A stretch of DNA of 34,679 bases, from contig JASEFS010000035.1 in NCBI GenBank assembly GCA_030018495.1, forward strand, positions 1 to 34,679, given 5' to 3'. Source of the DNA: Deltaproteobacteria bacterium. GTDB taxonomy: Bacteria > Desulfobacterota > Desulfobaccia > Desulfobaccales > 0-14-0-80-60-11. Both the position numbers and the translations under genes were made by a program. The notes below the pieces were generated by a model. It was not told where the DNA came from and did not search any database. It saw nothing but the letters and a program-made list of their open reading frames with translations. Below are positions 1-34,679 of this stretch, in pieces (the first letter of the stretch is position 1; each line of letters starts with the position of its first letter).

Positions 1-40
1 AATCGAGGCATTTATTTTAAGGGTTTTGGCACAAAAAATT

Positions 41-418
41 TTATTGCTCCCCGGCGCCCACCGAAAAACGCACCTCCCGGATAACACCGGGCCCGAGAAC
101 CCTGTCCAGTTCCTGTAAAATTTTCGGCTTAAGGAACTGCAATTCCTGCATCCAGGGGCTGGCGCTCACCTCCACCCAAAGTTCCCGCCGACGCACATCC
201 GCCAGACGGGTATGGCAAAGGAGGGACCGCGGTACAACTTTTTCCCATACCTCCCGGATAAGGCGGCGCTGCTCTAAAGATTGCCAGTCTCCCGGTTTGA
301 GGAATCTCTGAAGCAACTCCTTTAGCAACGCCGGCCGGTCCATTCTTTCCCGCTTGGCCACGGCTTGCCCTCCCCTGCTGCCTTGCGGACTTATGCCTTT
401 CCCCGCCCTGCGCTTCAC
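41..418 (-). CDS. DUF721/DciA-like protein
   Basis: This is a 125-residue protein of the DUF721 family, which includes the replicative-helicase loader/operator DciA. The family signature is visible: a Trp-containing helix near residue 58 (VWEKVVP), a short HTRLADV segment, then the strand pattern LWVEVSASPW followed by QELQFLKPKILQELDRVLG. The basic, Gly/Arg-rich N-terminus of about 25 residues is poorly conserved in the family and may be disordered. Its start codon overlaps the stop of the upstream aminotransferase gene (ATGA, 4 bp), which suggests translational coupling. The family assignment is by recognisable motif; a role in loading DnaB is inferred from DciA and is not shown by the sequence. 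Confidence 0.8.
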   Translation of the reverse strand: MKRRAGKGISPQGSRGGQAVAKRERMDRPALLKELLQRFLKPGDWQSLEQRRLIREVWEKVVPRSLLCHTRLADVRRRELWVEVSASPWMQELQFLKPKILQELDRVLGPGVIREVRFSVGAGEQ

Positions 419-1593
419 CCACCTCGGGCCGCCCGGATAAAGCCCGAAGCCGCCTGTTCAATGACCTGTTCCTGAACGCAGAAGGCCAGGCGAAAGTAGC
501 CGGCCCGGCCGAAACCCCGTCCCGGCACGGCCAATATATGCTCCTCTTTCAGCCGCTGCACAAACGCCAGGTCGTCGCCGCCGGGCGCTTCGGGGAAAAA
601 GTAAAAGGCCCCCTGGGGTTTGAAAAATTTAATCCCGGCCTGGGAGAGCACCTGGCTGAAAAGCTCCCGCCGGCGGGCGTAGGGGGTGATGTCCACCGCC
701 AGACCCGCCACCTGAGCCACGGCACGCTGCATGAGCGCCGGGGCGTTGACAAATCCGAGGATGCGGTTGGCCAGAATCAGGCCCGCGATGAGTTCGCCCC
801 GATATCGGGCTTTGGGGCTCACCGCGACAAACCCCAACCGTTCCCCAGGGATGGAAAGCTCCTTGGAAAAGGAGGTGATCATCAGGGTGTCCGGGTAGGC
901 CGCGAAAACGTTGGGCAGGGTATGATCGTCATACAGCAGGCGGCTATACGGCTCGTCGGCCAGCAGATAGACAGGCCGGCCCTGATCGGCCGCCTGGGAG
1001 CTGAGGATTTTTCCCAAAGCCTGCAAGGCTTCGGGGCCATATACCCGGCCGGTGGGATTGTTGGGGGAATTGAGGATAACGGCCCGGGTGCGGGAGCTTA
1101 AGGCTGCCGCCAGGCTGTCAAGGTTGAGGTCAAAAGTCTCGTCCGTCTCAGCCACTTTGACAATGCCGCCGTGGTTGTCGACATAAAAAAAATACTCGGG
1201 GAAATAGGGCGCGAAAATCACCACTTCGTCGCCGGGATCCAGGATGGCCTTAAGGGCCACATTAAGCCCGCCCGAGGCGCCGCAGGTGAGCACCAGGTCA
1301 TCGGCTCCGAAGGGTTGGCCGTATTGCTGCTGCAAGCAAACGGCCAGAGCCTGGCGGACGGACAACAGCCCGGCATTGGACATATAACGGTGCAAGCCGG
1401 GGCTTTTGTCCATGGCCGCAGCAATAAGGGCTTCTTTAAATTCTGGCGGCGGCTCCAGATCGGGATTGCCCAAGCTGAAATCGAACACCTTATCCGGCCC
1501 CAGACGGGCCTTCAGTTCCGCTCCTTCCTCAAACATCCGGCGGATCCAGGAGGAGCTCGCCATGGATTCTTTGATTTTTTTGGAAACAGTCAT
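415..1593 (-). CDS. Pyridoxal-phosphate aminotransferase, class I/II
   Basis: This 392-residue fold-type I aminotransferase transfers an amino group from an amino acid to a 2-oxo acid using PLP. The visible motifs are NSPNNPTG (residues 175-182), ADEPY (212-216) and SFSKELSIPG (241-250), in which Lys244 is the expected Schiff-base lysine. The length is normal for aspartate-aminotransferase-like enzymes, and the LGNPDLEPP segment near residue 41 is typical of the N-terminal substrate region. It lies 3 bp after the threonine ammonia-lyase gene and overlaps the DUF721 gene by 4 bp, so the three are probably one transcript. Its amino-acid specificity cannot be read from the sequence; the neighbouring threonine deaminase makes a role in branched-chain or 2-oxobutyrate-linked metabolism possible. 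Confidence 0.9.
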   Translation of the reverse strand: MTVSKKIKESMASSSWIRRMFEEGAELKARLGPDKVFDFSLGNPDLEPPPEFKEALIAAAMDKSPGLHRYMSNAGLLSVRQALAVCLQQQYGQPFGADDLVLTCGASGGLNVALKAILDPGDEVVIFAPYFPEYFFYVDNHGGIVKVAETDETFDLNLDSLAAALSSRTRAVILNSPNNPTGRVYGPEALQALGKILSSQAADQGRPVYLLADEPYSRLLYDDHTLPNVFAAYPDTLMITSFSKELSIPGERLGFVAVSPKARYRGELIAGLILANRILGFVNAPALMQRAVAQVAGLAVDITPYARRRELFSQVLSQAGIKFFKPQGAFYFFPEAPGGDDLAFVQRLKEEHILAVPGRGFGRAGYFRLAFCVQEQVIEQAASGFIRAARGG

Positions 1594-1596
1594 ATT

Positions 1597-2802
1597 TTAA
1601 TTCTTTTCCTCCACCAGATAGCCCCCTTCATGCAACGCGGCGATAACCCTGTCCCCGTGCTCCGGCCCCCTGATTTCCAGATGGACCTCCACCCTGGTCA
1701 TATCCAGGGGCAGGTCCCGGGCCATGCGGTCGTGGAAGAGGTGAAGAATGTTGGCTTCCGATTGCCCCAAAAGAGTGGCCAGCCGGCCCAGGGAGCCGGG
1801 GCTGTCCGCCAGGACCACCTTTAGCGTCAGAAGGCGGCGTTGCCCGAGAAGGGCCTGAATCAGCACGCGCTCAAGCAAGGGAATGTCGATGTTGCCGCCG
1901 CTGATTACCAGGACGACCTTGCGGCCCAGGTCCCGGTCCCGCAGAGGCCCCAAAAACGCGGCCACCGGCACGGCTCCGGCCCCCTCCGCCAGGACCTTTT
2001 TCCTCTCCAGGAGGATGAGAACCGCTTGGGCTATGGCGCTTTCCTCCACCAGCGCCACGTCGTCCAAATATTTTTTGAGATAGGGGAAAGTATGTTGCCC
2101 GGTCACGGGCACGCGAATGCCGTCCGCCAGGGTGGGTTTGGCCGGGGTGAAGACCGGCCGGTTTTCCTTCAGGGACGCCGTCAGCGAGGGCACCTGCGCG
2201 GTCTGAACTCCTATGACTTTTAATGCGGGCCGGCGCTCCTTCAGGGCCAGGGCCGAGCCCGCGGCCAGGCCGCCGCCTCCGACAGGAATGATTACCGCGT
2301 CCACCTCGGGCAAATCCTCCACGATTTCCAGCCCCAGGGTGCCCTGCCCTGCCACCACTTCCAAATCGTCATAGGGGTGAATGAAAATATAGCCCTGCTG
2401 ACCGAGTTCCCTGGCCTTCTCCAGGGCCTCGGACAGATCCCGGCCGTGCAGCACGATTTGGGCGCCGTAGCCTTGAGCCGCCAGTTGCTTGGAAATGGAG
2501 GCACCCTGAGGCATGACGATGGTCGCGGCCAGCCCCAGAGAGGCCGCGGCGAAAGCCACCCCCTGGCCGTGATTGCCCGCGGACGCGGCCACCACCCGGT
2601 CGCCCTCGCTTCGCTCCTTGAGAAGCCGCAGGCGGTTCATGGCTCCCCGCAGTTTGAAGGAGCCGGTGGTTTGGAGATTTTCCAGCTTGAGAAAGATCTC
2701 GCGGCCGCTCAGCTTGCTCAGCGTATGGGAGAAAACCAGGGGGGTGCGCAGGGTCAGCCCTGTCAGCCTGGCTTGGGCCGCTTCAATATCTTTGAGAGTC
2801 AT
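1597..2802 (-). CDS. ilvA: Threonine ammonia-lyase with C-terminal ACT domain
   Basis: This 401-residue fold-type II PLP enzyme deaminates threonine to 2-oxobutyrate and ammonia, the first committed step toward isoleucine. GSFKLRGA (residues 47-54) places the PLP lysine at residue 50, SAGNHGQG (74-81) is the substrate-binding loop, and VGGGGLAAG (174-182) is the phosphate-binding glycine loop. Residues about 325-400 form a single ACT domain (LTLKVVLADSPGSLGRLA onward), as in the short TdcB/IlvA-like enzymes of about 400 residues; E. coli IlvA is longer and has two regulatory ACT-like modules. A single ACT domain suggests allosteric control by an amino acid. No strong Shine-Dalgarno sequence precedes the ATG, so translation may depend on the upstream gene. 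The exact physiological class (biosynthetic or catabolic) is uncertain. Confidence 0.92.
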   Translation of the reverse strand: MTLKDIEAAQARLTGLTLRTPLVFSHTLSKLSGREIFLKLENLQTTGSFKLRGAMNRLRLLKERSEGDRVVAASAGNHGQGVAFAAASLGLAATIVMPQGASISKQLAAQGYGAQIVLHGRDLSEALEKARELGQQGYIFIHPYDDLEVVAGQGTLGLEIVEDLPEVDAVIIPVGGGGLAAGSALALKERRPALKVIGVQTAQVPSLTASLKENRPVFTPAKPTLADGIRVPVTGQHTFPYLKKYLDDVALVEESAIAQAVLILLERKKVLAEGAGAVPVAAFLGPLRDRDLGRKVVLVISGGNIDIPLLERVLIQALLGQRRLLTLKVVLADSPGSLGRLATLLGQSEANILHLFHDRMARDLPLDMTRVEVHLEIRGPEHGDRVIAALHEGGYLVEEKN

Positions 2803-2860
2803 AATCGGCGGGAACCGGGGAAATAGGGCAACGGGTTGAGCCTCCGGTCTCCGGATACCC

Positions 2861-3298
2861 TCAGGCTTGCTGGGCCTTGCGCCAGCCTGCGGCTTTCAGG
2901 GCGGCCACATGCGCCAGCCATTCGGTTTTGAGGGCTTGCAGATATTTTTGCATGTCTTCCTTGACCAAGGGCGCCAGCCGCTCATGGAGGCGGGAATTGA
3001 CTTCATGGTCCAACGGAGAAAAGCCCTGCCAGGTCAAATAGCCTTCCTCAAACAAGAATTCCGGCGTGATGGGGCCGTTCAGGCCCCGCTGGGTCATACA
3101 AAACCGGGCTCCGGGCATGTCGTACTCCAGTATCCAGCCGCAGTCCTTCACCATGCTCCCGGCATCCCACTCAACCTGATGACTGCATTCAGGACAATAA
3201 AGATTAAAAAGAATCTCCGGCACCAGCACATTATCCCGATAGCTCAGGTAAGCCATATTGCGGCCGCATTTGCAACTGCGGCTTTGCTGCATGCACAT
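2861..3298 (-). CDS. Small zinc-ribbon-like hypothetical protein
   Basis: This 145-residue protein is not recognised with certainty. The N-terminus holds two Cys pairs, CKCG (residues 9-12) and CPEC (about 35-38), which would form a four-Cys zinc ribbon of about 30 residues. The rest is mixed alpha/beta and ends in a helix rich in Ala, Lys and Trp. The start is well supported: a GGGGGAG ribosome binding site lies just upstream of the ATG at 3298. It is the first gene of the minus-strand run that continues into the threonine ammonia-lyase, and a good promoter sits at 3344-3372. A similar Cys-pair layout occurs in the protein at 9529-9888, but I see no clear overall similarity. Function unknown. 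Confidence 0.7.
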   Translation of the reverse strand: MCMQQSRSCKCGRNMAYLSYRDNVLVPEILFNLYCPECSHQVEWDAGSMVKDCGWILEYDMPGARFCMTQRGLNGPITPEFLFEEGYLTWQGFSPLDHEVNSRLHERLAPLVKEDMQKYLQALKTEWLAHVAALKAAGWRKAQQA

Positions 3299-3343
3299 GG
3301 ATTTCTCCCCCTTGAGCTGGGCGCTTTTGGCCTTAATTTTCTT

Positions 3344-3372
3344 TTAATACTAATTTTTCCTTATAATGACAA
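3344..3372 (-). promoter_or_regulatory. Sigma-70-like promoter of the minus-strand run, overlapping a plus-strand -10
   Basis: Read on the minus strand, TTGTCA (plus 3367-3372) and TATTAA (plus 3344-3349) are separated by exactly 17 bp, a good sigma-70 arrangement about 45 bp upstream of the start at 3298. On the plus strand the same stretch contains a perfect TATAAT at 3362-3367, with only a weak -35, pointing toward the HhH gene. The two promoters therefore overlap and would compete for polymerase. Confidence 0.55.
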
Positions 3373-3418
3373 GGGAAGCATGCAGCAGGAAACGAGTTTT
3401 CCTTGTGGCAGGGCAGAC

Positions 3419-4123
3419 ATGCCGATTGTTAAAGAGTTGCTGAACCGGGTCCCGGGAAAATTCTCCAAGGAATTGGGAATTGAGGTGCAATCGGGACCGG
3501 AAGAGCGCCAAAAGTGGTTCCTGGCGGCAATTTTATATGGCGCGCCTATCTCCGGGGCCGTGGCGGCCCGCACTTATCGGGTGTTTGCCGCCAACGGCGT
3601 GCTTACGCCCAAGGCTGTTCTGGCCAAAGGTTGGGACAATTTGGTGGTGCTCCTTGATGAAGGCGGCTACACCCGGTACGACTTCAAAACCGCCGCCAAA
3701 CTCCTGGCCGTCATGGAAGCCTTGCAGGCAAATTACCAGGGGGACCTGGAGCAATTGGCCGCGGCTTCCCGGGACTATCCCGATCTGGAAAGACGCCTCT
3801 GCGAATTGGCCCCCGGAATCGGGCCGACCACGGCCCAGATTTTTCTGCGTGAACTGCGGGGCATCTGGACCGCGGCCGAGCCCCCCATAAGCCCTTTGGC
3901 GCAGATGGCTTCGGAACACCTGCGTCTCACCGCCCCGGGCCTGGACCGCTGGCAGGCCCTGGCCGCGTTAAAACAAAGATGGCAGGCTGAATCTGTACAA
4001 GGGTATGATTTTGCCGACATGGAAGCGGCCCTGGTGCGCCTGGGAAGAGACTATTGCCGGAAACCTGCCCGGATGGGCTGCCCCATGGGCCGGTTATGCG
4101 GCAGGGAAGAGAAAACGCTTTAA
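3419..4123 (+). CDS. HhH-GPD-like DNA repair protein
   Basis: This 234-residue protein resembles the helix-hairpin-helix base-excision glycosylase superfamily (EndoIII/HhH-GPD). The hairpin is visible at residues about 128-146 (LAPGIGPTTAQIFL), equivalent to the LPGVGxxTA motif of EndoIII. A conserved-looking block GYTRYDFKTAAKLL (83-96) precedes it. The C-terminus has Cys213, Cys221 and Cys227, recalling the iron-sulfur cluster loop of EndoIII but with only three cysteines and a different spacing. I see no canonical catalytic Lys/Asp pair that I can place with confidence. An in-frame ATG at 3380 is possible, but it lies only 13 bp after the TATAAT at 3362, so 3419 is preferred. It may be a glycosylase, a lyase or a non-catalytic DNA binder. 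Confidence 0.7.
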   Translation: MPIVKELLNRVPGKFSKELGIEVQSGPEERQKWFLAAILYGAPISGAVAARTYRVFAANGVLTPKAVLAKGWDNLVVLLDEGGYTRYDFKTAAKLLAVMEALQANYQGDLEQLAAASRDYPDLERRLCELAPGIGPTTAQIFLRELRGIWTAAEPPISPLAQMASEHLRLTAPGLDRWQALAALKQRWQAESVQGYDFADMEAALVRLGRDYCRKPARMGCPMGRLCGREEKTL

Positions 4124-4284
4124 TGAGGCAGCCTGGCGCCCTGAACCGGGAATCTGCCCGAACTGCCATAAATTCCCACGTATTTCAGCCATTCACTGAA
4201 TCAATTTTGCCAATATGGTAGGCAAGGATTGCCCACACTTTTGACGGCCTGGACGTAACCCTTTAATTTTCCAGATTTCTTTTT

Positions 4285-4300
4285 TGGCATTCATCTTGCC
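4285..4300 (+). promoter_or_regulatory. Sigma-54 (RpoN) promoter
   Basis: The sequence TGGCATTCATCTTGCC carries the invariant GG (4286-4287) and GC (4298-4299) separated by exactly the 12-bp register of -24/-12 promoters, and it matches the consensus TGGCAC-N5-TTGC closely. It lies 37 bp upstream of the ATG at 4337. An inverted repeat TTGCC-N9-GGCAA at 4207-4225, about 60 bp further upstream, could bind the required enhancer-binding activator; this last point is inference. Confidence 0.6.
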
Positions 4301-4336
4301 CTTTCCTCTGGCAAATCCCTCCAGAGGAGGTTTTTG

Positions 4337-4663
4337 ATGGTGGAAATTTCCGGCATCCCCCCGTATCTGGCTGGCCGGCTGCCCGAACCGGAGCAGCAAA
4401 TCGATAAGGGGCGGAATTCAGGCCAAAGTGCCGGCGGCGCGCCGGTCTCTGAGCAGGCAGGCAAGGCACGGGTGCAGCTGGTGCGCGCCCAAAACCTGTT
4501 ATCTCCGGCCCTGGAAAATGCGGACCTTAAAAAAGCGGCCGTTTTACTGCGTCAGGTCACCCATCAGTTCGCGACCATGGAGCGTCAGGAAATGCGCCAG
4601 CTCTACCAGGTTGACCGGCTCCGGGATCTTTGCTGCCGATTGCAGGGCGGCACCGAAACCTGA
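4337..4663 (+). CDS. Small helical hypothetical protein, sigma-54 controlled
   Basis: This is a 108-residue protein with no recognised domain. An excellent ribosome binding site (GAGGAGG, 4324-4330) precedes the ATG. The first 45 residues are polar and Pro/Gly-rich and probably disordered. Residues about 46-105 look helical, with Leu/Ala heptad spacing, an Arg/Gln-rich surface and a CC pair near the end. It is the first gene after the sigma-54 promoter at 4285 and is followed by another small helical protein. In Desulfobacterota sigma-54 often drives flagellar, pilus or nitrogen genes, so a chaperone-like or regulatory role in one of these is possible. That is a guess from context, not from sequence similarity. 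Confidence 0.6.
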   Translation: MVEISGIPPYLAGRLPEPEQQIDKGRNSGQSAGGAPVSEQAGKARVQLVRAQNLLSPALENADLKKAAVLLRQVTHQFATMERQEMRQLYQVDRLRDLCCRLQGGTET

Positions 4664-4732
4664 GCGCCCCCGGAGGATGGTCGAATAAATATCACAAACC
4701 TGTAATGAAACTTCTGTTAAGGCACGATTTTT

Positions 4733-5170
4733 ATGAAAATTGAAGATTTGCTTTGGTTGCACCAGCCGCCGGCCGCCCCGTCCGGCCGGCCATCGGCCGG
4801 AGATGAAAAATTTGCCGACTGCCTCAAGGAGGCTTTGAATTCAGCGCAATCCGGGCAGCCCGGCCAAGTCTCCGAAAGCTTGGAGCCGATAGGCGAAATC
4901 AACCCCTTTAATGAACCCGCGCCTGCTTTGGCGGAGTTGGCGGATGCAGCCCTGGCCCGCCTGGAGATCTTCCAGTCCTCCCTGGCCCGAGAGGGTACTT
5001 CCCTGAAGAAAATGGCCCCGCTGGTGCAAAAACTGGCAGATGACAGCCGGCAGCTGATGGATGCGGCCCAAGGGCTGCCGGAAGGCTCGCCCCTGCGCCA
5101 AATTTTGGAAGAAACCGCGGCTCTGGCTTATGTGGAAGCCGTCAAATTCAACCGCGGCGATTATATTTAG
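4733..5170 (+). CDS. Hypothetical acidic helical protein
   Basis: This is a 145-residue acidic protein without a recognised domain, signal peptide or membrane segment. Residues 10-70 are Pro/Gly/Ser-rich and probably flexible. Residues about 64-140 are predicted helical, with Leu/Ala periodicity (ALAELADAALARLEIFQS, then MAPLVQKLADDSRQLMDAA). It lies 69 bp after the small gene at 4337, in the same direction and without an obvious terminator between them, so it is probably co-transcribed from the sigma-54 promoter. A TTAAGG at 4715-4720 is a distant, weak ribosome binding site. Its stop overlaps the stop region of the convergent phosphoesterase gene by 4 bp. Function unknown. Confidence 0.6.
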   Translation: MKIEDLLWLHQPPAAPSGRPSAGDEKFADCLKEALNSAQSGQPGQVSESLEPIGEINPFNEPAPALAELADAALARLEIFQSSLAREGTSLKKMAPLVQKLADDSRQLMDAAQGLPEGSPLRQILEETAALAYVEAVKFNRGDYI

Positions 5171-5700
5171 CCCTTGAGAAAATGAATTGTCTGGAGAATT
5201 ACAGCCTCATCTTCCAGGCCGCGAATTTTTGCCGCGACCTTTTCCGGAGACAGGGCCAGCAAAGCGAAAGTGGGGGGATAACCCCTATCCTGCCGGTTTT
5301 TGAGATGACCCGGGTTGAGCCATAATACTCCCTGGCGGTCTTCCAGGGCAGGCCGATGGGAGTGACCGAACAGGACGATCTGCACCTCCTGGGCCAGTAC
5401 CTGGGGGTCAGGGTCGCCGGGCGCATCATTTCTATGCCGGCTCTCCGTATGGGTCAGGAGAATCTTCACGCCGTTCAACTCCACCACCAGCCGGTTGGGC
5501 ACTCGGGGATCGCTGTACTCCCGGCACCAAACCCCGGGGACTCCCTTCACTTCCAGGCCAAATTGCTCAAGGATTTCCAGGTCGCGATAATCGTCGCCCA
5601 CGTGGAGAACGGTGGAAACTCCTTCAGTCTTCAGCAATTCCGCCAAGCGGCGCATCCCCTCGATATTCCCGTGGGTGTCACTCACCACGCCCAAGAGCAT
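5167..5700 (-). CDS. YfcE/MJ0936-type metallophosphoesterase
   Basis: This 177-residue calcineurin-like phosphoesterase belongs to the small YfcE/MJ0936 group, which hydrolyses phosphodiesters in vitro. The metal ligands are visible in order: SDTHGN (Asp8, His10) at the N-terminus, HVGDD near residue 33, THTES near 82 (metal-binding His) and GHSHRP near 113. The family's usual GNCD motif is replaced by VPGVWCRE, so the Asn that normally sits there is missing. A good ribosome binding site (AAGGAGA) lies upstream of the ATG. The gene stands alone, divergent from the HIT gene and convergent with the small genes upstream. The physiological substrate is unknown for this group. Confidence 0.85.
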   Translation of the reverse strand: MLLGVVSDTHGNIEGMRRLAELLKTEGVSTVLHVGDDYRDLEILEQFGLEVKGVPGVWCREYSDPRVPNRLVVELNGVKILLTHTESRHRNDAPGDPDPQVLAQEVQIVLFGHSHRPALEDRQGVLWLNPGHLKNRQDRGYPPTFALLALSPEKVAAKIRGLEDEAVILQTIHFLKG

Positions 5701-5854
5701 GGCCTGTCTCCTTCACTGTTACTCTATCGAGCAATTTCCTGGTCAGGCAGAAATTTCGATGGTAGATTAATATCCGGCAAAAACCTCTTTGGCCATTGCC
5801 GGAATTTGCCGGCGGGGCAGGGTTGCCGCTTGAATGCCCCGCTTAGGGAAGACT

Positions 5855-6265
5855 ATGCGAAACTGCATCTTTTGCGACATTGTAGCAGGCCGCACCCCGG
5901 CGGTCAAAATAATGGAGACGCACCGGACCCTGGCCTTTCTGGACATCGCGCCGGTGCATTACGGCCACACCCTGATTATCCCCAAAGCGCACCACCAGAA
6001 TCTTTTGGACCTCCCGGACGAACTCTGGCTGGAAATGGGGCAGGCGAGCCGGCGGGTGGCCGGGGCGCTCATGAAAGCCTTGTACGCCCGGGGCTTCAAT
6101 ATCGGCATGAACAACTTCGATGCCGCGGGGCAGGTGGTCTATCACGCCCATCTCCACGTTATCCCCCGCTATCTGAGCGACGGCTTGCACTTCTTTCCCC
6201 AGGGCGACTATCAGCCCGGGGACATGGAGAAGGTGGGGCAGCAATTGCGCCAGGCGCTGGAATGA
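5855..6265 (+). CDS. HIT family nucleotide hydrolase/transferase
   Basis: This 136-residue histidine-triad protein binds nucleotides and hydrolyses nucleotide phosphoramidates or dinucleoside phosphates. The catalytic triad HAHLH is at residues 97-101, with His99 the expected nucleophile. The N-terminal CIFC (Cys4, Cys7), together with His residues near 46, forms the usual structural zinc site of this branch. DIAPVHYGHTLIIPKAHH (30-47) is the typical family core. The ATG at 5855 is chosen because AGGGA (5845-5849) lies 5 bp upstream; an ATG seven codons earlier has no such site. It is a single gene, flanked by genes on the opposite strand. The substrate cannot be told from the sequence. Confidence 0.9.
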   Translation: MRNCIFCDIVAGRTPAVKIMETHRTLAFLDIAPVHYGHTLIIPKAHHQNLLDLPDELWLEMGQASRRVAGALMKALYARGFNIGMNNFDAAGQVVYHAHLHVIPRYLSDGLHFFPQGDYQPGDMEKVGQQLRQALE

Positions 6266-6414
6266 AACAAAGCCTCGCCTAATGAAGCTTGTCGACGCGC
6301 CGTCTTACACCCGTGAAAAAGCCTTATTTAACCTTGCAAATGAGGTCCGTTGCAGGGGCGTTCACCAAGACCCTATAACAGGATCCCGAATGCCGAGGAC
6401 ATATTCCCATTTTT

Positions 6415-7275
6415 CTAAAGGGGGATTGATAATGTTACTTCGGAAGTCAAACAATCCTGCAAAAAATCAGTGGCCTCCGGGGCCAGGCGCACCGCCTGCC
6501 CATCCACCGCGGCCACCGGCATGACGCCCATCAGCGAGTTGACCAACCAGAGGCCTTCTGCCTGCCGCAATTCATCGAGAGCCATCGGCTTCGTTTCCAA
6601 CCTGATATTCCGCCTCAATATGGCACGCGCCAGCACCGCCAAAGTGACCCCGGCCAAGGCGCTCGGCGCCTGAGGGGTAAAATAGCGGCCATCCCGGACA
6701 AATATGATGCTGGTGGCGGCCCCTTCCGAGACCAGCCCGTCGCTTTCCAGGATTAACGCCTCCCTGGCGCCTTGGTCCAAGGCGTACTGCCGCGCCGCCA
6801 GATAGAAAAGGTAATTCAGGCTCTTATACCGTCCCAGGAAAGTGGTGCGGGGCTCGGGGAAGATTGCCACCGGCCAGCCGGCCGCGTATTCTCCGGGCCC
6901 GGGCGGAGTATAAGGTCTGGCGTAGATAATCAGGGTGGGCCGGGAGGCGGCGGGGAGGCCAAGATCGATGGCTTCTCCCCGGGTAAGGAGGATTTTCACC
7001 GCAGCCAGGCGCTCCGTCAGCCCGTTGGCCGCCAACAGCCGCTCCACGCGGGCCTGCCAGTCGATGCCTTGGGGGAAGGGGATGCGGAAGACTTCGGCGG
7101 CAGCCCGAAGACGGTTTAGATGCTCGGATAAAAACCAAGGGGAGCCATTTTCGGCCCTGATGGTCTCAAAAAAGCCGTCGCCATAGAGCAAGCCCCGGTC
7201 ATGGACGGAAATGCAGGCCTGGGAAGCCGGGAGCAGCTCGTCATTGAGCCAGACAAAAGCAACAGGGGAGCTCAT
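6415..7275 (-). CDS. pabC: Class IV aminotransferase, probable 4-amino-4-deoxychorismate lyase
   Basis: This 286-residue fold-type IV PLP enzyme probably splits aminodeoxychorismate into p-aminobenzoate and pyruvate. DRGLLYGDGFFET (residues 26-38) is the family signature and GRYKSLNY (149-155) holds the PLP lysine, Lys151. The later SEGAATSIIF (183-192) corresponds to the E-x-(S/T)N-I/F loop, but with Ala-Ala-Thr-Ser instead of the usual Ser-Asn pair. Sequence alone does not separate the lyase from D-amino-acid or branched-chain aminotransferases. The 4-bp start/stop overlap with pabB and the nearby pabA make the PabC role the most likely. No ribosome binding site of its own stands out, consistent with coupling to pabB. 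Confidence 0.85.
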   Translation of the reverse strand: MSSPVAFVWLNDELLPASQACISVHDRGLLYGDGFFETIRAENGSPWFLSEHLNRLRAAAEVFRIPFPQGIDWQARVERLLAANGLTERLAAVKILLTRGEAIDLGLPAASRPTLIIYARPYTPPGPGEYAAGWPVAIFPEPRTTFLGRYKSLNYLFYLAARQYALDQGAREALILESDGLVSEGAATSIIFVRDGRYFTPQAPSALAGVTLAVLARAILRRNIRLETKPMALDELRQAEGLWLVNSLMGVMPVAAVDGQAVRLAPEATDFLQDCLTSEVTLSIPL

Positions 7276-8729
7276 CCGGATGTCATAAGGGAAGAAATCC
7301 GGCCCTCGGGGCTTTTTTCGCCCCCGGCCTTCTTCCCGGAATGTAACCCTCTCTCGATGAGGCCGAACAAGGTGCGGCCCTTGTGGAGGGTTTCTTCATA
7401 TTCCTCCGCTTCGTCGGAATCATAAACCACGCCGCCGCCCACGGAAAAATGGCCCCACCCCTTGGAGATGACGGCCGTGCGGATGGCGATGTTCAGGTCC
7501 AGATTGCCGTGCAGCCCCAGGTAGCCGATGGCGCCGGTGTACACGTGCCGGACCTGGGGCTCCAGTTCATCGATGATCTCCATGGCCCGTATTTTGGGGC
7601 AGCCGGTGATGGAGCCGCCGGGAAAGGTGGCCTTGAGGATGTCCACATGGCTGATGCCGGGGCGAAGCTGCCCGGTCACGATGGACACCAGGTGATAGAC
7701 GTTCTGATAAGCCTCCAGGCGCTTGTGCTCCGCCACCCTGACGCTGCGCACCCGGCAGACCTTGCCCAAATCATTGCGCAGCAGGTCGACTATCATGGAG
7801 AGCTCTGCGTCGTCCTTGAGGCTGGCGGCCAATTCCCGGCGCATGGCCTCATCTTCCTCCGAAGTGGCGCCCCGCGGCCGGGTGCCTTTGATGGGCCGGG
7901 TTTCCAGGTAATCCCCCCGGCGGTAAAGGAAGCGCTCCATGGAGGTGGACAGTATGCGGAAATCCCGGCAATTCAGATACGCATAAAACGGCGCGGGGTT
8001 CAGGGCAAAAAGATTTTGGAAGAGGGTGTAAGGCTCGCCTGCCAGGGGGAAAGAAAAACGCTGGGAAAGGTTGACCTGGTAAACGTCGCCCTGCCGGATG
8101 TAGTCACGGATGCGGCCCACTGATTTTAAATAAGCCTCACGGCTGAAGTTGCTCTTTAGCGGCCCCACGCTATAGGGAGGCGGCTGATGTTCGAGCCCCG
8201 GCAGGTCCTTCTCTTCGGGAGGCGTGAGCCGCCCTGAGGCATCTTCATGGTGCAGAGTTATGTTCCAAAATTTTCCGGCCTGCCGATCATGGATAATCAA
8301 TCGGCGGGGAAACGCCAGCACCATTTCCGGCAGACCCAGATCATCCACAGCTGTTGTTGGGAGGCGTTCGATATGATTCTTCAAATCGTACGCCAAAAAC
8401 CCCATACCGCCGGCGCTCAACGGCTCAAGGGGCGTCGGCCCGGGAAGCTCCAAGGCGTTCAGGAGGTCTTGCAGCACCGTGAACGGGCTGCCGAGCCTTG
8501 CCTGGGCTTGCTGCCCTTGCTCTATGACAATGTGGCTGCCTTTGGCCCGAAAAACCAGAAACGGATCCCAGCCCATAATGGAATAGCGAGCACAGTCCAG
8601 GTCGCCGCCGCTCAAAAGCAGCATGGCATAAGGGCTCCGGCATAGGGGCCCGAACAGCTCAGCCAGGCTCGTAACGGAGCCGGGAGGCTGGTAAGGCTCT
8701 ATTTTAATATCCGCAACTCGGCCGAACAT
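7272..8729 (-). CDS. pabB: Aminodeoxychorismate synthase component I
   Basis: This 485-residue chorismate-binding enzyme adds ammonia, supplied by PabA, to chorismate to give aminodeoxychorismate. The decisive residue is Lys281 in RPIKGTRPRG (278-287): PabB enzymes use this lysine as nucleophile, whereas anthranilate synthase TrpE has Ala at this place (PIAGT). The C-terminal core is intact, including GSITGCPKIRAMEIIDELEP; here Cys replaces the more usual Ala of GAPK. The N-terminal part (about 1-185) is the usual divergent TrpE/PabB N-domain. The ATG at 8729 follows a tract of AAAACTG repeats with no clear ribosome binding site. The gene is downstream of pabA and overlaps pabC. Confidence 0.93.
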   Translation of the reverse strand: MFGRVADIKIEPYQPPGSVTSLAELFGPLCRSPYAMLLLSGGDLDCARYSIMGWDPFLVFRAKGSHIVIEQGQQAQARLGSPFTVLQDLLNALELPGPTPLEPLSAGGMGFLAYDLKNHIERLPTTAVDDLGLPEMVLAFPRRLIIHDRQAGKFWNITLHHEDASGRLTPPEEKDLPGLEHQPPPYSVGPLKSNFSREAYLKSVGRIRDYIRQGDVYQVNLSQRFSFPLAGEPYTLFQNLFALNPAPFYAYLNCRDFRILSTSMERFLYRRGDYLETRPIKGTRPRGATSEEDEAMRRELAASLKDDAELSMIVDLLRNDLGKVCRVRSVRVAEHKRLEAYQNVYHLVSIVTGQLRPGISHVDILKATFPGGSITGCPKIRAMEIIDELEPQVRHVYTGAIGYLGLHGNLDLNIAIRTAVISKGWGHFSVGGGVVYDSDEAEEYEETLHKGRTLFGLIERGLHSGKKAGGEKSPEGRISSLMTSG

Positions 8730-8738
8730 TAATATCTC

Positions 8739-8768
8739 GTTTTCAGTTTTCAGTTTTCAGTTTTTTTT
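8739..8768. repeat. Tandem heptamer repeat (GTTTTCA)n
   Basis: Three to four head-to-tail copies of a 7-bp unit (TTTTCAG) followed by a T run lie between pabA and pabB, immediately upstream of the pabB start. It belongs to a set of 7-bp-period tracts scattered through this window's intergenic DNA. Confidence 0.8.
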
Positions 8769-8831
8769 CGGCAAAGACCGGAAGTCGGTCGAAAGCAGGA
8801 CCTCAACTTTGACCTTTGATGAACTTTAAAA

Positions 8832-9398
8832 CTATCTGCCCAGCTTCAGAAAATTACCCGCCAGTTCGTAGCCGTAAGTCGTGAGAAACGATTCAGGATG
8901 AAACTGAACTCCATGCAAGGGGTATTCTTTATGACTGAGGCCCATTATTACCCCTTCTGAAGTCCAGGCGGTGATTTCCAGTTCAGCGGCAAGGACGTCC
9001 GCAACCAGGGAATGATAACGGGCCCCCCACAACGGCGAGGGCAGGCCCTGGAATAACCCTTGGCCGCGATGAAAGATGCGGTGCCGCTTGCCGTGCACCG
9101 GGACAGGGGCGCGGACCGTGCGCCCGCCGAAAACTTCATTGATGGCCTGATGCCCCAGGCATACTCCCAAAATGGGGATATCCTGGTAAAATCGGGCAAT
9201 CACCGCCTTGCTGACGCCGGCTTGGGCCGGCGCCTTGGGACCCGGGGAGATGCACAGCCACCTGGGTTTCAGCGCGGCAATTTCCGCCGGGCAGATGGCG
9301 TCATGGCGGAAGACCAGCACCTCAAGATCGAATTCATAAAAAAGCTGCACCAGGTTATAGGTGAAGGAGTCGTAATTGTCGATCATGACCAGGCGCAT
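8832..9398 (-). CDS. pabA: Glutamine amidotransferase, aminodeoxychorismate/anthranilate synthase component II
   Basis: This 188-residue class I glutamine amidotransferase releases ammonia from glutamine for the partner PabB. The catalytic triad is complete: Cys80 in GVCLGHQ (78-84), and His167 and Glu169 in QFHPES (165-170). The N-terminal MIDNYDSFTYN (5-15) and SPGPKAP (51-57) are typical of PabA/TrpG. PabA and TrpG cannot be separated reliably by sequence, and many bacteria share one subunit between folate and tryptophan synthesis. The pabB and pabC genes directly downstream, and the absence of trp genes here, favour PabA. A minus-strand terminator lies 13 bp upstream of the start, so the promoter is either very close or the gene is expressed by read-through. 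Confidence 0.92.
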   Translation of the reverse strand: MRLVMIDNYDSFTYNLVQLFYEFDLEVLVFRHDAICPAEIAALKPRWLCISPGPKAPAQAGVSKAVIARFYQDIPILGVCLGHQAINEVFGGRTVRAPVPVHGKRHRIFHRGQGLFQGLPSPLWGARYHSLVADVLAAELEITAWTSEGVIMGLSHKEYPLHGVQFHPESFLTTYGYELAGNFLKLGR

Positions 9399-9410
9399 GC
9401 ATTCACCCCG

Positions 9411-9445
9411 AAAACAAAAAGGCCACCCAGGAGCCTGGGTGGCCT
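9411..9445 (-). terminator. Rho-independent terminator
   Basis: A near-perfect inverted repeat (AGGCCACCCAGG at 9420-9431 against CCTGGGTGGCCT at 9434-9445) is followed on the minus strand by TTTTTGTTTT. It would end transcription coming from the gene at 9529-9888. Because it sits 13 bp before the pabA start, it could alternatively work as an attenuator in the pabA leader. Confidence 0.85.
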
Positions 9446-9528
9446 CAGCGGGCCTGACATAACTCCAAAACCTCTTTAGCTCATTTAAGCTTCGCTGTCA
9501 AGTCAATCTCTTCGGGATCAAAATTCCT

Positions 9529-9888
9529 TCAAGCGTCCATCCGTCTTTCGGGATACAGGCGGATAAAGTACATAGTGCCGAACGCGGTGGCCTTTAAGCG
9601 GTGACTGTAGCTGTCATAGTGAGTCAAATAGGCCTCCTCAAAATCGGTGTCCACCGCCAGGCTTAGAGCCTTGTCCCAATCGCCGCCGCAAGCCTGCACC
9701 AGGGCCTGGGTGATCACCGCCCCGCCGTTTCGGGCTGTGGGGTCTACGGCAAACGCGGCCCCGCAGCGAGGGCATTCGCCGCCGTCAAATTCATACCATA
9801 AGCCTTCCAGTTCCTCGGGCCGGGGGATCTCCGACCGACAAAATGGACAGAGAACCGGCGCGGTCCGGTCCTGCCGCATATTAAGCAC
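9529..9888 (-). CDS. Zinc-ribbon hypothetical protein
   Basis: This protein of about 119 residues is not recognised. Two Cys pairs near the N-terminus, CPFC and CPRC about 25 residues apart, should form a zinc ribbon. The remainder has a Gly-rich loop and an aromatic, Tyr-rich C-terminus (YLTHYDSYSHR, then MYFIRLYPERR). The longest reading frame runs up to 9975, but that extension has no ribosome binding site. AGGAGG at 9895-9900 lies 6 bp before a GTG at 9888, which I take as the start; an ATG at 9879 is the alternative. The gene is divergent from the two small genes that begin at 10021. Function unknown. Confidence 0.65.
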   Translation of the reverse strand: MLNMRQDRTAPVLCPFCRSEIPRPEELEGLWYEFDGGECPRCGAAFAVDPTARNGGAVITQALVQACGGDWDKALSLAVDTDFEEAYLTHYDSYSHRLKATAFGTMYFIRLYPERRMDA

Positions 9889-9959
9889 CACATGCCTCCT
9901 GGCTGTTAGTTTTTTTATTATCACCAATTTTTCGCCGACAGGCAATCCGCTTTCATTTC

Positions 9960-9988
9960 TTGACAGCATCAACAAGGGTGTTTATCTT
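9960..9988 (+). promoter_or_regulatory. Strong sigma-70-like promoter
   Basis: A perfect TTGACA (9960-9965) is followed after exactly 17 bp by TATCTT (9983-9988). It lies 32 bp upstream of the small gene starting at 10021, whose ribosome binding site is AAAGGAG at 10008-10014. Confidence 0.7.
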
Positions 9989-10020
9989 GGGGTTAGTTTT
10001 TCAGGGAAAGGAGAGCCATC

Positions 10021-10197
10021 ATGCCGGTCACGGTTTCTTTCAGCGACGCCGAGCAGCAGAGAATTGAAGCTATCCTCATCGACAAGGACCAGGAAGAGGC
10101 CTTACGGTTTTGTTCCGATTTGCTGGATAAATTCAGAAAACTGGAAGGCCACGCCTGCGGACCGAAACCCGCCGAAGGCTATCCGGGACACGGTTGA
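10021..10197 (+). CDS. Small protein, first of a tandem paralog pair
   Basis: This is a 58-residue open frame with very good expression signals: a consensus promoter at 9960 and AAAGGAG 7 bp before the ATG. The protein begins MPVTVSFSDAEQQRIEAI and contains LIDKDQEEALRFCSDLLDKF, then GHACGPKP near the C-terminus. The next gene (10270-10431) encodes a clear paralog sharing I-D-(K/R)-D-(K/Q)-E-E-A, a Phe three residues later, and GHACG. The charged middle should form an amphipathic helix, and Cys46 in the GHACG motif is shared. I do not recognise the family. A metal- or redox-related role for the His/Cys motif is possible but only inferred. It is too short to appear in most automatic ORF lists. 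Confidence 0.7.
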   Translation: MPVTVSFSDAEQQRIEAILIDKDQEEALRFCSDLLDKFRKLEGHACGPKPAEGYPGHG

Positions 10198-10269
10198 TCG
10201 ACCGGATGACTTGTTCTTGTCGCACTTCTGTGATTATCTTACCCTGCCCGACACGCGAAGGAGAACAAT

Positions 10270-10431
10270 ATGGCGGAAAAACTCTTGATTTTTGAAGACA
10301 AAGACCAAATCTACATCGAGGGCATCTGCATCGACCGGGACAAGGAGGAAGCCATGAAGTTCCTGAGCGAGCTTCATAATCGCCTCAAGGAACATCCCGG
10401 CCACGCCTGCGGTTTCAGAGGGTTCAAGTAA
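10270..10431 (+). CDS. Small protein, second of a tandem paralog pair
   Basis: This is a 53-residue protein with a strong ribosome binding site (GAAGGAG, 10258-10264) 5 bp before the ATG. Its sequence MAEKLLIFEDKDQIYIEG leads into ICIDRDKEEAMKFLSELHNR and ends in a GHACGFRGFK tail. The conserved core with its upstream neighbour is I-D-x-D-x-E-E-A-x-(R/K)-F followed about 20 residues later by GHACG, so the pair arose by duplication. It lies 72 bp after the first copy and 35 bp before the phosphoesterase gene, and all three are probably co-transcribed. Function unknown; no signal peptide or membrane segment is present. Confidence 0.7.
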   Translation: MAEKLLIFEDKDQIYIEGICIDRDKEEAMKFLSELHNRLKEHPGHACGFRGFK

Positions 10432-10466
10432 ACCGCCCCTTTTCTCCCAAAAAACTTGGAGAATAA

Positions 10467-11096
10467 ATGCGGCGGCTGGCTCTGGTAGCGGACACCCACA
10501 CCTACCAGGCCGGCCTGCCGCGTTTGCTCGCTTTCTTTCAGAGCCGGGGGTTGACGGACCTGGCCTGCCTGGGCGACTGCCCGCCTGAGCCCTTCCGCCC
10601 CTGGCTTGACTCCCCCCGGCACCGGCTTTACTGGGTGTACGACTTTTACGGGCCGGAACTGCCCGAGGCCACGGCCAGCGGCATGGGCCTGAAGATTCCC
10701 GGCAATGTTTTTATAGCCCACACCCGGGCCCTGGTGTGGACGCATTTTAAGGACGAAATCCACGCCTACCTGGACGGCCCGGCCAGCGGAAGGGCTCCCC
10801 TCATGCTGTGCCACGGGCATACCCACGTACCCAGCCTGACCCACTACAAGCCGCCGGTCTACCGCCTCCTATATATAAACGACGCCTTGCACCCCCGGGA
10901 ATTCCGGCCCCGGCAGGCCTGTATCGGGCTGGAAGCGGACACCTGCTACCTCCTGGTGCCCGGGGCCTTCACCCTCGAGGAAGGCCGCTATCCCGCGTTC
11001 AGCTTCGCGGTCCTGGACCTCGCGGCCCGCCGGGTGGCCATGGTGTCCCTCACGGGCCTGGAGGGGCTGGAGGAATTGGAGCTGTTCGGCAAGTAA
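10467..11096 (+). CDS. Metallophosphoesterase family protein
   Basis: This 209-residue protein has the calcineurin-like phosphoesterase layout: VADTHTY near the N-terminus (Asp-x-His), LACLGDC near residue 34, IAHTR near 88 and CHGHTHVPS near 113. The central GN(C/H)D motif is not visible; it is replaced by WVYDFYG, so one metal ligand or the catalytic His is uncertain. A TTGGAGA ribosome binding site precedes the ATG. It follows the two small paralogous genes closely and is probably the last gene of their transcript. It is only distantly similar to the phosphoesterase at 5167-5700. Substrate unknown. Confidence 0.75.
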   Translation: MRRLALVADTHTYQAGLPRLLAFFQSRGLTDLACLGDCPPEPFRPWLDSPRHRLYWVYDFYGPELPEATASGMGLKIPGNVFIAHTRALVWTHFKDEIHAYLDGPASGRAPLMLCHGHTHVPSLTHYKPPVYRLLYINDALHPREFRPRQACIGLEADTCYLLVPGAFTLEEGRYPAFSFAVLDLAARRVAMVSLTGLEGLEELELFGK

Positions 11097-11098
11097 GG

Positions 11099-11156
11099 GT
11101 TTTGGTTTTCCGTTTTCCGTTTTTGGTTTTTGGTTTTTGGTTTTTGGTTTTTGGTT
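11099..11156. repeat. Tandem heptamer repeat (GGTTTTT)n with CCGTTTT variants
   Basis: About eight 7-bp units, at first GGTTTTC and CGTTTTC and then perfect GGTTTTT, directly follow the phosphoesterase stop codon. The period is exactly 7 bp throughout. Confidence 0.85.
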
Positions 11157-11320
11157 ATATAGTGGTTCCTGGGCGGAAGCCTGGTAACCAGTCAAAACGA
11201 TCCCATTGGCTAGGCAACCCGCAGGGCATGATCTGCCCCACCTGGTTTTTAGAGCTGTCCCAAGGCCAAGATGATGCATTGGAGCACCCCGGCCGCCCAA
11301 TCTCCCGGACGCGCCCGGTG

Positions 11321-11347
11321 GCACAGGCGTCTCGCCTGTGCGTTTTT
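11321..11347 (+). terminator. Hairpin repeat with T run, probable terminator
   Basis: GCACAGGCG and CGCCTGTGC form a perfect 9-bp stem around TCT, followed by GTTTTT. It could terminate plus-strand transcripts from the phosphoesterase region. The same stem recurs at 34631-34651 and, imperfectly, at 21241-21260, so it is also a dispersed repeat. Confidence 0.5.
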
Positions 11348-11648
11348 AACTGATCCGCAAATGTCGGAATAAGGTCTTGCCTGCGTTCCTGGGTCAGCTT
11401 GTCCCCTTGCCCTGTAAATGTCAGGCCTTGAAAAATCGCATCGCGCCTCCAGCACGCCTCACAATATAGGCAATCCCGGCCTTGAGCCCAGGCGGGACCC
11501 CTGGCGGGACGCCTGTGCCACCAAGGTTATTTTTGTCCGGGAAGCCATGGCGCGCCGGAGAGACCCATATTGTCAGGGGAAGCAAAATTTGACCGCGCCT
11601 ATGGTGGGAACCGCATGCCTGTTTGAAGGAATCAAAAACCAGCTACAG

Positions 11649-11740
11649 AAAACTGAAAACTGAAAACTGAAAACCGAAAACCCCCTTACGACGCTTCGAT
11701 CCCCCCGTAAACCAAAAACCAAAAACTAAAAACCAAAAAC
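11649..11740. repeat. Two tandem heptamer tracts, (AAAACTG)n and (AAAAACC)n
   Basis: The first tract (11649-11680) has four AAAACTG/AAAACCG units and the second (11709-11740) about four AAAAACC units, separated by a unique C-rich spacer. The second tract overlaps the 3' end of the NUDIX frame. Confidence 0.8.
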
Positions 11741-12289
11741 CGCGTTTCCGGATTCCGGCACCAGGCGCCACTTGCCGGCCCGGAGCTCCTCCAGCACCAG
11801 GGCATCGGTGGGGAAGGCCAGGGGCGCCGGGGGCGCGGCCAGGGGAAAGAAGCGGGCGTCGTCCAGGTCGTCCGCGGGCGCGAGCCTGCCGCCTGTCACC
11901 CGGCCCGCGAACCAGAGGCCCACGGTGAGGCGCTTGGGGTCGTGAAAGTTGGAGTGCACGGCCACGACCTCCCCCACTTCCACCCTGAGGCCGGTTTCTT
12001 CGGCGAACTCCCGGGCCGCGGCGGCCCGGACCTCCTCGCCCCACTCCACATAGCCGCAGGGGATGCACCAGGCCCCGGCGTACTTGTTCCCTTTCCTTCG
12101 ACCCCAGAGGATGTCGCCGCCCCGGCGCACGATGACGGCCACGCCCACCGCGGGGTTGACATAGTGGACCCGGCCGCAGGCGGCGCAGACCAGACGGGCC
12201 TGGCCGTTGATTTCTTTGGCTTCCAGAGGTCCGCCGCAGCGGGGGCAGAAGCGCAGGTCCGGAGGCAGGGGAAAAGGCGCAGATATCAT
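11726..12289 (-). CDS. NUDIX hydrolase with N-terminal zinc ribbon
   Basis: This protein of about 187 residues hydrolyses a nucleoside diphosphate linked to another moiety. An N-terminal zinc ribbon (CPRC, then CAAC about 18 residues later) precedes the NUDIX domain. The NUDIX box GYVEWGEEVRAAAAREFAEE plus the following TGL matches Gx5Ex7REUXEE. This zinc ribbon plus NUDIX layout resembles NudC-type and related NUDIX proteins, but the NudC-specific C-terminal signature is not evident. The ATG at 12289 is preferred because the longer frame to 12403 would run through a terminator hairpin. The last few residues (NAVFGF) come from repeat DNA, so the C-terminus was probably altered by repeat insertion or expansion. 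Confidence 0.8.
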   Translation of the reverse strand: MISAPFPLPPDLRFCPRCGGPLEAKEINGQARLVCAACGRVHYVNPAVGVAVIVRRGGDILWGRRKGNKYAGAWCIPCGYVEWGEEVRAAAAREFAEETGLRVEVGEVVAVHSNFHDPKRLTVGLWFAGRVTGGRLAPADDLDDARFFPLAAPPAPLAFPTDALVLEELRAGKWRLVPESGNAVFGF

Positions 12290-12312
12290 GTCGCTATCAT
12301 AGCACGCCAAAA

Positions 12313-12340
12313 GAAAAAGGGCAGCGGTAATGCCGCTGCC
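12313..12340 (-). terminator. Rho-independent terminator, or attenuator of the NUDIX gene
   Basis: GGGCAGCGG (12319-12327) and CCGCTGCCC (12333-12341) form a perfect 9-bp stem, followed on the minus strand by TTTTTCTTTT. It lies only about 25 bp upstream of the NUDIX start. It would therefore either end the candidate RNA at 12317-12516 or control read-through into the NUDIX gene. Confidence 0.8.
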
Positions 12341-12516
12341 CCATGGTCTATCGCCTCTCCTAAGTTCAACTTGATGAAGGGATAAGGGTAGCCGGGCCAG
12401 CAACCTTCAGTAATCAAACCTGCACTTAGGCGGATTCTCAGGGCATCTAGCCGGTCATCGCGATAGATCCTGAAAGGCAAAACCACTTGCAGTCCTTGAT
12501 TAGCAGTTGCAAGTCC
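12317..12516 (-). ncRNA. Candidate structured RNA, 6S-like in size, or regulatory leader
   Basis: Reading the minus strand there are nested long-range pairings in this gene-free stretch. GGATCTATCGC (12460-12470) pairs with GGCGATAGACC (12345-12355) with one bulge; inside it CCTAAGT pairs with ACTTAGG (12424-12430 with 12359-12365); inside that TTGATTACTGAAGG pairs with CCTTCATCAA (12404-12417 with 12371-12380). A further hairpin, ACTTGCA/TGCAAGT, sits at 12486-12515, and a perfect terminator ends the element. The result is an elongated rod of about 200 nt, the size and shape of 6S RNA. No 6S sequence signature could be confirmed by eye. A cis-acting leader of the NUDIX gene is equally possible. 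A 78-residue frame crossing it reads through the terminator and is not credible. Confidence 0.4.
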
Positions 12517-12559
12517 GGGCAAAATCCTTTAAAAAAAATCGGGTTAGGCAACGACAAAG

Positions 12560-12678
12560 GCAGGGGCCGGAACCGGTCTCCTGAATCCCGGGCGGGTTCA
12601 GGCCAGGGCCCTTAAAGGCCGGGGTCGCCCCGCCAAATCTGCCAAGGCATTTAGCAGGCTGCGTAACCCCGCCCCTGC
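12560..12678. other. Multi-hairpin element in the leader region of the EF-G gene
   Basis: GCAGGGGC (12560-12567) is complementary to GCCCCTGC (12671-12678). Between them lie consecutive hairpins: CCTGAA.CCC/GGG.TTCAGG (12580-12602), GGGG-TCG-CCCC (12621-12631) and AAA..TGCC-AA-GGCA-TTT (12635-12652), plus GGCC-rich pairings at 12601-12620. This looks like a closed multi-branch RNA. The coding strand is uncertain: on plus it would be the 5' leader of the EF-G paralog, on minus it would precede the candidate RNA at 12317-12516. No known riboswitch consensus was matched. Confidence 0.35.
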
Positions 12679-12753
12679 ATTGCATTTAAAAATATTGCAT
12701 CAAATCCGGGCGTTTCTCACATAGCCAATCCCACAGAGCTTAAAGGCACCAGC

Positions 12754-14790
12754 GTGAGCGCGGTCAAACTGGAAAACTTAAGAAACATCGGCATCATCGC
12801 GCACATCGACGCGGGCAAGACCACGCTTACGGAGCGCATCCTCTACTATACGGGCCGCACCCACAAGATGGGGGAGGTGCACAACGGCGCGGCGGTCATG
12901 GACTGGATGCCCGAAGAGCAGGAGCGGGGCATCACCATCACCGCGGCGGTGACCACCTGCCAGTGGAAGGGCGCGGTGATCAATCTCATCGACACGCCGG
13001 GGCACGTGGACTTCACCATCGAAGTGGAGCGCTCCCTGCGGGTCCTGGACGGGGCCATCGGGGTGTTCGACGCGGTGAGCGGGGTGGAGCCCCAATCCGA
13101 AACGGTGTGGCACCAGGCCGACCGCTACAAGGTCCCGAAGCTGGCCTTCATCAACAAGATGGACCGCCCCGGCGCGGACTACTGGATGAGCGTGGAAAGC
13201 CTCAAAGAGAAGCTGGGCGCGCACCCCCTGACCATCACCATCCCCTGGGGGGCCGAAGACCGCTTCCAGGGCGTCATCGACCTCCTGTCCCTGAAGGCCC
13301 TGAGGTGGCAGGAAGAGACCCTGGGCGCGGCCTTCGACGAACTGGAGATTCCCGAGGGCCTCAAGGAGGAGGCCGCAGCCCGGCGGGAGGCGATGCTGGA
13401 AGCCTTGGCGGAGGTGGACGACGCGTTCATGGAGGCCTACCTGGCGGACCGGCCCTTTACGCCGGAAGAGCTTAAAGACGCCATCCACCGGGCCACCATT
13501 GCGCTCAAGGCGGTGCCGGTCTATGCCGGCGCGGCCTTGCGCAACAAAGGCATTCAGCCCCTTTTGGACGGCATCAAGCTGTTTCTTCCCAATCCCCTGG
13601 AAGTCCCGCCTATACACGGGGAGAACCCCAGGACCGGCAAAGAGGAAACCCGACCGGCCCGGACCGACGGCCCGCTGGCCGCGCTGGCCTTCAAGATACA
13701 AATTTTGCAGGGCCAGCGGCTGACCTATGCGCGGCTTTATTCCGGGACGCTCAAAGCCAGGCAGGACGTGTACAATTCCATTAAAAAGGTGTCCGAGAAG
13801 GTGGGGGGCATTCTGCGCATGCACGCGCACAAGCGCGAACAGCTGGACGAGGCCCGGGCCGGCCAGATCGTGGCCCTGGCGGGCCTCAAGGTCACCACCA
13901 CCGGCGACACGCTGTGCGACTCGGCCAACCCCATCATTCTGGAGCCCATTTCCGCGTACGTGCCCGTGATCTCCCTGGCCATCGAGCCGGAGACCCGGGA
14001 GGACCAGGAGCGGCTGGGGCCGGCTCTGGCCCGCATGTCCGAAGAGGACCCGAGCCTTCGCATCCACACCGACGAAGACACGGGTCAGACCCTCCTGTCC
14101 GGCATGGGCGAGCTGCACCTGGAAGTGGTCCTGCACCGGCTGGAGCGGGAGTTCAACACCCATCTGCGCTCGGGCCGCCCCCAGGTGGTCTATCGGGAAA
14201 CCATTGCTGCCGAAGCCGAAGCCACGGGTGTTTTCGACCGGGAGCTGGCCGGCAAGGCCCACTTCGCCCAGGTGACCCTCAAGGTGTCGCCCCGGAAGCA
14301 GGGCGCGGGCAATTTCTTTCTCTCCCACCTGCCGGAAGACCATCCGGCCCATGCCTTTGTGCCGGTGGTGTCCCAGGCCGTGGCCGAGGGGCTGGAGGGC
14401 GGGCCGGTGCACGGCTACCCGGCCGTGGATGTCATGGCGGAGCTTTTGGACGCGTCGGTGCGGGAGGGGCAAAGCACCGAGATGGCCTTCAGGGTTGCGG
14501 CCATGGCCGCGCTGAGGCAGGCCATGATACAGGCCAAGCCCCTGGTTCTGGAACCCATCATGAAGGTGGAGATCATCACCCCGGAGGAGTTCACCGGCGA
14601 GGTCATCGGCGATCTGCATGCCCGCAAGGGAAAAACCGAGCAGCTCCTGGCCAAGGGGCCGGTGCGCCTGATATCGGGACACGCGCCGCTGTCCCAGATG
14701 TTCGGCTACGCCACGACGCTGCGCTCCCTGACCCAGGGCCGGGGCACCTTTACCTTGCAGTTTGACCATTTCGGGAGCGTGGAGAAGTAG
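12754..14790 (+). CDS. fusA: Elongation factor G paralog (EF-G2-like)
   Basis: This 678-residue translational GTPase has the full EF-G domain order. The GTPase domain carries AHIDAGKT (16-23), RGITI (58-62), DTPGH (80-84) and NKMD near 134. Domain II follows at about 300-390, domain IV near 465-590 begins at VVYRETI, and the C-terminal domain V carries EPIMKVEI and GDLHARKG. It starts with GTG. The domain IV tip differs from the canonical factor: the usual GGRGQYGHV loop reads AGKAHFAQV, and the HDVDSSE loop reads REGQSTE, so the conserved tip His is absent. It is not next to rpsL, rpsG or tuf, as the main EF-G gene usually is. This suggests a second EF-G, such as the recycling-type EF-G2 known from Deltaproteobacteria and spirochaetes; that is inference. 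The symbol is only a family label. Confidence 0.85.
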
Positions 14791-14893
14791 ATTTGCGGGA
14801 GAAAAGGGCCAGGAACCCGAAGCCCCTGCCCCACCCCCCAACACTCACTGCACCGGCAGGATGAACATGTTCTAGAAAATTTGGGAGAATTAC

Positions 14894-15313
14894 ATGGCCA
14901 TAGAACAGACATTGTCCTTAATCAAGCCCGACGGCGTGAGCCGGGGGCTGATCGGCGAGGTGATCAAACGCTTCGAAGCCGCAGGGCTGAAAATCCGGGC
15001 CCTGAAGATGGTGCGCCTGACCCAGGAGCACGCCCGGGTCTTTTACGAAGTGCACCAGGAGCGGCCGTTTTACGACAGCCTCACCCAATTCATGAGTTCC
15101 GGGCCCATCGTGGCTATGATACTGGAAGGCGAAGACGCCATCGAAGTGAACCGTCGGCTCATGGGGGCCACGGACTACCGCCAGGCCGACCCCGGCACTA
15201 TCCGGGCCGATTTCGCCCGGGACATTGAAGCCAACATCGTGCACGGCTCCGATTCCCCTGAGACCGCGGCCACGGAAATCAACTTTTTTTTCAACGCCCT
15301 GGAACTCATGTAA
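14894..15313 (+). CDS. ndk: Nucleoside diphosphate kinase
   Basis: This 139-residue enzyme transfers the terminal phosphate between nucleoside triphosphates and diphosphates. The phosphorylated histidine is His117 in NIVHGSDS (114-121). [17 protein letters not shown] (8-24) and the [14 protein letters not shown] block (58-71) are family hallmarks. A GGGAG ribosome binding site lies upstream of the ATG. The stop codon directly abuts the thiL start, so the two genes are translated from one message. The length is normal for the hexameric or tetrameric bacterial enzyme. Confidence 0.96.
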
Positions 15314-16339
15314 ATGCCCCGCCCGCCCGCCGGAGAAGTCGGCCTCATCGCGGCGCTGGCCGAACGTTTCGCCCCGCCACCCCCGGAAGTGGTTTTGGGA
15401 ATCGGCGACGACTGCGCCGCGCTTGACCTTGGCGGCCCCGATTACCTCCTGTGGACCCTGGACACCCTGGTGGAAGGGGTGCACTTCGACCCGGCCTATA
15501 TTTCCCTCAAACAGTTGGGCCGCAAGTCCCTGGCCGTCAACCTGAGCGACATCGCGGCCATGGGGGGGGAGCCGGCCTATGCTCTCCTGTCCCTGGGCTG
15601 GCCTCCGGATCGGGAGCTGTCGGCCGCCCTTGAATTCGGAGTTGGCCTGGCCGAACTGGCCCGGAATTACGGCGTCGCGGTAATCGGCGGCGATACGGTG
15701 GCCTCGCCCCGCGGCATCATGGTTACGGTGGCGGTGTTGGGGAGGGTGCCCAAGGCGGAGATGCTCACGCGGGCCGGAGCCGAAATCGGCGACGGGATTT
15801 ATGTCACCGGTAATTTGGGGGATGCCGCCGCGGGCCTGGAAATTCTGCGCCGGGGACTGGCCTTCGCGCCGGACTTGGCCGCCCCTCTCCTCAAGGCCCA
15901 TCTCGACCCGGAGCCGCAACTGGCCGCGGCCAGGGTCCTGGCGCAAAAACGACTGGCCCATGCCGTTATTGATCTTTCCGACGGCGTCGCCACGGACCTC
16001 CACCACATTTGCCGGGCCAGCCTCGCGGGGGCCAGACTGGAGGCGGGAGCGATCCCCGTTTCGGCCGGAGTTGAAGCCGTGTCACGTGAGCTTGGGAGAA
16101 ACCCTCTGGACCTGGCCTTGAAAGGCGGCGAGGATTATCAGCTTCTGTTCACCTCACCCCCGGACGCCGGGCCGGAGCTCATGGAGGCCTTCGGTCGGGC
16201 CGGCCTTCCCGCTCCGATAAAAATCGGCGTTGTCGTCTCGGGCCGGGAAGTGACGCTGGTCACCGCGTCCGGGGAAGAGATCATCTCCGGGAGCGGCTTT
16301 GACCATTTCCGGCTTGACCTGGGATGTGGGAAGGCGTAA
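15314..16339 (+). CDS. thiL: Thiamine-monophosphate kinase
   Basis: This 341-residue enzyme phosphorylates thiamine monophosphate to thiamine pyrophosphate, the last step of cofactor synthesis. It is an AIRS-type ATP-binding protein. Family motifs include the N-terminal GEVGLIAALAERF, VLGIGDDCAAL, a DTLVEGVHFD segment, LAVNLSDIAAMGG, YGVAVIGGDTV and the C-terminal LKGGEDYQLLFT. The ATG begins directly after the ndk stop with no gap, and the ribosome binding site would lie in the ndk 3' end, so translation is probably coupled. No other thiamine genes are visible here. Confidence 0.94.
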   Translation: MPRPPAGEVGLIAALAERFAPPPPEVVLGIGDDCAALDLGGPDYLLWTLDTLVEGVHFDPAYISLKQLGRKSLAVNLSDIAAMGGEPAYALLSLGWPPDRELSAALEFGVGLAELARNYGVAVIGGDTVASPRGIMVTVAVLGRVPKAEMLTRAGAEIGDGIYVTGNLGDAAAGLEILRRGLAFAPDLAAPLLKAHLDPEPQLAAARVLAQKRLAHAVIDLSDGVATDLHHICRASLAGARLEAGAIPVSAGVEAVSRELGRNPLDLALKGGEDYQLLFTSPPDAGPELMEAFGRAGLPAPIKIGVVVSGREVTLVTASGEEIISGSGFDHFRLDLGCGKA

Positions 16340-16386
16340 CATGAAGTTAATCCCAAAATTATTTTGCCCCGAACGAGCCTCAATCT

Positions 16387-16584
16387 ATGTCTGAAAGAAA
16401 AGCAGAGCGTCCCCTGAAAGTCTGCTCCACCTGCCGCTACTGGACTCCCAGGTTAAAGGGCTATTGCGACCGGCTTCAGCAAGGAGCCGGAAAGTTCCAC
16501 ATCTGTGAAGGCTGGAGCAGCGCCGCGGAAGAAACCGAAGACCTGATTCTCGCCGAACCTCAAAAAGCGGCGCGCCGCTCCTAG
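16387..16584 (+). CDS. Small Cys-rich protein
   Basis: This 65-residue protein contains CSTCRYWTPRLKGYC (residues 13-27) and a further Cys in HICEGW about 13 residues later, giving four cysteines suitable for a zinc or iron-sulfur site. The C-terminus is acidic, then basic. The motif C-x2-C-x2-W-x5-KG-(Y/F)-C also appears in the small protein at 17210-17404, two genes downstream. The ribosome binding site is weak. It lies between thiL and a flavin-reductase-like gene on the same strand. Function unknown; a metal-bound structural or electron-carrier role is possible. Confidence 0.6.
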   Translation: MSERKAERPLKVCSTCRYWTPRLKGYCDRLQQGAGKFHICEGWSSAAEETEDLILAEPQKAARRS

Positions 16585-16649
16585 TTCGGCAGGACAGGAC
16601 CGAGAGCCAAGCTCCGGACCATTTCCGGCTGATCTGGCAGGAGGGTGAT

Positions 16650-17108
16650 ATGCAGGACATCGCGTTCGACGCCCTGGTCCACGGGGTTTATGTAGTCACC
16701 ACCCGGGTGCGCGACATCATCAACGGCATGACCGCGTCCTGGGTTTCCCAAGTGTCGCTCAAGCCTTTGCTCCTGATGGTCTCCATCGCCCCGGCCCGTT
16801 ACACTCACGACCTCATCTTGGAAAGCCGGGTCTTTGCTATCAATGTCCTGACCGTGGACCAGGTGGACTTGGGGAAGCGTTTCGGGTATAAAAGCGGGCG
16901 CAAGGTGGACAAGTTTGCCGGCCTGGAGTATAAAACCGCCAAGAGCGGAGCGCCCTTTTTGCCCCAGGCTTATGCTTATTTTGACCTGAAGCTGGTGGAT
17001 ACCTTTACGGCAGGCGACCACACCCTCTTTGTGGGAGAAGTGGCGGACGCCAGGATTCTCCAAAAGGCCGCACCGCCGCTGGTTTTCCACAAAAAGGATT
17101 TCTTCTAG
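16650..17108 (+). CDS. Flavin reductase-like FMN-binding protein
   Basis: This 152-residue protein belongs to the flavin-reductase/FMN-binding split-barrel family. Typical features are GVYVVTTRVRDIINGMTASW (12-31), LLLMVSIAP followed by SRVFAINVLT, the GRKVDKFAGLEY segment (84-95) and a closing GDHTLFVGEVADA (122-134). These proteins bind FMN and may reduce it or pass electrons to partner proteins; Desulfobacterota contain many related high-molecular-weight rubredoxin-like and flavoredoxin-like members. GGAGG lies upstream of the ATG. Two small Cys-rich proteins flank it, which could be electron-transfer partners; that is speculation from context. Confidence 0.85.
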   Translation: MQDIAFDALVHGVYVVTTRVRDIINGMTASWVSQVSLKPLLLMVSIAPARYTHDLILESRVFAINVLTVDQVDLGKRFGYKSGRKVDKFAGLEYKTAKSGAPFLPQAYAYFDLKLVDTFTAGDHTLFVGEVADARILQKAAPPLVFHKKDFF

Positions 17109-17117
17109 AAAAAATAA

Positions 17118-17146
17118 TTGACAGACCGAGACGAGTGTTTTAGATG
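17118..17146 (+). promoter_or_regulatory. Possible promoter upstream of the second small Cys-rich gene
   Basis: A perfect TTGACA (17118-17123) is followed after 17 bp by TAGATG (17141-17146), a weak -10. It lies in an AT-rich stretch that directly precedes the small gene at 17210. Confidence 0.3.
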
Positions 17147-17209
17147 TATTAGCGATTTGTCGGGTTTTGGTTTATTTAGTGGATTAAAAAAAATTTTTGG
17201 GTTTTTTTC

Positions 17210-17404
17210 ATGAATTTTCGTAACTTAGGGATAATTTGCCTCAACCGCGGCCTCAAAGAGGAATGTCAAAATTGCTTATGGTGGGAATGGGATTCCCAAA
17301 AGGGCTTTTGCTGTAATTGTCAAAGCTTGGTGTGTCCCATTTATCGGCAGAAACTTTTTTTCACCGACTTCTTGTCGCCCGTCTACGCCAAAACTCCTCG
17401 CTGA
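17210..17404 (+). CDS. Small Cys-rich protein, possible
   Basis: This is a 64-residue frame with seven cysteines: one at residue 10 and a cluster beginning CQNCLWWEWDSQKGFC and continuing CNC and LVCP. The CxxC-x2-W-x(5,6)-KG-F-C pattern is shared with the protein at 16387-16584, which argues that the frame is real. Against it, no ribosome binding site precedes the ATG, which follows a T run, and its end overlaps the endonuclease V gene on the other strand by 22 bp. The upstream stretch is unusually AT-rich for this window. Function unknown. Confidence 0.4.
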   Translation: MNFRNLGIICLNRGLKEECQNCLWWEWDSQKGFCCNCQSLVCPIYRQKLFFTDFLSPVYAKTPR

Positions 17405-18081
17405 GCCAGAGCTTTCGCCCGAAGGCGCCGGCTGAGCATATCGGCTTGGCGCAAGGGCAAAGGCAAACGGTAGCGCCTCACGCAGCCCAGGGTGATTTCC
17501 AGGCACTCCTCCAAAGTAAGGAGGTGCCCGGGAGAGAGATACAGGGGTCTCACCCTGTCCTGGGTCCGCACGATCAAGCCCACCACCTGTCCTTCCCGGT
17601 ATAGGGGACTGGCGGCGCCCGCTTTGCCGTCCGGGTCCACGCCCTCGCCCACCAAGCGGCTCTTGGCCACCCCGATGGTGGGGATATCCAGGAGCACTCC
17701 CAGGTGGGAAGCCAATCCCAGCCCCCGGGGATGGGCGATGCCCTGGCCGTCCACCAGCACCACGTCCGGGGCCTGACTCAACCCGGCCAGGGCCGCGGCC
17801 AGGATGGGGGCTTCCCGAAAGCTCAGCAATCCGGGGATATAAGGGAAGGGGATGTCGTCCTCCGCCCCGGCTTCTTCCAGCAAAACCAGGTCAGGATAAG
17901 CGTACAGCGCCGCTGCGCCGAAGATGCGCTTTCCCCGCTTGTCATAAGCCGCGTCCACCCCGGCCACGAGGTTGGGGGTTCGTCCCAGCGGAGCGATCTT
18001 CACCCGATCGCGGCTGGCTTCCTGCCAGGCCACGGCTTCGTGGTAATTGCGGGGATGGAAATGGATGGGCTGAATTGACAT
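17383..18081 (-). CDS. nfi: Endonuclease V (deoxyinosine 3'-endonuclease)
   Basis: This 232-residue repair nuclease cuts DNA one phosphodiester 3' of deoxyinosine, which arises from adenine deamination. Family landmarks in order are VAGVDAAYD (with metal-binding Asp43), PYIPGLLSFREAP (81-93), DVVLVDGQGIAHPRGLGLASH (109-129), and the IGVAKSRL and LYLSPGH segments. The catalytic Asp/Glu set appears complete. It stands alone on the minus strand with a short AT-rich upstream region. No unusual features apart from the end overlap with the small Cys-rich frame. Confidence 0.95.
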   Translation of the reverse strand: MSIQPIHFHPRNYHEAVAWQEASRDRVKIAPLGRTPNLVAGVDAAYDKRGKRIFGAAALYAYPDLVLLEEAGAEDDIPFPYIPGLLSFREAPILAAALAGLSQAPDVVLVDGQGIAHPRGLGLASHLGVLLDIPTIGVAKSRLVGEGVDPDGKAGAASPLYREGQVVGLIVRTQDRVRPLYLSPGHLLTLEECLEITLGCVRRYRLPLPLRQADMLSRRLRAKALAQRGVLA

Positions 18082-18140
18082 AGATATTCAAGTTAAAATC
18101 ATGGGAAGGTTAGACCACCCTTAATTATTCGATTTTTTAC

Positions 18141-18170
18141 CGAAAACTGAAAACTGAAAACTGAAAACCG
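18141..18170. repeat. Tandem heptamer repeat (AAAACTG)n
   Basis: Four 7-bp units (three AAAACTG and one AAAACCG) lie just downstream of the DUF169 gene and upstream of the endonuclease V gene. The unit is the same as at 11649-11680 and, in reverse complement, at 8739-8768. Confidence 0.85.
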
Positions 18171-18173
18171 CTT

Positions 18174-18989
18174 TTACAACTCTCCCCAGACCTTGCGGCT
18201 GTGGAGGATTTTCTTTTTCACGGTGGCCCAGGTCTCGGTGGTGAGAAACGACTCGGGCCAGCGGGTGGCCATGCGGGTCCACATCTCCCAGGGGACAGCG
18301 AAGCTCAACTCGTCAGGCCGGTGGAATTTGCGGGCAGAAGGGTCCCAGCCGCCCACCACCGCCCTGAGCTTGCCCTCCGCACGATATTTGAGCGGCCAGG
18401 TGACGACGAAGGAGCAGTCGGCTCCGAAGGGCGCGGCCACGGCCTCGATGTCGTTGGTCACAAAGGTGACCAGGGTATGGAGGCCGGCCAGCATTTCGGG
18501 CCGCGCAAAGAAAATAACCACTTCGGGCTGTTCATCCGGGGCGAATTGGCTGAGGGGCTTGAACACGCAAAACCTGGCCGGGGCCGGCAGAGGGTCGATG
18601 GCGTTAAAAAAAGCCCGGGTGGCTGCCGGGGATTCGAAATAGTGCTCCCCTTCAATCACATCGGGGATGCCGCTGGAGACGTAATGCGCGATGAAATCCA
18701 GCTGCGGCTTGTTGAACCCCAGGTAAAAAGCCCCGCCCAGGCAGCCGAAGCGGTCCCGGCTGAAATAGGCCGCGGTGTGTTTCCGGCGGGCCCGCCAGAT
18801 ATTGGCCATGACGCAGGAAAAGCCGGCGAACGCGGCGCCCAAGTCCGCCTCCCCTCTGGCCTCCATCTCCGCGGTGGGAAGCCGGCCCGGTTTGGGGGAG
18901 AACCCCTCCGCGGGCTCCTTATCGGTGTAAAAGACTCCGAAGGGCTCTTCCGTCGCGCCCAAAGCCTCCAGCAAGCCTTTGACATCCAT
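18174..18989 (-). CDS. DUF169 family protein
   Basis: This 271-residue protein resembles DUF169, a family common in anaerobic bacteria and archaea. The N-terminal PFGVFYTDKEPAEGF (16-30), the Cys in GFSCVMANIWRARR (57-70), FGCLGGAFYLGF (81-92) and a late PEVVIFFARPEML block are the expected features. Cys60 and Cys83 correspond to conserved family cysteines. The biochemical role of DUF169 is not established; links to corrinoid or metal metabolism have been suggested from neighbourhoods, but nothing here proves one. The start is well supported by AGGAGG 10 bp upstream. It is 134 bp after the aldehyde dehydrogenase gene, separated by GGTTCAA repeats. Confidence 0.8.
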   Translation of the reverse strand: MDVKGLLEALGATEEPFGVFYTDKEPAEGFSPKPGRLPTAEMEARGEADLGAAFAGFSCVMANIWRARRKHTAAYFSRDRFGCLGGAFYLGFNKPQLDFIAHYVSSGIPDVIEGEHYFESPAATRAFFNAIDPLPAPARFCVFKPLSQFAPDEQPEVVIFFARPEMLAGLHTLVTFVTNDIEAVAAPFGADCSFVVTWPLKYRAEGKLRAVVGGWDPSARKFHRPDELSFAVPWEMWTRMATRWPESFLTTETWATVKKKILHSRKVWGEL

Positions 18990-19007
18990 GGTCGTTTCCT
19001 CCTAATA

Positions 19008-19038
19008 GTTCAAGGTTCAAGGTTCAAGGTTCAAAGTT
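19008..19038. repeat. Tandem heptamer repeat (GGTTCAA)n
   Basis: Four consecutive 7-bp GGTTCAA-type units lie upstream of the DUF169 gene. A single inverted unit (CCTTGAACC) is at about 19110. The same unit recurs at 25355-25380. Confidence 0.8.
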
Positions 19039-19123
19039 GGAACCGCAAACTATTTCCCTAAAGGATGAAGAGCAGTTTTGTAAAAATGACCTTGAATTTT
19101 AACTTTTAACCTTGAACCAAAGG

Positions 19124-20308
19124 CTAATTTCTCACCAATTCCCGGCTGTAAATGAAGGCGCCGTCCCGGCGCTGCAATTGGCCGTCGAGATGTTCCAGAA
19201 TCCAGCCGCTTTCACCCCGGCCGCCGAAGGGCAGGCGCAGCGGCGTCATCAGGAAATCGGGATTATCGTACACCATGCCGAAGGTCTGAAGAAACTGCTC
19301 GGCCGCGCCGGCCGGAGGGGTGCCGAAAAAGGCCACCAGGAAGGGGTAGCGGCTTTGCAGCACCCGCTGCACCGCCTCTTGATCCGAGACTACCGGGGTC
19401 AAAGCCAAAAACGGTCCGAACAGCTCCACGTCCGGCGGCTCCGGCGTTTCCACCAGGAAAGGCCCCTGCCACACGCCGTTTCTCTGAAAGGGCGCCAAAA
19501 ATTCAGGGGCCTCAAGAGCGTCCAAAGCCCGGTCCAGGAGCGTGCGGGTGCGCTCCACTTTGATGGGGCCGATCCAGGTTTGGGGGTCCTCGGGCGCCCC
19601 CACCCGAATATCGGCCATCATCTCCAGGATAAGCCGCCGGGCTTGGGGGTAGACGTCCTGATGAATATAGGCCCGTTTCGGGCAGGTGCAGTACTGGCCG
19701 CCGTTCAGATAGGCCCGCTTTACCAGAAAGTTCACGGCCTGTTGGACCGGGGCGTTTTGAAACAGGATAACCGGCGGCAGGCCGCTGGGGCCGGCAAAGA
19801 AAAGTTTGTCAAAGGAATGAGCCTCCTTGGCGTAAATGGCCCCCACTTCGCCGCCCCCGGAAATATAAAACACCCGCACCTCGGGGTCGGCCACGCAGCG
19901 CTCGCCGAAGACGCGGTTGTCCAGGCCGGTGACGGCTTCAAATTCGGGGAACGGCTGCACAACTTCTTTTAAGATATGGGCGGTCCGGGGCGCCTGGGAA
20001 GAACAGCTGAAGCGGAAGCGGTTGCCGCCCAGGACGGCAGAGCCGCCCAACCGGGCCAGCATCACCGAGGCCGCGTCATAAGCAAAGATGGCAGCCACTA
20101 TCCCGTAAGGTTCCTTGCCGGCGACATTGGCCGCCTCCTCCTCCATGGTATTGAGATAGTCCACCGCCAGGTCCACCTCTAGTGCGGTGATCCAATGAGG
20201 GGCGCCGATATCAGCGGCCGCGGCCGCGGCCAGGTCTTGCCGCCGCGCCGCCAAGCGACCGGCCAGATCGCTGAGCAGCGCCAGGCGGTGCTCCAGGTCA
20301 GGGTTCAC
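19124..20308 (-). CDS. Atypical aldehyde dehydrogenase family protein
   Basis: This 394-residue protein belongs to the NAD(P)-dependent aldehyde dehydrogenase superfamily. The nucleophile motif is clear: NGGQYCTCPKRAYI, with the catalytic Cys in GQ-x-C, and the C-terminal PFGGRGESG motif is also present. Two things are unusual. First, it is about 80 residues shorter than usual: the GTG start (with AAAGGAG upstream and an in-frame stop further up) places the N-terminus at the helix that usually lies near residue 65. Second, the conserved ELGGK(S/N)P segment that carries the general-base Glu reads AGPSGLPPVIL, so that Glu is missing. It may act as an acyl-transferring or CoA-linked variant, or be inactive. 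The family is certain; the activity is not. Confidence 0.85.
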   Translation of the reverse strand: MNPDLEHRLALLSDLAGRLAARRQDLAAAAAADIGAPHWITALEVDLAVDYLNTMEEEAANVAGKEPYGIVAAIFAYDAASVMLARLGGSAVLGGNRFRFSCSSQAPRTAHILKEVVQPFPEFEAVTGLDNRVFGERCVADPEVRVFYISGGGEVGAIYAKEAHSFDKLFFAGPSGLPPVILFQNAPVQQAVNFLVKRAYLNGGQYCTCPKRAYIHQDVYPQARRLILEMMADIRVGAPEDPQTWIGPIKVERTRTLLDRALDALEAPEFLAPFQRNGVWQGPFLVETPEPPDVELFGPFLALTPVVSDQEAVQRVLQSRYPFLVAFFGTPPAGAAEQFLQTFGMVYDNPDFLMTPLRLPFGGRGESGWILEHLDGQLQRRDGAFIYSRELVRN

Positions 20309-20477
20309 CTTCCAACTCCTTTCAACTTCTATAATTCCAATTTACCATATCATAAAGAGCCGCGGTTGGGCCGCGCCGGCATAGAAAAGTTGCCCAAGAG
20401 ACATTCGGCCTGACCGGGGAAGTGATTGTTTTAGCGGTTATTAGCGGGTAGAATTGAAAAGGAGGGGAAACGCGGTC

Positions 20478-21224
20478 ATGGAACAGCTTTCGCAGCAGGA
20501 AAAAGACCTGATCCGGGAAAAAATTATGGAAAAGTACGACCGGGTGGCGTTGTCCCCCGGCGGCTGCTTCCGTTATCCCATCGGCCGGGAGGGCGTCAGG
20601 GCGCTGGGCTATCCGCCGGAGTTGTGGCAGGATCTGCCGGATGATGTCCTGGCCTCCTTCTGCGGGGTGGGTAACCCCTTCAGCCTGGGGTCTGTCCAAC
20701 CGGGCGAGGCGGTGCTGGACATCGGCTGCGGGGCCGGGTTTGACGCGTTCGTGGCCGCCAAATTGGCAGGCCCCCAGGGCCGGGTGGTGGGCATCGATAT
20801 CACCCCCGCCATGGTGGCTAAAGCAAAAGAGCACTTGCGGCGGGTCCCTGTGCCGCAGCTTGTTTTCCAAATGGGCGAAGCCGAGGCCCTGCCCTTCCCC
20901 GACCGGGACTTTGACGTGGTCATTTCCAACGGGGTCCTGAATCTCACCCTGGACAAGGAAAAAGCCGTGGGTGAGATTTACCGGGTGTTGAAACCCGGTG
21001 GTCGGGCCATGCTGGCCGACATGGTGCTGGTGGAGGCTTTGCCTCCGGATCGGGAACGCCGGATTGAAAACTGGTACCAGTGAATCGGCGGGGCCATACC
21101 GGGAACGGAGTTCCTGGCCCTTCTGGAGCGAGCCGGATTTAAAAAGGCGAAGTTGCAGGGTTATACGGGCTTCAAGAGCTCGCCCTTTACCGAAGGAGCC
21201 CTGTTTTCTGCCGAAAAGGGATAA
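20478..21224 (+). CDS. ArsM-like SAM methyltransferase, probable selenoprotein (Sec202)
   Basis: The first 201 codons encode a class I SAM methyltransferase resembling arsenite methyltransferase: GYPPELWQDLPDD, then CGVGNPF, motif I VLDIGCGAGFD and the acidic GIDITPAM. The frame then meets TGA at 21081-21083, but the same frame continues for 46 codons as IGGAIPGTEFLALLERAGF and on to a SPFTEGALFSAEK ending, which is exactly the normal C-terminus of this family, before a TAA at 21222. The TGA falls where ArsM/AS3MT enzymes carry the arsenic-binding Cys of (E)C(L/I)GGA. A SECIS-like hairpin follows. I therefore read a 248-residue protein with selenocysteine at 202. The ATG at 20478 has AAGGAGG upstream. 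A nonsense mutation or sequencing error is the alternative. Confidence 0.7.
21091..21120 (+). promoter_or_regulatory. SECIS-like hairpin for UGA recoding
   Basis: GGGCCA (21091-21096) pairs with TGGCCC (21115-21120), and GGAAC (21102-21106) pairs with GTTCC (21110-21114), with a one-sided five-base bulge between the stems. The apical loop is GGA, so it begins with the two guanines typical of bacterial SECIS loops. The loop starts 24 nt after the TGA at 21081-21083, inside the usual window of about 16-37 nt. Confidence 0.6.
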
Positions 21225-21240
21225 AGTCGGAGATTTTAAA

Positions 21241-21260
21241 GCACAAGCGGACGCCTGTGC
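21241..21260. repeat. Imperfect copy of the GCACAGGCG hairpin repeat
   Basis: GCACAAGCG-GA-CGCCTGTGC lies 17 bp after the methyltransferase stop codon. It matches the perfect copies at 11321 and 34631 with one stem mismatch. Confidence 0.5.
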
Positions 21261-21397
21261 CACTTGCCATTGACGGATTATTGCACTTCCGTGGGTCTTC
21301 TCCTCTGCTGTTATTTGCACCCTGAGGTTTCCTTAAGAAACAGACCGGGGCGCACCCCCAAAATGGAAAGAGGATATTTTGATACTTTGCTTTCCTT

Positions 21398-21417
21398 CTC
21401 TCCCCCTTAGGGGAGAG
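21398..21417. repeat. CTCTCCCC/GGGGAGAG palindromic hairpin
   Basis: An 8-bp perfect stem around CTTA in the gene-free stretch 21225-21473. The surrounding GGTGAGGGG context recalls a dispersed palindrome seen in many bacterial genomes. No T run follows directly, so terminator function is doubtful. Apart from this and the repeat at 21241, I see nothing else in the stretch. Confidence 0.6.
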
Positions 21418-21473
21418 GATTGAGGTGAGGGGGGTTGAAAGGACTTCCTTGTCCGCTGTATCCGCTGCGGAGC

Positions 21474-23318
21474 TTAGCGTCTTAACCCATCGAAACCCAT
21501 GCCCGACCCGCCGCCGAATGAACCGGGACTCCGTCCCTGCCCTCCCGCGCCTCTGCCGGAGAAGGACCTGATAGGTGCACCGGGCGACTGGAGGGAGCGG
21601 CCGCTCCTGCCCGGAACCGATTGCAAGCCCTGCCTCGGCTGAACCTGAGGCAAGGGTGTTTGCCTGATTGCCGGGCTGCGGCCTTGGGGAACCGTCCTGA
21701 GTTGCGGCCTGGCGGGCACGGTTTGCTGGACCGGGGGCTGGGGCTGGAGCCGGAATTGCTGCTGCCGCCGCAATTGCCGCTGCTCAAGCTGCCGTTGCAA
21801 CTGAATCTGCTCCTGCTGCCGCTGCAATGATTCGAACCGCCTCTGCTGGCGCTGCTGCAGGAGCCGCTGTTGCTCCCGTAATACCTCCTGCTGTCGGAAC
21901 ACCTCCTGTTGCCGCAAGGCCTCCTGCTGTCGAAGCTGAGGCTGAAGAACTTGTTGCCTCTCCTGCGCCCGCCTCTGGATCAGACGCTGCTGCCCTTGTT
22001 CCATGATGCCGGTCTGCTCCTGCCGGCGCTGCCGCAGGGTTGGCGAAGGAATGCCGGATGAGGGCGTTCCCCGCAATATCTCCGTTTGACGGCCAGGGAC
22101 GGCTACACCCGCGGGCGCGGGACGGATGATCTCAATCACGCGCGCCCCGGCTTCCTCACGCCGCTCCAGCGTCGGGGCCTGTCTGGCGGCGGGTGGGGAT
22201 GGAGACGGGGCCGACAACCGGGGCAACGGCGCTTCGGCAACGCGAGGGGCAGTTCTTGCCACGGCTCTTTCAGGAAGACTCATGCCTCTGACCCCCTTCA
22301 GTGCTTCCGGTCCCAACCGGTTGCGGTGGGGCAAAGCAATGGCTCGGGGAATCTCCCGACTCACCCGGGGGAGATTGACCGCCACCCGGACGGCATCGGG
22401 CCTGAGCAGGTTGGCCTCGGCAAGTTTTCGGTCCTGAACAGGAGTGACCGCAAACCGCTGACCCTGCAAAACCGGCGCGGGCACGATCCGGCGGATGAAC
22501 GGCTGGCTCGCAAGGACTTGGTTGGGCGGCAGCACATTTTTCAGGTTTCTGAAGTGAACATCCTTAACAAACTGATTGATGACAATGATATTGATGCCCG
22601 CCACCCGGGAGATAAAAGGAAATGAGGGGCCGAAGGCGAAAAAGGCGTTGGGCGCAAAGCTCGAGAAGAAAATATCGGGTAAGAAGTAGGTCCTGAAGGC
22701 CAGAAAGGGGCTCCACAGAAAAGGGGCCAGGCAGCCGCAGTTCCAGTAGGAGTAGGCCGGAAGGTAGGGTTGGCCGAACCCCAGAAGAAAGCTGGAAGCA
22801 GGAGAAAACGTCCAAAAGGGCGGCGTGAGCAGGTCATAGAGCGGCGCGCCGGGATAATATCCCGTTTCCGGATAAAAGGCAGGCACGGGCTCATAATCGG
22901 GTGGGGGCAGCGGCGCCCAGCCGATGTACTCGTCGCTGGTACGCCACACCGCGGTGGAGGGGTACCAGGTGCTGCCCGGCGACCAGACCCAGCCGTATTC
23001 AATGGTGGGGAACCAATTGCCGTAGTGGTAGGTGGCCCACCCCCAGGGCTCCTCGGTTTCGAACACCCAGCCCGCTTCGGTGGGCACCCAGCGGCCGTTG
23101 AGGTACGGGCGCCAGTCTTCGGAGACCCCGGTGGGAAACCACACCGGCCCGTATTTGCCGTAGTCGATCCATTTGCCGTAAGGCGCCAGGGCTTCGTAAA
23201 ACAAGGCGAAATCCTGCACCTCGCCGGTTTGGCTCAACGCCGGAGTCAGGCCGAACCCCAGGACCAGGGTCAGAATCCCCAGCCCGACAAAGAGTTTTGA
23301 AGCTTGTTTTTGCAGCAT
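21474..23318 (-). CDS. Secreted DUF6600-type protein with Gln/Arg-rich C-terminal region
   Basis: This is a 614-residue exported protein. Residues 1-29 form a signal peptide (basic start, hydrophobic core FVGLGILTLVLGFGL, cleavage after PALS). Residues about 36-150 are Trp/Tyr-rich with repeated Y-G-x-W and W-x-P motifs (YGKWIDY, YGPVWFP, GWVWSPG), resembling the DUF6600 domain. A second hydrophobic, aromatic stretch spans about 155-245. From about 425 to 560 it is dominated by Gln and Arg (LRQQEALRQQEVFRQQEVL and similar), likely a long charged coiled coil or disordered tract, and it ends in a Gly/Ser/Arg-rich tail. It follows prfB by 32 bp on the same strand. Function unknown; an envelope or surface role is likely. 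Confidence 0.75.
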   Translation of the reverse strand: MLQKQASKLFVGLGILTLVLGFGLTPALSQTGEVQDFALFYEALAPYGKWIDYGKYGPVWFPTGVSEDWRPYLNGRWVPTEAGWVFETEEPWGWATYHYGNWFPTIEYGWVWSPGSTWYPSTAVWRTSDEYIGWAPLPPPDYEPVPAFYPETGYYPGAPLYDLLTPPFWTFSPASSFLLGFGQPYLPAYSYWNCGCLAPFLWSPFLAFRTYFLPDIFFSSFAPNAFFAFGPSFPFISRVAGINIIVINQFVKDVHFRNLKNVLPPNQVLASQPFIRRIVPAPVLQGQRFAVTPVQDRKLAEANLLRPDAVRVAVNLPRVSREIPRAIALPHRNRLGPEALKGVRGMSLPERAVARTAPRVAEAPLPRLSAPSPSPPAARQAPTLERREEAGARVIEIIRPAPAGVAVPGRQTEILRGTPSSGIPSPTLRQRRQEQTGIMEQGQQRLIQRRAQERQQVLQPQLRQQEALRQQEVFRQQEVLREQQRLLQQRQQRRFESLQRQQEQIQLQRQLEQRQLRRQQQFRLQPQPPVQQTVPARPQLRTVPQGRSPAIRQTPLPQVQPRQGLQSVPGRSGRSLQSPGAPIRSFSGRGAGGQGRSPGSFGGGSGMGFDGLRR

Positions 23319-23350
23319 GGCTTTACCCGACAGCGCGCCGGATCACCTTG

Positions 23351-24467
23351 TTAAGCCTGCTTCTCCTCCGGCAGGAGGAGGTAGGCCTCCACAAAGGGGT
23401 CCAGATCGCCGTTCAGCACCGCGTCCACGTTGCCTTCTTCGTGAGAGGTGCGATGGTCTTTAACCAGGCGGTAGGGCTGGAGCACGTAAGAGCGGATTTG
23501 GCTGCCCCAGGCGATGTCCTTCTGGGTCTCCTGGATTTCCGCTTTCTTTTCTTCCCGCTTGCGCTTTTCCAGATCGTAAAGGCGGGCCCGGAGGACCTTC
23601 ATGGCCAGTTCCCGGTTGCGGTGCTGGGAGCGCTCCGACTGGCTGGTCACCACGATGCCGGTGGGCAGGTGGGTGATGCGCACCGCGGAGCTGGTCTTGT
23701 TGACGTGCTGGCCCCCGGGGCCGCTGGCGCGAAAGGTGTCGATCCGCAAATCATTGTCATTGATGGCGACTTCGATGCGCTCATCCACCTCTGGAAGCAC
23801 CTGGACCGCGGCAAAGGAGGTGTGCCGACGGCCGCTGGCGTCAAAAGGGGAAATGCGCACCAGGCGGTGAATGCCGTGCTCGCTCTTGAAACGGCCGTAA
23901 GCGTGGGGACCGCTGGCGGTAAAAGTAACGCTCTTGACCCCGGCCTCATCTCCCTCCAGCAGGTCAATGGTCTCGGTTTTAAAACCCTTGCTTTCAGCGT
24001 AGCGCAGGTACATGCGCAGGAGCATCTCGGTCCAATCCTGGGCCTCGGTGCCGCCCGCGCCCGCATGGATGGTGATAATGGCGTTCTTGTCGTCGTCCTC
24101 TCCCGTCATGAGAAGCTGGAGTTCCCAATCCCGGAAGGTGCGCTCCAATTCAGTCAGCTCGGAAGCCACCTCCTTCAGAGCCCGGGCGTCTTCTTCCTCC
24201 ACAGCCAGATCCAGGAGGATTTCCAGATCCTCCACCTGCTTTTCCCGCCGGTGGTAGTCCTCCACTGCGGCCAGCAGAGCCGAGCGTTCTTTAAGAACTT
24301 CCGCGGCCTGGGCGACGTCATCCCAGAAGCCGGGTTTGGCCATCAGTTCGTCCAACTGCTGTAATCTCTCTTGCTTGCCGGTCAGATCAAAGATGACCTC
24401 GAAGAAGGGCGAGCTTGTCCTTAAAGTGGCTTATTTTCGCCCTGACTTCAGCAACATCGGGCAGCAT
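23351..24467 (-). CDS. prfB: Peptide chain release factor 2, programmed +1 frameshift
   Basis: RF2 releases the peptide at UGA and UAA stops. The main frame (ending at 23351) holds the stop-codon recognition motif SPF in RISPFDASGRRH and the catalytic SGPGGQHVNKT. The normal N-terminus lies in another frame: it starts at the ATG at 24467 (MLPDVAEVRAKISHF, then LLRGHL) and reaches CTT-TGA at 24387-24392. A +1 shift on CTT reads GAT next and gives HLDLTGKQERLQQ, leading into MAKPGFWDD. A Shine-Dalgarno-like CGAGG just before the CTT is the usual stimulator. The protein is about 371 residues, typical of RF2. The shift autoregulates synthesis: low RF2 slows termination at the UGA and favours shifting. 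GGAGGT precedes the ATG. Confidence 0.95.
24387..24401 (-). promoter_or_regulatory. RF2 programmed frameshift site
   Basis: Read on the minus strand: a CGAGGT purine-rich element, CAT, then CTT TGA T. This is the same architecture as E. coli prfB (internal Shine-Dalgarno, slippery CUU, in-frame UGA). Confidence 0.92.
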
Positions 24468-24476
24468 AGGACCTCC

Positions 24477-24529
24477 AAAAAAATGAGGGTGCGTCCCGCG
24501 CACGGGTGACAGGTGCGCAGGGCGCACCC
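24477..24529 (-). terminator. Long terminator hairpin at the 5' edge of prfB
   Basis: GGGTGCG pairs with CGCACCC as outer stem and GCGCAC with GTGCGC as inner stem, about 16 bp in all (24487-24529). On the minus strand it is followed by TCA and then a run of T ending at the prfB ribosome binding site. On the plus strand TTTT follows, so it may work in both directions. It separates cobS from prfB. Confidence 0.7.
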
Positions 24530-24610
24530 TTTTAAATATTTGACTCAAATCGGGTGCGCGGTTTTAAACAATTTACCACAAATAATGAGGATGGTAAAGC
24601 AGGGGCGAAG

Positions 24611-25351
24611 TTACCCGACGAGGACGCCGGCCAAAACCAGGATTTCCCCCAGTTCGTTGACGGCCCCCAATACATCGCCGGTAATGCCTCCCAGTCGACG
24701 GCGGAAATAGGGCCTCAGAAGTGTGATTATTATTAAGGCGAGACCGGCCATCAAGGCCAAGCCGCGGACCCCGGACATGAGAAAAGAAAAGATGGCGGCG
24801 CTCAGGGTCGCGCCGGTTAAAATGCCGGCGCTCATCCCCTGGGTCATGGCCTGGCCCAGGCCGCCTTCGGGGCGGGCATAGGGCGAAAGCGCCGCCAACA
24901 GGACCATGCCCCACCGGCTGAGCACGGGGAAGACCATGAGGGCCGCATGTTTTCCTTGGGCGGCGATGCCCAGGAAGAAAGCGAATTTCAGCAGCAGGAT
25001 GAGGATCAATCCCACCGCGCCGAAGGTTCCGAGACGGGAATCCTTCATGATTGCGAGTCGGGACTCCGGGGTGGCGCCGCCCCCCAGGCCGTCCAAGGCG
25101 TCAGCCAGGCCGTCCAGATGGAGGCCCCGGGTGGCAACCGCGGTCAAGGCCACCAGCAATGCGGCGGCTGCCATATCCGGCAGAAATTTTGCCATAACCT
25201 GGAACGCGGCCCAGTAGGTCAAGCCGAGAACAGCCCCTACCCAGGGGAACCAGAACATGGACCGGGCCAGATCCTGGGGCGCGGCCAGGGGCAGCCGGGG
25301 CCAGGGGAATATGGTAAGGAAAGTCAGGGCCAGGGGAAAAGTCCAAGACAT
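24611..25351 (-). CDS. cobS: Adenosylcobinamide-GDP ribazoletransferase
   Basis: This integral membrane enzyme of about 246 residues joins adenosylcobinamide-GDP to alpha-ribazole, completing the cobalamin nucleotide loop. The acidic signature is visible as GLHLDGLADALDGLGGG (about residues 77-93), and several hydrophobic segments are spread along the chain (LALTFLTIFPW at the start, LILILLLKFAFFLG, GLALMAGLALIIITLL). The ATG at 25351 is chosen; a longer frame begins inside GGTTCAA repeats. It works with cobT and cobU just upstream, although 250 bp of repeat-bearing DNA separates it from cobT. Confidence 0.93.
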   Translation of the reverse strand: MSWTFPLALTFLTIFPWPRLPLAAPQDLARSMFWFPWVGAVLGLTYWAAFQVMAKFLPDMAAAALLVALTAVATRGLHLDGLADALDGLGGGATPESRLAIMKDSRLGTFGAVGLILILLLKFAFFLGIAAQGKHAALMVFPVLSRWGMVLLAALSPYARPEGGLGQAMTQGMSAGILTGATLSAAIFSFLMSGVRGLALMAGLALIIITLLRPYFRRRLGGITGDVLGAVNELGEILVLAGVLVG

Positions 25352-25354
25352 GGT

Positions 25355-25380
25355 TAGTTCAAGGTTCAAGGTTCAAGGTT
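25355..25380. repeat. Tandem heptamer repeat (GGTTCAA)n
   Basis: Three to four GGTTCAA units sit immediately upstream of the cobS start, the same unit and orientation as at 19008-19038. Confidence 0.8.
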
Positions 25381-25400
25381 GAGACCTCTGCTAAAGTCTT

Positions 25401-25451
25401 GTAGGGGCTTGATTCATCAAGCCCTTCAGGGCGCAATGAATTGGCCCCTAC
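25401..25451. repeat. 51-bp element with GTAGGGGC terminal inverted repeats
   Basis: The element reads GTAGGGGC, a TTGATTCATCAA palindrome, GCCC-TTCA-GGGC, then GCAATGAATTG and GCCCCTAC. A second copy with the same plan but different palindromes is at 34541-34592. It lies between cobT and cobS and could fold as a three-hairpin cruciform. Confidence 0.75.
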
Positions 25452-25600
25452 AAAAAAATCTCAATTAATCAATATCCTTTTATAAAAAAACCTTGGCATT
25501 TTTTAAGCGCCTCAGCCGTGTCGGCAATTTGGCAGAGGTCAAAAGTTGGTTGATGATTCGCGGCCTTTGCCCACCCTGCCTGGCACCTGGCACCTGTCAC

Positions 25601-26656
25601 CTACTTCGACGCGACGCCGGCATCCGCGAAGGTGGCCATTTCCCGGTAAATTTTGAGGCCCGCCTCCAAAAGCCCCAAGCCCAAAACCGCGCCGGTGCCT
25701 TCCCCCAGGCGCATCTGGAGGTTCAATAAGGGGGAAAGGCCCAGGCTGTCCAGCATAATCTGGTGGCCGGGCTCCACCGAGCGGTGCGCGGCGATCAGAT
25801 AATCGGTAACCGCGGGAGCCAGCCGCGCCGCCACCAAGGCGCCGGCGGTGGCGATAAGGCCGTCCAGGAGCAAGGGGCGGCCCGCGGCGGCCGCACCCAA
25901 AATCAACCCCGCGATACCGGCGATTTCCAGTCCCCCCACTGAAGCCAGAACCCCTAAAGGGTCATTGGGCTCAGGGCGGTGCAGGCTCAAGGCCCGGTTG
26001 ATCACGCCGATTTTGCGGCGCAGGGCCGGGTCGTCGATGCCGGTGCCCCGGCCGGTGACCGCGGCTACCGGCCGCTCCGTAAACACCGCCCCCAGAGCCG
26101 CGGCCGCGGTGGTGTTGCCGATGCCCATATCGCCCGCAGCCAGGGCGTCCACCCCCTGAGCCACGGCTTCCTGGGCTCTTTCCACCCCTACCCAAACCGC
26201 CCGGGCCGCGTCCTCGCGGCTCATGGCCTCCTGCTGAGCCAGATTGCGGGTGCCGTAGGCCACCTTGCGGGAGATGAGGCCGATATCGGGCTCGAAGTCA
26301 TGATTAACCCCGATATCCACCACCTCCACCTCGGCGCCCACATGGCGGGCCAGAACATTGATGCCCGCGCCGCCCCGCAGGAAATTGTAAATCATCTGAT
26401 AGGTGACCTCCTGGGGAAAGGCGCTCACGCCTTCGGCCACCACGCCGTGATCCGCGGCAAAGACCACCACCCGCTTTTTTCCCAGGGTGGGCAGCAGCTC
26501 TTCCCGCATGCACACATAGCGGGCGGCCAGCTCCTCCAGGCGGCCCAAACTGCCGGGGGGCTTGGTGAGGGAATCCAGGCGCTCTTTGGCCTTGGCAAGC
26601 CAGGCGGTGCTCACCGGCTTTATTTGTGCAACAAACTGCGATAATCGGTATTCCAT
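25601..26656 (-). CDS. cobT: Nicotinate-nucleotide--dimethylbenzimidazole phosphoribosyltransferase
   Basis: This 351-residue enzyme makes alpha-ribazole phosphate from nicotinate mononucleotide and dimethylbenzimidazole (or another lower base). Family hallmarks include [15 protein letters not shown] (30-44), [19 protein letters not shown] (64-82), [15 protein letters not shown] (92-106), [16 protein letters not shown] and the GRGTGIDD segment. The late catalytic Glu is expected in [14 protein letters not shown], which is present. The start codon directly abuts the cobU stop, indicating co-translation. It supplies the substrate joined by CobS. The lower base used cannot be told from the sequence. 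Confidence 0.96.
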
Positions 26657-27214
26657 CTATTCTCCTTTGGGAGGGGACTTGAGCATCAACGGTAAGCCCG
26701 CCACGCATAGCAAAACCAGATCAGCCTTTGCCGCCAGCCGCTGGTGGAGGCCTCCGGCAGCATCCCGGAACTGTCGGGCCAGGGGATTATCGGGCACAAT
26801 CCCCCAACCTACTTCGTTGCTCACCAGAATCAACGGCGTGACGGTGCGCCCGGCGGCCTCAACGACTTCCCCGCAAGCCTTTTCCAGGTCAGCTGCAGAA
26901 GGCTCCCCCATCAGAATGTTGCTAAGCCACAGGGTAAGGCAATCCACCAGGATAACCCGGTAGCTTCCTTGAGCCCGGTCGATGGCCGCGGCCAGTTCCA
27001 GGGGCTCTTCCCAGGTATGCCAATCTGTGCCCCTGTCCTGCCGGTGTTTGTCGATGCGGGCCGCCATCTCCGCATCGCCCGGCTCGGCCGTAGCCAGAAA
27101 GAGGCGAGGCGCGCTTCTGGCCTCGGCCAGCCGCAGGGCCAGACGGCTCTTGCCGCTCCTGGCCCCTCCTAATATCAATGCCAGGCGGAATTCGCCGGAT
27201 AAAATAAAGTTCAT
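26657..27214 (-). CDS. cobU: Adenosylcobinamide kinase/guanylyltransferase
   Basis: This bifunctional enzyme of about 185 residues phosphorylates adenosylcobinamide and then adds GMP to give adenosylcobinamide-GDP. The P-loop GGARSGKS follows the start closely, the DCLTLWLSNIL segment is the second conserved block, and VSNEVGWGIVPDNPLARQF is a family signature. The guanylylated His is expected between them in the DKHRQDRG/W region, where His is visible. The ATG at 27214 matches the family N-terminus; a longer frame to 27313 has no conserved sequence. No clear ribosome binding site is visible at either start. It leads the cobU-cobT pair, divergent from the acyl-CoA dehydrogenase gene. Confidence 0.94.
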   Translation of the reverse strand: MNFILSGEFRLALILGGARSGKSRLALRLAEARSAPRLFLATAEPGDAEMAARIDKHRQDRGTDWHTWEEPLELAAAIDRAQGSYRVILVDCLTLWLSNILMGEPSAADLEKACGEVVEAAGRTVTPLILVSNEVGWGIVPDNPLARQFRDAAGGLHQRLAAKADLVLLCVAGLPLMLKSPPKGE

Positions 27215-27333
27215 ATCATATTTGGAAGCGCGCCGGCTTTCCAGAAGGGTCTTTTCTCCTGATTCTGGTTGACCATTAGAGGCAATTTTGCAATGATACA
27301 AGCAGCATACCAAACCAAGACCAAGGGGGAGCC

Positions 27334-28479
27334 ATGGACTTTACTTTAACACCTGAGCAAAAGACAGTCCAGGAAAAGGCCCGCCGGGCTGCCGGGGAAG
27401 TCACGGAAAAGGCGGCCCTTTTGGACCGGAAAGGGAGCTTCCCTAAAGAAATCCTTGACTTATGGGCCGAGGCCGGTTTTTTTGGATTGTCTCTGCCCAA
27501 GGAATTCGGCGGCGGCGGGCATGATTACGTCTCCTATTGCCTGGCCCAGATGGAACTGGCCCAGGCCTGCCCCGCGGCAGCCCTTATCTTACACCTCAAC
27601 CACACCCTTTTCGGCTTGGCCATTTCCCAGTTCGGCACTCCGGATCAGAAGCTCCGCTATTTGCCTCCGGTAGCTCGGGGTGAAGTTTATGCCTGCTTCG
27701 GCCTGACGGAGCCGGAGGCCGGATCTGACCCCAGCCGCCTCAAGACCACGGCCGTTAAGGATGGCAGCGAGTGGCTTCTTACCGGGGGAAAAAATTTTGT
27801 CACCTCCGGTGACCGGGCCCGCTACGGTCTGGTGGCCGGACTCACCGACCCAAACCAGGGGCCCAAAGGCATCTCCGCTTTCATTGTCGATCTGAAAAGC
27901 AAAGGGGTGAAACGCGGTCCGGTGGAAGAAAAAATGAGCCTGAGCGGGGCAAATTCAGCTTCCCTGATATTCAACGAGGTGCGGGTCCCTGCCACCGCGG
28001 TTTTAGGGGAAGTGAACCAGGGGCTGAAGGTTTTCCTGACCACCCTGGAAGGCGCCCGGGTGGGAGCCGCGGCTCAGGCCGTGGGCATCGGCCGGGCTGT
28101 GCTCAAACACGCCCTGGACTACGCCCGCCAGCGGGAGCAGTTCGGCCAGGCCCTGACGCAGTTCCAGAATATTCAGTGGAAGCTGGCCGACATGGCCACG
28201 GACCTGGAGGCCGGGGCGCTCCTCACCCTAAAGGCCGCCTGGCTCAGGGACAACAATCGGCCTTACGGCACCGCCGCGGCCATGGCCAAGAGATTCGCCA
28301 CTGACACCGCAATGCATGCCGCGCTGGAAGGAGTGCAAATTCTGGGGGGCTATGGAGTCCTGAAAAAATACCCCATGGAAAAATATTTCCGGGACGCCAA
28401 GGCAGGGCAAATTTATGAGGGAACCAACGAAATCATGCGCCTGATCATCGCCCGGGATTTGATCAAAGGCGGAATTTAA
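27334..28479 (+). CDS. Acyl-CoA dehydrogenase
   Basis: This 381-residue flavoenzyme introduces an alpha-beta double bond into an acyl-CoA. The three-domain fold is complete: an N-terminal helical domain, the beta domain with CFGLTEPEAGSDPS (residues about 127-140), and the C-terminal domain with the QREQFGQALTQFQNIQWKLA block and YEGTNEIMRL near 360, whose Glu is the usual catalytic base of short-chain enzymes. GGGGGAG lies 4 bp before the ATG. The acyl-chain specificity is unknown, and no electron-transfer flavoprotein gene is adjacent. It sits between divergent cobU and the downstream adenosyltransferase. Confidence 0.94.
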   Translation: MDFTLTPEQKTVQEKARRAAGEVTEKAALLDRKGSFPKEILDLWAEAGFFGLSLPKEFGGGGHDYVSYCLAQMELAQACPAAALILHLNHTLFGLAISQFGTPDQKLRYLPPVARGEVYACFGLTEPEAGSDPSRLKTTAVKDGSEWLLTGGKNFVTSGDRARYGLVAGLTDPNQGPKGISAFIVDLKSKGVKRGPVEEKMSLSGANSASLIFNEVRVPATAVLGEVNQGLKVFLTTLEGARVGAAAQAVGIGRAVLKHALDYARQREQFGQALTQFQNIQWKLADMATDLEAGALLTLKAAWLRDNNRPYGTAAAMAKRFATDTAMHAALEGVQILGGYGVLKKYPMEKYFRDAKAGQIYEGTNEIMRLIIARDLIKGGI

Positions 28480-28489
28480 GACAAGACGG

Positions 28490-28516
28490 TTTTTAGTTTT
28501 CAGTAAAAACTAAAAA
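28490..28516 (+). terminator. AT-rich hairpin after the acyl-CoA dehydrogenase gene
   Basis: TTTTTAGTTTT pairs with AAAACTAAAAA (11 bp, all but two pairs A-T) around CAGTA. It starts 11 bp after the stop codon. The lack of GC pairs makes it a weak terminator; it may instead derive from the heptamer-type repeats. Confidence 0.35.
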
Positions 28517-28615
28517 GAAAGACCGACGAAGGCGGCAGGCCTGTCAGCCTCCGATGAAAAAATGGCAAAAGGACCCAAACTCAAACCTGTAATTTTTCAG
28601 AATGAAGGATAGATT

Positions 28616-29149
28616 ATGCGCCGGCGTTTGGAGCAAGGTCACATCCAGGTTTACACCGGCGAGGGCAAGGGTAAGACCACCTGCGCCTTCGGCTTGGCCC
28701 TCAGGGCGGTGGGACAGGGTCTGCAAGTTTACCTCATCCAGTTTCTGAAAGGCCAGGACACCGGAGAACTGAAAGCCGCCCAACGGTTGGCGCCGGAACT
28801 CACGGTGCAGGGCTTTGGCCGGCCGGTGCTGGTCAATCTGAGAAATCCCACGCCCGAAGACCTGGCCCTGGCGCGGGACGGCCTGGATTTGGCCCGCCGG
28901 GTAATCGCCGGGGGGGACTATGACCTGGTGGTCCTGGATGAAATTAACGTCGCCCTGGCTTACAATCTCATCCCCCTGAAGGAGGTGCTGGACATGTTGA
29001 AACGGCGCCCCGCGGGGGTGGAGGTCGTCCTGACGGGCCGGGCGGCGCCGCCGGAGTTGATTGACGCGGCAGATTTAGTCACCGAAATGGTGCCCCGGAA
29101 GCATTACTGGGACAAGGGAACCAAGGCCAGACAGGGGATTGAGTGGTGA
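28616..29149 (+). CDS. cobO: Corrinoid (cob(I)alamin) adenosyltransferase, CobA/BtuR type
   Basis: This 177-residue enzyme transfers the adenosyl group of ATP to reduced corrinoid, producing the adenosylated form used by CobU. The modified P-loop TGEGKGKTT is at residues 14-22, the second motif VVLDEINVALAYNLI near 104-118 has the conserved Asp-Glu, and the TGRAAPPELIDAADLVTEM block (about 141-159) is typical of the CobA family. Length is normal. A GAAGGA lies upstream of the ATG at moderate distance. It is on the strand opposite to cobU-cobT-cobS but supplies their substrate. Confidence 0.94.
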   Translation: MRRRLEQGHIQVYTGEGKGKTTCAFGLALRAVGQGLQVYLIQFLKGQDTGELKAAQRLAPELTVQGFGRPVLVNLRNPTPEDLALARDGLDLARRVIAGGDYDLVVLDEINVALAYNLIPLKEVLDMLKRRPAGVEVVLTGRAAPPELIDAADLVTEMVPRKHYWDKGTKARQGIEW

Positions 29150-29290
29150 TAAGCCAACTTGGAGAAATTATCAGGTTTTTAGGGATGACCCTGACGCCAC
29201 ACCTTACCGGGGCCCAGCAAGGTTCGTCGAGTCCCCGGCCGCCTTAAGTGACGGGCACGGAGGCCCCGCCCCGCTTCTCGGCACAACACT

Positions 29291-30304
29291 TCATTTCCAC
29301 ACCCCGTCGATTTCGGCCTGGCATTTGGGACATTTGCCGTCTTTGAGGATGAAGCCCCGGATCGCATACCCCAGGCGGTCGATCAGGAGTTCGCCGCACT
29401 GATAGCAGTTCGTGCTCTCCCCTCCCTGGCCGGGAATATTGCCGGTATAGACATAGCGCAAACCCGCCTTGAGGCCGATGTCCCTGGCTTTGAGCAGAGT
29501 GGCGGGCGGCGTCCGGGGCCGATCCAGCATCTCGTAGGTGGGATAGAAGGCGCTCACGTGCCAGGGGATGTCCACCCCCACCTCCTTGATGAAGTTGGCT
29601 ATTTGGGTCAATTCCTCGTCGGAATCATTAAGGCCCGGAATGACCAGGGTGGTGACTTCGAGCCAGACGCCCAGCTTTTTCAGGCGCTCGATGGTGTCCA
29701 GCACCGGCTTAAGACGGGCCTTGCAAGTCTTGCGGTAAAAATCATCCCTGAAGCTTTTGAGATCGACATTATCCGCGGCTACGAACTCGGCCAGGGCCTG
29801 GGCCGAAGGTTCGGTCATGAAGCCGTTGGAGACAAACACGTTCTTGAGGCCGCGCTCGATGGCCAGTTTGCCCACGTCCTGGGCGAATTCCATAAATATG
29901 GTGGGCTCGGTATAGGTATAGGAAATGCTGGAACATCGGGAGGCCACCGCGCTGTCCACTATCTGCCTGGGGGTCCTGGCCTCGCCGATGATGCGCCCTT
30001 CGTGGCGCCGGGGATACTGGGAGATGTCATAGTTCTGGCAGTGCATGCACATGAAGTTGCAGCCGATGGTGGCGATGGAGTAGGAGCGGGACCCCGGCAA
30101 AAAATGGAACAGGGGCTTTTTTTCTATGGGGTCGATATTCTCCGCGATGATGCGGCCGTACACCATACTGTAAAGCGTCCCCTCCCGGTTTTGCCGCACG
30201 TGGCAAATGCCCCATTTGCCGGGATCGATCTTGCACTCATGGGCGCACAGGTGGCATTGGGTTTTCTGATCTTCAACTTTCTCGTAAAATCTGGCCTCGA
30301 TCAT
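29291..30304 (-). CDS. amrS: AmmeMemoRadiSam system radical SAM enzyme
   Basis: This 337-residue radical SAM protein has the AmrS/PflA-like layout. The 4Fe-4S site is GCNFMCMHC (Cys82, Cys86, Cys89), a C-x3-C-x2-C motif. The N-terminus carries a second Cys set (Cys17, Cys20, Cys24, Cys34), and the C-terminus has a rubredoxin-like zinc ribbon (CYQCG, then CPKC about 25 residues later). Conserved blocks EKKPLFHFLPG and YTYTEPTIFMEF identify the AmmeMemoRadiSam family. The partner proteins AmrA (AMMECR1) and AmrB (Memo) are not adjacent in this window. The physiological reaction of the system is not well defined. An AAGGGG ribosome binding site precedes the ATG. Confidence 0.93.
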   Translation of the reverse strand: MIEARFYEKVEDQKTQCHLCAHECKIDPGKWGICHVRQNREGTLYSMVYGRIIAENIDPIEKKPLFHFLPGSRSYSIATIGCNFMCMHCQNYDISQYPRRHEGRIIGEARTPRQIVDSAVASRCSSISYTYTEPTIFMEFAQDVGKLAIERGLKNVFVSNGFMTEPSAQALAEFVAADNVDLKSFRDDFYRKTCKARLKPVLDTIERLKKLGVWLEVTTLVIPGLNDSDEELTQIANFIKEVGVDIPWHVSAFYPTYEMLDRPRTPPATLLKARDIGLKAGLRYVYTGNIPGQGGESTNCYQCGELLIDRLGYAIRGFILKDGKCPKCQAEIDGVWK

Positions 30305-30458
30305 GGCATCCCCTTTTTCTAAAACTTATGCCTTGTCGCGGCTTTTGTAAAGGTTGGCGATGCGTGGATCTATAAAGCCGATAAAAATTTTCGGAAAGCA
30401 ACGCCCGCTTATGATATCTTCCCTCAGGCCGGTTTTTATGGTACACATTCCTTATACG

Positions 30459-30535
30459 GTGGGCGTAGCTCAGCTGGTTAGAGCACCGGGTTGTGGCCCC
30501 GGAGGCCGCGGGTTCAAGTCCCGTCGCTCACCCCA
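30459..30535 (+). tRNA. tRNA-His (GTG)
   Basis: A complete cloverleaf: acceptor GTGGGCG pairs with CGCTCAC with one G-T, the D arm contains AGCTCAGCTGGTTAGAGC, the anticodon stem CCGGG/CCCGG holds loop TTGTGGC (anticodon GTG), and the T arm has GGTTCAAGTCC. The discriminator base is C73, and a G precedes position 1, the His-specific G-1/C73 pair. The 3' CCA is encoded. Confidence 0.96.
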
Positions 30536-30785
30536 ATATTTCCAAGGAGTCAGGCGATCCTGGCAAACTCCTTTTCTTTTTTCCCAACCGGTCCGGAAAA
30601 TCGGGGTAACTCAGGCAGGGTTGCGGGTTTGTGACGAAAAACATAGATATAGGCTTTGGTGCGAAAAAGTGTGACACCGCATAAAGGTTCTCCCCTCCTG
30701 TGCCGATGAGTGAAAAGGTGTTGAAGAGATAAGGGATGCCGACTCACGGCAGGCTCTTTTAAAGGACAAATTAGGAAAATTTTAT

Positions 30786-30814
30786 TTGACAGAGTAGATT
30801 TTGTGTATTAATTT
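30786..30814 (+). promoter_or_regulatory. Sigma-70-like promoter upstream of the NYN gene
   Basis: A perfect TTGACA (30786-30791) stands before the AT-rich TGTATTAATTT. With 17-bp spacing the -10 is TAATTT; TATTAA with 14-bp spacing is an alternative. It lies about 90 bp before the start at 30907. Confidence 0.5.
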
Positions 30815-30834
30815 CCAGTTAAACTGTAGTCCCC

Positions 30835-30886
30835 CCCAGGGTTTCGACCCTGGGCCGCGGAGCCCCGAAAGGGGCTCCTGCTTTTT
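30835..30886 (+). terminator. Two consecutive hairpins, the second terminator-like, in the NYN gene leader
   Basis: Hairpin 1 is CCCAGGG-TTTCGA-CCCTGGG (30835-30854). Hairpin 2 is GGAGCCCC-GAAA-GGGGCTCC (30859-30878), with a GNRA-type tetraloop, followed by TGCTTTTT. Lying between the promoter at 30786 and the ATG at 30907, it could be an attenuator, an RNA-processing site or a terminator for upstream transcripts. Confidence 0.6.
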
Positions 30887-30906
30887 GAGAAGAAAGCAAA
30901 GAGTGG

Positions 30907-31530
30907 ATGCGCACTTATATCTATATCGATGGATTCAATTTTTATTATGGAGCTGTAAAGGGAACTTCTTACAAATGGCTTGATTTCAAAGCACTCTTTA
31001 CCAAAATACTGAAGCCACATCACCAAATCCTCTGTATCAAGTATTTTACCGCCTTAGTTTCTAACACCCCACAAGACCCCGCCAAATCGATAAGACAAGA
31101 GACCTTTATCAGAGCACTTGAAGCCCATATCCCTGAATTAGAAGTTCACTATGGTCACTTCCTGAGCCATCCGATATCAGCACCACTTGTCAACCCCTCG
31201 CCGGGAAAGCGCTATGAAAAAATTCTAAAGACTGAGGAAAAAGGCTCGGATGTAAATATGGCCGTGCATTTGCTCAATGATGCCTGGCTTGATAAATATG
31301 ATTGCGCCGTTATCGTATCCAATGACAGTGATCTCGCAGAAGCCATGCGTTTGATAAAACATCAACATCAAAAAATTCTCGGCTTGATCACTCCACATCA
31401 GGGGCGGACTTCAAAACAATTAAGAGCCCACTGCGATTTTGTCAGACATGTAAGACAGGGGGCTCTTAAATCATGCCAGCTTCCCAATCCAATTCCTGGG
31501 ACCTCCATATGCAAACCATCCAAGTGGTGA
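30907..31530 (+). CDS. NYN domain (LabA/DUF88-like) nuclease-fold protein
   Basis: This 207-residue protein has a NYN/PIN-like fold expected to cleave RNA. The acidic residues of the metal site are visible: YIDGFNFYYG (residues 6-15, Asp8), KTEEKGSDVNMAVHLLND (112-129) and DCAVIVSNDSDLAEAM (135-150). The region is distinctly more AT-rich and uses different codons from the neighbours, suggesting horizontal acquisition. It is flanked by a tRNA gene and a polysaccharide pair and stands alone. NYN proteins occur as RNA-processing enzymes and in defence or toxin contexts; nothing here selects one. A weak GAGTGG lies upstream of the ATG. A nuclease activity is inferred from the family. Confidence 0.85.
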   Translation: MRTYIYIDGFNFYYGAVKGTSYKWLDFKALFTKILKPHHQILCIKYFTALVSNTPQDPAKSIRQETFIRALEAHIPELEVHYGHFLSHPISAPLVNPSPGKRYEKILKTEEKGSDVNMAVHLLNDAWLDKYDCAVIVSNDSDLAEAMRLIKHQHQKILGLITPHQGRTSKQLRAHCDFVRHVRQGALKSCQLPNPIPGTSICKPSKW

Positions 31531-31834
31531 TATGATCTCCTCTGCATTATGGTGAAAGCGGTTCTCGCAAGCATCATGGGACTCTGCATCGGGCAAATGC
31601 TTCGCGCCCCGGGTCGCCGGACAGTTGCTTCGGGGATGCCGGGAATCTGGAAGTAACATAATCCATGCTTTTCCGCCGCAAAAAAAAGGCGGCCTGAGCC
31701 GCGTGTCTGCAAAAAATTTTATGCCGGTTTTAGGGCCGAAATGCCGGGGGTGCGGTTCTCCGTATCAGCAGGAGTGCTGAGGGAAATATTGAAACCCGGA
31801 TTTTATGCGGCCGACCCTGAGCTTTTTTATTTCC
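31531..31834. other. Gene-free stretch after the NYN gene
   Basis: About 300 bases with no convincing frame or ribosome binding site. It contains the minus-strand terminator at 31680-31702 and otherwise no repeat or element that I recognise. Confidence 0.6.
31680..31702 (-). terminator. Rho-independent terminator of the polysaccharide pair
   Basis: On the minus strand GCGGC-TCAG-GCCGC is followed by C and eight T residues. It lies about 130 bp after the gmd stop codon, and no other minus-strand gene intervenes. Confidence 0.65.
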
Positions 31835-32875
31835 TTAAGCCATGCCGTTTTCCCGGGCCAATTGCCGCAGTACGTCCTGACAGCGGCGCATCTCCATAAG
31901 GGCCTTGAGGTCCGCGTCCACCATCAGGCGCACCAGCTCCTTGAAGGTCACCTTTGGCTGCCAGCCCAACCGGCGCCGGGCCTTGCTTGAGTCCCCCAAA
32001 AGCAATTCCACCTCCGTGGGCCGGAAATACCGGGGGTCGATTTCCACGTGCTCCCGCCAGTCCAAGTCCAGACACCCGAAAGCCTCCTCCACGAACTCCC
32101 GCACCGAATGAGTCTCGCCGGTGGCGATGACATAGTCTTCCGGGGCGTCCTGCTGGAGCATGAGCCACATGGCCTCCACGAACTCCGGGGCATAGCCCCA
32201 GTCCCGGCGGGCCTCCAGGTTGCCCAAATAAAGTTTGTCCTGCAGCCCTAATTTAATCCGGGCCACCGCCCGGCTGATTTTGCGGGTGACAAAGGTCTCC
32301 CCCCGCCGGGGGGATTCGTGGTTGAACAGAATGCCGTTTACTGCATACAGGCCGTAGGCCTCCCGGTAATTTCTGACCATCCAATACGCATAGAGCTTGG
32401 CCGCGGCGTAGGGGCTCCGGGGACGCATGGGGGTCTCTTCATTCTGGGGGGCCGGCGCGTCCCCGTACAACTCGCTGGAAGAGGCCTGGTAAAAACGTGT
32501 TTTGATGTCGCTCCGGCGGATGGCCTCCAGAAGCCGGGTCACTCCCAGGCCGCTGATGTCGCCGGTGTATTCCGGCATGTCAAAGCTCACCCGCACATGG
32601 CTCTGCGCCGCCAAGTGGTAGATTTCTTCCGGCCGGATATTGTAGATCAAGTTGGTGAGCTGGCCCGCGTCGCTCAGATCGCCGTAATGCAGAAACAGGC
32701 GGGCTTCGGGCTCATGGGGGTCAACATAGAGGTGCTCGATGCGGTCGGTGTTGAAGGTGCTGGCCCGGCGGATCAGCCCGTGGACTTCGTAGCCCCTGGC
32801 CAACAGAAATTCGGCCAGGTAGCTGCCGTCCTGGCCGGTGATGCCGGTGATCAAGGCGCGTTTTTTATCAGCCAT
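31835..32875 (-). CDS. gmd: GDP-mannose 4,6-dehydratase
   Basis: This 346-residue short-chain dehydrogenase-type enzyme converts GDP-mannose to GDP-4-keto-6-deoxymannose, precursor of fucose, rhamnose or perosamine in surface polysaccharides. The NADP-binding [10 protein letters not shown] (11-20) and [15 protein letters not shown] (36-50) are diagnostic. The active-site SSSELYGD and [12 protein letters not shown] (Tyr-x3-Lys) follow, with [16 protein letters not shown] later. Length is normal. It lies 50 bp after the sugar transferase gene on the same strand, so both probably serve one exopolysaccharide or O-antigen pathway. Confidence 0.96.
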
Positions 32876-32925
32876 TAAAAATCCTAACCCTTGTTATTGA
32901 AAACAAAAACCGAAAAACCTTCTCT

Positions 32926-34389
32926 TCATGTCCCCCGCCCGAACAGCACGATGCGGACGGTCTTGAGCAAAATGGTGAGGTCCAGGAAGAATCCCATGTT
33001 CTTGATGTAATATAAGTCGTATTTGAGCTTTTCCCAGGTCTGCTCCTCGGAGGAGGCATACGGGTACATCACCTGGGCCCAGCCGGTGATGCCGGGCTTC
33101 ACCGTCAGGCGGAAGCTGTAAAAGGGGATCTTTTCCTTGTAGCCGCAGCACACTTTGGCGCCGGGAGGGTCACCGGCCCGGCGTCCCGGCCTGAACTCCG
33201 GCACCAGTTTTTGAAACTCCTGCACAAAGGCTTCCCGCTCGGGCCGCGGGCCGATAAAGCTCATCTCGCCTTTCAGGATGTTGATGAGCTGGGGCAGTTC
33301 GTCCAGGCGGAATTTCCTGAGCCAGCGCCCCACCGGCGTGACCCGGGGGTCATCCCGGCCGGCCCATTGCGGCCCGTGGCGTTCCGCGTCCGGGGTCATG
33401 GTGCGGAATTTTATCATAACAAAAGGCTTGCCGTCCTGGCCCAGGCGCTCCTGGCGGAAAAAGACCGGCCCGCGGTCCCCCAGCTTGACGGCCAGGGCCG
33501 TCAGCAGAAACAGGGGAGCGGTGATTATCAATCCCGCCAGGGCCAGCAGCCAATCCACCAGCCGCTTGCAGCGGCGGTAGTAAAATTTGTTCTGGTGCAT
33601 GCTGAGAAGATACAGCCAGAGGTCGGAGATGTGTTCGATGGGGACTTTGCCGGCCAGAAATTCATACAGGCTGGGCATATCCAGAACATCGCAGCCGTTC
33701 CAGCTTATCCGGGACAGCGCATTGATCAGCGCCTGCGATTTCTCATGGGTGACGGCCACCGCCACCAGGTCGGCCTGATGGCGGGAAAGCAGTTCCGGCA
33801 ACTGGGAGGAGTTGCCCAGGACCGGCAGACCGTCCACTTTGGCGCCGCATTTTCTGGGGTCGTCGTCCACAAAGCCCACCGCCGCCAGGCCGCTGCCGGG
33901 CCGGTGGCGCAGAGCTTCCAGGAGGCGGCGGCCGCAGCTTCCCGCGCCCACAATGAGGAGCTTCCGCTGCAGGCGCACCGGCAGGGCCACCGCGGTGAAG
34001 GCCCACCGCCCCAGAACCAGGAGGAGCACAAAGAGCGCGGTCTGAATGATCAGTTGGGTGCGCCCGACAAACACTCCCTTGGGGAAGTAAAACAATACGA
34101 TGATCATCAGGGTGCCTATCAGGGCCGCGAAGACCAGACGGGCCATATTGATCCAGCGGCGGTAATCCAACTGATAGTCGTACAGATCCGCGATGTAGAT
34201 CACCAGGGGATACGCGGTCCCCATGAGGAGCAGCGAGAAGAAATTTTTCCCCAGGTAACTCCCCAGGCCCTGGCTCAACTTGGGGTTCAGGGCCATGGCC
34301 ATGAGCACGGCCAGGGTATAGGCCGCCAGGTCAGAAGCCAGCAGCACCAGCTTCCACTTGGAGATGTGGAGGTTGAAGACTTTGTACAT
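32926..34389 (-). CDS. Polyprenyl-phosphate sugar-1-phosphate transferase (exopolysaccharide initiation)
   Basis: This 487-residue membrane enzyme starts a polysaccharide repeat unit by moving a sugar phosphate onto undecaprenyl phosphate. It has four N-terminal membrane helices (about 12-32, 50-68, 84-102, 112-130), a Rossmann-like region (VGAGSCGRR at 147-155), and the catalytic bacterial sugar-transferase domain from about 270. That domain has one hydrophobic segment (280-300) and the motifs KFRTM (327-331), RLDELPQL (361-368), GPRPER (380-385) and KPGITGWAQV (431-440). It resembles the EpsB/PEP-CTERM-associated type. A basic, Cys-containing insert (about 400-418) separates GPRPER from KPGITGW. 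The sugar is unknown. Confidence 0.92.
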   Translation of the reverse strand: MYKVFNLHISKWKLVLLASDLAAYTLAVLMAMALNPKLSQGLGSYLGKNFFSLLLMGTAYPLVIYIADLYDYQLDYRRWINMARLVFAALIGTLMIIVLFYFPKGVFVGRTQLIIQTALFVLLLVLGRWAFTAVALPVRLQRKLLIVGAGSCGRRLLEALRHRPGSGLAAVGFVDDDPRKCGAKVDGLPVLGNSSQLPELLSRHQADLVAVAVTHEKSQALINALSRISWNGCDVLDMPSLYEFLAGKVPIEHISDLWLYLLSMHQNKFYYRRCKRLVDWLLALAGLIITAPLFLLTALAVKLGDRGPVFFRQERLGQDGKPFVMIKFRTMTPDAERHGPQWAGRDDPRVTPVGRWLRKFRLDELPQLINILKGEMSFIGPRPEREAFVQEFQKLVPEFRPGRRAGDPPGAKVCCGYKEKIPFYSFRLTVKPGITGWAQVMYPYASSEEQTWEKLKYDLYYIKNMGFFLDLTILLKTVRIVLFGRGT

Positions 34390-34458
34390 GTGATGCGGGA
34401 AAAATTTGGGGAGAGGGTTGCCTTACAGGCAGATATTCTTACTTGGGTGCTGACTTTT

Positions 34459-34489
34459 TATTTTCGGTTTTCGGTTTTCGGTTTTCGGT
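34459..34489. repeat. Tandem heptamer repeat (GTTTTCG)n
   Basis: Four perfect 7-bp TTTTCGG units lie upstream of the sugar transferase gene. Confidence 0.85.
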
Positions 34490-34540
34490 GAAATACACAA
34501 AAACAGAGTTTTTTTAATTTCAGATCCTCAAATTTTATTG

Positions 34541-34592
34541 GTAGGGGCGCAATTTATTGCGCCCTTGAGGGCGTGATAAATCACGCCCCTAC
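34541..34592. repeat. 52-bp element with GTAGGGGC terminal inverted repeats
   Basis: The plan is GTAGGGGC, GCAATTTATTGC, GCCC-TTGA-GGGC, GTGATAAATCAC, GCCCCTAC. All three internal parts are palindromic and the ends are perfect inverted repeats. It matches the element at 25401-25451 in architecture. Confidence 0.8.
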
Positions 34593-34630
34593 ATCAAACT
34601 CCTGGCGGCGACGGTTTGCAACCCGCGCCT

Positions 34631-34651
34631 GCACAGGCGGGACGCCTGTGC
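34631..34651. repeat. GCACAGGCG hairpin repeat
   Basis: A perfect 9-bp stem, GCACAGGCG-GGA-CGCCTGTGC, followed by CACC. It is the same unit as at 11321 and, imperfectly, at 21241. Confidence 0.65.
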
Positions 34652-34679
34652 CACCCGGGGTTTGCTGCGGTTGTGAGGC

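Follow-up and report, generated by a model that had tools for sequence, protein, structure and literature searches.

The window, by which we mean the whole analysed stretch of 34,679 nucleotides, carries on its forward strand a methyltransferase reading frame that starts with ATG at 20478, runs for 201 codons to a lone in-frame TGA and continues for 46 sense codons to a TAA at 21222-21224. This is the arrangement that the original prediction had described, and the C-terminal peptides quoted there were found in the product. The features of the locus are:

20460-20465, forward strand: putative ribosome-binding site AGGAGG, 12 nt upstream of the ATG, proposed from the sequence
20478-21224, forward strand: gene for a predicted selenocysteine (Sec)-containing SAM methyltransferase with ArsM fold, 248 amino acids, Sec being residue 202
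20661-20663, forward strand: Cys62 (in FCGVGNP), a possible second ligand, found in 24 of 24 members of the close Sec group and located two residues off the column of CmArsM Cys72
20667-20669, forward strand: Val64, which aligns with Cys72 of CmArsM (lost ligand)
20931-20933, forward strand: Gly152 (in SNGV), which aligns with Cys174 of CmArsM (lost ligand)
21081-21083, forward strand: TGA, predicted to be read as selenocysteine 202, in the column of CmArsM Cys224
21084-21221, forward strand: 46 codons downstream of the TGA, with coding constraint judged from the substitution pattern relative to relatives
21099-21117, forward strand: bacterial SECIS hairpin of 8 bp including one G-U pair, with the stem formed by 21099-21106 and 21110-21117 and the loop GGA at 21107-21109

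No sigma-70 promoter match was detected at the methyltransferase gene. Comparison of the gene with 16 close relatives yielded substitution rates for the three codon positions of 0.25/0.17/0.43 upstream of the TGA and 0.23/0.24/0.50 between the TGA and the TAA of the window gene, whereas beyond this TAA the rates were 0.80/0.78/0.65 and the excess at third positions was gone. The presence of this excess before and after the TGA and its loss past the TAA indicate that the protein is under selection as far as this stop codon. Such constraint argues against the TGA being a genuine stop codon or a recent nonsense mutation followed by a relic or chance frame, as do the presence of a TGA at the position of codon 202 in every close relative, the covariation of the SECIS hairpin and the Sec machinery of the genome (see below). 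Decay of the gene does occur in the lineage, as another genome of the same genus (G001) has a decayed copy, but for the window gene we regard termination at the TGA as very improbable. Conservation of the TGA among relatives likewise means that it is not a lone sequencing error, a possibility that the original prediction had raised.

The window genome (3.46 Mb, 99.97% complete) contains the entire set of genes for selenocysteine insertion, which the original prediction had proposed to search for: selA (604 bits), selB (373 bits), the tRNA-Sec gene selC (73 bits; ARAGORN agrees and assigns the anticodon tca) and selD (387 bits, with an in-frame TGA of its own) all scored above their curated cut-offs. 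In a search of 395 genomes of the phylum, the 24 best-scoring sequences apart from the window gene itself, which reach down to 44-46% identity, each had exactly one TGA. Within the family, the methyltransferase gene was found in 18 of the 22 genomes, and all 22 copies contain the TGA. More distant relatives have Cys at this column (26 sequences) or again TGA, so that the alignment of homologs gave the result anticipated for a Sec codon. A search of plasmid DNA for relatives produced no match, and scanning the contigs of other genomes revealed a single distant Cys relative, L021. What is expected of a bacterial selenoprotein, namely selA, selB, selC and selD in the genome and an in-frame UGA that is conserved and matched by Cys in homologs, was thus found.

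Decoding of the UGA by general readthrough or as Trp or Cys instead of Sec is hardly credible, considering that tRNA-Sec and SelB are encoded in the genome and that a correctly spaced hairpin conforming to all four bSECIS constraints (PMC13188914) occurs only in genes with TGA. In addition, prfB has the usual RF2 frameshift site, indicating that termination at UGA is normal in the window genome. The prfB gene itself lies in the window on the reverse strand (23351-24467), with its ATG at 24467 and an in-frame CTT TGA at 24392-24387 before the main frame continues; this frameshift site of the usual programmed type is a second recoded TGA within the window.

The hairpin downstream of the TGA had been described with stems of 6 and 5 bp; the hairpin and its GGA loop are real, but it consists of one 8-bp stem, begins 15 nt downstream of the UGA, has a predicted energy of -10.2 kcal/mol and places the apical loop 23 nt from the TGA. 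We used the published bSECIS constraints (PMC13188914) as criteria, and relatives were scored with limits on the loop that approximate those of the published model; the hairpin of the window gene agrees with the published constraints. Among 20,000 synonymous recodings of the window gene, 159 produced a hairpin of like kind, place and energy. Hairpins of -7.5 kcal/mol or below were present in 37 of 40 genes with TGA versus none of 26 genes with Cys, a distribution far outside what chance would produce. Folding energy of the whole stretch was also considered as SECIS evidence, was not significant and was replaced by the position-constrained test. As the folding energy of 57 nt in the window was ordinary (z -0.24), the evidence for a SECIS element lies in position and conservation and not in bulk stability. 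The main group provided 22 distinct sequences; in these, 98.9% of the pair cells were paired, the loop-closing pair being A-U, G-C or, in the window gene alone, C-G. The covariation score of these 22 sequences was equalled by none of 500 shuffles and dropped when the partners were slid against each other. The encoded protein sequence accounts for part of the hairpin's conservation, though not for the compensatory changes in paired bases. Several groups have unrelated hairpin sequences at a nearly identical location. Rfam reported nothing relevant at the methyltransferase locus. With the Sec machinery, TGA or Cys in homologs and the conserved hairpin, the Sec reading of the original prediction is upheld: judged from sequence evidence, it is close to certain that UGA 202 of the window gene specifies selenocysteine and that the encoded methyltransferase is a genuine selenium-containing protein.

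The 248-residue readthrough product matches SAM methyltransferase families in Pfam and, at the sequence level, solved arsenite methyltransferases (5evj, 3.7e-28; CmArsM, 2.5e-22). The predicted model (pLDDT 93, pTM 0.92) most closely resembled CmArsM (4fr0, Z 25.5 over 205 residues, 2.1 A) and the As-bound structure 6cx6 (Z 25.1), and the best match to a fold other than ArsM had a Z of 21.7; by the predicted model, the window protein is of the ArsM fold. The TGA aligns with the Cys of the ECLGGA or CLGGA-type motif in solved ArsMs, precisely the replacement that had been predicted. The three best NCBIfam matches are all named selenoproteins. The best of them, the methyltransferase/UXPK-star double selenoprotein NF047649, scored 408.8 bits over residues 3-247 and thereby missed the cut-off of 460. 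It has the Sec column in common with the window protein, and its flanking genes are shared with the close relatives, but it has a second Sec in a C-terminal UxPK-stop tail, while the window protein ends with SAEKG and has neither a second Sec nor an xPK tail. The ArsM/AhpD selenoprotein NF041537 (375 bits, cut-off 510) and the ArsM/DUF2284 selenoprotein NF041536 (320 bits, cut-off 575) contain homologous Sec methyltransferase domains, but the window protein lacks AhpD and DUF2284. In a 2026 review (PMC13188914), arsenite methyltransferase is listed as 'NF008823, UxxG, one Sec' with reference to Fomenko et al. 2007; for the three fused families, which it also includes, the review refers to Haft and Tolstoy 2025. 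Because Sec at the ArsM column is thus already catalogued in NCBIfam and in reviews, the assignment as a new selenoprotein has to be withdrawn.

In close relatives, the protein is extended at its C-terminus by a segment that includes a further Sec, e.g. GGAUAPK-stop, or by an AhpD domain followed by GGAURR-stop. The window protein has a single Sec and lacks the tail with the second Sec that its closest relatives possess, and no relic of an AhpD domain or a UXPK tail was found 3' of the TAA in the region 21201-21900. Its sister in the tree, L049 (support 99/89), carries both AhpD and tail, for which reason the tree, rooted at its midpoint only, is more simply read as loss of the tail along the lineage of the window protein. 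Standalone relatives with a single Sec (L054, L056, L061, L062 and L063) resemble the window protein in length, in having one TGA and no tail, and in their SNG active site; they are 45-52% identical to it and none reaches any NCBIfam cut-off. The related copy in the same genus mentioned above (L034, G001 C151) has lost most of its 5' part and contains one frameshift, but retains the TGA before EGGAIPG and a CPAPGST-TGA-LRRR tail. A different architecture was seen in L076 (1206-2300), L077 and L075, where the Sec methyltransferase is fused to DUF2284 via a repeated PGGGUP/PGGTUP linker. The frames of L076 and L077 contain four in-frame TGAs each, one in the methyltransferase and three in the linker, whereas the review gives two Sec for the ArsM/DUF2284 family (PMC13188914).

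In nine of 16 close relatives, a flavin reductase gene is located directly upstream of the methyltransferase gene (upstream sequence is missing for some of the others), and in L118 it is only four bases away from the methyltransferase start codon. The orthologous flavin reductase of the window genome (71%) is unlinked and resides on another contig. Genes for an aldehyde dehydrogenase, a release factor and cobS are neighbours of the methyltransferase gene both in the window and in relatives, indicating an ancestral origin of the locus itself. Three relatives (L116, L117 and L118) also have, no more than about 3 kb away from the Sec methyltransferase, a gene of the TsoB-type rhodanese/DsbD/thioredoxin family (NF045694; 913 bits for L118 3493-5262), for which the window genome gave no full match.

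In CmArsM, Cys72, Cys174 and Cys224 are required for As(III), and Cys174 and Cys224 for MAs(III); the C174A and C224A variants were inactive on MMA and iAs (PMC3877260). Among 66 relatives, the two partner columns of Cys224 switch together. Both Cys are kept in 36 sequences, which have Cys (25) or Sec (11) at the third position, and both are lost in 30 sequences including the window protein, with Sec in 29 and Cys in one of them. All 30 members of the ligand-loss set have Gly at the Cys174 column and a residue other than Cys at the Cys72 column. A single supported branch (100/99) divides the two sets in the midpoint-rooted tree, so that the 30 sequences do not represent 30 independent events; as judged from the alignment and tree, the ligands were lost in a single ancient event and the resulting state was then strongly conserved. 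On this tree, Cys and Sec must have been exchanged three times or more. The only Cys version of the SNG-type methyltransferase that we found, L021 (4980-5720) from Campylobacterales, sits on a long branch and has its Cys at column 61 instead of 62. A separate Sec group, L082-L092, has kept the complete arsenic site and possesses its own UCUCACC-type SECIS hairpin. The ArsM acceptance criterion in PMC5552862 asks that Cys be present at three or more of the four positions 44, 72, 174 and 224 of CmArsM; the window protein, which would thus not be accepted, has Val at 72, Gly at 174 and Sec at 224, and even if Cys30 is counted as the equivalent of position 44, it reaches two of four at most.

The naming of the protein as an arsenic methyltransferase in the original prediction therefore holds for the fold, which is closest to ArsM, but is doubtful for the function, as Val64 and Gly152 occupy the positions of Cys72 and Cys174. 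Two of the three cysteines that bind arsenic have disappeared from the group, so the label 'arsenite methyltransferase' probably misdescribes what the window protein does, with the caveat that Cys62, two residues from the Cys72 column, could replace Cys72. A canonical arsenite methyltransferase with Sec in place of Cys224 would have to bind As(III) through Sec202, the displaced Cys62 and either water or a small thiol, and methylate it for detoxification. That the best structural matches are ArsMs would fit this function, as would the Acr3 arsenite exporter encoded in a genome that has no other ArsM-like protein at a comparable level, and the sister group L082-L092, in which Sec occupies the column while all other Cys are intact. 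NCBI also names the fused relatives of the clade 'arsenite methyltransferase', and an ArsR-family regulator lies near one relative. We nevertheless consider a canonical arsenite methyltransferase unlikely, since the Gly at the Cys174 column and the absence of Cys from the Cys72 column extend to all 30 members, and Cys62 is missing as well in four remoter ones (L067, L068, L074 and L081). While fold, SAM site and Sec or Cys at the Cys224 column are shared with ArsM (NF008823/PRK11873, including the Sec form UxxG, and the CmArsM/AS3MT structures), the window protein scored only 197.5 bits against the NF008823 cut-off of 263, compared to 317 bits for the canonical Sec-ArsM L082, and no ars genes adjoining the methyltransferase gene were found within the window.

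The explanation that we favour, and consider well founded as a whole, is a selenoprotein of the ligand-depleted SNG clade of ArsM-fold proteins, with a site centred on Sec202, possibly together with Cys62, for a soft lone-pair substrate. SelB and tRNA-Sec would decode UGA 202 as selenocysteine, guided by the hairpin that begins 15 nt downstream. The product would be a SAM-dependent methyltransferase that has kept one of three arsenic ligands, in the form of Sec. Sec202, alone or with Cys62, would position the substrate beside the SAM methyl group so that transfer can occur in line. This substrate could be an organoarsenical requiring one or two ligands, a metalloid other than arsenic, or a compound of a chalcogen. 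The site or the product would be reduced in trans; in close relatives the reductant may be the fused Sec tail or AhpD domain, in addition to the adjacent flavin reductase. Re-reduction of site or product, as metalloid methylation requires, would fit the fused redox-active tails and the coupled flavin reductase of the relatives.

The window gene adds a member to a previously known kind of selenoprotein, and the prediction that led to it is a sound observation with a testable correction to the presumed chemistry. The superfamily splits cleanly into proteins with a full three-ligand arsenic site, containing Cys or Sec, and proteins that have lost two of the three ligands and almost always have Sec (29 of 30). 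This opens to direct test the question whether a lone selenol can replace a trithiolate site or whether the substrate has changed. The chances appear evenly balanced that the proteins of the SNG clade, whether or not they carry fused Sec tails, form a separate enzyme class and are not arsenite methyltransferases, using one selenol and at most one thiol to bind a different substrate, e.g. an arsenical that is already methylated, some other metalloid or a compound of a chalcogen. If so, the present names of the clade would be wrong. For metagenome surveys, the caution is that SNG-type genes should not be counted as arsenic methylation genes.
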